Assembly: GCA_021463515.1 (NCBI GenBank)
Contig: JAJTYZ010000015.1
Span: 1-40,682, forward strand
Direction of reading: 5' to 3'
DNA: 40,682 bases
Source: Chthoniobacterales bacterium
Lineage (GTDB): Bacteria > Verrucomicrobiota > Verrucomicrobiia > Chthoniobacterales > JACTMZ01
Both the position numbers and the translations under genes were made by a program. Below the pieces are notes generated by a model. It was not told where the DNA came from and did not search any database. It was given only the letters and a program-made list of their open reading frames with translations. Shown here in pieces: positions 1-40,682 of this stretch; within the stretch, counting starts at the first letter, position 1, and the number at the start of each line of letters is the position of its first letter.

Positions 1-1017
1 GGTGGTGTTGCTCAACACGAGAGTGCCGGAGCCGGAGAGAGTTTCGGTCACGTTGTTTGTTGTGCCGAAACGCAGCAACGAGCCGGAGCTTGCCGTCATT
101 GTCCCATTGATCGTCGTGCCGCCGGTGAACGTGGGGTAGTAGCCGCCCGACACGCGCGAGGCGCCTGCGAAGGTAACGCCGTCGAAGACGACATTGTCGC
201 TGTACAAGTAAACCTCACCGCCATTGGTTCCCGTGAGTGTGCCGCCGATCACGCGGCTGCCGCCGTTGAATTGCAACTGAGCGCTGGTACCGTCGGCGGT
301 CATGGTCTGGGCGGTATTGTCGTAAATCCCATTCGCCATGCTGAAGTAGATTGTCGAGTTGGACACCGCGAGCACCGTCCCTTGGTTGGTGAATGTACCG
401 CCGCTGACGGGATTGAGAGACAAAGATCCTTCGGACGCGGTGGTGATGCTTCCGATATTCACGATGTTATTGAGGTAGTTGCCGCCGATTTGCCCACTAC
501 CCGTGATGGCGATGTTGTTGACGAGGCTTACGTTGGTATTCCCTGCGGCCGTGGTGATGGTGGAGTTGCTCAAGGCCAGGGTGCCGGTGCCCGTAAAGTT
601 GATGGTCTGCCCAGGGGCATTTCCTAGATAAAAATAAGAGCTTGTCAATTGCAGGAGACCGTCATTCGTGAGAACCCCCGCACCGGCGAATCCATTGCCT
701 GCAAGGTAAAAGTAGCTGGAAGAAACGGCCACCTTGTTGCTCTCGTTGATCGTGATTCGACCGACGGTGCGATCCGAGCTGAGATTCACGACATCATTGG
801 CTCCGGATGTCACGTAAATATCCGCATTGGTCGCGTTCGGATCGCCGCTTGGCGTCCAATTTGTGGCTGTGGCCCAATTGTCTACGCCGCCTGTCCACGT
901 GTAGGAAACTTGTGCGGCTGCGGAGCAGGCAAGGATGACGGAAAGCCCGGCCAGTACGAGGGTCGAAAGGAGGGCTTTGAAGTGTATATATGTGATGGAG
1001 TGATTCAGGGTTTTCAT
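1..1017 (-). CDS. Secreted beta-strand-repeat (autotransporter/PEP-CTERM-like) protein, 5' part
   Basis: The frame is open from an ATG at 1017 to the window edge (339 codons), so the gene is 3'-truncated by the window. The N-terminus is a signal peptide: MKTLNH, then a hydrophobic stretch ending in ACSAAAQ. After it comes a segment with YTWTGG and ATNWTPSG, typical of the start of autotransporter-associated beta-strand proteins. The rest is low-complexity Gly/Thr/Asn/Ser beta-helix sequence with recurring GTGTL, SNSTI and GGTFTNQG elements and almost no Cys. This fits a large exported surface or adhesin-like protein. Whether it ends in a PEP-CTERM signal or an autotransporter barrel cannot be seen. 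It is divergent from the gene at 1153. Confidence 0.75.
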   Translation of the reverse strand, partial: MKTLNHSITYIHFKALLSTLVLAGLSVILACSAAAQVSYTWTGGVDNWATATNWTPSGDPNATNADIYVTSGANDVVNLSSDRTVGRITINESNKVAVSSSYFYLAGNGFAGAGVLTNDGLLQLTSSYFYLGNAPGQTINFTGTGTLALSNSTITTAAGNTNVSLVNNIAITGSGQIGGNYLNNIVNIGSITTASEGSLSLNPVSGGTFTNQGTVLAVSNSTIYFSMANGIYDNTAQTMTADGTSAQLQFNGGSRVIGGTLTGTNGGEVYLYSDNVVFDGVTFAGASRVSGGYYPTFTGGTTINGTMTASSGSLLRFGTTNNVTETLSGSGTLVLSNTT

Positions 1018-1152
1018 GGGTTTAAGTTGTTGGGTTTTACGATGCGGCGTGTGTTTTATACGTTTCAATTAGGGGGGCAATTATTTTTTGTAAAATTTTG
1101 AAAAATTCGTGCTGAGGTTGTTATTTTTAGAAACGGCGGCATAGTGCGGGGT

Positions 1153-1911
1153 ATGAGGGTGTTTTTATTGATTGTGTTTTTAGCCACGACATTGGGTACG
1201 TGGGCGCGTCCTATTGTGCGGGAATCTGGGGCGATTTATTTGTCTGATTTTTCTTTACCTGTCATCAAACTGACATTGCGCGAGGCGGCACCGTGTTATT
1301 TTCAATTAGATGGGCGGCGTTATGCGGGGACGTTGCGATTTCCGCAGGTGGTGACTCTGGATGCGGTGGCGCCTAATGGGATGCTTCGCATCCGTGGAAA
1401 TGCGCAACAAGGCGGGGTGGCGGCTTGGGTGGAGCCTCATTTTTTTGAAGGGATGCCCCCTCATTTTATTGAAAATCTTCAACGCTCGGAGGCGCGGCGG
1501 CAACAGGTAGAAAAATTGATCGAAAACAATGAAGTGGCCATTGGAATGACGCCGGAGGAAGTAACGCGGAGTTTGGGGCGTCCACAAAAACGTTCGTCAC
1601 GCACGGAGCGCGATGGCTCTACGCAGACGTTGGAATACATCCGCTATAAACTTGTGCCGCAGACGATTTTTACGCCGACTTATGCGTCCACGATTACGGG
1701 TTATCGTCCGGAGCCGGGCGGCAGGCTTGAAACGGTCACGATGCGGAATACTTCCGGCATGGGTGCTTCGACGGTTTTTGTGAAAGTGCCCGTGGGAACA
1801 ACCACGGTTCATTTTTCCCAAGGTGTCGTCGAGTCCATTGAGGAATCCGAAGGCACACTCACCGGCGCACGGTCTTCGATCGTGGTTCCGCCGATTAACC
1901 TTCGGTGGTAG
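1153..1911 (+). CDS. Secreted hypothetical protein with BamE-like motif
   Basis: About 252 residues. An N-terminal signal peptide (MRVFLLIVFLATTLGTWA) supports the ATG at 1153, which follows a GGGG tract; an in-frame GTG at 1144 is the alternative. The middle (about residues 130-155) contains IGMTPEEVTRSLGRPQ, resembling the helix-turn of SmpA/BamE-type small periplasmic proteins, where this segment precedes a two-layer sandwich. The rest has no recognisable domain. The stop overlaps the end of the convergent RND permease gene by 17 bases. Periplasmic or outer-membrane location is inferred from the signal peptide; the role is unknown. Confidence 0.65.
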   Translation: MRVFLLIVFLATTLGTWARPIVRESGAIYLSDFSLPVIKLTLREAAPCYFQLDGRRYAGTLRFPQVVTLDAVAPNGMLRIRGNAQQGGVAAWVEPHFFEGMPPHFIENLQRSEARRQQVEKLIENNEVAIGMTPEEVTRSLGRPQKRSSRTERDGSTQTLEYIRYKLVPQTIFTPTYASTITGYRPEPGGRLETVTMRNTSGMGASTVFVKVPVGTTTVHFSQGVVESIEESEGTLTGARSSIVVPPINLRW

Positions 1912-4900
1912 TCTTTTCTTCCGTCGGCTCTTGTTCGCCGGGCTTAGACCCCGAGATTTTTTCAACGAAGTGAAAAAGCATGGGGATAATGAAAATGGCA
2001 AAAAGCGTGGCGGCTAACATGCCCCCGATGACGGCGGTGCCCATGGTCTGACGTGAAATAGCACCCGAGCCTGTGGCTGTCCAAAGCGGAACGCAGCCGA
2101 GGATGAATGCAAAGGCCGTCATGAGAATCGGGCGTAAACGCACGCGTGCTCCGGCCAACGCCGCTTCGAAAAGGTTTTTGCCGCCTTCGTATTCCGCTTT
2201 GCAAAACTCGACGATGAGAATGGCATTTTTGGCCGCGAGGCCAATGAGCATCACGAGAGCAATTTGCGCATAGACATTGTTTTCCATCGAGCGTCCCCAC
2301 AGGGCGAAAAACGCGCCAAAGATAGCGATGGGAGTTCCGAGAAGAACGCTAAAGGGCAGCGACCAGCTTTCGTATTGCGCCGCGAGGATGAGGAAGACAA
2401 AGACGAGGGCGAGGGCAAAGATGACAGCGGGAGAAACACCTTGGGCCGCTTGCTTTTCTTGAAAAGACATTCCGAGGTAGTTGTAGCCCATTTCCTTCGG
2501 CATCGTGCGGGCAAAGACATCTTCGAGAGCGGCCATGGCTTGCGCCGAGCTGTAGCCGGGCGCAGCATTGGCGTTGATTTGTGCGGAACGGTACATGTTA
2601 AAACGCATCGTGAACTCTGGGCCATAACGTGGCTTGTGGGAAATGAGAGCCGAGAGCGGAACAGCATTTCCATGAGAATTGCGAACGTAAAATTGTCCGG
2701 CTTTTTCGATGGCGTCACGAAACTCCGCAGCCGCTTGCACATAGACCTGCCATTGGAGACCAAAGCGGTTGAAATAATTGACCATCGAGCCGCCCAAAAA
2801 TGTTTGCAACGTATTGTAAGCGGCATCAATCGAAACGCCCTGCGTCATGGCCATTTCCCGATCTACATCGAGTCGAATTTGCGGAACGCTTGGTAGCAAT
2901 GTCGTACTCAGATGTTCCAGCTCGGGGCGTTGCGCGGCAGCTTCCATGAACGTTTTGGTGTTTTCCGCGAGAAATTGCACGGAGCCGCCACTGCGATCTT
3001 GGAGGATAAAGTTCACACCGCCCGAGGTGCCGACGCCAGGGATCGCGGGCGGAGAGAAAGCGAAGGCCACGCCTTCGGGAATAGTGGCAAGGCGGGCGTT
3101 AATACGCCGCATGATATTGTTGTATTGCGTTTCCGGTGTTGTTCGCTCATCCCATGGTTTGAGAGTGATAAAAAAGAAACCGTTGTAGGTCGTGTGAACG
3201 GTGCTGAGCAAATTAAAGCCAACCACCGTTGTCACATGCTGCACCCCCGGGGTTTCCATCATCATTTTTTCAATCTGCTGGCACGCAGCACTGGTGCGTT
3301 CCATGGAAGAGGCCACGGGCAGCTGTACCCCTGCGTAAAAATATCCTTGGTCTTCCTCAGGTAAAAACGAAGGCGGCAGGCGTTTTCCAAAAAATCCGGC
3401 CAACACGGCCATACCTACGAGGAAAAAAATGCTGATGGCAGTTTTGCGAATCGCTGCACCGCAAATGCCCACATAGCGATTGGTCGCACGCCCAAACATT
3501 TTATTAAACCACGCATAAAATCCGCCAAGAGGGCCTCGATTTTCGCCTTTGGGGCGTAGAATGAGAGCGGCTAACGCGGGGCTGAGGGATAAGGCGTTAA
3601 ACGCCGAAATGCAGACCGAAATCGCGATGGTGATGGCAAATTGTTGGTAAAGACTTCCCGTGATGCCGGGAATAAATACCGTGGGAATAAAGACCGAAGA
3701 AAGCACGAGAGCGATGGCGACGACAGGACCTGATACCTCGCGCATGGCTTGCAGCGTGGCATCGCGAGGAGAGAGGCCGCGTTCGATGTGGTGCTCGACC
3801 GCTTCCACCACCACGATGGCATCATCCACCACGAGCCCAATGGCGAGTACGAGACCGAAGAGCGAGAGGGTATTGATGGAAAATCCGACAAGCGGAAATA
3901 TCGCAAAGGTGCCGATGAGGGACACAGGCACGGCGAGGAGCGGGATGAGTGTTGCTCGCCAGCCTTGCAAAAAAATGAAGACGACAATGATGACGAGCAG
4001 TAAGGCTTCGAAGAGTGTTTTGACGATTTCTTCAATGCCGGCAGTGACGGCTTTGGTGGTGTCGAGAGATTCGGTGTAGGAGAGGCCGGGCGGGAAACGC
4101 TCGGAAAGTTTGGCCATGAGATTTTTCGCATCCCGTGCGGCATTGAGAGCGTTGGAGCCGGGCATTTGATAACACGCAATGATGGCCGAGGGGTTGCCGT
4201 CAAAACGCCCTTGCGTGTTGTAGTTTTGTGCGCCGAGTTGAATTTCCGCGACATCTTTGAGCAGCAACGTGGAGCCATCGGGATTGGCGCGAATGATGAT
4301 GTTTCCAAATTCTTCGACGGTGCTTAGGTAGCCTTGCGTGATGACCGATTTGGCAAACTCTTGCCCGGCGGGGATAGGCGGTGCCCCGATTTGACCAGCG
4401 GGATTCACGCGATTCTGCGCACGAACGGCTTGAACGATTTCATCCGTGGTCACATCGAGCTTGGCAAGCTGATCGGGGCGAACCCAAATGCGCATGGCGT
4501 ATTGTCCGGCACCGAAAATGGCAACCTGAGAAATACCGGGAATACGCCCGAGCTCGTTGTTGATATTGATGTAGGCGTAGTTGGCGAGAAAGGTGGCGTC
4601 AAATTGGCCATTGGGGGAATTGAGCGCAAACAACACAAGCGGAGCAGAAGTGCTTTTTTGCACTGTCACACCGAAATTGCTGACGGCAGACGGAAGCTGT
4701 GAGGCGGCTTGGCCTTGACGCATCTGCGTGAGAATTTGATCGGTGGTCGCGTCCGTCTGAACGCCAAAGAAAACATTGAGCGTCATTTGCCCGTTGTTGG
4801 CATTGATGGAATACATGTACTCCATGTTGTCCACGCCATTCACTTGTTGCTCGATGGGCGTTGCGACCGATTGTTCCACGGTGAGCGCATCGGCGCCGAC

Positions 4901-5047
4901 GTAGGTGGCTGAGACCTGAATTTGTGGAGGAACAATGTTTGGGTACTGCGCGACGGGCAGGTTAGCCATCATCACAAGGCCAACAATAACGGTGATGATG
5001 GCAATTACCATCGCCACAATGGGTCTGTTGATGAAGAACTGCGGCAT
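1895..5047 (-). CDS. RND multidrug efflux permease, HAE1 (AcrB-like) family
   Basis: A 1050-residue inner-membrane proton/drug antiporter, the usual AcrB length. It starts with the family N-terminus (FFINRPIVAMVIAI as TM1) and contains the TM4 motif GLVVDDAIVVVE with the proton-relay pair D408/D409. The TM10 motif AAKNAILIVEF places the relay lysine at K940, as in AcrB. Two repeats of six helices flank large periplasmic porter/funnel loops. The C-terminus is acidic and Glu/Thr-rich. It follows the adaptor gene by 8 bases, so the two form an adaptor-permease operon. No TolC-type outer-membrane channel gene lies in the window, so the pump must use one encoded elsewhere. Substrate cannot be told from sequence. 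Its end overlaps the convergent gene at 1153-1911. Confidence 0.95.
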   Translation of the reverse strand: MPQFFINRPIVAMVIAIITVIVGLVMMANLPVAQYPNIVPPQIQVSATYVGADALTVEQSVATPIEQQVNGVDNMEYMYSINANNGQMTLNVFFGVQTDATTDQILTQMRQGQAASQLPSAVSNFGVTVQKSTSAPLVLFALNSPNGQFDATFLANYAYININNELGRIPGISQVAIFGAGQYAMRIWVRPDQLAKLDVTTDEIVQAVRAQNRVNPAGQIGAPPIPAGQEFAKSVITQGYLSTVEEFGNIIIRANPDGSTLLLKDVAEIQLGAQNYNTQGRFDGNPSAIIACYQMPGSNALNAARDAKNLMAKLSERFPPGLSYTESLDTTKAVTAGIEEIVKTLFEALLLVIIVVFIFLQGWRATLIPLLAVPVSLIGTFAIFPLVGFSINTLSLFGLVLAIGLVVDDAIVVVEAVEHHIERGLSPRDATLQAMREVSGPVVAIALVLSSVFIPTVFIPGITGSLYQQFAITIAISVCISAFNALSLSPALAALILRPKGENRGPLGGFYAWFNKMFGRATNRYVGICGAAIRKTAISIFFLVGMAVLAGFFGKRLPPSFLPEEDQGYFYAGVQLPVASSMERTSAACQQIEKMMMETPGVQHVTTVVGFNLLSTVHTTYNGFFFITLKPWDERTTPETQYNNIMRRINARLATIPEGVAFAFSPPAIPGVGTSGGVNFILQDRSGGSVQFLAENTKTFMEAAAQRPELEHLSTTLLPSVPQIRLDVDREMAMTQGVSIDAAYNTLQTFLGGSMVNYFNRFGLQWQVYVQAAAEFRDAIEKAGQFYVRNSHGNAVPLSALISHKPRYGPEFTMRFNMYRSAQINANAAPGYSSAQAMAALEDVFARTMPKEMGYNYLGMSFQEKQAAQGVSPAVIFALALVFVFLILAAQYESWSLPFSVLLGTPIAIFGAFFALWGRSMENNVYAQIALVMLIGLAAKNAILIVEFCKAEYEGGKNLFEAALAGARVRLRPILMTAFAFILGCVPLWTATGSGAISRQTMGTAVIGGMLAATLFAIFIIPMLFHFVEKISGSKPGEQEPTEEKTTTEG

Positions 5048-5055
5048 GGACGGCG

Positions 5056-6354
5056 TCAGGTGCTAGGAGTGTCCGATGCCGGTGAAGGCGCGGGTGTGGG
5101 TGTTACTTCCGGTGGGGCGGCGGCTTCCGGGGAGGGGGCACCTTCGAGGGCCGCTTGAGGAGGGAGTTTGTCGAACTTTGTGTTTTCGGGTTCCACAGGC
5201 GCGGGCAAATTTGGGGCCTCTGCAAATCCCGTCGGCATTTCCCATGGCGTTGTTTTGACCGTCATGCCTTGACGCAACTTTTGCATTCCTTCGACAACGA
5301 TGGTGTCCGTAGGTTGCAGCCCACTTTGCACCACCTGCATGGAGGCATAGGTTGGGCCGATGTCAACAATCCGAAGGTCCACTTTTCCATCCGTGCCAAT
5401 GACGGCAATTTGCGATTTACCCTGCAAATCATTGATGGCGCGTTGTGGCACAAGTAGCGCGTTTTTTTCCCAACGTGTTACGCCGCGAACGCGGGCAAAT
5501 TGTCCGGTGCGCAGGAGATTGCCCGGGTTGGGGAATTCGGCTTCAATTTGCAGGGAGCCGGTGTTTTGGGTGACCTGATTATCAATGGCAAGTAGCCGCC
5601 CAGGATGAGGATAAATGGTGTTATCATTAAGCACAATTTGGAGTCCCAGACCGCCGCGTTGGGCCACTTTGGCGAGGTCTTGTGGGGCACCAAAGTAGGG
5701 CTGTATGTATTGGAGGTATTCATTCTCACTGAGGAAAAAATTGACCTTAATGGGGTCCACCATGGTCACCGTCGTGAGCGTGCCGGAGGATGGGCCAATT
5801 AAATTGCCCACTTGCGCCGTGGCGATTCCCGCAAGGCCATCTACAGGTGCCGTAATGCTGGTAAACTCCAAGTTGAGACGTGCTTGCTCCACATTGGCAG
5901 ATGCTGCGGCGACGGCGGCTTTGCTGGCTTCAAAAGCCTGGATTTGGTCGTCGTATTGCTCACGGCTAATGACATTTTTTTGCAATAAATCCACGGCGCG
6001 TTTGGCATTGGCTTCATCACGAATAAGCGCGGCCTGTGCTTTTTCAAATTCTCCCGTGGCTTGATCGAAGACCGCTTTGAAAGGGCGCGAATCAATCTGA
6101 AAAAGCAGTTGGCCTTTTTTGACAAGTGCGCCGTCTTCGTAATTTTGCGATACCAGATAGCCGGACACTTGAGCAACGATATCCGCATTAACCATGCCGT
6201 AGGTAAGCCCCACCCATTCCCGCACGATCGGCACATCTTTTTGCAGCGGTGTCATCACCGGAACGGTGAACTCCGGGGGTTGTGGTTGCGGCTTAGGGGA
6301 ACATCCGGTGATGCGAGCCATCGCGAGGCTGATGAATAATACGAGAAATCTCAC
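5056..6354 (-). CDS. RND efflux periplasmic adaptor (membrane fusion protein), lipoprotein
   Basis: A 432-residue AcrA/MexA-type adaptor linking the permease at 1895-5047 to an outer-membrane channel. The start is GTG at 6354. The N-terminus ends in a lipobox, ARITGC, with acylated Cys at position 18, so it should be lipid-anchored. A lipoyl/barrel-sandwich half-motif (VSGYLV...GALVKKGQLLFQID) follows at about 60-95, then an alpha-helical hairpin (about 95-165), the second half-motif (ITAPVDGLAGIA), a beta-barrel and a membrane-proximal domain. The last 60 residues are Pro/Ala/Glu-rich and probably disordered, longer than in AcrA. No TetR-type repressor gene is adjacent. Confidence 0.93.
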   Translation of the reverse strand: MRFLVLFISLAMARITGCSPKPQPQPPEFTVPVMTPLQKDVPIVREWVGLTYGMVNADIVAQVSGYLVSQNYEDGALVKKGQLLFQIDSRPFKAVFDQATGEFEKAQAALIRDEANAKRAVDLLQKNVISREQYDDQIQAFEASKAAVAAASANVEQARLNLEFTSITAPVDGLAGIATAQVGNLIGPSSGTLTTVTMVDPIKVNFFLSENEYLQYIQPYFGAPQDLAKVAQRGGLGLQIVLNDNTIYPHPGRLLAIDNQVTQNTGSLQIEAEFPNPGNLLRTGQFARVRGVTRWEKNALLVPQRAINDLQGKSQIAVIGTDGKVDLRIVDIGPTYASMQVVQSGLQPTDTIVVEGMQKLRQGMTVKTTPWEMPTGFAEAPNLPAPVEPENTKFDKLPPQAALEGAPSPEAAAPPEVTPTPAPSPASDTPST

Positions 6355-6394
6355 GGCGTTGAATTAATCGTTTCATCATGAAATTGGACAGCGC

Positions 6395-6437
6395 AAAACA
6401 TCGGAGGGTTCTCGCCAAATGAAAAAAACGATGTTTT
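6395..6437. promoter_or_regulatory. Inverted repeat between divergent RND operon and AsmA-like gene
   Basis: Perfect 9-base arms AAAACATCG (6395-6403) and CGATGTTTT (6429-6437) are separated by 25 bases in the 92-base divergent spacer. It could be an operator or an mRNA hairpin; no factor is recognised. Confidence 0.3.
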
Positions 6438-6446
6438 TATGACGCC

Positions 6447-7745
6447 ATGAAAATGGCACTGCGCATTCTCGTCGTAGTTGTCGTTGTGTGTGTTTTAGCA
6501 GGTGCCGCAGCCTTTCTTTATCGCGAGCGAATGGTGCAATGGTGGATGGAACGGGAGCTGGCAGGACGTTTGTCGGCGGCGTTGAATTCGGTCGTGGAAA
6601 TCGGCGGGTTGGAATGGAAAGACAAAGTGCTCCGAGCGGCATGGATGCAGGTGGAGAGCGAAACTTTGCCATTCACCAACCTCGAAGTGAAAGATTGGCG
6701 AACGAGTTTTGATTGGGAGCGGATTAAAGAGCCATTAGCGCAGCCACTTGTTGTTGAAGCGACATTGGCAACGATGGTTTGGCGGGGCGAAAAAAATGCG
6801 GAGAGACATGAAGCCACGGCGTCAAATTCGGGCGATATAGAATTAAAAAGTGCGCCCGCTTTAGATTTTACAATCGCAGATTTTTCGATTCTTCAATCCA
6901 AGACGCAAGGCTGGTCCCTTCGTCATACGGCATTGCGAGCCAAACATGAGGGGCAGTGGGAAGTTTCGGCGCAGAATGGCGCGGTGAATTTGCCGAGACT
7001 CCCGCCGTTGCAACTTGAAAAACTTAAAGCGAAGCAGCGTGGCTCGGGTTGGGAGATCGAGTCTTTTGCCGTTCATGATGGCAAGGAAGGAAGGCTATCC
7101 GGCTCCGTGCAACACAATGGTACGGCATGGAAAAAAGGAGAGTTTATTTGGGAAAATGTCAGTACGGAAAACTTTTTGCCTACGTCCTCCGCGTCGCATT
7201 TTTCGGGAAAGTGCAAGGGCGCGGCCACGTTGGAGGATGGTGTTTTGCGCGGGAAGATGACGCTTGTTGGCGTAGAAACAAAATCGGTGCCAACGCTCGT
7301 GAAGATGGCCAGTCTTTTTGTTGGAGAGAATTGGGATTCGGTACCGTGGGAAGGTTTTGAATTTGAATTTATACGTGAGGCTGATGGCACAATTTACTTT
7401 CGAAATTTTTTAGCCACTTCGTCTAAGGGAATTTTAATTCGAGGTTCCGGGCGTATTGATGGCACGGCGCTTGCCATGGATTTGGAACTTGGAGTGCGGC
7501 GTAAAGGACGGCCTTGGCTAGTGGCTTTTATGCCGATGCTTTTTCGGACGGAAGGAAGCGGGTATTTTTGGGTTCCGGTGCATGTGGGGGGAACAACGGA
7601 TGCGCCGTCGGAGGATTTAACGGCACGTGTGGTGACGGCTTTGGCTGCTGTGCCTGTGACGGAAGCTGTGAAGAGAGCGGCGGATATTCCGGACGCGGCG
7701 GTGGAGGCCGCCGGGGCTTTGTTTGATGCTCTTATGGGGCGGTAG
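6447..7745 (+). CDS. Membrane-anchored AsmA-like protein
   Basis: 432 residues. One N-terminal transmembrane segment (about residues 5-25, Val/Ala-rich) is followed by a short amphipathic stretch (YRERMVQWWMERELAGRLSAALN) and a long beta-rich periplasmic domain. The layout (TM, then 'L...LN...VEIGGLEW', then repeats of beta strands, and a C-terminal part with ILIRGSGRIDGTALAMDLEL) resembles AsmA/DUF3971-type proteins implicated in envelope lipid traffic. The assignment rests on overall pattern, not on a diagnostic motif. The gene is divergent from the RND operon. Its 3' end overlaps the convergent S41-like gene by 14 bases. Confidence 0.6.
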   Translation: MKMALRILVVVVVVCVLAGAAAFLYRERMVQWWMERELAGRLSAALNSVVEIGGLEWKDKVLRAAWMQVESETLPFTNLEVKDWRTSFDWERIKEPLAQPLVVEATLATMVWRGEKNAERHEATASNSGDIELKSAPALDFTIADFSILQSKTQGWSLRHTALRAKHEGQWEVSAQNGAVNLPRLPPLQLEKLKAKQRGSGWEIESFAVHDGKEGRLSGSVQHNGTAWKKGEFIWENVSTENFLPTSSASHFSGKCKGAATLEDGVLRGKMTLVGVETKSVPTLVKMASLFVGENWDSVPWEGFEFEFIREADGTIYFRNFLATSSKGILIRGSGRIDGTALAMDLELGVRRKGRPWLVAFMPMLFRTEGSGYFWVPVHVGGTTDAPSEDLTARVVTALAAVPVTEAVKRAADIPDAAVEAAGALFDALMGR

Positions 7746-8970
7746 GCGGATCTTTTTTATGAAAGAATCGAATCGCGGTGACCAAATCCACAGCCCGCTG
7801 CAAAGGGCGATCTACGAGGGTGGGCTTTTCCTCGGGTGCATCTATTTCGGGATTGGTGCCCTCCACTAAGGCGGCTTCGTTCATGCGCACGCGCTCGCGT
7901 TCAAAGATGAAAGGTGCAGCCCCGCTTTCCAAGCTATCTGCAAGCACTTCTCCGCGCACAGCGGATTCTTGTGCGACTTCGAGATCAGGGTGCAGTCCCT
8001 GCGGATAAATCGCCGGCAGTCCCTCCACGCGAACTTCGGTGCTGGCAAAACGCAGGGACTGTTCTTTGCCAAGAGGAATGGTAGAAAATTCCACGGCGCG
8101 TCCGCTGGTGGTCGCGCCAACAATCATAGCATTGGCGTGTTTGCGCAGTGCCGCAGCGATGGCTTCAGCAGCACCGGCGGCGGAAGCATCGGCAATGATG
8201 ACGATGACGCCATGAAAAGTCTGCGGACTTTCGGAGTTGAAAGATTTTACGGCTTTTCCTTTGGCGTCTGACAATGAGAAGAGCGAAATTCCCTTTGGAA
8301 CAAATCGTGAGGCGACGGACGCAGCTAATTCATAATTTTGCGAGGCCGGAGTGGCGCGTAAATCCAACACAACCGCATCCACATGATGGGCGGCGAAATC
8401 TTTAAGCGTGCCATCGAGTTCCGTGATTGTTTCGGGAAGGAGCGAGCCTAAACGGATGTATCCCACATCGCCCTTGAGTGCTTCCGCACGAAAAGGAGCG
8501 ATGTCTGGTGCGGGAGATTCGCCAGAGATCAGTTCGGCACCGGGTTGAAGTTTGTCGAATAATCCGCGCAGAGTGGCCTGTGCAAGCGCATTGGCATCGA
8601 GAGATTTTGCGGAAACATGGCGTTGTTGCAAAACGGTGAGTGCTTCGTTGACTTGTTCCGGACTAAGCGACTCGACGCGCACGACGGGTGGTGCTGACGA
8701 TGGTTCAGGAGCAACCTCTTCTGCGTAGAGGCAAAGAGGCATTAAAAAGAAGGCCAGTACGGCAATGGCGATTTGGGAGAAAAATAACTGTGAGTTATCC
8801 AAAGGAAATGTCTGGCCAGGGGGCACAGGCGTCAGACGCCTGTGCCCCCTAGATTTTTTCAAAGTGGGGAAACTGAAAGACACCGTAGAACGAGTTTTCC
8901 AACTCGTTTCCCTTCCCACTCCACCGCCTTCAAAACGCAGCAGCAATCGTGAATTCGCGGGATGTTTCAT
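7732..8970 (-). CDS. S41 (CtpA/Tsp-like) peptidase homologue, probably inactive
   Basis: 412 residues from the ATG at 8970, which overlaps the purD stop as ATGA. The S41 core is recognisable: GDVGYIRLGSLLPET (about 168-181), AVVLDLRATP (199-208, where active enzymes have DLRxNPGG), the nucleophile-elbow region IIADASAAGAAEAI (258-271) and VGATTSGRAVEF (284-295). Aligned to the canonical SASAS-E and T-x-GKG motifs, the nucleophile Ser position is Gly266 and the general-base Lys is Arg291. No PDZ domain is evident. This suggests a non-catalytic secreted pseudoprotease. The hydrophobic signal (about 62-82, ending LYAEE) lies unusually far in. The preceding ~56 residues are read from a dispersed repeat (8818-8932), so a TTG at 8802 may be the real start. 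Confidence 0.7.
   Translation of the reverse strand: MKHPANSRLLLRFEGGGVGRETSWKTRSTVSFSFPTLKKSRGHRRLTPVPPGQTFPLDNSQLFFSQIAIAVLAFFLMPLCLYAEEVAPEPSSAPPVVRVESLSPEQVNEALTVLQQRHVSAKSLDANALAQATLRGLFDKLQPGAELISGESPAPDIAPFRAEALKGDVGYIRLGSLLPETITELDGTLKDFAAHHVDAVVLDLRATPASQNYELAASVASRFVPKGISLFSLSDAKGKAVKSFNSESPQTFHGVIVIIADASAAGAAEAIAAALRKHANAMIVGATTSGRAVEFSTIPLGKEQSLRFASTEVRVEGLPAIYPQGLHPDLEVAQESAVRGEVLADSLESGAAPFIFERERVRMNEAALVEGTNPEIDAPEEKPTLVDRPLQRAVDLVTAIRFFHKKDPPTAP
8818..8932. repeat. Dispersed bipartite hairpin repeat, family 1, copy 1
   Basis: Module A is a perfect 16-base inverted repeat (arms AGGGGGCACAGGCGTC at 8818-8833 and its complement at 8835-8850, one-base loop) followed by a T-run (8853-8858). 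Module B is CGTAG then AACGAGTT (8889-8896), TTCC, AACTCGTT (8901-8908), then TCCCTT and CACTCCA. Both modules recur in the same order and orientation at 27862-28012. This copy sits inside the 5' end of the S41-like frame. Confidence 0.75.
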
Positions 8971-10232
8971 AACGAGTCAGCCGCACCAATATCCGTTCTC
9001 CATGCCGCGTTTTCAAAATCAATCAGAACAACAGCGCGATAAGCATTAGCCACCGCATCGCTCCGCGTGTCACCAAGAGCCGCCACTCCCAACACGCGTC
9101 CGCCTGATGTCATAATTTGCCCATTCGTCGCCGTTGTTCCCGCATGAAAAATAGTCGCCCCCGAAGCCGCCGCATTCTCCAAGCCCGAGATAACTGCTCC
9201 CTTTTGATAGGCACCCGGATAGCCTCCCGATGTCATTACTACACAACATGCGGTACGAGAATCCCATTGAGGGCGCATCTCGGAAAGTTTTCCATCAATA
9301 GTCGCCTCCAACAAATCCAGCAAATCGCTGTGCAGTCTCGGCAAAAGAACCTGTGTTTCGGGATCGCCAAAGCGAACGTTAAATTCGAGAACTTTAGGCC
9401 CACCTGCCGTCAGCATCAGCCCTGGGAAAAGGAGTCCGCAAAAATGAATTCCGTCTGCCGCCAGTCCGCGCACAAACGGTGCGAGAATTTCGTTTTCGAT
9501 GCGTAATCGAAGGGCGTCATCCATGCGGCCCGAGGGGCTTAGTGTCCCCATGCCACCGGTGTTGGGGCCTTGGTCGCCATCGAGGGCGCATTTGTGATCA
9601 CGAGCATCGGGAAAAAGCAGCCATGAATTTCCATCAATAAGCGCGTGGATGGAACATTCACGACCGGCAAGAAATTCCTCAATAATGACCATCTTTCCGG
9701 CGTCGCCAAAAACTTTTTCTACCAAAGCTTCACGCAGAGCTTTTTCCGCCATGGCAAAATCAGCGGCGACGGTTACGCCCTTGCCGAGAGCGAGGCCATC
9801 CGCTTTCACCACGAGCGGGTACTTTTGCGTGCGGGCGTAATCACATGCGGTTGTAAAGTCTGTGAATTTCTCCGAATGTGCCGTTGGGATTCCGTGACGA
9901 CGCATGAAATCCTTGGCGAAACTTTTGGACGCTTCAAATCGTGCGCCCGAGGCGGTCGGCCCAAAGGCACGAATTCCTTCGGCCTGCAAACGATCCACCA
10001 ATCCTGCGGCTAATGGGTCATCAGGGCCAACAACAACAAGAGCCACATTTTCACGCCGCGCAAGATCGCCGATGCCTTCCAAGTCGGTGGCAGCGATAGG
10101 AAAGTTTTCCGCAAGCATGGCAGTTCCGGCATTACCTGGAGCGCAAAGAATACGCGTGATGCGTGGAGATTGATGAAGTTTCCAAACGAGTGCGTGTTCG
10201 CGCCCTCCGCTGCCGATGACGAGAATGGTCAT
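8967..10232 (-). CDS. purD: Phosphoribosylamine-glycine ligase (GAR synthetase)
   Basis: Second step of purine synthesis: ATP-dependent joining of 5-phosphoribosylamine and glycine in the cytoplasm. 421 residues, the normal length. The start at 10232 gives the family N-terminus MTILVIGSGGREHALVWKL. The ATP-grasp core shows YPLVVKADGLALGKGV, EEFLAGRECS, GPNTGGMGTLSP (the PurD signature near 285-295) and LEFNVRFGDPETQ (metal/ATP-binding Glu and Asn). The ATG overlaps the thiD stop and the TGA overlaps the S41-like ATG, both as ATGA, indicating translational coupling. The open frame extends upstream to 10385 inside thiD, but that extension has no family match. Confidence 0.97.
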   Translation of the reverse strand: MTILVIGSGGREHALVWKLHQSPRITRILCAPGNAGTAMLAENFPIAATDLEGIGDLARRENVALVVVGPDDPLAAGLVDRLQAEGIRAFGPTASGARFEASKSFAKDFMRRHGIPTAHSEKFTDFTTACDYARTQKYPLVVKADGLALGKGVTVAADFAMAEKALREALVEKVFGDAGKMVIIEEFLAGRECSIHALIDGNSWLLFPDARDHKCALDGDQGPNTGGMGTLSPSGRMDDALRLRIENEILAPFVRGLAADGIHFCGLLFPGLMLTAGGPKVLEFNVRFGDPETQVLLPRLHSDLLDLLEATIDGKLSEMRPQWDSRTACCVVMTSGGYPGAYQKGAVISGLENAAASGATIFHAGTTATNGQIMTSGGRVLGVAALGDTRSDAVANAYRAVVLIDFENAAWRTDIGAADSL

Positions 10233-11038
10233 AAATGTCTGAGTGCTGCGACGGTGTGTTTTCCACGAGTCCATTCCCATTGCCGGGACATTGCTCGATG
10301 AAGAAATTTTTTCGCATCCTTTACAGCCGTGGTCAAAGGGCGTCCTCGCGCCAGCCCTGCGGCAATCGCCGCAGAAAGCGAGCATCCCGTACCATGGGTT
10401 TCGCGTCCTTTTAACCTCGGAAGCACCACCTCCTCCGTGCGTGTTGCCGTGCTCAAAACATCCATGGCATCCTTACCGCGTAAATGGCCACCTTTCAGCA
10501 AAACAGCGGTATGATATTTTTCGCACAATTCCTTGGAGGCAGCGACCATTTCTCGCCGTTGACGGAGGGGCCGCCCAAGGAGAACTGCCGCTTCATCGAG
10601 GTTCGGCGTGATGATGTCTGCTATGGGAAATAACTCCTGTTCGTAAGCGCGAATGGCATTGGGTTTAAGCAACGAGTCACCGCTGCTGGCTACCATCACG
10701 GGGTCCACCACGAGATGAAATCGCCCCAAACGATCGGCCAATTCCTCCGACACCACACGCAGCAAAGGGCGGGAGTAAAGCATTCCGGTTTTCACCGCAA
10801 CCACGGGATAGGCGTCAAACAGAATGCGAATTTGCGAGCGAAGTATCTCTGTGCTCATGGCCTGCACGCGTTCGACGCGACCGGGAACTTCCGAGACAAC
10901 GCAAGTGATGGCGGTGAGGCCATAAACTTTGAAGGCGGTGAAAGTTTTGAGGTCCGCCTGTGCGCCCGCTCCGCAGGAATTATCGGAGCCGGCGATTGTC
11001 ATCGCCACCGCAGGTGCAGAGGGGCGCGGTCCGCTCAT
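10229..11038 (-). CDS. thiD: Hydroxymethylpyrimidine/phosphomethylpyrimidine kinase
   Basis: Phosphorylates HMP and HMP-phosphate for thiamine biosynthesis. 269 residues, ribokinase-like fold. Visible motifs are TIAGSDNSCGAGAQADLKTF near the N-terminus (substrate loop), VKTGML, LVVDPVMVASSG, DIITPNLDEAAVLLG, VLLKGGH and the anion-hole/catalytic motif HGTGCSLSAAIAAGLA. It lies 9 bases after the metallopeptidase stop and overlaps purD by 4 bases. No TPP-riboswitch core was found upstream of this operon. Pairing thiD with purD joins two pathways that share the intermediate aminoimidazole ribotide, which may explain the clustering (inference). Confidence 0.96.
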   Translation of the reverse strand: MSGPRPSAPAVAMTIAGSDNSCGAGAQADLKTFTAFKVYGLTAITCVVSEVPGRVERVQAMSTEILRSQIRILFDAYPVVAVKTGMLYSRPLLRVVSEELADRLGRFHLVVDPVMVASSGDSLLKPNAIRAYEQELFPIADIITPNLDEAAVLLGRPLRQRREMVAASKELCEKYHTAVLLKGGHLRGKDAMDVLSTATRTEEVVLPRLKGRETHGTGCSLSAAIAAGLARGRPLTTAVKDAKKFLHRAMSRQWEWTRGKHTVAALRHL

Positions 11039-11047
11039 GGATTTGAC

Positions 11048-11728
11048 TTAGTTATTCCGTCGCGAGACGAGAAAGAGCCAAATGAGATTTCCCAATGCCG
11101 CTACAAAAGCGGCGACATAGGTGAGGGCTGCCGCATTGAGTACCGCATTCACTCCCGACGCTTCGCCGCCGGGTTGAATGATTCCCATTTGCTGAAGAAT
11201 TACCTTCGCGCGTTTGGAGGCATCAAATTCCACCGGCAGCGTGATGAGCTGAAAAAGTGCCAGCACCGCATAACAGATAATGCCCAAGGTAATGAGACCG
11301 GTGATGTGAAAAATGAATCCGCCAATAATTACCAAAGGCAACATTTGCGAGGCGATTTGCGTGGCGGGGACGACGGTCATACGCCATTTGAGCGGCGCAT
11401 AAGCCCGAGCGTGTTGCACGGCGTGGCCACATTCATGAGCTGCAATGCCCAGTGCGGCAACGCTTGGAGTGTTGTAAACTTCCGAAGAGAGGCACAGGCG
11501 TTTATGAACCGGATCATAATGGTCGCCGAGCATCCCATTGATTTCCCGCACTTCCACATCGTGAATTTGTGCCGCGTTGAGAATCTCGCGGGCTGCTTGA
11601 GCACCGGTAATTCCCGACGTCGCTCGCACCTTACTATATTTCCCAAATGCCCCCTTTACCCGCATCTGCGCATAAAGCCCCAGCAGCAAAGGAACCCCAA
11701 TCAACAGTCCATAAAGATACCAATTCAT
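11048..11728 (-). CDS. YugP-type membrane zinc metallopeptidase
   Basis: About 226 residues starting MNWYLYGLLIGVPLLLGLYAQ at the ATG at 11728, preceded by a good ribosome-binding site, GGAGG. Domain pattern: N-terminal TM; a soluble segment with GITGAQAAREIL and HYDPVHKRLCLS; zinc motif HECGH (residues 98-102); then three to four TM segments; and PVEFDASKRA, whose Glu is a likely third ligand. This is the uncharacterised YugP/DUF-type neutral zinc protease family, predicted to be integral to the inner membrane. Its substrate is unknown. It is the first gene of the coupled run metallopeptidase-thiD-purD-S41-like. Confidence 0.88.
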   Translation of the reverse strand: MNWYLYGLLIGVPLLLGLYAQMRVKGAFGKYSKVRATSGITGAQAAREILNAAQIHDVEVREINGMLGDHYDPVHKRLCLSSEVYNTPSVAALGIAAHECGHAVQHARAYAPLKWRMTVVPATQIASQMLPLVIIGGFIFHITGLITLGIICYAVLALFQLITLPVEFDASKRAKVILQQMGIIQPGGEASGVNAVLNAAALTYVAAFVAALGNLIWLFLVSRRNN

Positions 11729-11834
11729 AAACCTCCAGCTTCCGTCATTTTCTCCCCATATGCAACCGCGAACGACGCATGATTCCACAAAAACGCCTTA
11801 CTTTTCGGTGCTGCGCGGGGTGCCATCTACGGCA

Positions 11835-12260
11835 TTACGTTTCGTTATCAGGCGTAAACCTTCCGCCGTAACCGGGTTTGTAGAGCCGCAATTCGGTGAG
11901 CTCGGCCACACGATCGAAATGGGTATCGAGGGTGTAAAGCCGAATGCCGTCATGAAGAGCCAGTGCGGCAATCATCACATCCAACCAAGGTATGCTCAGC
12001 CCATGACCACGAAGGTGCCATGCCAACGAAATAGAACGATCCCAGTCCTCTTCCGTGCAACGCCGGTATGGAATGACAGAAAAATGCTGCCCCAAACGTC
12101 GCCTTTCATCTGTGCGTGCTCCCCCGAGAACTTCGAGGCGCACGGGAGAGCACCACTGCGCCTCGTAAACATCGAGGAGATTTTCCACGGCAAGTTTAAT
12201 TTCAATCCGCCCCCGTTGCCGCAAGGATTCTATCCAAACCGAAGAATCAATAAGAACCAT
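11835..12260 (-). CDS. vapC: VapC-type PIN-domain toxin
   Basis: A predicted Mg-dependent ribonuclease of a type II toxin-antitoxin pair. 141 residues from the ATG at 12260 (MVLIDSSVWIE). The acidic PIN active site is complete: D5, E43 (VRLEVLGG), D94 (IPWLDVMIAA) and D112/D116 (TLDTHFDRV). It starts 4 bases after the vapB stop. An upstream in-frame ATG exists at 12335 but lies within vapB and gives a Pro/Arg-rich extension, so it is rejected. In this family the targets are usually tRNA or rRNA; none can be inferred here. Confidence 0.92.
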   Translation of the reverse strand: MVLIDSSVWIESLRQRGRIEIKLAVENLLDVYEAQWCSPVRLEVLGGARTDERRRLGQHFSVIPYRRCTEEDWDRSISLAWHLRGHGLSIPWLDVMIAALALHDGIRLYTLDTHFDRVAELTELRLYKPGYGGRFTPDNET

Positions 12261-12264
12261 CGGA

Positions 12265-12492
12265 TTAAGAATGATGCAAAGGCGGAACCGGATTGGCCAA
12301 ATCGGCCGGCTCGGGCTCGGGATCGGGATAGTCAAAGGCCCCCTCCCGAATCAACCGCCCAAACTCCCGCGCCCGCGCCCGCCGCACGAATTCTTCAACG
12401 GCTTTTGCCAATGCAGGACTTTTATTTTTCTCTCCGGTTAATGCCATGACATCTTCCAAAATTGCTTCGCTAATATCTACGCTGATTCTCAT
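12265..12492 (-). CDS. vapB: VapB-type antitoxin (DUF2191-like)
   Basis: 75 residues starting MRISVDISEAILEDVMALTG at the ATG at 12492. The short N-terminal beta strand followed by helices (KNKSPALAKAVEEFVRRARAREF) is the ribbon-helix-helix layout of the VapB/type II TA antitoxins that are annotated 'MRTTLDIDEELL'. The acidic, Pro-rich tail (FDYPDPEPEPADL) is the probable toxin-wrapping region. The pair should autoregulate its own promoter. In-frame start options further upstream (12522) lie in the likely promoter. Confidence 0.85.
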   Translation of the reverse strand: MRISVDISEAILEDVMALTGEKNKSPALAKAVEEFVRRARAREFGRLIREGAFDYPDPEPEPADLANPVPPLHHS

Positions 12493-12498
12493 AGAGTT

Positions 12499-12527
12499 AT
12501 TATTTGCTAATAAATGCTGCATTGCAA
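12499..12527 (-). promoter_or_regulatory. Putative sigma-70 promoter of vapBC
   Basis: On the minus strand, TTGCAA (12527-12522) and AATAAT (12504-12499) are 17 bases apart. The -10 box ends 6 bases before the vapB ATG, so initiation would be at or near the ATG and the mRNA might be leaderless. This is a sequence match only. Confidence 0.35.
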
Positions 12528-12747
12528 TAAGAATTGTGCCTCAAAATGTTTCATATTCAGAATTTTTATGCGAACGTGTTGCGGCGGTAACGTTTCGGCC
12601 TTTGTAGCGGCGACAGTCTCCTGCCGCATTTGTAAAACATGCATGTTTCACGTTTCACGAATGCTGACTTTTGTTCTCCGCATGACACTCTTTCTGGATA
12701 TTATGAGGAGCCTCATGTAGAAATTTCGGCCACTCCATTTTTCTAAT

Positions 12748-14265
12748 ATGCCCCTCCCGTTTTTTTCTCTCCCCATGGCCGCAAGTACCGTGACGTGGAT
12801 TGATGTCGTCACTTTTGGAGTTTACATCGTCGCGTCGTTGATTTTTGGGCTGTGGGTAGGCGGACGTCAGGGGAGTCTTAAAACGTATCTTCTCGCGGGT
12901 CATCAAATGCACTGGTCCTTGGTGGCGATCTCGGTATTGGCGGCGTTGTTTAGCGGAATTAGTTTTCTGGGTGCGCCGGCGGAGAGTTATGCGCACAATC
13001 TTATTTATGTCTGGGCGATGTTGGCGTTTTTTATCGCAACACCGATTACGACGCTCATTTTTTTGCCATTCTTTTTTCGTATGAATGGCTACACAGCTTA
13101 CGAGTACCTTGAGCATCGTTTTGATTTGCGGCTGCGTCGGATATCTTCCGCCGGTTTTATTTTTCGTGTGTGTTTGTGGTTGGCTCTCGCTTTGTATGCA
13201 CCGGCACTTGCGATTTCTGAACTGCTCGGTGTGCCGCTGTGGATACCGGTTGTTATCGCGGGTTTGGGAACGACGCTTTACACGACGGTCGGTGGAATGC
13301 GCGCCGTGATTTATACGGATGTGGTACAATTTTCCGTGTTGGTCGTTGGCATTATCGCCATATTTGTGATGGCGCTTCGGGAGATTCCAGGCGGTGCATT
13401 TGCCGCATGGCAGATTGCAGCGGAGGGGGGGCGCACGCAGATGTTTGATTTTAGCTTCTCGCCGGAGGTGCGCATGACATTTTGGGGTGCTATCATTGGT
13501 GGAACCGCACTCAATCTTGTGCAGCTTGTCACGGATCAGGTGTCGGTGCAGCGCTATCTCACGGCGACAAATCTTCGCGAGGCCCAACGTGCCTTGTGGT
13601 TCAAACTTTATCTCACGCTGCCATTGGTTCTGCTATTTTACCTCACGGGTGTTGTCCTTTATTCGTTTTATCAAACACACCCGGACTTGGCGGCAACATT
13701 GACGTCACCCGATCGCCTTTTGCCAAATTTTGTAGGAAGTCAGTTGCCTTCACCGCTTCCGGGCCTGCTCGTGGCAGCGATTATTTCCGCGACAATGTCG
13801 GTGGTTTCCTCCGGCATTAATTCTCTCACCACGGCGACACTCATGGATTTTCTCTATGTTAAAAAGGGGCATGATGGCGTGAGCGAGCGAGAGGAATTGA
13901 CGCGGGTGCGTGTGGCGCGGGGATGGACGATTTTCTTTGGGGTTACGGTGACATTGCTGGCCCTTGTGGTGAGTTGGTTGGGAACGCTCGTGGAGTCAAC
14001 GGTGAAGATCGGCGGCTTTCTCGGTGGCCCGCTGTTGGGCATCTTTTTCTTGGGTGTGTTGTCGCGTCGTGTGAATGCTACAGGAACACTTATGGGGGCA
14101 ATCGCAGGGTTTGGGGTGGTGTTGCTCGTGGGCAACCTTACGAATGTTTCTTTTATGTGGTTTGCACCGCTTGGATGTTTAGTCACCTGCGCTATCGGTG
14201 AGATGGCCAGCATCCTATTTTCACCACCTTCAGCTCGGCAAAAATCTTTCACTCTACGTGGCTGA
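12748..14265 (+). CDS. Sodium:solute symporter (SSS family)
   Basis: 505 residues with about 13 transmembrane segments, the SSS/LeuT-fold size. Family features: DVVTFGVYIVASLIFGLWVG (TM1); YLLAGHQMHWSLVAISVLAALFSGISFLG (TM2, with the discontinuous sodium-site region); GMRAVIYTDVVQFSVLVVGI (the conserved SSS signature around TM6); DQVSVQRYLTATNLREAQRA; and AAIISATMSVVSSGINSLTTATLMDF (TM9, with the Ser/Thr residues of the Na2 site). It resembles the monocarboxylate/iodide/sialate-like subgroup; the substrate is uncertain. A second ATG at 12775 would also leave TM1 intact. Neither start has a clear Shine-Dalgarno site. It appears monocistronic, with the OmpA gene 75 bases downstream. Confidence 0.93.
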   Translation: MPLPFFSLPMAASTVTWIDVVTFGVYIVASLIFGLWVGGRQGSLKTYLLAGHQMHWSLVAISVLAALFSGISFLGAPAESYAHNLIYVWAMLAFFIATPITTLIFLPFFFRMNGYTAYEYLEHRFDLRLRRISSAGFIFRVCLWLALALYAPALAISELLGVPLWIPVVIAGLGTTLYTTVGGMRAVIYTDVVQFSVLVVGIIAIFVMALREIPGGAFAAWQIAAEGGRTQMFDFSFSPEVRMTFWGAIIGGTALNLVQLVTDQVSVQRYLTATNLREAQRALWFKLYLTLPLVLLFYLTGVVLYSFYQTHPDLAATLTSPDRLLPNFVGSQLPSPLPGLLVAAIISATMSVVSSGINSLTTATLMDFLYVKKGHDGVSEREELTRVRVARGWTIFFGVTVTLLALVVSWLGTLVESTVKIGGFLGGPLLGIFFLGVLSRRVNATGTLMGAIAGFGVVLLVGNLTNVSFMWFAPLGCLVTCAIGEMASILFSPPSARQKSFTLRG

Positions 14266-14340
14266 ATCTTCATGGCTCGAAAGGGCACGGATGAATTTTT
14301 CCACTGGCATCGAAGCCTGGCGCGTTGATAGAAAAATGAC

Positions 14341-15393
14341 ATGAAGCACCTTCTTCTTTTTTTTCTCCTCCTCGTTTGCGTGAGTGCCAATGGCGTTGCC
14401 CAAATCGAGCCGCAATTTTTGAAAGATGCGTCCGGAACGAAGGATCATAAACTGACCGAGCGGATGGAAGGCTCGGTGATTCTACGGCAGACAGTGAAAA
14501 AGTTTGCGGACCTTACCGTCGCCTTGGGGCGCGTGGAATTTGATTACGGAGCGCAGAAATTCAAACCGTTCGATAAGCTGAAGCCTGAAGGTGCGCTGAC
14601 AACGACATTTTACCGGCTCCCCAAGGACGCCACGACATTGGAAGGCATTCGAGCTTATCAGGCGGCTCTTGAAAAAAAGGGGTTTGCGGTGCTTTTTGAA
14701 GGCAGCAGTGGTGGTTCGCCTACGGGGGATAACAATTTGCTCGATGATGGCTATGGGCGTTTTTTGAACCAAGTTTATCAGACGGAAAAGGACTACGGGA
14801 TTCAACAATACACGCTGCCCGGATGTGATGATTTTCGCTATATGGCGTTGAAGAAATCCGGCGCGGACGGAGCGGGGGATGTTTATGTCACGCTTTTTTT
14901 CGGAGCTGTTACGGATGGGTGGAAAGCGCCGGAACAAGGGATCAACGCAGGCACCGTGATTGCCCGCATGGATGTACTCGAAGAAAACCCGCGAGCCGAT
15001 CGCATGGTTCTTGTGAAAGCACCGGAAATGGAAAATCAGATTTCCTCCACCGGACGCGTGATGCTCTATGGAATTCTTTTTGATTTTAATAAGGACACCG
15101 TGAAGCCGGAGTCCAACCCTACATTGGAACAAATTGCGGCCCTTTTAAAAAACGAGCCGGAGCTCAAACTTCTCGTGGTTGGTCATACAGACAACGTGGG
15201 AGAATTTGAATTTAATCGTGACCTTTCCACGCGTCGCGCCAATGCCATCGTGCAAGCACTCGTCTCGCGTTTTGGCGTAGAAAAATCCCGCCTCTTTCCT
15301 TTCGGTTGTAGTTTTGCAAGCCCCGCCGCTCCAAACACAACCGAAGAAGGTCGCGCCAAAAATCGCCGCGTAGAGCTTGTGCGTTGGAATTAA
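14341..15393 (+). CDS. OmpA-family peptidoglycan-binding outer-membrane protein
   Basis: 350 residues. A signal peptide (MKHLLLFFLLLVCVSANGVAQ) is followed by a mixed alpha/beta N-terminal domain (about 25-235) of the DUF4892-like type found in some OmpA proteins. The C-terminal OmpA domain (about 240-350) carries VMLYGILFDFNKDTVKPES, LVVGHTDNVGEFEFNRDLSTRRA and EEGRAKNRRVELV. The DLSTRRA segment includes the residues that bind diaminopimelate in peptidoglycan. It should tether the outer membrane to the cell wall. No 8-strand barrel is apparent, so insertion may be through the N-terminal domain or it may be periplasmic. Confidence 0.9.
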   Translation: MKHLLLFFLLLVCVSANGVAQIEPQFLKDASGTKDHKLTERMEGSVILRQTVKKFADLTVALGRVEFDYGAQKFKPFDKLKPEGALTTTFYRLPKDATTLEGIRAYQAALEKKGFAVLFEGSSGGSPTGDNNLLDDGYGRFLNQVYQTEKDYGIQQYTLPGCDDFRYMALKKSGADGAGDVYVTLFFGAVTDGWKAPEQGINAGTVIARMDVLEENPRADRMVLVKAPEMENQISSTGRVMLYGILFDFNKDTVKPESNPTLEQIAALLKNEPELKLLVVGHTDNVGEFEFNRDLSTRRANAIVQALVSRFGVEKSRLFPFGCSFASPAAPNTTEEGRAKNRRVELVRWN

Positions 15394-15415
15394 GCACATA
15401 AGTAAAATTGTCCTC

Positions 15416-15468
15416 GAGTGCCGCGCCCGCCACAGGAGCCGATTCCCGCGTCCTCACGGGAAACATCA
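15416..15468. repeat. Dispersed repeat, family 2, copy 1 (inverted relative to copy 2)
   Basis: The reverse complement of this stretch aligns with 22091-22143 over about 50 bases: shared ATGTTTCCCG, GAGG, CGCGGGAA, CGGC and GGCGGGCGCGG blocks with scattered substitutions. Both can fold, through TTCCCG/CGGGAA arms (15443-15448 with 15457-15462). A further hairpin, CACTCT-CCA-AGAGTG, lies at 15478-15492. The stretch fills the gap between the OmpA gene and the toxin-antitoxin pair. Confidence 0.65.
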
Positions 15469-15590
15469 TGAACAAAACACTCTCCAAGAGTGCCTTGCAA
15501 ATGGTAGTGCAAAGACATATTTCAAAATAAGTAGGTCTTTTCCACGCTGACTAGTTTCCGCATTTGTGACTCAAAAATTCGTATTTACGT

Positions 15591-15611
15591 TCTTACTTTT
15601 TTGTCTTACTT
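15591..15611 (+). promoter_or_regulatory. Direct repeat upstream of AbrB-type antitoxin
   Basis: TCTTACTT occurs twice (15591-15598 and 15604-15611), 13 bases apart and ending 8 bases before the antitoxin ATG. Autoregulatory operators of swapped-hairpin antitoxins often lie here; binding is inference. Confidence 0.25.
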
Positions 15612-15619
15612 GTGCACTC

Positions 15620-15874
15620 ATGCAAGCAACGCTTACTTCGAAAGGGCAAATCACCATTCCCATCCATGTCCGCAAGCGTCTCCATCTCAAGCCGGGTGAC
15701 GTTCTGGAGTTTGATGAGACCGCACCTTTTCTTAAAGCCACCAAGGCCATTTCGCCCAAGGCGTGGGAAGAATTTTGCAAGGGCTGGAAAGATCCGTGGG
15801 TTGGCATGAGCATGGACGAAGTCCTGAATGAACTCCGAGGAGAAGTCGCGCTCCCGTCCACCGATGTGCGATGA
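15620..15874 (+). CDS. AbrB/MazE/SpoVT-type antitoxin
   Basis: 84 residues from the ATG at 15620 (MQATLTSKGQITIPIHVRKR). This N-terminus is the classical swapped-hairpin AbrB DNA-binding motif, TSKGQITIPxxVRxxLxLxxGDxLxF. The C-terminal 45 residues (ATKAISPKAWEEFCKGWKDPW...) should bind and neutralise the partner toxin. The open frame continues upstream to a GTG at 15566, but that extension only adds a hydrophobic stretch not found in the family. Its TGA overlaps the PIN toxin ATG (ATGA), so toxin translation is coupled. Confidence 0.9.
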   Translation: MQATLTSKGQITIPIHVRKRLHLKPGDVLEFDETAPFLKATKAISPKAWEEFCKGWKDPWVGMSMDEVLNELRGEVALPSTDVR

Positions 15875-16290
15875 GAACAGCTGTTGATTCTTCTGTCCTC
15901 CTGTGCATTCTCCGGCGGCAACCCGGCTACGACACTTGGTGTGCTTGCCTCAGTCGGGCAGCAGAAGAAGGCAGCCTACTCATTTGCCCAGTAGTTTTTG
16001 CGGAATGTTCTGTCGGCTTTGCCACGGCGGAGGAGGCTGAGACCCGGTTCGATTCTTTGGGTCTCAACTACGATGCCTTCTCGCCCCGGTGCGCCTACTT
16101 TGCGGGCCAGATATTCCTGCGCTATCGCGGCGAGGGTGGGCCGCGTCACCATCTGCTTCCGGACTTCCTCATCGCTGCACATGCCTGCGTGCAAGCAGAC
16201 CGACTCGCTGCCATTGATCGCGGCTACCTCCGCACCTATTTCCCCGATTTATCCGTGCTCTCTCCTTCTGTAAGCTTGGAACATCCCTGA
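15871..16290 (+). CDS. PIN-domain toxin (VapC-like)
   Basis: 139 residues, a predicted endoribonuclease toxin paired with the AbrB-type antitoxin. PIN active-site acids are all present: D6 (TAVDSSVLL), E45 (VFAECSVGF), D98 (LLPDFLIAAHA) and D116 (AAIDRGYLRTYF). It is the second and last gene of the module and has a 4-base overlap with its antitoxin. It differs clearly from the VapC at 11835-12260, so the two modules are not a recent duplication. Confidence 0.92.
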   Translation: MRTAVDSSVLLCILRRQPGYDTWCACLSRAAEEGSLLICPVVFAECSVGFATAEEAETRFDSLGLNYDAFSPRCAYFAGQIFLRYRGEGGPRHHLLPDFLIAAHACVQADRLAAIDRGYLRTYFPDLSVLSPSVSLEHP

Positions 16291-16325
16291 GGCTTTGAGA
16301 GATGGGGAGGTGATCATCATCTGCA

Positions 16326-17423
16326 TCAGCGCGTTTTTTTCTGAAAAAGGAGTGTCATGCCTAATCCACCGATGATTAAGACGTAGGTTGTTGGCTCGGG
16401 GATAATGCTGTAAATCCAGTCGGCATTCTGCGACACGCGGGTCATATTCGCGACGTCTCCGTAAAGCCCTCGCGGATCGAGTTGACCATTGTAGATTTCA
16501 TCCCATGGGTTGTGCCCCCACGAAGTGATACCCGCCAATTTCCATTCCCCACCATCCTCAATAAAGGTCGGACCACCGCTATCACCCGGTGCAGAGGAGC
16601 CTTCGAGAATATCTTCGGCATTGGTGAATTGGACGTATGAACTATCGTATCCTGAAATTTCTCCCGCAGGATTTAAGGTGGTGACGATGTTTGTATCATT
16701 ATCCCAAATCCAAGTTTCGCCGTTGGTGTAATAAGATTCGCTCAAGGTATTTTGGTGGGCATTGGTTATGCCGTCGAAGTCGGTGACAAGAAGTCCTCCT
16801 GTATAAGCTCCATTGGTCTGGGTGGTAACGCGGTCTATGATATTTGCCGCTGCGTGCAAAAAGGGTGTGGCGTTGGTTTGCTCATACCAAGGCACCGTGC
16901 CCGTGCCAATATAGCCGACACCAAGGGTAATGCCGACTTTATCATATTCATCCACTTTGGTGTAGAGTGTTGGGAAGGTGATGTTATTGGTGATGGGTGC
17001 TGTAAGTCTAAAAAGGGCAATATCCCAACCTTGCGAGGGACCGGATTCGGTCCAAAGCGGATGATGAAAGAGCGCATTCATATCCGCATCATACGTCGAG
17101 CCGCCCACGGTGAATTGGAGAGAGGTCACGAGATTGGTTTTCCAATTATGCGCCGCTGTGAGCACCCATTCGTTGTTGAGCGAGGTGCCGGTGACGTTAA
17201 ATTCCTCGATGCCCTCCGTCACCTTGATCGTCCCTACTGCCTCAAAAATGGGGTAGTTGACATAGTCGGCGGCAAAAGCACGGCTGGCGTCAAAGCCATT
17301 TGTTCCGGCATACGTGAATCCATCGGCAATCAGGATGGCGCGGACGGACGAGACCGCACCTATGCTGAAAGTCATGAGCAGCGCGAGAAAGGCTGCGAAG
17401 CCTATGGGCTGGAGCGGCCTCAT
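16326..17423 (-). CDS. Trypsin-like serine protease with PEP-CTERM sorting signal
   Basis: 365 residues. A signal peptide (about 1-29) precedes an S1-family chymotrypsin fold with an intact catalytic triad: H92 in WVLTAAHNW, D134 in GWDIALFRL and S282 in APGDSGGPTF. The C-terminus is a PEP-CTERM signal: IIPEPTT at 341-347, a hydrophobic helix and a basic tail, QKKTR. The protein should therefore be exported and processed by an exosortase at the PEP motif, then linked to the cell surface or exopolysaccharide. The ATG overlaps the stop of the upstream PEP-CTERM repeat protein (ATGA), so the protease and that protein are likely made together. Confidence 0.93.
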   Translation of the reverse strand: MRPLQPIGFAAFLALLMTFSIGAVSSVRAILIADGFTYAGTNGFDASRAFAADYVNYPIFEAVGTIKVTEGIEEFNVTGTSLNNEWVLTAAHNWKTNLVTSLQFTVGGSTYDADMNALFHHPLWTESGPSQGWDIALFRLTAPITNNITFPTLYTKVDEYDKVGITLGVGYIGTGTVPWYEQTNATPFLHAAANIIDRVTTQTNGAYTGGLLVTDFDGITNAHQNTLSESYYTNGETWIWDNDTNIVTTLNPAGEISGYDSSYVQFTNAEDILEGSSAPGDSGGPTFIEDGGEWKLAGITSWGHNPWDEIYNGQLDPRGLYGDVANMTRVSQNADWIYSIIPEPTTYVLIIGGLGMTLLFQKKTR

Positions 17424-20400
17424 TTTCTCGATATCCGCCGTGCCCTCGCAAAGAGCGCCGCCCCCAATCCGAGCAGGAGCAGGGCACTGGTGCCCGGCTC
17501 GGGGACAACTTGCACGACGAGGCTGCCTTGCTCGAAATAGGCGGCTTTGTAGGGGTCGCCTTGGCCACTGATCTGATAGCGGTTATTGTAGCCCCAGTTT
17601 TGTAGGCCGAGGAGCGAGAAGTCGGTGGTTGTGCCGTCTATGAGAGTGTAGGTGCCTTCGGCGACGGTGTCGTCGAGGCCGAGCAGGCTGGCGATGCCGA
17701 AGCTGCTGTCCATGCTCACGGTGCCAGTGACGGTGAGAGTTTTGTTGAAGGTAAAGACGAATTCGGCATCGGAGAGCAGGGTGAGATTGCCGGTGATGGT
17801 GCCGTTTCCACCCACAGACCCGCCGCTTTGAATTGTCGTGTCGGCCTGGAATGCTCCATCCACCAGAAGCTCGCCTGCGGTGGTGGCACTGGCGGCGGTG
17901 AGGCTGCTCCCCGCGCCGATGTAGATGGTGCTTTGAGCATTGGCGGTGAGGGCACCGGTGGCGTTCACCGTACCGCCGTTAGAGATGGTGAGAGTGCCTG
18001 TGCCATTTTCACCGACGGTGAGAGTTCCGTTGATGTCCCAGTGACCTGTCAAGCCATGCACGAGAGCTTGACCCGAGCTGTTGGTGTCTTTCCCGAGAAC
18101 GGTCGAGCCGCTGGTGGCTGTGGCGTCAAAGACCGTAAACGCTCCATGCCCGCTTTCACCAACAGTGAGTGTGCCCGAGTTGGTCCACACGGAGGTGGTG
18201 CCATCCACAGACACCTGACTCGGGGTGTTGCTCGATTGTGAGTTAATCGAAACGGAAGCGGCAGAAACCTTGGCTCCATCCCAGATCATAAGCTGGCTGT
18301 ATCCGCCGTTGACATTGTTGCCGACGTGTAAGTCACCGCTGACGAGCCATGCGGAGCCTGCGCCGTCGAGATCCACCGAGCCGCCAGAGCCTGCGTTCAG
18401 ACCGAGATAGCTTGCTGTCGAGCGCACCACTGCGCCGTAGCGGATGCGGGCGGAGCCAAAATCTTTATAGCCCGCTCCGAAAACGCCGGTGCCGTCCATG
18501 TCGAGGTGCAGGGCCCCGCCATTGCCAAAGGTGTTACTGTCGGTGCCGTCTATGATAATGTCCAGGCTGGAATCGAAGACGAGTCCGTTGGCGGAGATGG
18601 TGCCATTGCCCTGCAAGTTGGTCATGGCGGTGTAGAGCGTCTTGGCGGTGACATTGCCACCGTTGGTAACTCGGAGGGTGCCTGTGCCGCCTTTGCCGAC
18701 GTAGAGGCTGCCCGCCACGGCCCATGTGGAGTTGGTGCCGATGACTGTCACAGCACCGGTTCCGGTGACCTGATTTCCGATGAGGCCGCTGCCGCTCTCG
18801 ACGCGTCCTCCATTTTGCACGGTGAGGGTGCCGATGCCGCGCTCGCCAATCGCGAGCCACGAGGCGTTGGTCCATACGGCATTTACGCCGGAAATGGTGG
18901 CATGGCCCAATCCATTAGTTTCATCCCCAATCGAGCCGAAGACCGAGGTGACGCGTCCATCATCAATGACATCGAGTTGCCCATAGGCCGCATCGCCAAT
19001 GTAAATGCCCGAGCTGTTGTTCCACTGCGAACCGGTGCCGGTGACGATCACATTCCCCACTCCGCCGCTGGCCGCCCCCACATAGCCCACGGCATTCGAG
19101 ACCACGCCGCCGTTTTCCACGTGCAGATCGCCCTGCCCCGCCACGCCGACCTTCAGGTCGCCGGTCATGATCCAGGTCGAGTTGGTGCCCTGAATGAAGA
19201 CTTGCCCGTAGCTGTTGGTGAGGCTACCAATGACTCCCGTGGCACTCACGGCCCGCCCGCCATTCAATGCTTGCAATCTAGCCTGACCCTTCTCGCCCAC
19301 CACGAGCTGGTTGGCATTGGTCCAGACGGAACCCGCATTCATGAGATAGACCGAACTTGAGAAGCCCACGCCCGAATCAATCGAACCCCACGCCGAGGAA
19401 ACCTTCCCTCCATTGCCAATGAACAGGGTCGCCCGTCCCTCCTGACCGGCATAAAGCCCCGAGGTGATGTTCCATTCCGAACCCGCTCCCGTAACCGTTC
19501 CGGTGCCCGCCGATCCTGCCATCATCCCCAGATAGCCCTCGGAGGAGGATACCTTAAGCGCGTCTTGAATCACCATTTCTCCCGCGCCGCGAAAACCCAC
19601 GCCGAGCGCGGCGGTGCCGTCAATATCGAGATACATATTTCCGCCGCCGCCGAAGGTCACGGTCTGGTCGGTTAGGTGGGTGCTGTCAAAAATGAGCTTG
19701 TCTCCCGGCGCGCTGAAATCCAGCACCACGCCTTTGGCATAGATGTTGCCGGTGCCGTGCAGGCTGTCCATCGCGGTGTAGAGCGACCGGGTTCGCAACT
19801 CAGCGATGTTACCCACCGTGAGACTGGCCGTGCCGCCCCGGCCGACATAGAAGTCGCCGCTATTGTCCCAGGACGAGCCCCAGCCGGTGATCTCCACCGT
19901 TCCCGTGCTCCCCGCCTGATCGGCAACCGAAGTGTCCACGGTGCCCACGGTGCCATACTGGCCAACCACCATCTTTCCCGTTCCGGCGCGTCCGATAAAA
20001 AGATCGCTGCTGCTCTCCCAATAGGAAGAAGAATTCACCGTGACCGTGCCGTCGCTGCCCGCCTCGTTCCCAATGCGCCCCACCGTGCTGTAAACGCCCA
20101 CGTAATTCTCGAGCAGCAGGCTCCCCGTACCCGTGTCGCCGATGATGAGCGGCCCACCAACAAGCCAGTCGTTTGGGAGAGGATTCGGGGAAGGAAACGG
20201 CGTAACATTACCCGAGGCCGTCACGGGTTGGGCGTGGGCGACGGGGGTGGTGAGGAGAAAGGCCGCGCTGAGTGCGAAGAGGGAGAGAAGTGTGGTTTTC
20301 ATAAGTTTCATAGGTCGTATAGGTCCCATAAGTCCCATAGGTCCTATTTTCCGCACCCGGCGCGCCCCTGCGAAGAGCGCGACTCCGACACCCACCAGCA

Positions 20401-21004
20401 GCAGGGTGCCCGTTCCGGGTTCAGGGATGATTTGGAACTGCCCCATGGAAGCTCCCTGGATGTTTCCATTGCCCGGCCGGATTTCTCCAATATAACCCTC
20501 TGTGGTGTTCAACAAAGAGGCCCATAGGGATAAGTCAACGCTCAGAGTCCCACTAAAGGCGCGGCCCCCCGAGGCGAATTTCATGAGTGACCGCGGATCC
20601 TGCCAAACCGACAAGTGCCGACCATTCCCATAGCTTGGGGTATAATTGTTGGGGATGGCGTAATTGAAGGCACCAACCATCGGCTGAGCAGGCGCGGTGA
20701 GAGTGCCACTGGCCGATGCGGGAATCCTGAAGGATGAATCAGAGGTAAAAAAATCCATGAGCGTGAACCCGCTGTCCGACTGCATGAGAAAAACGTCCCA
20801 CGAGGGGTTGTTTGTCGTCGCGAAGAATTCAACGGATGACGCATTGGTCGTTTTAATTTGCAGTAGAATCGCTGCCTGTGATGTGGCAGCAAAGGTGCCG
20901 AGGATGATGGCTCCCAGAAGGAGTGTATGGAGTGTGGTTTTCATGAAGAGTTTCTGCAACACGTGCATTAAAGACACTTTTCTCCTGAATACACTCCGTG
21001 TCAT
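17420..21004 (-). CDS. Double PEP-CTERM protein: small PEP-CTERM module fused to T5SS/PEP-CTERM repeat protein
   Basis: A single 1194-codon frame with two complete secretory modules. Module 1 (1-~222) has a signal peptide at about 21-44 (MKTTLHTLLLGAIILG...SQA), a ~150-residue domain and a PEP-CTERM signal (IIPEPGTG, hydrophobic helix, GARRVRK). A linker of five tripeptides of form [GRK]-[PL]-[MI] is encoded by the 9-bp tandem repeat at 20301-20347. Module 2 (~232-1194) begins with its own signal peptide (MKTTLLSLFALSAAF, ending AHA). It continues as about ten ~50-residue repeats of pattern G-x-G-x-V-x-V-x-G-x-x-S-x-W...VG-x-x-G-x-G-x-L-x-V-x-NGG, which match T5SS/PEP-CTERM-associated repeats. 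It ends with VVPEPGT, a helix and RARRISRK. An SD-like GAGGA lies 6 bases before the ATG at 21004. It may be two ancestral genes; ATGs at 20311 or 20302 could start module 2 independently. Confidence 0.85.
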   Translation of the reverse strand: MTRSVFRRKVSLMHVLQKLFMKTTLHTLLLGAIILGTFAATSQAAILLQIKTTNASSVEFFATTNNPSWDVFLMQSDSGFTLMDFFTSDSSFRIPASASGTLTAPAQPMVGAFNYAIPNNYTPSYGNGRHLSVWQDPRSLMKFASGGRAFSGTLSVDLSLWASLLNTTEGYIGEIRPGNGNIQGASMGQFQIIPEPGTGTLLLVGVGVALFAGARRVRKIGPMGLMGPIRPMKLMKTTLLSLFALSAAFLLTTPVAHAQPVTASGNVTPFPSPNPLPNDWLVGGPLIIGDTGTGSLLLENYVGVYSTVGRIGNEAGSDGTVTVNSSSYWESSSDLFIGRAGTGKMVVGQYGTVGTVDTSVADQAGSTGTVEITGWGSSWDNSGDFYVGRGGTASLTVGNIAELRTRSLYTAMDSLHGTGNIYAKGVVLDFSAPGDKLIFDSTHLTDQTVTFGGGGNMYLDIDGTAALGVGFRGAGEMVIQDALKVSSSEGYLGMMAGSAGTGTVTGAGSEWNITSGLYAGQEGRATLFIGNGGKVSSAWGSIDSGVGFSSSVYLMNAGSVWTNANQLVVGEKGQARLQALNGGRAVSATGVIGSLTNSYGQVFIQGTNSTWIMTGDLKVGVAGQGDLHVENGGVVSNAVGYVGAASGGVGNVIVTGTGSQWNNSSGIYIGDAAYGQLDVIDDGRVTSVFGSIGDETNGLGHATISGVNAVWTNASWLAIGERGIGTLTVQNGGRVESGSGLIGNQVTGTGAVTVIGTNSTWAVAGSLYVGKGGTGTLRVTNGGNVTAKTLYTAMTNLQGNGTISANGLVFDSSLDIIIDGTDSNTFGNGGALHLDMDGTGVFGAGYKDFGSARIRYGAVVRSTASYLGLNAGSGGSVDLDGAGSAWLVSGDLHVGNNVNGGYSQLMIWDGAKVSAASVSINSQSSNTPSQVSVDGTTSVWTNSGTLTVGESGHGAFTVFDATATSGSTVLGKDTNSSGQALVHGLTGHWDINGTLTVGENGTGTLTISNGGTVNATGALTANAQSTIYIGAGSSLTAASATTAGELLVDGAFQADTTIQSGGSVGGNGTITGNLTLLSDAEFVFTFNKTLTVTGTVSMDSSFGIASLLGLDDTVAEGTYTLIDGTTTDFSLLGLQNWGYNNRYQISGQGDPYKAAYFEQGSLVVQVVPEPGTSALLLLGLGAALFARARRISRK
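20301..20347. repeat. In-frame 9-bp tandem repeat joining two PEP-CTERM modules
   Basis: Five consecutive 9-base units on the plus strand (ATAAGTTTC, ATAGGTCGT, ATAGGTCCC, ATAAGTCCC, ATAGGTCCT) plus AT. Because 9 is a multiple of 3, the frame of the minus-strand gene is preserved and no stop codon is present between the first PEP-CTERM tail and the second signal peptide. Confidence 0.85.
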
Positions 21005-21025
21005 GAAAAATCCTCATGAGGAACC

Positions 21026-21072
21026 CCCTACTTTGGTAGGGTAATAGTATTAGTTAGGCTAATAGATTAGCC
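21026..21072. promoter_or_regulatory. Palindrome cluster upstream of PEP-CTERM operon
   Basis: Three inverted repeats lie within 47 bases: CCCTAC-TTTG-GTAGGG (21026-21041), TAATA-G-TATTA (21042-21052) and GGCTAAT-AG-ATTAGCC (21057-21072). The first is 22 bases from the PEP-CTERM ATG at 21004 and about 10 bases upstream of its Shine-Dalgarno sequence. The shape fits operators for a dimeric regulator (LuxR/NarL-like or similar); the factor is not identifiable. Confidence 0.5.
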
Positions 21073-21219
21073 ATGATGTTTATGGAGCCGCGGCAGTTTT
21101 TTGTCGCCTTCAGAGTTGTGAGGCTTTGGCAGGTACATCAGCAAGATGACGTAGTTCTAGCGGTTTTGAGGAAACTTTTTACTCCTTACTGAGGGGATTT
21201 TGGATAGGATGCAGGGCTT

Positions 21220-22023
21220 ATGAAAATTCTGCGTTATCTTGATGCCGCAGGGCAAATTCACTTTGGAGAGCAGAGGGCTGCAAATGTTGTGAAGCGATTC
21301 GAGGGTGATCCTTATTCGGGGCTGATACCAACGGATGAATTGGCACAGGTGAAAAAAATTCTGACGCCACTTATTCCTACGGCGATTCTTTGCATTGGAC
21401 TTAATTACAAGAAGCATGCTGCGGAAACAAATGCGCGGATTCCGGAGGTTCCCATCCTTTTTATGAAATCCCAAAGTGCGGCCCAAAATCCTGGTGATCC
21501 CATCGAGATTCCGACGCGGCTGGCAAGTCACGAGGTGGATTACGAGTGTGAGTTGGCAGTGGTTATAGGACGCACCTGCAAAAATGTTCCTCGAGAGCAC
21601 GCTTTCGATTACGTGCTTGGATACACCTGTGCCAATGATGTGAGTGCGCGTGATTGGCAAAAGAAGTTCGGAGGAAGTCAATGGTGCCGAGGCAAAGGGT
21701 TCGATACTTTCGCTCCGCTTGGGCCAGTGCTTGTGACGCCGGACGAAATATCAAATCCAAATTCACTTACTATTAGAACCCTCCTCAATGGCGAGGTGGT
21801 GCAAGATTGTAATACGGAGGATATGATTTTTGATGTTCCGGCACTCATTGAATTCCTTAGTGGCAGCACTACGCTTGCGCCGGGAACGGTGATTTTAACC
21901 GGCACGCCGCATGGTGTGGGAATGGCTGCGAAGCCGCCACGCTGGCTTAAACCGGGCGATGAGGTGGTGGTAGAAATTGAAAAAATCGGGCGACTTGTGA
22001 ATCCCGTGGTGCTTGAGGTGTAG
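21220..22023 (+). CDS. Fumarylacetoacetate hydrolase-family protein
   Basis: 267 residues. FAH-superfamily enzymes hydrolyse or decarboxylate beta-diketo or 2-hydroxydienoate acids using Mg/Ca. The core motifs are present: ILCIGLNYKKHAAE (catalytic His66), PILFMKSQSA, SHEVDYECELAVVIG (metal ligands E109 and E111), GYTCANDVSARDWQ (ligand D140), GKGFDTFAPLGPVLVT and LTGTPHGVGMA. It resembles the bacterial 2-hydroxyhepta-2,4-diene-1,7-dioate isomerase/ureidoglycolate lyase-like branch; the true substrate is unknown, and no pathway partners are adjacent. The start has no strong ribosome-binding site. Other catabolic functions such as oxaloacetate decarboxylase are possible. Confidence 0.93.
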   Translation: MKILRYLDAAGQIHFGEQRAANVVKRFEGDPYSGLIPTDELAQVKKILTPLIPTAILCIGLNYKKHAAETNARIPEVPILFMKSQSAAQNPGDPIEIPTRLASHEVDYECELAVVIGRTCKNVPREHAFDYVLGYTCANDVSARDWQKKFGGSQWCRGKGFDTFAPLGPVLVTPDEISNPNSLTIRTLLNGEVVQDCNTEDMIFDVPALIEFLSGSTTLAPGTVILTGTPHGVGMAAKPPRWLKPGDEVVVEIEKIGRLVNPVVLEV

Positions 22024-22090
22024 CTCTGTGTAATGTGTTTGGTTCGGGGGCACAGGCGTTTGCATGTGTTAGACTGCGTCCTCTCATTTC

Positions 22091-22143
22091 GATGTTTCCC
22101 GCGAGGGCGCGGGAAACGGCACCCGAGGCGGGCGCGGTACCTC
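22091..22143. repeat. Dispersed repeat, family 2, copy 2
   Basis: Contains a perfect 10-base hairpin, GTTTCCCGCG (22094-22103)-AGGG-CGCGGGAAAC (22108-22117), followed by GGCGGGCGCGG. It matches the inverted copy at 15416-15468. It lies between two convergent genes. Just upstream, near 22047-22056, is GGGGGCACAGGCG-like sequence resembling one arm of family 1 module A. It might act as a bidirectional terminator, but no T-run follows. Confidence 0.65.
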
Positions 22144-22148
22144 TTTAG

Positions 22149-22880
22149 TTATTCTGCGGAGGGGAAGGGGAGGGTGCCAACAGGCGTGCGGAGACGTCCG
22201 GGTCTTTTGGCGGTGGCTTTTCTTTTGAGGAGACCTTCAGCGGCCAGTTGTTCGTGAATGGCGGCGGCGATGGTACGGCCTGTGCGGTTGGCATCTTCGG
22301 TGACCCCTTTACCCGTGATGCCACCGGCCGCAACGGCACCGCCTGCAATGCTCACGGCGACGGGAATGCTGACGGGTGAGGGAACAAGCATTCCGACGAG
22401 GCCAGGCTCGGAATTGCTGCCACCGGTTGTTTCAAAAGTCAGCCACGGCGTCGTCGTCGAACGTTCCAAATTAAAAACTTTCACCGAAGATCCCATGCGA
22501 GAGCGTCCAATACCAAAGCCGATGCCTAAGCGTAGGGCGCGACTGCCTTGAAGTGCGCGGAGAACTTTGCCGCGCACGAGGAGCCCGCCGGAGGGCGTTG
22601 GTGCGCCGTTTTCCAATAATTTGCCCGGCAAACCCCAGCGATCTATGCGTGACATGATTCCCTTGGCGACTAAATGCCCCACGGTAGCCTTAGGGTTTTT
22701 GTCTCCTGACTTTCCTGCCACGTCAAAGTCCGCCCCAAGCGGTACATCAAATGGGCGCACCCAAAGTACTTTGGGCAATGTCGTCGGTGCTAACGCTGCG
22801 TTTTCGCGTTGTTCTACGATGCTAACGGAAGAGCAAGCGCCGAACAGCAGGCACACCAACGTCAGCAGACGGTAATTCAT
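22149..22880 (-). CDS. DUF4410-like lipoprotein
   Basis: 243 residues with a lipoprotein signal (MNYRLLTLVCLLFGAC, lipobox FGAC, Cys16). The body has the DUF4410 look: an early 'KVLWVRPFDVP' strand, GGLLVRGKVLRALQGSRALRLGIGFG (Gly-rich central strand pair), a mid segment with TTPWLTFETTGG, a short hydrophobic Gly/Ala stretch, and a helix (RTGRTIAAAIHEQLAAEGLL) near the end. The basic C-terminal tail is extra. Function of the family is unknown. The ATG overlaps the stop of the upstream CBM9-like gene (ATGA), and it is the last gene of the argD-argF run. Confidence 0.7.
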   Translation of the reverse strand: MNYRLLTLVCLLFGACSSVSIVEQRENAALAPTTLPKVLWVRPFDVPLGADFDVAGKSGDKNPKATVGHLVAKGIMSRIDRWGLPGKLLENGAPTPSGGLLVRGKVLRALQGSRALRLGIGFGIGRSRMGSSVKVFNLERSTTTPWLTFETTGGSNSEPGLVGMLVPSPVSIPVAVSIAGGAVAAGGITGKGVTEDANRTGRTIAAAIHEQLAAEGLLKRKATAKRPGRLRTPVGTLPFPSAE

Positions 22881-23533
22881 TTTGTGAAATTCAAGATGGC
22901 GTATCTTTTGCGTTTGTGGAAATTAGGTTCTTCATCAAGTACGGGATAGGACGAGAGGAACTTCTTTCCTCCCAATTCGTCATAGTCGTAGCGGCTGAAA
23001 AACACATCCCAGCCTTTCTTGGCTTCACGTCCGCCAAAAACCTCCCACGGCACTGTAAATATCGTGCGCCAACCATTCTTGGTTTGCGTGGAAACCACAC
23101 GAATGTCCTTGTCGGCCTTCGGGGGATCCGTTGGCACAAAATAGTTACTGTAAAAATAAAACGTCTTTCTTCCTGTGGGTGTTGCGTGCAATTCGATGTA
23201 GCCGCGCTCGCCGCGACGGCCCATAAAAATCTCCGCTGTGTCGCCAATGACGTATTGCTCAAGGCCGTCACGCTTTCCTGGTGACACGATGTTTTTATCG
23301 GTACCATTGAAGACAAAGAATGCCGCTTGATCATTCCATAGCACGCGCATTGTTGCGGGTTCGGTTTCTATTTTATGGGAGCCACGCAAGGTCACGGGAG
23401 GAACGTTAATCCATGCGGCTTTGTCGTGAAGAGCACGCTCGGGATTGAAGTTCGGCGCATAATGTCCGGTGATTTTAGGAGTGGCGAGGAGGGGTGTTGC
23501 GGAGGCAACGAGGAGGATGAGGATACGGTGCAT
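22877..23533 (-). CDS. Secreted CBM9/DOMON-like protein
   Basis: 218 residues. The signal peptide (MHRILILLVASATPLLA) is followed by a single domain of the carbohydrate-binding family 9-like type: a W near residue 41, MRVLWNDQAAFFVFNGTD, IGDTAEIFMGRRGERGYIELHATPTG, WRTIFTVPWEVFG and GWDVFFSRYDYDE. In CBM9-like domains these strands form a ligand-binding jelly roll, often a secreted sugar or haem binder. No catalytic domain is attached. It is 6 bases downstream of argF and coupled to the DUF4410-like lipoprotein gene. A link to arginine metabolism is not evident from sequence. Confidence 0.7.
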   Translation of the reverse strand: MHRILILLVASATPLLATPKITGHYAPNFNPERALHDKAAWINVPPVTLRGSHKIETEPATMRVLWNDQAAFFVFNGTDKNIVSPGKRDGLEQYVIGDTAEIFMGRRGERGYIELHATPTGRKTFYFYSNYFVPTDPPKADKDIRVVSTQTKNGWRTIFTVPWEVFGGREAKKGWDVFFSRYDYDELGGKKFLSSYPVLDEEPNFHKRKRYAILNFTK

Positions 23534-23539
23534 GGTGCG

Positions 23540-24436
23540 TTATTTTTTGAGCCATGTGAGGATGGCCTTTTGAGCGTGAAGACGATTTTCGGTTTGGTCA
23601 AAAATAGTTTTGGCATGGGCCTCAAAGACGTCATCGGTGATTTCTTTACCACGGTACGCGGGGAGGCAGTGCATGATGAGTGGAGAACCGCTGATGCTGT
23701 CGAGCGTGGCGCGATTGATTTGGTAGCCGCCAAATTGTGCTGCACGAAAAGTGGCTTCATCCTCCTTGCCCATGCTCACCCAAACGTCGGTATAAAGGAC
23801 GTTGGCTCCATCGCACGCGGCACGGACATCGGTGGTTACGCTAATACGCCCGCCGGCGCGTTGCACAAGTTCCTTGGGCGGCTGAAAACGCGGTGGCGCG
23901 GCAATGCGCAGTTCAAATCCACATCGGGAGGCCGCCCAAATCCACGAGCGGGCGACATTGCAATCGCCATCGCCGATGAAAGCGAGTTTAAGGCCATCTA
24001 GCGATCCGCGTTTTTCGGTGATGGTGAAAAGATCGCTGAGAATTTGGCACGGATGCTCTGCGTCGGTGAGAGCATTGATGGTGCGGATGCCGCTGAGCCG
24101 CGCAAACTCCTCGACTTCGCTTTGGCCGTAGGTGCGAATGACTGCTCCATGCGCCATGCGTCCGATCACGCGGGCGGTATCGCGGATGGGTTCTCCGCGC
24201 CCTAATTGAATTTCGGAGGCAGGAAGAAAAATGGGTTGTCCGCCAAGTTCACGAATTCCCACCTCAAAACTCAGGCGTGTCCGCGTGGAGGATTTCGAAA
24301 AAAGCATCACCCAACATTCACCTGCCAACGGTGCGTCGGGATGAGGTCCCCGGTGACGTTTCATCTCGGCGGCACGGGCAAGGATGTCTGCAATTTGCGC
24401 CGCGTTGAGAGATTCGATGTCGAGGAGATGTTTCAT
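23540..24436 (-). CDS. argF: Ornithine carbamoyltransferase
   Basis: Converts ornithine and carbamoyl phosphate to citrulline in arginine synthesis (cytoplasm). 298 residues, near the usual length. Carbamoyl-phosphate loop FSKSSTRTRLSFE (STRT at 50-53), HPCQILSD (128-135), the ornithine-binding D-x-x-x-SMG motif (TDVWVSMGKE) and HCLPAYRG near residue 260 are all present. The SMG motif favours OTCase over aspartate or acetylornithine transcarbamylase, although an N-succinyl/acetyl variant cannot be fully excluded. The gene follows argD by 9 bases. Confidence 0.95.
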   Translation of the reverse strand: MKHLLDIESLNAAQIADILARAAEMKRHRGPHPDAPLAGECWVMLFSKSSTRTRLSFEVGIRELGGQPIFLPASEIQLGRGEPIRDTARVIGRMAHGAVIRTYGQSEVEEFARLSGIRTINALTDAEHPCQILSDLFTITEKRGSLDGLKLAFIGDGDCNVARSWIWAASRCGFELRIAAPPRFQPPKELVQRAGGRISVTTDVRAACDGANVLYTDVWVSMGKEDEATFRAAQFGGYQINRATLDSISGSPLIMHCLPAYRGKEITDDVFEAHAKTIFDQTENRLHAQKAILTWLKK

Positions 24437-24445
24437 GGAAGGATA

Positions 24446-25672
24446 TTAAACCACGGGTTTCACAAGGGCGAGTACGCCGCGTAAAATTTCTGCCGCTTCC
24501 TCACATTCTTGGGCTGACACATTGAGAGGCGGGAGTAAGCGGATGGTTTTTTCACCGGCGGGCGCGACAAGAAGACCGGCTTCTATGAGCCGCCGCGTAA
24601 GACGTAAAGCCGGGGTGCCGCTTTCATTCTCCGCAGGTGCGAAGTCTGCAATTTCAATGCCAATGAGCAGACCCGCGCCACGAACATCACGGACGAGAGG
24701 TAAACCTTTTACAGCATCTATAAGCTGTGCGCCCCGCTCGCGGGCGTTGGTGAGAAGGTCTTGTTCCACGATGGTGTTTAGAACCGCCAGTGCTGCTGTA
24801 CAAATTAAGGGTGAGCCGCCAAAAGTCGTGGCGTGCGTACCTGGGCCCAGCAAATCAGCATAGGGTTCACGTGCCCAAAACGCACCGATAGGGACGCCGC
24901 CGCCGAGACCTTTGGCCCAGCTGATCCCATCGGGAATCGCCTCCGCCGCCCCCGTGGCATGCCATCCGCACCAATGCCCGGTACGCCCCAAGCCGCACTG
25001 AATTTCATCGTAGAGCAAAAGTAATCCGTGCGCGTTGCAAAGGTCGCGCAATCCTCGGAGAAATGCGGGATCGAGCGGACGCACGCCGCCCTCGCCTTGG
25101 AGGGGTTCGACGAGAATGGCCGCCGTGCGTTCGCTAAGCGCGGACTGTACGCTCTCCAATGTTGGCATGGCATGAACAAAGCCGCTCACGAGCGGTTCAA
25201 AACCGATCTTCACCTTTTTTTGCCCCGTGGCGGCAATGCCCGCAAGCGTGCGACCGTGGAAAGAATTTTCCAAAGTAATGATCTCATAGCGTCCGTGGGC
25301 AGAACCATGTTTGCGGGCGAGTTTGTAGAGTCCTTCGTTGGCTTCGCCGCCGCTATTGCAAAAAAAGATTTTGCCCGGAATGTCTATGAGTTGGTTGAGA
25401 AGTGCTGCGAGTTCTCCTTGCGGGCGTGTGTAAAAAAGATTCGACGTGTGCAGGAGCGTGGCTGCTTGTTCGGCGAGAGCTTTTTGCAGGGCAGCAGGTG
25501 CATGACCAAGGGAACACGCCGCAATGCCTGCCGCAAAATCAAGATAAGCCCGTCCATTTTCATCCCACACCCGAACTCCCGCACCACGGGCGAGAGTCAA
25601 AGGAAGACGCCCGTAGGATGGAATGACGTTGCGCTGATAAAGCTCTAATGTAGTGGCAGATTGTGTCGGCAT
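24446..25672 (-). CDS. argD: Acetylornithine aminotransferase
   Basis: A PLP-dependent class III aminotransferase making N-acetylornithine from the semialdehyde. 408 residues from the ATG at 25672 (MPTQSATTLELYQ). Motifs: FFCNSGGEANEGLYKLAR, ENSFHGRTLA, VEPLQGEGGVRP, LLYDEIQCGLGRTG (Asp222 contacts the PLP ring N) and the Schiff-base Lys254 in SWAKGLGGG. The open frame can be read from a TTG at 25714, but the extension lacks family similarity. It heads the argD-argF unit, which is 57 bases after the upstream membrane-protein gene. Confidence 0.95.
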   Translation of the reverse strand: MPTQSATTLELYQRNVIPSYGRLPLTLARGAGVRVWDENGRAYLDFAAGIAACSLGHAPAALQKALAEQAATLLHTSNLFYTRPQGELAALLNQLIDIPGKIFFCNSGGEANEGLYKLARKHGSAHGRYEIITLENSFHGRTLAGIAATGQKKVKIGFEPLVSGFVHAMPTLESVQSALSERTAAILVEPLQGEGGVRPLDPAFLRGLRDLCNAHGLLLLYDEIQCGLGRTGHWCGWHATGAAEAIPDGISWAKGLGGGVPIGAFWAREPYADLLGPGTHATTFGGSPLICTAALAVLNTIVEQDLLTNARERGAQLIDAVKGLPLVRDVRGAGLLIGIEIADFAPAENESGTPALRLTRRLIEAGLLVAPAGEKTIRLLPPLNVSAQECEEAAEILRGVLALVKPVV

Positions 25673-25729
25673 GGAAAGGAGGATGTTAAACGACAAAAGG
25701 CACCTTTCCTGCAAGGAAATGACGAAAAA

Positions 25730-27295
25730 TTATGGCGCGACGTGAGGAAGTGAATCGCTTTCGCGCTTGAGAATTGTGAGGCCGTGAAGCCGTAGCGCAG
25801 GGAGAAAATGATTCTCCGAAGCATAGCGCGTGATGGCACCTTGCGAATCGAAGATATCAGGTCGGCTCATAACGATGATGCGAGGCGGAAGTTTGAAACG
25901 AATGCTGTCCCACGAGGGGCTTTGCATGGCCCAAGCGCGCCCGGGAGATTCAGTCATGGAAACGGGTATGAAATAAATAAACGCCGCTCCTGCATCAGCG
26001 GCCCACCAAACTTCTTTGTTTTCACGCAGAGCTGCGGCAGCCAACAACGCTGCGGCACGATGATCATTCTTGGCGAACTTTTGTTGCCATCGAAGATTTA
26101 ATCCCGAGAAAAGCCAAAGTACGGGAATTGCCACGGTAACGACACGCAATAAAAGTGATTTCTGCTCGAACGTCGCAAGAATGATGGCCGCAAGAGCGAT
26201 TACAAGCGCAGGTAAAAGAGGGATGAAATCACGCGGCGTAGGGCGTTGTTCAAGAATAAGGAATACGACAAGCAAAAGAGCGCAGGGCAAGGCGAGTCCG
26301 CAAAACCACGCCAGAAGATGCCGGCGTTTTGCATGACGTAGCACTTGGCGAAATGCAAAAATGCCCAGAAGCCCGAGGCAGATGGCGAGGGGCAGCATCA
26401 TGGGCAAACTCCGAATCATCGAGCGAAGTGGTGACATCCGCAGCTCCAGGCGTCCGGGCCCAAAGCCGGAGAACCCAAGAAATTCGTAGCCTAAATAAAT
26501 CAGACCTTGTGCGAATTGTTTGAGTCCGGCGTCTCCGGGAGAAAATCCGGGCCAGACCAAAAGTTGGTAAGCAAGTAGGAGAATGAGGAGGATGGGCAGG
26601 AGAGTGGCGACGACGCGAGGCAACGCGGGAGTATGGGATGGCTGTGATGAAGAAATACGCAGCCATGCGAACGCGAGGACGAAGCCGCTTGCCCACACCA
26701 TGGAAGTCCATCCCGCCCCGAAGAGAAGGACAATGGCAATACACGCACCCCACAGTGCGATAGGAGCTTCACGGGAGGATGCGGATGTTGAGGCGAACGT
26801 ACCGCGTACGAGAACGGCAATGAGCCAAGTCGCCGCAGCATACTGCATGAGGTAGGGGCGAGCTTCATCAAGGTAGAGCCACACGGCGGGATTGACGATG
26901 GTGAGGAGGCAGGCTGTCAGCGCGAGTTTTGGACGATGTCGAAGAAGGATGAGAAACGCAAGTTGGGCCAGGACGAGCCATGGTAGGTTGGACGCTCGCA
27001 TGGCCCATTCACTGCTGCCGGCAACTTTGTTCCATGTGAAAAGGCCCGTATGGTAGAGCGGTGCTTGCAACACCGGCGTTCCAATGGTTTTTGCAAAATG
27101 CCATGCCATATCCACGCCCGGCACGATCGCAACGAGCAGGGACATGGCTTCGTCCGATCCGTAACTTTGCGCTGTAATGGCGACGACACCGATGGCTAAG
27201 GAAGCTGCCACCACCGCAAAAATCATGACCCGCGAGAGAGGGTGCTCTCCCATGGAGGGCGGACTCTGCGTTGGGTGGTTCGCCGGGTCAGACAC
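25730..27295 (-). CDS. Polytopic membrane protein, GT-C glycosyltransferase-like
   Basis: 521 residues with a short polar N-terminus, about 10-11 transmembrane segments and a C-terminal soluble domain (about 420-521). The acidic SYGSDEAMS motif in the first periplasmic loop (about 44-52) and the overall layout (many helices, then a periplasmic tail) resemble ArnT/PMT-type GT-C glycosyltransferases that use lipid-linked sugars. No decisive motif beyond that is visible. The start is GTG at 27295 or ATG at 27253 (MGEHPLSRVMIF). It is divergent from the DUF192 gene and precedes argD on the same strand. Confidence 0.65.
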   Translation of the reverse strand: MSDPANHPTQSPPSMGEHPLSRVMIFAVVAASLAIGVVAITAQSYGSDEAMSLLVAIVPGVDMAWHFAKTIGTPVLQAPLYHTGLFTWNKVAGSSEWAMRASNLPWLVLAQLAFLILLRHRPKLALTACLLTIVNPAVWLYLDEARPYLMQYAAATWLIAVLVRGTFASTSASSREAPIALWGACIAIVLLFGAGWTSMVWASGFVLAFAWLRISSSQPSHTPALPRVVATLLPILLILLLAYQLLVWPGFSPGDAGLKQFAQGLIYLGYEFLGFSGFGPGRLELRMSPLRSMIRSLPMMLPLAICLGLLGIFAFRQVLRHAKRRHLLAWFCGLALPCALLLVVFLILEQRPTPRDFIPLLPALVIALAAIILATFEQKSLLLRVVTVAIPVLWLFSGLNLRWQQKFAKNDHRAAALLAAAALRENKEVWWAADAGAAFIYFIPVSMTESPGRAWAMQSPSWDSIRFKLPPRIIVMSRPDIFDSQGAITRYASENHFLPALRLHGLTILKRESDSLPHVAP

Positions 27296-27378
27296 AGGCG
27301 TAATTTGGACACCCTATGAGAAAATGAAAAGCAAGAACATTGCAGCACCGGCAATTTGTTTGTGGTATTTTTGGAGAA

Positions 27379-27855
27379 ATGAATAAGAGATTTTTCGTAT
27401 GGTTTTTTATGGGAGTGTTGATTTGTCTCGCCCGCGCGGAAGGCCCGCAGCCAACGATGCCGGAACGGACGCTCACCCTCGGAGCGGCGGTGATTCAAGC
27501 GGAGGTGGCGGAGACGGAGGAGGCGCGGCGCATTGGGCTGATGAATCGCGAAAAATTGGAGGAAGGCCGTGGAATGCTTTTCGTTTTTTCCCAGCCGCAG
27601 CCTATGGCGTTTTGGATGAAAAATACCCTCGTGCCCCTTTCCATTGCTTACATCAATGCCGCTGGCGTGATCCGCGAAATTCATGACATGCGCCCGTTGG
27701 ATGAAACCGCCGTGCCGAGTGCGTTCGGCGACATTCTCTACGCTCTGGAAGTTCCGCAAGGATGGTTCGCACGAAATAAAGTTTTGCCCGGTGATCGTGT
27801 GGGTGGATTGCCGAATGTGAAGTTTTCCCAGGGGGCACGGGTGCCTCGCCCATGA
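27379..27855 (+). CDS. DUF192 secreted protein
   Basis: 158 residues from the ATG at 27379, preceded by GGAGA; an upstream in-frame ATG at 27340 gives a non-signal-like extension. A signal peptide (MNKRFFVWFFMGVLICLARA) is followed by the DUF192 fold: AEVAETEEARRIGLMNREKLEEGRGMLFVF, MAFWMKNTLVPLSIAYI, IREIHDMRPLDE and YALEVPQGWFARNKVLPGD. DUF192 proteins are small exported proteins of unknown role. The last residues (QGARVPRP) and stop are encoded by a GGGGGCACGGG-type stretch that looks like part of the adjoining repeat, so the C-terminus may be recently altered. Confidence 0.88.
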   Translation: MNKRFFVWFFMGVLICLARAEGPQPTMPERTLTLGAAVIQAEVAETEEARRIGLMNREKLEEGRGMLFVFSQPQPMAFWMKNTLVPLSIAYINAAGVIREIHDMRPLDETAVPSAFGDILYALEVPQGWFARNKVLPGDRVGGLPNVKFSQGARVPRP

Positions 27856-27861
27856 TTGATT

Positions 27862-28012
27862 TTTCGAACACAGGCGAGACGCCTGTGCCTCTTGATTTTT
27901 TTCGCGAGATGTTAGCTCGACGTACCCTTATGATGCACGTTGTAGAGCGTAGCAAAAAAACGTAGAACGAGATTTTCGACTCGTTTCCCTTGCCATGCCA
28001 CTCCATTTTCCT
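27862..28012. repeat. Dispersed bipartite hairpin repeat, family 1, copy 2
   Basis: Module A is CACAGGCG-AGA-CGCCTGTG (27869-27887) plus a T-run. Module B is CGTAG then AACGAG (27966-27971)...CTCGTT (27980-27985), then TCCCTT and CACTCCA. Order and orientation match 8818-8932, with a longer spacer between modules. The rest of the 305-base gene-free gap (27856-28160) shows only an ACGAAA-TTTTT-TTTCGT hairpin (28054-28070) and no clear coding or RNA gene. Confidence 0.7.
27869..27902 (+). terminator. Likely intrinsic terminator after DUF192 gene
   Basis: An 8-base GC-rich stem (CACAGGCG/CGCCTGTG, 3-base loop) is followed within 8 bases by seven T residues (27896-27902), 14 bases after the DUF192 stop. 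It is made from module A of repeat family 1. Confidence 0.55.
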
Positions 28013-28160
28013 ACGAGAGTAACGACGCCTTGCTTCGAAAACTCTATCGTACAACGAAATTTTTTTTCGTAAGAATGAAAAACGGTATTGCCATTGTGCC
28101 TGCCGTCATTAACCTCTGCACCGCTCGTTCCAAAACGGCGACGTACTTTTTGCAAACCGG

Positions 28161-28814
28161 ATGTCTAATTTTTTCCCACGCTGGGCCAATTGGGTTCCTC
28201 TCAAGCTCCTGCTAATTGCAGTGGTTTTGACGACGGTTCTCACGGGTGGGGTGTGGTATTATTTTACGCCGAAGTACACGCGTGTGGGTTACATGCCGGA
28301 TCAGCCGGTGCCATTTTCGCACTCGATTCACGTGGAGCAGCTCGGCATGGATTGTCGTTATTGCCACAGCTTCGTCGAGGTATCGGGGCATTCTAATGTG
28401 CCGGATACGCAGACGTGTATGGCGTGTCACTCGCAGATTAAATCCACGAGTCCGAAGCTCGCTGCCGTTCGTGCAAGTTGGGAATCGGGATCACCTGTTC
28501 AATGGGTGCGCATCCATAAAGCACCCGACTATGTTTATTTTAACCACGCCGTTCATGTGAATCGTGGCGTGAGCTGCTTTAGCTGTCATGGCCAGATCAA
28601 CAACATGACGACCGTCTGGCAGGCAGAGCCGCAGAGCATGGCGTGGTGTTTGGAATGTCACCGCGCGCCTGAAAAGTTTTTGCGGCCACCGAGCGAAATC
28701 TATAATCTCAACTGGCGCCCTGCTTCCGCCGCGCAACAGCTGGCGATGGGCACGCAGTTTAAGAAAGAATGGAATATCAACCCTCCGCTCACCTGCGGCG
28801 GATGCCACCGATAG
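28161..28814 (+). CDS. actA: ACIII subunit ActA, pentahaem cytochrome c
   Basis: 217 residues. One N-terminal membrane anchor (about 13-34) and five CxxCH haem sites at C65, C86, C139, C163 and C212, the pentahaem pattern of ActA in alternative complex III (quinol:cytochrome c/HiPIP oxidoreductase). It should sit on the periplasmic face and collect electrons for delivery to ActE or the oxidase. Several other His residues (H53, H57, H129 and H132) may be distal ligands. It is the first gene of the act-cco unit, 1 base before actB; the promoter must lie in 27856-28160. Confidence 0.95.
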   Translation: MSNFFPRWANWVPLKLLLIAVVLTTVLTGGVWYYFTPKYTRVGYMPDQPVPFSHSIHVEQLGMDCRYCHSFVEVSGHSNVPDTQTCMACHSQIKSTSPKLAAVRASWESGSPVQWVRIHKAPDYVYFNHAVHVNRGVSCFSCHGQINNMTTVWQAEPQSMAWCLECHRAPEKFLRPPSEIYNLNWRPASAAQQLAMGTQFKKEWNINPPLTCGGCHR

Positions 28815-28815
28815 A

Positions 28816-31800
28816 ATGCAACGAATTCTCCCACATCCCGAACGTCCCGAGCGGCCCACAATCTGGCGCAGCTTAGACGAGCTGGCTTCCACGCCTGACT
28901 TCGTCGAGAAACTCGAGCGGGAGTTTCCCGATGGTGCTGCGGAATGGGAAGGCGGAGAAATGTCGCGCCGCAATTTTCTTCAGCTCATGGGTGCGTCCAT
29001 GGCATTGGCGGGTGTGGGCCTGAGTGGATGCCGCCGCCCCGAAGCCTACCTCGTGCCGTTCACCAACAGCGTGGAGTGGACGATCCCGGGCAAATTCCTT
29101 TATTACGCCACGGCGCAGCCACGGCGTCATGGCGCGATGCCACTTATTGCCACGACGAGCGATGGACGCCCAACCAAGATTGAAGGCAACCCGCTGCATC
29201 CGATTAGCAACGGTTCGACCGACGGTTTTGCGCAGGCTTCCGTGCTGGACCTTTATGATCCGAATCGCTCTAAAAACTTTTTGCGTGATGGAAAATCGGC
29301 GACCGAAGCTGTTTTTGGAGCAGCCTTGGATAAAATTCGCGAGTCTTCCGCTGCGGATGCCGGTGCGGGATTGGCATTCCTCGTGGAACGTTCCGATTCT
29401 CCCACACGTGACCGCCTCCTAGCGCAGTTGCGCCAGAAATTTCCTCAATTGCTTTGGGCTGAATACGAGCCGCTGGGTGCGGAGGGTGCAGAAGCTGCCG
29501 CAACGGCGAGTTTTGGTGCAGGCATTGTTGCCGCGGCGGATTTCAGCCGTGCCGATAAGGTGCTGGCCGTAGATAGCGATTTTCTTAACGCCTCGTTTGG
29601 CGGCATTGAACAAGTCCGTGCGTTTTTTGCGCGTCGTCGCATTAGCGATCCAGGGCAGCCCATGAATCGGCTTTATGTGGCAGAAACGCATTATTCCTCC
29701 ACGGGCGGCATGGCCGATCACCGCGTGCGCATCAAACCTTCCGAAGTCGGTGCTTTCCTGCGTGCTTTGGCAGAAAAAGTTGCGGGACTTACCGGCGATG
29801 CGGCTTTGACCTCGGTCATTTCGGCGTTTCCAGCAGGGGCCGTTTCGGTGGATGCCGATTGGATTACCGAATGTGCCAAAGATTTAGCGGCGTCCAATGG
29901 TAAGAGCCTCGTGGTCGTTGGAGGCCAACATCCCGCTTCCGTTCATGCCCTCGTACTCGCCATCAACAACGCCCTCGGCGCCAATGGTTCGACCTTGCAT
30001 GGCGTCGCGGTGAAACGTCCGCAACGGGCGACCATCGCGGAACTGGCAGAAGCCATCAAATCCGGTCGCGTGAAGAATCTTTTTATTCTCGGCGGCAATC
30101 CTGTTTACAACGCTCCGGCGAATTTGAACTTTGCGGAATTGCTTAAATCCGTTCCGCTTTCCGTGCGGCTTGGGATGCACGAAGATGAAACTTCGGCCCT
30201 CTCAAAATGGCATGTTCCCCAGGCGCATTACCTCGAAAGCTGGAGTGATGCCCGCAGTTCCGATGGCACGATTTGCGCTGTGCAGCCCATGATTCTTCCG
30301 CTTTGGAATGGTGTGAACGAATTGGAAATTCTCAACCGCCTCGCCGGAAATCCCGAGCCCATTGGCCCGCAGCTTGTCCGCGACACTTTCGCAACGGTCG
30401 CTCGCGGGAGTGGTGATTTGGAAACGCAATGGAAAGAGTTTTTGCGTCAGGGTTTTCTCCCTTCTACCGCTTGGCCCGAGGCCGCTTTGAATTTCAATGC
30501 CGCTGGTGCTGCGGAACTTGCCGCATCCCATCCGAAGAGGGCATCGGAGGGGCTGGAGGTCGCTTTTATCCCAAGCAATTCTTTGGATGATGGCCGTTAT
30601 TCCAACAATGGCTGGTTGCAGGAAACGCCGGATTTCATGACCAAAATTACGTGGGACAATGCCGCGTTGGTCAGTCCCGCGACCGCCAAATCTCTCGGCA
30701 TCACCACCGGCGACATGGTGGCACTTTCGTCCGAAGGTCGCACGATCGAAGTGGCGGCGTTGGTTGCGCCGGGCCACGCCGATCAGGCTCTGAGCATTGC
30801 GTTGGGATATGGGCGCAAGGATGTCACGCATTTATCCGACAAAGTGGGATTTAATGCCTACCCGCTCCGCACCACGGGCGGCATGGTTTTTGCTTCCAAT
30901 GTTTCGCTTAAACGCACAGGGGCAAAGCATGGGTTTGCGGAAACGCAGACGCATCAAAGTATGGAAGGGCGTGACCTCGTGCGCGAGGGCACGGCGGAGC
31001 GTTACAAGGCAGACCCGACATTTGCGCAGACCATGGGAATGGATGGACACATCCCGCCCAATATCTCGCTTTTCACGTCGCCCAAACTCACCTCCCCGCA
31101 GCAATGGGGCATGGTCGTGGACCTCAGCCTTTGCATGGGATGCAACGCCTGCCTCGTCGCGTGTCAGGCAGAAAATAACGTTCCCATCGTCGGCAAGGAT
31201 CAAGTGAGTCGCGGACGCAACATGGCGTGGATTCGCATGGATCGCTATTTCGCGGGCGATGAGGAAAATCCTGAAGTCCTTGCACAGGCCATCATGTGCC
31301 AACATTGCGAGAATGCGACATGCGAAACGGTGTGTCCGGTGAATGCGACGGTTCACAGCGAGGACGGCCTGAATTTGATGGCTTACAACCGCTGCATTGG
31401 TACGCGGTATTGCGCAAACAACTGCCCGTGGAAAGTCCGGCGTTTCAATTTCTTCGACTACAATCAGCGTCCGCTCGATCAGCTTTATCTTGGTCCTCTG
31501 GCGAAAAAAGGCATGGCCGAGAGCCTGCAAATGTCGAAAAACCCGAACGTCACCGTTCGTATGCGTGGTGTGATGGAGAAATGCACGTACTGCATCCAGC
31601 GCATCGAAGAGGCCAAGATCACCCATTCGGTGAAGGCGGGAATGACCGATAAAGCGAAAGTTCCATTCCCCGAAGTGAAGACGGCGTGTCAGCAGGCCTG
31701 CCCCAGTGAGGCGATTATTTTTGGCGACATCAATAATCCCGAAAGCCGCGTGACGAAACTTAAGGGCGAACCGCGCAATTACGAAATGCTCAAATACCTC

Positions 31801-31956
31801 AACGAGCGTGCCCGCACGACGTATCTCGCCCGCATTAAAAACCCAAATATGCACATGCCCGGTGCTGACAAAGTTGGTTGGGCCAATGGCCATCCGCATC
31901 ATGGCGGAGGACATGGCGCACCGGCCACCCACGCGACGGAGGCGCACGGAGCTTAA
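28816..31956 (+). CDS. actB: ACIII subunit ActB, molybdopterin-like/iron-sulfur protein
   Basis: 1046 residues, a fusion typical of ActB. The N-terminus has a Tat-type signal in unusual position, [17 protein letters not shown] (RR at 51-52) after a ~48-residue cytoplasmic lead, matching 'TAT-variant-translocated' proteins. Residues ~80-750 form a molybdopterin-oxidoreductase-like domain that in ACIII holds no Mo cofactor. Residues ~760-1010 form the ferredoxin-like domain with cysteine clusters CxxCxxCxxxC (from C773), [26 protein letters not shown] and CTYC (C923)...CQQACP (C958), ligating three [4Fe-4S] and one [3Fe-4S] centres. The tail is His/Gly-rich. It passes electrons between quinol and the haems. 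Confidence 0.96.
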
Positions 31957-31960
31957 TTTT

Positions 31961-33394
31961 ATGGCCGAAGGAACCGCCGTTATGGACGCCAGCAGTGCCG
32001 CCGCCAAGCGCATCGAACGTGCGCCGTTGGTAACAAACAATCGTTCGATGTCATGGATTTCGGATCGCGTGGCCTCGTGTACCGAACAACGTTGTCCACG
32101 CTGGTGGTGGATTATGTTCACCTGTACCGTATCCCTTGCGGTCGTGAGTGGACTTTGCCTCATTTATCTCATCAGTACCGGCGTGGGCGTGTGGGGTCTT
32201 AATAACCCGGTGAACTGGGCGTGGGGTATTACCAACTTCGTTTTCTGGATTGGTATTGGTCACGCGGGGACGCTCATTTCGGCGATTTTGTTTTTGGCAC
32301 GTCAAAAATGGCGCACTTCGATCAACCGTGCAGCGGAGGCGATGACGCTGTTTGCGGTGGTGTGCGCGGGTATTTTCCCCGTCGTTCACGTGGGCCGTGT
32401 TTGGATGGTTTGGTATCTCGCCCCCGTGCCGACAAACATGGGCATCTGGCAAAACTTCCGCAGCCCGTTGCTCTGGGACGTGTTTGCCGTCAGCACTTAT
32501 TTTACCGTGTCTGTGCTGTTTTGGTACACCGGCCTCATCCCCGATTTGGCGACATTGCGTGACCGTGCGACGACGAAAATACGCAAGTTTTTCTATGGCA
32601 TTGGGGCACTTGGATGGCGCGGGGGGAATCGTCAATGGAAGCACTATGAAATGGCTTACCTCATCCTCGCCGGATTAAGCACGCCACTGGTGCTTTCGGT
32701 TCACTCCGTGGTGTCATTCGACTTTGCGACATCTATTGTCCCCGGTTGGCACACCACCATTTTTCCACCTTATTTTGTGGCGGGCGCGATTTTCGGCGGT
32801 TTTGCGATGGTGCTGACCATCATGCTTCCGGCGCGAGCGATTTTTGGGCTGCATGATTTGATCACCGATGACCACGTGGACAAGATGTGCAAAATTATTT
32901 TGCTCACGGGTTCGATGGTTGGTTACGCCTACATGATGGAGTTTTTCATTGCGTGGTATGGCGGCAATCTTTTCGAGCAATATGCCTTCATTAACCGCGC
33001 CACGGGGCCTTATTGGTGGGCTTATTGGAGCATGATTTTCTGCAACGTCATCTCGCCACAGCTATTCTGGTTCCGCCGGATGCGTCGCCACGTCCTGCCG
33101 GTTTTTATCGTCTGTATGTTCGTTAACACCGGCATGTGGTTTGAGCGTTTTGTCATCATTGTTACCTCGCTTCATCGCGACTTTTTGCCCTCGAGTTGGA
33201 ACATGTTTTATCCGACCTGGGTGGACATTTGGACTTTCACGGGAACTTTTGGAATTTTCCTCACTTTGTTCCTCGTATTTCTTAGGTGGCTGCCGATGAT
33301 TTGTATTTTTGAAGTGAAAGCCGTGTTGCCGGAAGCGGACCCGCACCATGGCGATCATCACGCCACACCGGCAATTGGGGAGGGAGGGCACTGA
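31961..33394 (+). CDS. actC: ACIII subunit ActC, NrfD-like quinol-binding membrane protein
   Basis: About 477 residues from the ATG at 31961 ([17 protein letters not shown]), 4 bases after the actB stop; a longer frame from 31808 lies inside actB and is rejected. It has about ten TM helices of the NrfD/PsrC type: [26 protein letters not shown] (typical of the family) and conserved His, Asp and Glu residues in [13 protein letters not shown] and GWHTTIF. This is the quinol-oxidising, possibly proton-translocating inner-membrane subunit. The C-terminal tail is His-rich. The paralogous ActF follows later in the cluster. Confidence 0.95.
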
Positions 33395-33395
33395 T

Positions 33396-33962
33396 ATGGA
33401 AAATATCGCAGGCAATCCTAACGCGCCACTTTATGGCATTGCGGCGGAAGTGTCTTCGGCTTCCGCGCTGTATCACGCAGCGGAACAAGTGCGTGATGCC
33501 GGTTATCGTCGCTGGGATGTGTATTCACCCTTCCCCATTCACGGCATGGATCAGGCCATGGGGCTGCGCAAGTCGTGGCTGAGTGCCCTCGTCTTTTTGG
33601 GCGGTGTGGCCGGACTTGCGACCGCCGTGATTTTGCAATTTTATCCCTCGAGCATTGAATATCCGCTCATCGTCGCGGGTAAGCCGACAAACTTTTTTAC
33701 CGTGCCCGCCTTTTTTCCCGTGATGTTTGAGCTTACGGTTCTCATATCCGCTTTCACGGCGACCTTTGGGATGATTATTTTGAATGGTCTGCCGCGTTGG
33801 CATTATCCGATTTTTAGTTGGGATCGTTTTAAGAAAGTGACCAATGATGGTTTTTTCCTCGCGATTGAGGCCAAGGACCCGCTCTTTAACCAAGAATCCA
33901 CCCGCGTGTTGCTCGAAAAAATTGGAGCAAGGCACATCACGCTCATTCACGACGACGACTGA
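33396..33962 (+). CDS. actD: ACIII subunit ActD (DUF3341)
   Basis: 188 residues from the ATG at 33396, 1 base after actC and preceded by GGGAGGG. Two central TM segments (about 60-80 and 100-125) are flanked by soluble parts. YGIAAEVSSASALYHAAEQVRDAGYRRWDVYSPFPIHGMDQAMG is the DUF3341 signature (conserved 'W-D-x-Y-S-P-F-P-I-H-G'). FFTVPAFFPVMFELTVL is also typical. ActD has no cofactor; it anchors the complex in the membrane. Start-site choice is set by the strong ribosome-binding site and the family N-terminus. Confidence 0.94.
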   Translation: MENIAGNPNAPLYGIAAEVSSASALYHAAEQVRDAGYRRWDVYSPFPIHGMDQAMGLRKSWLSALVFLGGVAGLATAVILQFYPSSIEYPLIVAGKPTNFFTVPAFFPVMFELTVLISAFTATFGMIILNGLPRWHYPIFSWDRFKKVTNDGFFLAIEAKDPLFNQESTRVLLEKIGARHITLIHDDD

Positions 33963-33963
33963 T

Positions 33964-34647
33964 ATGCTGCGCACTTTTTTTATCGTTCTTGGGTTGTCTC
34001 TCGTCCTCCTTGTGGCCGTGACCGGACTGCGTGGACAAAAGGGCAAAAAGACGCCGATTGAAATTTTTCCCGACATGGATCATCAGCCCAAGGTCAAATC
34101 GCAGGTGCCGAGCGGCTTTTTTGCGGACTTCCGAGGCGACCGTCTTCCTGTCTCCGGCACCGTGCCGATGGGTTATGCGATGCCGGTTTCCAAGGAAGAC
34201 CCGCTTCCTGATGATGGGAAATATGCGACGGTGCAATTTTCGTCCGGCACGTCCTATGAGGACACCGGACGTTTTGGCGACCATTGGGGAACGGGTATTC
34301 CGATTCCTGTCACGGCGGAGCTGATGCAGCGGGGGGGTGAGCGTTACATGATTTTCTGCGCTGTGTGTCACGGAACCTCGGGCGCGGGCAATGGCGTGGC
34401 CGGACAATACGGCATGGCGGCCATTGCCAGCTACCATCAGGATCGCTTGCGTACGATGTCCGATGGCGAAATTTTCAATACCATCACGCATGGCAAAAAC
34501 ACGATGCTTGGTTATGGTGGGAAAATTCCGCTGAATGACCGTTGGGCCATCGTGGCTTATGTGCGGGCTTTGCAATTGTCTCAGAATGCCACCATGGCGG
34601 ATGTTCCGCCTGAAAAACGGGCGAAATTGGAGGCGGTGAAACCATGA
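33964..34647 (+). CDS. actE: ACIII subunit ActE, monohaem cytochrome c
   Basis: 227 residues from the ATG at 33964, 1 base after actD. A hydrophobic N-terminus (about 4-22) precedes a periplasmic class I cytochrome c domain with one haem site, CAVCH (C132, C135, H136). Likely distal Met candidates lie around TMLGYGGKIP. ActE delivers electrons from ActA to the acceptor, here probably the downstream cbb3-type oxidase. The stop overlaps the actF ATG (ATGA). Upstream residues N-terminal to the haem domain (MDHQPKVKSQVPSG) match ActE family sequences. Confidence 0.94.
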   Translation: MLRTFFIVLGLSLVLLVAVTGLRGQKGKKTPIEIFPDMDHQPKVKSQVPSGFFADFRGDRLPVSGTVPMGYAMPVSKEDPLPDDGKYATVQFSSGTSYEDTGRFGDHWGTGIPIPVTAELMQRGGERYMIFCAVCHGTSGAGNGVAGQYGMAAIASYHQDRLRTMSDGEIFNTITHGKNTMLGYGGKIPLNDRWAIVAYVRALQLSQNATMADVPPEKRAKLEAVKP

Positions 34648-35840
34648 GTGCACAAGAAACCAAACCGGCATCGAAGGAGTATTTTGACTACCGTGGCTTC
34701 GGCGGGAAAATGATTTTCACCGTGGCACTCGCCCTCGTGACGCTAGCCTTGGCCGTCGTCGGACGTTTTGTGGCACCGGAGCAATTTGCGTTTTCCTGGC
34801 TTTTCGCCTTTTCATTTTACCTCACCATCGTGATGGGCGCCCTCTTTTGGATCATTGTGCATCATGCGGTGGATGCCGATTGGAGCGTGGTGGTGCGGCG
34901 TCAGCTTGAAAATATCGCCAACCTTGCGCCTCTACTTGCGCTCTTATTTGTGCCCATCGTGTTTGTGGCACCGACATTGTTTCCCTGGATGAGCGTCGCT
35001 CCCGGAGAAGACCCGCTGCTGGATGCCAAAGCGGCCTATTTGAATGCGCCATTTTTCTGGGCGCGGACGATATTTTATTTTGGGTTTTTCAGCTTTGCCG
35101 CATGGTTGCTGCGCCGCAATTCGGTGCGTCAGGATAAAGATGGCGATGCGCGTTACACATGGTCCTCGCGCAAATGGGTTTTCCCGATGCTGTTGGTGTT
35201 TGCTTTGAGCCTCACTTTCAGTGCCGTGGATTGGCTCATGGGGCTTGACTATCATTGGTTCTCCACGATGTGGGGTGTGTATATTTTTGCAGGTTCCGCA
35301 CAAAGTGCGTTGTGCGTGCTGGTCATCATTCTTACGGCACTGCGCAGCGCGGGTTATCTCGAAGGCGTCGTGACCTTGGAGCACTACCACATTATCGGCA
35401 AGCTGATGTTGGCCTTCGTGGTTTTCTGGGCTTACATCGGCTTTAGCCAATACATGCTTTACTGGTACGCCAACATTCCCGAAGAAACGGCTTACTTCCT
35501 TCGCCGTAACACGGGCGGATGGAACACACTGAATATCATCATGGTCGTCGGGAATTTCTTTATTCCCTTTGTGATTCTCCTTTTCCAAGGCGTGAAAAAA
35601 CGTCCGTTTTGGCTGAGTGTTGTGGCCGTGTGGCTGTTGCTCATGCACTTGCTCGATATGTACATCGTTGTGTTGCCGTCCTTTCACATGGCCGGCCCTG
35701 TGCCGAGCTGGCTGGACCTTGTGAGCTTGCTTGCCATCGGCGCAACGCTTACCGCAATTTTTATGAAACGCCTTGGCGACACGCCACTCTGGCCTTTGCG
35801 TGACCCGCGCTTGGCGAAATCTATCCATCTCAAAAACTGA
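34644..35840 (+). CDS. actF: ACIII subunit ActF, second NrfD-like membrane protein
   Basis: 398 residues with about ten TM helices, a paralogue of ActC that is usually described as the second quinol:cytochrome c oxidoreductase membrane subunit. Visible features are FWIIVHHAVDADWSVVVRRQLENIA, FSAVDWLMGLDYHWFSTMWGVYIFAG, LEHYHIIGKLMLAFVVFWAYIGFSQYMLYW and LPSFHMAGPVPSW, all family-typical. It starts in a 4-base overlap with actE and ends in a TGATG overlap with the next gene, so translation is coupled. No ActG-like gene follows. Confidence 0.94.
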   Translation: MSAQETKPASKEYFDYRGFGGKMIFTVALALVTLALAVVGRFVAPEQFAFSWLFAFSFYLTIVMGALFWIIVHHAVDADWSVVVRRQLENIANLAPLLALLFVPIVFVAPTLFPWMSVAPGEDPLLDAKAAYLNAPFFWARTIFYFGFFSFAAWLLRRNSVRQDKDGDARYTWSSRKWVFPMLLVFALSLTFSAVDWLMGLDYHWFSTMWGVYIFAGSAQSALCVLVIILTALRSAGYLEGVVTLEHYHIIGKLMLAFVVFWAYIGFSQYMLYWYANIPEETAYFLRRNTGGWNTLNIIMVVGNFFIPFVILLFQGVKKRPFWLSVVAVWLLLMHLLDMYIVVLPSFHMAGPVPSWLDLVSLLAIGATLTAIFMKRLGDTPLWPLRDPRLAKSIHLKN

Positions 35841-36349
35841 TGCACCCAACCCACGAAACAGCTTCCAAACGCACGAAAAGCATCTGGCCGATGTTTATCG
35901 GCGTTTTGGCGATGTTTGCGCTTTTTGCGGTGGCCGGTCAGGTGTTGCTTAAAATTGGCAATCGGGGGCTCGCAGATGAAGAGACCATTCGTGCCAAGGA
36001 ACGCCGAGATATTTTGGCGAAGGTCAAATTGGATAACTCCGATCTTTTATCCGGTTATGCGTGGATAGACCGTGAAAAAGGTACGGTGCGGATTCCGTTG
36101 GAGCGTGCGGTGGAGTTGACGACGGAACGACTGGCCGCTCAAGGGGAGCCGCATCTGGCGAATGCGATTGATCCCAATGTCGCCCATGCTTCGATTGTTA
36201 AGTCTGGCGGAACAACGGCTGCCGCACCGACGCCACCGCCCTTTGCAACGCCGACACCGTCGGCTGCTCCGGAATCACCGGAGGCGAGTGTAGAAACCCC
36301 CGCGTCGCCGCAACCATCACCCACATCCACCGAGGAGGCTGCACCATGA
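35840..36349 (+). CDS. Unknown single-TM protein within act-cco operon
   Basis: 169 residues, not recognised as an ACIII or cbb3 subunit. A cytoplasmic N-terminus (about 14 residues) is followed by one TM (about 15-37), then an ordered segment with KERRDILAKVKLDNSDLLSGYAWIDREKGTVRIPLERAVELTTERL and a Pro/Ala/Thr/Ser-rich disordered tail (about 120-169). No Cys or haem motif. The 'GYAWIDREKGTVRIPLERA' element looks conserved-style and could be a protein-contact helix. Its exact placement between actF and ccoS with 1- and 4-base overlaps suggests an assembly or bridging role between ACIII and the oxidase (inference). Confidence 0.85.
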   Translation: MHPTHETASKRTKSIWPMFIGVLAMFALFAVAGQVLLKIGNRGLADEETIRAKERRDILAKVKLDNSDLLSGYAWIDREKGTVRIPLERAVELTTERLAAQGEPHLANAIDPNVAHASIVKSGGTTAAAPTPPPFATPTPSAAPESPEASVETPASPQPSPTSTEEAAP

Positions 36350-36576
36350 ATTCTTTGGTGTATATTTTACTTGGCGCAGGGCTTTTGGTTTTTGGCGGAA
36401 CGACCATTGCGGCGTTTTATTGGGCGGCACGTACGGGGCAGTTCCGCAACCTTGAGGAAGGGGCAAAAGTGATTTTTGATGATGATGAACCCATTGGCAC
36501 GGCCACGGATGTTTTTTCCGACCGAAGCGCAGATCGGCCTTTGCGTCGCCCTGCTGCCGTTAACCGCACGACGTAA
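36346..36576 (+). CDS. ccoS: CcoS, cbb3 oxidase assembly protein
   Basis: 76 residues. One N-terminal TM (NSLVYILLGAGLLVFGGTTIAAFYWAARTGQF) is followed by the CcoS signature in which a W-A-x-R-x-GQF turn leads to an acidic stretch (FDDDEPIG). CcoS is needed for haem b/copper cofactor insertion in cbb3-type oxidases. A basic C-terminal tail (DRPLRRPAAVNRTT) is slightly longer than usual. The start overlaps the previous gene (ATGA), and ccoN begins on the base after the stop. The gene lies upstream of ccoN rather than at the end of a ccoGHIS cluster, an unusual position. Confidence 0.85.
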   Translation: MNSLVYILLGAGLLVFGGTTIAAFYWAARTGQFRNLEEGAKVIFDDDEPIGTATDVFSDRSADRPLRRPAAVNRTT

Positions 36577-38055
36577 ATGAACCCGACCACACAAGAGGAA
36601 AATCACGCCGCAGTAAGTCATGCGGAGCGCGACCGACTTGAACGGGCGGCGATTGACGCTTCGACGCGGTTGCCGGTGATTCTATTTTATAGCTCGGCAA
36701 TATTTTGGCTGCTTGTCGGAACCGTTTTTGGATTGTTGGCTGCCATTAAAATGAACATTCCCACGTTCCTTGATCAATGGGGCTGGCTGACCTTCGGGCG
36801 TATTCGCCCCGCTCACCTTAATGCCGTAGCTTACGGCTGGGCTTCGCCAGCGGCGATTGGAACGGGTTTGTGGCTGATGGCGCGTTTATGCCGCACTCCC
36901 TTGAAACATGCGAAGCTGCTCATTTCAGCCGCCGTCTTTTGGAATCTTGGCGTGGCCATTGGTATTTGTGCCATTTTAGCGGGCGATAGCCGCTCGATTG
37001 AATGGCTAGAGTTTCCGAATTACGCCAGTGGGCTGCTCTTCATTTCCTACGGACTCATCTCGGTGTGGGCCGTGGTCATGTTTCACTTTCGTCAGCCAGG
37101 GCATGTTTATGTGAGTCAGTGGTATATTTTGGCCGCATTCCTGTGGTTTCCGTGGCTTTATTCCACATCCAACTTACTGCTGAACTTCGAGCAAATTCAG
37201 GGCGGAGCGCAGGGTGCGGTGAACTGGTGGTTCGGGCACAATGTGCTTGGACTGTGGTTCACGCCGATTGCACTGGCGACAATTTATTATCTAATTCCGA
37301 AAGTTCTCGGACGCCCCATTCATAGTTATTATCTGAGCATTCTCGGCTTTTGGACTTTGGCGCTTTTTTACAGTTGGAATGGAATGCACCACCTTATTGG
37401 CGGCCCATTTCCCGCATGGATGATCAGTGCCAGCGTGGTGGCCAGCGTGATGATGGTTGTTCCGGTGATAACGACGGCGGTGAATTTTCACATGACGACT
37501 GTGGGGCATTTTAATGCGTTGAAATGGAGCCCGACGCTGCGGTTCACGGTGTTTGGAGCGGTGTGCTACACCCTCGCCAGCGGTCAGGGGAGCACCATGG
37601 CGATTCCCAGTCTGAACGTCATTACGCACTTCACCCACTACACCATTGGGCACTCGCATCTTGGAATGTATGCGTTTTTTACGATGGTGATGTATGGTGC
37701 GATTTACTACATCATGCCACGTGTTGTGGGATGGGAATGGCCTTCGTCGCGCCTCATTCGCTGGCACTTTTGGCTCGTGGCCATTGGCATTGTGTTCATG
37801 GTGATCGTCCTTTCCGTCGGTGGCGTGTTACAAGGTCTGGCACTGCTTAACCCCAATGTGACCTTCATGAAATCACTCGAAATTGCGCGTCCATGGCTCT
37901 GGATGCGGAGTGGTTCGGGAATTCTTTTGACGGCAGGCCATATTGTGTTTGCCGTGAACTTTACACTTCTTCTGCTCAAATTCGGCAAACGGCGATCCGG
38001 CCCGACGCTGTTTGGAAAACGGGCGGAAGTTGAATCGGAGATGCACGCCGTATGA
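36577..38055 (+). CDS. ccoN: Cytochrome cbb3 oxidase subunit I (CcoN)
   Basis: 492 residues, about 12 TM helices of the haem-copper oxygen reductase family, C type. Ligands line up with the Pseudomonas stutzeri enzyme at a +14 offset: H80 and H361 for haem b, H359 for haem b3, H221/H271/H272 for CuB, and Tyr265 as the cross-linked tyrosine, all in expected motifs (RPAHLNAVAYGW, WWFGHNVLGLW, GMHHLIGG, HFTHYTIGHSHLG). It should reduce O2 at high affinity and pump protons. The N-terminus is ~15 residues longer than the P. stutzeri protein. It begins directly after ccoS and overlaps ccoO by 4 bases. Confidence 0.97.
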   Translation: MNPTTQEENHAAVSHAERDRLERAAIDASTRLPVILFYSSAIFWLLVGTVFGLLAAIKMNIPTFLDQWGWLTFGRIRPAHLNAVAYGWASPAAIGTGLWLMARLCRTPLKHAKLLISAAVFWNLGVAIGICAILAGDSRSIEWLEFPNYASGLLFISYGLISVWAVVMFHFRQPGHVYVSQWYILAAFLWFPWLYSTSNLLLNFEQIQGGAQGAVNWWFGHNVLGLWFTPIALATIYYLIPKVLGRPIHSYYLSILGFWTLALFYSWNGMHHLIGGPFPAWMISASVVASVMMVVPVITTAVNFHMTTVGHFNALKWSPTLRFTVFGAVCYTLASGQGSTMAIPSLNVITHFTHYTIGHSHLGMYAFFTMVMYGAIYYIMPRVVGWEWPSSRLIRWHFWLVAIGIVFMVIVLSVGGVLQGLALLNPNVTFMKSLEIARPWLWMRSGSGILLTAGHIVFAVNFTLLLLKFGKRRSGPTLFGKRAEVESEMHAV

Positions 38056-38675
38056 ATCGAATGACCGTCATTGTCATCGGAGCTTTCCTGACCTTTCTAA
38101 CGTCATGGGTTGGGCTGGTGGCGTATCCTTATTTGCAATTGGGGCGTTTTATGCCTGCGACAGATGAGGCGTCGGGCGATGTGAATCCGCCACCGCTTTC
38201 GGGCTTAGCTGTGATGGGGCAGCATGTTTATGCGGCTTCCGGTTGTGTGTATTGTCATAGTCAGCAAGTGCGGCAAATTGGCATTGGTTCTGACCTCGCA
38301 CGCGGGTGGGGGGCCCGCCCTACCGTAGCGCGTGATTACATGCGTGAACGTCCCGCCTTCCTCGGTACGATGCGCACCGGACCCGACTTAGCCAATATCG
38401 GAGCGCGTCAATCCAGTGCGAAATGGCATCATCAGCACCTTTATCAACCCGCTGTGGTAACGCCGGGCTCCATCATGCCTTCGTATCGCTACCTTTACCG
38501 TATGCAAAAAATTCAAGGCCAACGCTCGGAGCGTGCGCTTGATTTGTTACCTCCCAATGTTCCACCGCCTGGCTACGAAGTTGTCCCAACTTACGAAGCG
38601 GAAGCACTGGTGGCCTATTTGATTTCTTTAAACCGCAACTACCCGCTGCCGGAGGCACCGGAACCGACGGAATGA
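38052..38675 (+). CDS. ccoO: Cytochrome cbb3 oxidase subunit II (CcoO)
   Basis: 207 residues. One N-terminal TM (about 5-27) anchors a periplasmic monohaem cytochrome c with CVYCHSQQVR (C65, C68, H69), the CcoO signature. The GTMRTGPDLANIGAR segment and an IMPSYRYLY Met (about residue 136) as distal ligand are also typical. It passes electrons to CcoN. It overlaps both neighbours as ATGA (38052 and 38672), so ccoN, ccoO and the next cytochrome gene are translationally coupled. Length is close to the family norm. Confidence 0.97.
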   Translation: MNRMTVIVIGAFLTFLTSWVGLVAYPYLQLGRFMPATDEASGDVNPPPLSGLAVMGQHVYAASGCVYCHSQQVRQIGIGSDLARGWGARPTVARDYMRERPAFLGTMRTGPDLANIGARQSSAKWHHQHLYQPAVVTPGSIMPSYRYLYRMQKIQGQRSERALDLLPPNVPPPGYEVVPTYEAEALVAYLISLNRNYPLPEAPEPTE

Positions 38676-39451
38676 GCCACTCATCGCACAGTCACGACAC
38701 GCCGCCGCCCGAAGAATTTCGCGAGCACGACGACTTTAACATTCGCGAAGTTCATGGTGCCATCATGCGCGAAAAATCTGAGCCGCGGGATGCCTTTGCG
38801 CCCATCCCGCTGTGGGTGATTGCCGTTTTTATGGCGTTGCTCATTTGGGGAGCAAGCTATCTCGTTTATTACAGCGGAGGATTTAAGTCCACGGTCTTTA
38901 ACCGCTACCAGCCTGCGTGGGGAGCGGAGGCTCTGGCATCTGCACCGAAAGGCCCCGTGGATCCCATGGTCTTAGGCAAACGCGTTTTCACCGCCAACTG
39001 CGCCGCGTGTCACCAACCCACAGGTCTCGGTGTGCCTGGCGCATTCCCGCCCTTGGCCGGAAGCGAGTGGGTCGTGAGCGGTGACTGGCACGGAGACAAT
39101 CATTTGGTGCGCGTTGTGTTGCATGGGCTCCAAGGGCCGATTGACGTCGAAGGCAAGCCCTTCAATGGCGTCATGCCGCCTTGGCAGCAGCTTAAGGATG
39201 CAGAAATTGCGGCGGTGTTGACCTATATTCGTAACGAATGGGGCAATAGTGCGCCCCCAGTTTCAGCGGAACAAGTGGCCAAAATCCGTGCGGAAACGGC
39301 AGGGCATCCTCAGCCTTTCACCGAAGCAGATTTGAAAGCCATTCCGGCGGAAAAATTTGAAGCTGCTCCCGCAGCGGCACCCGAAGGCACCACACCTCCG
39401 GCGGCCTCGCCTGCGCCCGCAACTCCTGCGGAAACGGCACCGAAGGCTTAG
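38672..39451 (+). CDS. Membrane-anchored monohaem cytochrome c, CcoP-like
   Basis: 259 residues. A His-rich cytoplasmic N-terminus (about 1-44), one TM (about 47-67) and a single class I cytochrome c domain with NCAACHQPTGLG (C110, C113, H114) and a distal Met in NGVMPPWQQL. The C-terminal 50 residues are Ala/Pro-rich. Subunit III of cbb3 oxidases (CcoP) normally has two haems; here only one CxxCH exists, so this is a reduced CcoP or the related monohaem c subunit. It ends the coupled series. No ccoQ is seen in the cluster. Confidence 0.88.
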   Translation: MSHSSHSHDTPPPEEFREHDDFNIREVHGAIMREKSEPRDAFAPIPLWVIAVFMALLIWGASYLVYYSGGFKSTVFNRYQPAWGAEALASAPKGPVDPMVLGKRVFTANCAACHQPTGLGVPGAFPPLAGSEWVVSGDWHGDNHLVRVVLHGLQGPIDVEGKPFNGVMPPWQQLKDAEIAAVLTYIRNEWGNSAPPVSAEQVAKIRAETAGHPQPFTEADLKAIPAEKFEAAPAAAPEGTTPPAASPAPATPAETAPKA

Positions 39452-39500
39452 CTTTTTCCATGGGCATGGCGTTTATTGATGCGGGTTCCCACGCGCTGCC

Positions 39501-40262
39501 ATGAAATTGATTTCCTGGAATGTCAATGGGATTCGCTCGATTCTTAGCAAAGGCCTCCTCGATTTTTGGAAGGGCGAAAATCCGGATATTTTGTGCCTGC
39601 AAGAAACCAAGGCGCGTCGAGAACAGATAGCGGAACCTGCTTGGCCCTCGGGTTATAAAGATTTCTGGAATAGTGCCCAAAAGCCCGGGTACTCGGGAAC
39701 AGCGACCTTCGTAAAAACGCCCCCTTTGCATATTACCTTGGGCATTGGAGAAGAAGCCCACGATAACGAGGGGCGTGTCCTTTGTACGGAATATAATGAT
39801 TTCTTTATAGTCAACACCTACACTCCGAACTCCCAACGTGGGCTGACACGTTTGGATTATCGCACACGTTCATGGGAACCTGCGTTTCGAGCATTTCTTA
39901 AAAAACTGGAAAAGCGCAAGCCCGTGATTGTCTGTGGCGACCTCAATGTGGCGCACACGGAGGAGGACCTTGCCAATCCCAAAGCCAATGGGCGCAATGC
40001 CGGATTCACACCCGAAGAGCGGGAGCAGTTTCAGAGCTTACTCGATGCCGGGTTTGTGGATACCTTTCGTATTTTTACCAAGGGAAAGGGGCATTACACG
40101 TGGTGGAGTTACATGAACAATGCCCGACCCCGGAATATCGGTTGGCGTATTGATTACTTCCTTGTTTCGGCGGCACTTGCCTCCCGTGTGAAATCATCGC
40201 GTATTCGTGCCGACATTCTCGGATCGGATCATTGCCCGGTGGTTTTGGAAATTAAGCACTGA
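39501..40262 (+). CDS. xthA: Exodeoxyribonuclease III
   Basis: A DNA repair enzyme with AP endonuclease and 3'-5' exonuclease activity. 253 residues, EEP-superfamily fold. Active-site residues are visible: MKLISWNVNGIRS (Asn7), LQETKA (metal ligand Glu35), TYTPNSQRGLTRLDYR, CGDLNVAH (Asp/Asn pair), RIDYFLVS and GSDHCPVV with the catalytic Asp243/His244. It lies 49 bases downstream of the oxidase operon and may be transcribed separately. No strong ribosome-binding site is visible at the ATG. Confidence 0.96.
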   Translation: MKLISWNVNGIRSILSKGLLDFWKGENPDILCLQETKARREQIAEPAWPSGYKDFWNSAQKPGYSGTATFVKTPPLHITLGIGEEAHDNEGRVLCTEYNDFFIVNTYTPNSQRGLTRLDYRTRSWEPAFRAFLKKLEKRKPVIVCGDLNVAHTEEDLANPKANGRNAGFTPEEREQFQSLLDAGFVDTFRIFTKGKGHYTWWSYMNNARPRNIGWRIDYFLVSAALASRVKSSRIRADILGSDHCPVVLEIKH

Positions 40263-40298
40263 GACGTCCGTGAAAAAGCGGGCACCGTGGCGAGGGCG

Positions 40299-40505
40299 TT
40301 ATTTGTGTTCTGCTTGGGAGACACCGTCCCAATGAGCAGGGGGAGGCGTGATTAAAAAGTCTGTGCACCGTTGAATGTAAACTTGAGCGAGACGGTCTGC
40401 AGGGGAGGCAGACGCGAGTTTTTCAAAAAGGGGTTTTGCATCGGAAAAGTTATCCGCACGAAACAAACGGATACCATCTTCATGACTCTGTCCAGCGACA
40501 ATTAC
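40299..40505 (-). pseudogene. 3' remnant of class III adenylate/guanylate cyclase
   Basis: Minus-strand open frame ending in TAA at 40301-40299, with no start codon. It encodes about 69 residues including HEDGIRLFRADNFSDAKPLF, ADRLAQVYIQRCTDFL and PPPAHWDGVSQAEHK. This is the characteristic tail after the catalytic domain of CHASE2-type bacterial cyclases (helical 'LYRARRF..A', 'YLERC', 'PPPxxWDGV'). The frame is cut at about 40505-40517 by the IS21-family end, so the catalytic domain is missing here. The exact junction is estimated. Whether the other half survives beyond the element is outside the window. Confidence 0.7.
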
Positions 40506-40682
40506 TGCGAGCGGCGGTGCGAATGGCGGATGATTTGGACGGTTTGAAAAGCGGATGGGGAAAATAGGGGGGTGGATGAAGTGAGGAAGGGGTTATTATT
40601 CGGATTCGATGCGGTCTTTCATGCGGTAGCTTGTGCCTTCTATGAGGATGGGGGTGCCGTGATGAAGGAGGCGATCAAGGAC
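40506..40682 (-). mobile_element. IS21-family insertion sequence, one end (partial)
   Basis: The terminal end of an element that continues past the window. It contains the istB 3' end and about 90 bases of non-coding DNA, rich in GGGG, TTTG and GGCGG words, ending near a TG (40506 or 40518), as IS21 family ends start with TG. The target duplication cannot be checked as the other end is missing. Confidence 0.65.
40596..40682 (-). CDS. istB: IS21-family helper ATPase IstB, C-terminal fragment
   Basis: The last 28 residues of a protein entering from the window edge: VLDRLLHHGTPILIEGTSYR, then MKDRIESE and TAA (40598-40596). The pattern DRLLHH...I.I.G.SYR is the conserved end of IstB, the AAA+ helper that works with the IstA transposase. 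Truncation is from the window, not the genome. A second in-frame TAA follows directly. Confidence 0.8.
   Translation of the reverse strand, partial: VLDRLLHHGTPILIEGTSYRMKDRIESE

Follow-up and report, generated by a model that had tools for sequence, protein, structure and literature searches.

In viral polyproteins, an internal signal sequence restarts export and is cut by signal peptidase. In bacteria, the substrates of the PEP-CTERM/exosortase system (PF07589, TIGR02595) carry a signal sequence, and their C-terminal region combines a PEP motif with a hydrophobic helix and a basic cluster (Haft et al., 2006; PMC1569441). The accessible part of that paper reports that 87% of PEP-CTERM proteins have fewer than 10 residues after the domain, and cautions that PEP-CTERM regions with long tails or in unusual positions may be non-functional. 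Repeated elements lying in frame within many unrelated genes are described, in the accessible part of PMC10969869, as Rickettsia palindromic elements (Ogata et al.), and the accessible part of PMC9879509 describes tandem repeats of Borg elements that add new protein segments. In the open-licence literature we found no report linking PEP-CTERM with a polyprotein, and no description of the GGACNNATR array reported below, which may be in print among the subscription papers, most of which lay outside this scope; the terms nonanucleotide, 9 bp and Prevotella are all absent from the accessible part of PMC12699852.

Two export units in one open reading frame

The locus described here lies in a window, by which we mean the whole stretch of 40,682 nucleotides that was analysed. 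A preliminary description had noted an uninterrupted frame with two signal peptides and two PEP-CTERM signals, and this is borne out: there are no in-frame stops from the first module (A) to the second (B), PF07589 recognised two PEP-CTERM stretches (Table 1), and a 17-residue hydropathy scan of the fused frame gave only four peaks, at residues 32-48 and 239-255, corresponding to the two signal sequences, and at residues 198-214 and 1170-1186, corresponding to the two PEP tails. By the first pair of peaks, both modules have an N-terminal signal sequence. Module B ends as such proteins do, with PEP motif, hydrophobic helix and basic cluster, and the frame stops right after. The PEP motif of module A as encoded stands 1001 residues before the stop; taken as a separate module, A would have it near the C-terminus, like 24 near-full-length relatives as judged by frame length. 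The loop between the two units (residues 212-236) has seven positive and no negative residues, and the second part of the frame has 11 matches to the T5SS/PEP-CTERM repeat (TIGR04393; 374 bits against a cut-off of 23). The same genome holds 21 PEP-CTERM matches and two exosortase matches (PF09721, over cut-off).

Judged by where homologues begin to align, module A is likely to start natively at M21 (20944) and module B at M235 (20302). The small protein had earlier been drawn as residues ~1-222; it is a complete PEP-CTERM unit, with its bounds moved to the likely start at M21 and to residue 219. The second signal peptide had been placed from M235, in agreement with the hydropathy peak there and with a homologue (B2, below) that starts exactly at this residue. 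The AHA preceding Q259 is presumably the signal peptidase cleavage site of this second signal sequence.

Table 1. Features of the fused frame and its surroundings (positions in the window), and genes at other loci whose protein-family matches enclose or adjoin an array.
Feature	Position	Strand	Evidence or remark
Fused open reading frame	17420..21004	-	1194 codons, open throughout
Module A, small PEP-CTERM protein with its own signal sequence, residues 21-219	20348..20944	-	family of separate proteins of ~200 aa; signal and tail by hydropathy
First PEP-CTERM signal, inside the fused frame, with PEP at residue 194	20357..20428	-	PF07589 over cut-off
Bridge, 9-bp-period GGACNNATR-type array, residues 220-234	20303..20347	-	best-preserved units 20309-20344
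Module B, T5SS/PEP-CTERM repeat protein with its own signal sequence, residues 235-1194	17420..20302	-	TIGR04393 x11; 408/708 identical to G475 B2 from M235
Second signal sequence, residues 235-258, AHA site before Q259	20231..20302	-	hydropathy
Second PEP-CTERM signal, true C-terminus	17435..17506	-	PF07589 over cut-off
Next gene, trypsin-like protein with weak PEP-CTERM tail	16326..17423	-	its ATG overlaps the fused-frame stop (ATGA)
CCCTACCAAAGTAGGGGG element upstream of A	21024..21041	-	also precedes PEP-CTERM repeat genes in G475 and G008
AAA_12 helicase	L176		array inside match or between matches
GH43 enzyme	L187		array between its two domains
M24 peptidase	L188		array inside match
M16 peptidase	L189		array inside match or between matches
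RecB-like helicase	L198		array inside match or between matches; NCBIfam match below its cut-off

A scan for the motif in the window and in 42 fetched stretches, which were picked around PEP-CTERM genes or module homologues and so give a survey of such genes and not of whole genomes, recovered 73 PEP-CTERM-like tails, leaving uncounted the motifs in frames that run off a stretch with fewer than 60 residues left. Two tails in one frame occurred in the window frame only. The distance from motif to stop was 20-29 residues in 62 of the 73 and exceeded 45 in three, namely the tail in the window (1001 residues), that of G475 B1 (67) and one at L128 (47). Tails close to the stop agree with the norm given in the accessible part of PMC1569441.

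The element CCCTACCAAAGTAGGGGG had three matches in the 45 sequences scanned, one each in the window, near 6522 of L098 (minus strand) and near 4681 of L132 (minus strand). Within the scanned window it stands upstream of A only, a point in favour of the fusion reading, and it is likely a shared operon control site. On the other side of the next gene, positions 15566-16290 (plus strand) presumably encode an AbrB-type antitoxin and, after it, a PIN-type toxin, by the look of their translations.

Relatives keep the modules apart

A profile of module A, built from six sequences, had 41 matches in 31 of 384 genomes of the class, a count that may miss some, with at most eight first-look candidates scored per genome. 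At least 150 of the 202 profile positions were covered in 25 of these matches. The window's own match lies in a stop-to-stop frame of 1197 codons; the other 24, four of which were members of the profile (two in G049 and one each in G054 and G479), lie in frames of 201-356 codons, and one of them, in G679, has two stops within the match. A search with the single sequence of module A found matches in five of 213 genomes of the order, its own included, and sequence searches of genus and order found no full-length A in other genomes of the genus; A may therefore have been acquired from outside or lost in sister species. An AlphaFold model of module A from six sequences had a mean pLDDT of 37.5, too poor for use.

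Module B had matches in 18 of 57 genomes, its own included, the closest being in G475, from another family of the order, where the order is B1, B2, A with each gene in its own frame, as against A-B in the window. The three G475 genes follow the CCCTACCAAAGTAGGGGG element that in the window precedes A. The first residue of B2 aligns with M235. Homologues of each half as separate genes, proposed earlier as a check, thus exist for module A in the 24 relatives and for both modules in G475. Separate modules with a second start had been named as grounds against a fused product; in relatives the modules are indeed separate and a start corresponds to 20302, but this concerns ancestry only and puts no stop into the frame seen here. 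The contig end cuts A of G475 at its 3' end, placing its stop outside the sequence, and this, like the differing gene order, counts against the fusion reading.

Along its length, module B changes its nearest relative: residues 1-545 are closest to G475 B2 (306/540 identical, against 206/500 for B1) and residues 546-760 to B1 (116/206, against 74/206 for B2). By these identities module B is a mosaic whose parts come closest to two different tandem paralogues in G475, so neighbours in this kind of operon have been joined more than once. As read from its sequence, B1 of G475 also has no stop directly after its PEP tail, its frame crossing another intergenic element and overlapping B2 by ATGA; its signal sequence overlaps a reverse GGACNNATR array of three units. 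The two spacers of this operon (L132, contig positions 300-700 and 2709-2900, minus strand) share another element (GTAGCAGCGGCAGTCCCCTGCCGCT ... GTCACAGAGTGACGCGGCTACAA). Plasmid relatives of the fusion were sought as well: 49 records match, none with 80% query cover in one place, and the five listed matches begin at residue 255 or later and cover module B only.

A nine-base array at the joint

Residues 220-234 (IGPMGLMGPIRPMKL) are a DNA array with a period of 9 bp read as protein, with four units at 20309-20344 and an exact two-unit match of 22 bases. The third-position GC content of this linker is 0.21, compared with 0.63 in A and 0.73 in B. Each unit of nine bases is three codons, so a change in repeat number leaves the frame intact; the array is free of stops in two of three forward frames, with a stop at the array edge in another forward frame. 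Rfam at gathering score had no matches over 15000-23000, leaving the joint with no known RNA element. The array is not a high-copy repeat of its own genome (G000), which holds only the joint array and one weak match at C20:3458. This dispersed repeat was absent from the preliminary description.

An exact 23-mer of the joint array recurs in 16 stretches of the genome collection, with record titles that include Victivallales, Hydrogenedentes, Prevotella/Prevotellaceae, Planctomycetaceae, Schlesneria and Verrucomicrobia/Verrucomicrobiia, some being titled bacterium only. Across the phylum, a two-unit pattern with up to one mismatch gave a summed 274 matches in 35 of 387 genomes, overlapping matches within one array being counted separately, against six for the reversed pattern; 16 of the 35 genomes have a single match, some of these by chance. 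A wider pattern was found in 56 of 213 genomes of the order (controls, 11 matches in eight genomes), with counts near or above 100 in some, such as G470 (194 matches), G435 (109), G471 (104) and G031 (90). All eight genomes from several phyla that were reached through array loci, and were thus selected for holding an array, had 36-419 matches each and none to controls. These statements on spread, and those on function below, come from pattern searches made without gene annotation.

A period-9 scan of 560,685 bases, consisting of the window and 44 fetched stretches that are mostly PEP-CTERM neighbourhoods, found such arrays at just two loci, the window and G475 C4 (L133:6712-6765), and no general link between arrays and PEP-CTERM genes is claimed. 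An inverted mate within 250 bases accompanies eight of 53 arrays, all at other loci and none at the joint; the inverted pairs at L014, L023, L025 and L028 could form hairpins. An identical degenerate array sequence is present at two places in one genome (L260; G010 C10 and C12) and in a sister species (L259; G005 C214), as if copied as a block.

Arrays inside other genes

In three Prevotellaceae genomes, 38 stretches at listed array matches contained 42 arrays of at least three units, many of them intergenic; three of the 38 had none at this threshold. Fourteen array-holding frames were tested against Pfam (L195, L196 and a few others were left out), and in six of them, PrmA and the five in Table 1, a family match encloses the array or two matches in one protein flank it. 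The ribosomal-protein methyltransferase PrmA (L183:2721-3626) has the array in frame at residues 112-132, within a match spanning residues 60-298, and its best NCBIfam stretch picks up again where the array ends, at residue 130 (position 112 of the profile). The remaining eight show family-supported coding on one side of the array at most: the array either precedes or follows the matched domain, or there was no match to any family. The pattern scan added a further case in an alpha-2-macroglobulin (L024).

The N-terminus of four Prevotellaceae genes (L021:4745-5986, L021:5995-7248, L193:2922-4175 and L193:4215-7301) is written almost wholly by an array, as Gly-Leu/Pro-Met/Ile runs followed by lipobox-like LMGC or LMSC, or by PVRAQE, and these N-termini are predicted to act as signal peptides. 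Array stretches can be misannotated, since their Gly-x-Met runs bear a weak likeness to the Pfam collagen model, with scores under its cut-off.

Probable origin and predicted fate of the fused frame

We think it moderately probable that two neighbouring PEP-CTERM genes, likely of one operon, were joined in one frame through the dispersed 9-bp array between them. The open frame, the array at the joint and the separate modules in relatives were seen directly, and arrays lying in frame within known protein families elsewhere lend support to a fusion bridged in this way. Such a fusion would need only the loss of A's stop and the right phase, the array being stop-free in the frame used. Fusion by stop-codon loss had been suggested before, as a recent event; G475 and the module A family support the fusion, and one genome gives no date for it. 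Against it stands the sole instance, in a draft genome that is 65.65% complete, and the contig is possibly wrongly binned. The locus could still be two genes if A's stop is masked by a one-base error, of assembly or of sequencing, next to the array and B starts at 20302 or 20311. With the stop at the array edge a single indel would suffice, separate modules are the rule among relatives, and the contig comes from a draft; however, the usual error at a repeat is a wrong number of units, which would change the length by nine and leave the frame unshifted, and an array of ~45 bp is short enough that ordinary reads should span it. We consider such an error unlikely.

If the DNA is right, ribosomes leaving A would meet no stop and, barring slippage, would therefore continue into B, making synthesis of an A-B polyprotein likely; this is the first step of a reading already offered in the preliminary description, and it follows from module A ending in no stop. 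A second start at M235 may also yield B. From the known biology of these signals, the polyprotein would be threaded through the inner membrane like two ordinary units, with transfer stopped by PEP tail 1, the positively charged loop left in the cytoplasm, and export restarted by signal sequence 2. Exosortase would then cut at PEP 1 and signal peptidase I after residue 258, giving two normal surface proteins. In that case the fusion would be nearly neutral, while coupling the amounts of the A and B proteins. Another outcome is that the fused protein is made and stays whole, either because signal sequence 2 remains in the membrane as an internal anchor or because PEP tail 1 is dead, so that one two-domain anchored protein results. 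We hold this to be quite improbable: PEP signal 1 still scores above the Pfam cut-off, its basic cluster is kept, and signal sequence 2 retains an AHA site of the kind that signal peptidase presumably cuts. The caution in the accessible part of Haft et al. (PMC1569441) about oddly placed PEP-CTERM regions speaks for the uncut product, and against exosortase processing at PEP 1. Selection might instead have favoured the fusion as a two-protein precursor, with A and B acting together and needed in equal amounts, and the homologues of A and B do adjoin in G475 too; yet there is a single instance, the order in G475 differs, the linker bears no sign of constraint beyond that of array DNA, and positive evidence of selection was not found, so we give this idea very little weight. 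Both the uncut product and the selected precursor include the fusion itself, and our confidences in them overlap with that in the fusion.

Beyond the array-bridged fusion of neighbours, we tentatively propose that the joint exemplifies an as yet undescribed coding repeat, (GGACNNATR)n, that is shared across phyla. It may spread between and into genes without breaking the frame, may supply linkers between domains and whole signal-peptide cores (Gly-Leu/Pro-Met/Ile runs leading to a lipobox or AxA-like site), and here may have given rise to a polyprotein gene that resolves itself, its product being processed by exosortase together with signal peptidase.

Comparison with known systems

As a natural experiment, the fusion could show whether an internal PEP motif is a site that exosortase can cut, and whether two exported proteins can be obtained from one bacterial polyprotein with ordinary enzymes. 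The repeat may be more interesting than the fusion, since it points to a nine-base unit common to distant phyla from which in-frame linkers and signal-like N-termini, as well as gene fusions, may arise.

Unlike viral polyproteins with internal signal sequences, the product predicted here is bacterial and has exosortase as a second, putative processing enzyme. Module B shares its 11 repeats with the T5SS/PEP-CTERM repeat proteins (TIGR04393), but is preceded in frame by another complete protein. Both modules resemble the exosortase substrates described in the accessible part of Haft et al. (2006; PMC1569441) in all four sequence features, and the genome encodes exosortases, but here one PEP-CTERM signal is far from the stop and shares its frame with a second complete unit. 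The array is like the Rickettsia palindromic elements, as given in the part of PMC10969869 available (Ogata et al.), in lying in frame within many unrelated genes; those are palindromes of ~150 bp, whereas this is a 9-bp tandem unit found across phyla, which at the joint forms a short direct array of about 45 bp. Like the tandem repeats of Borg elements, it adds new protein segments, but the Borg repeats arise independently, by the accessible part of PMC9879509, whereas here one type of unit recurs in distant phyla.
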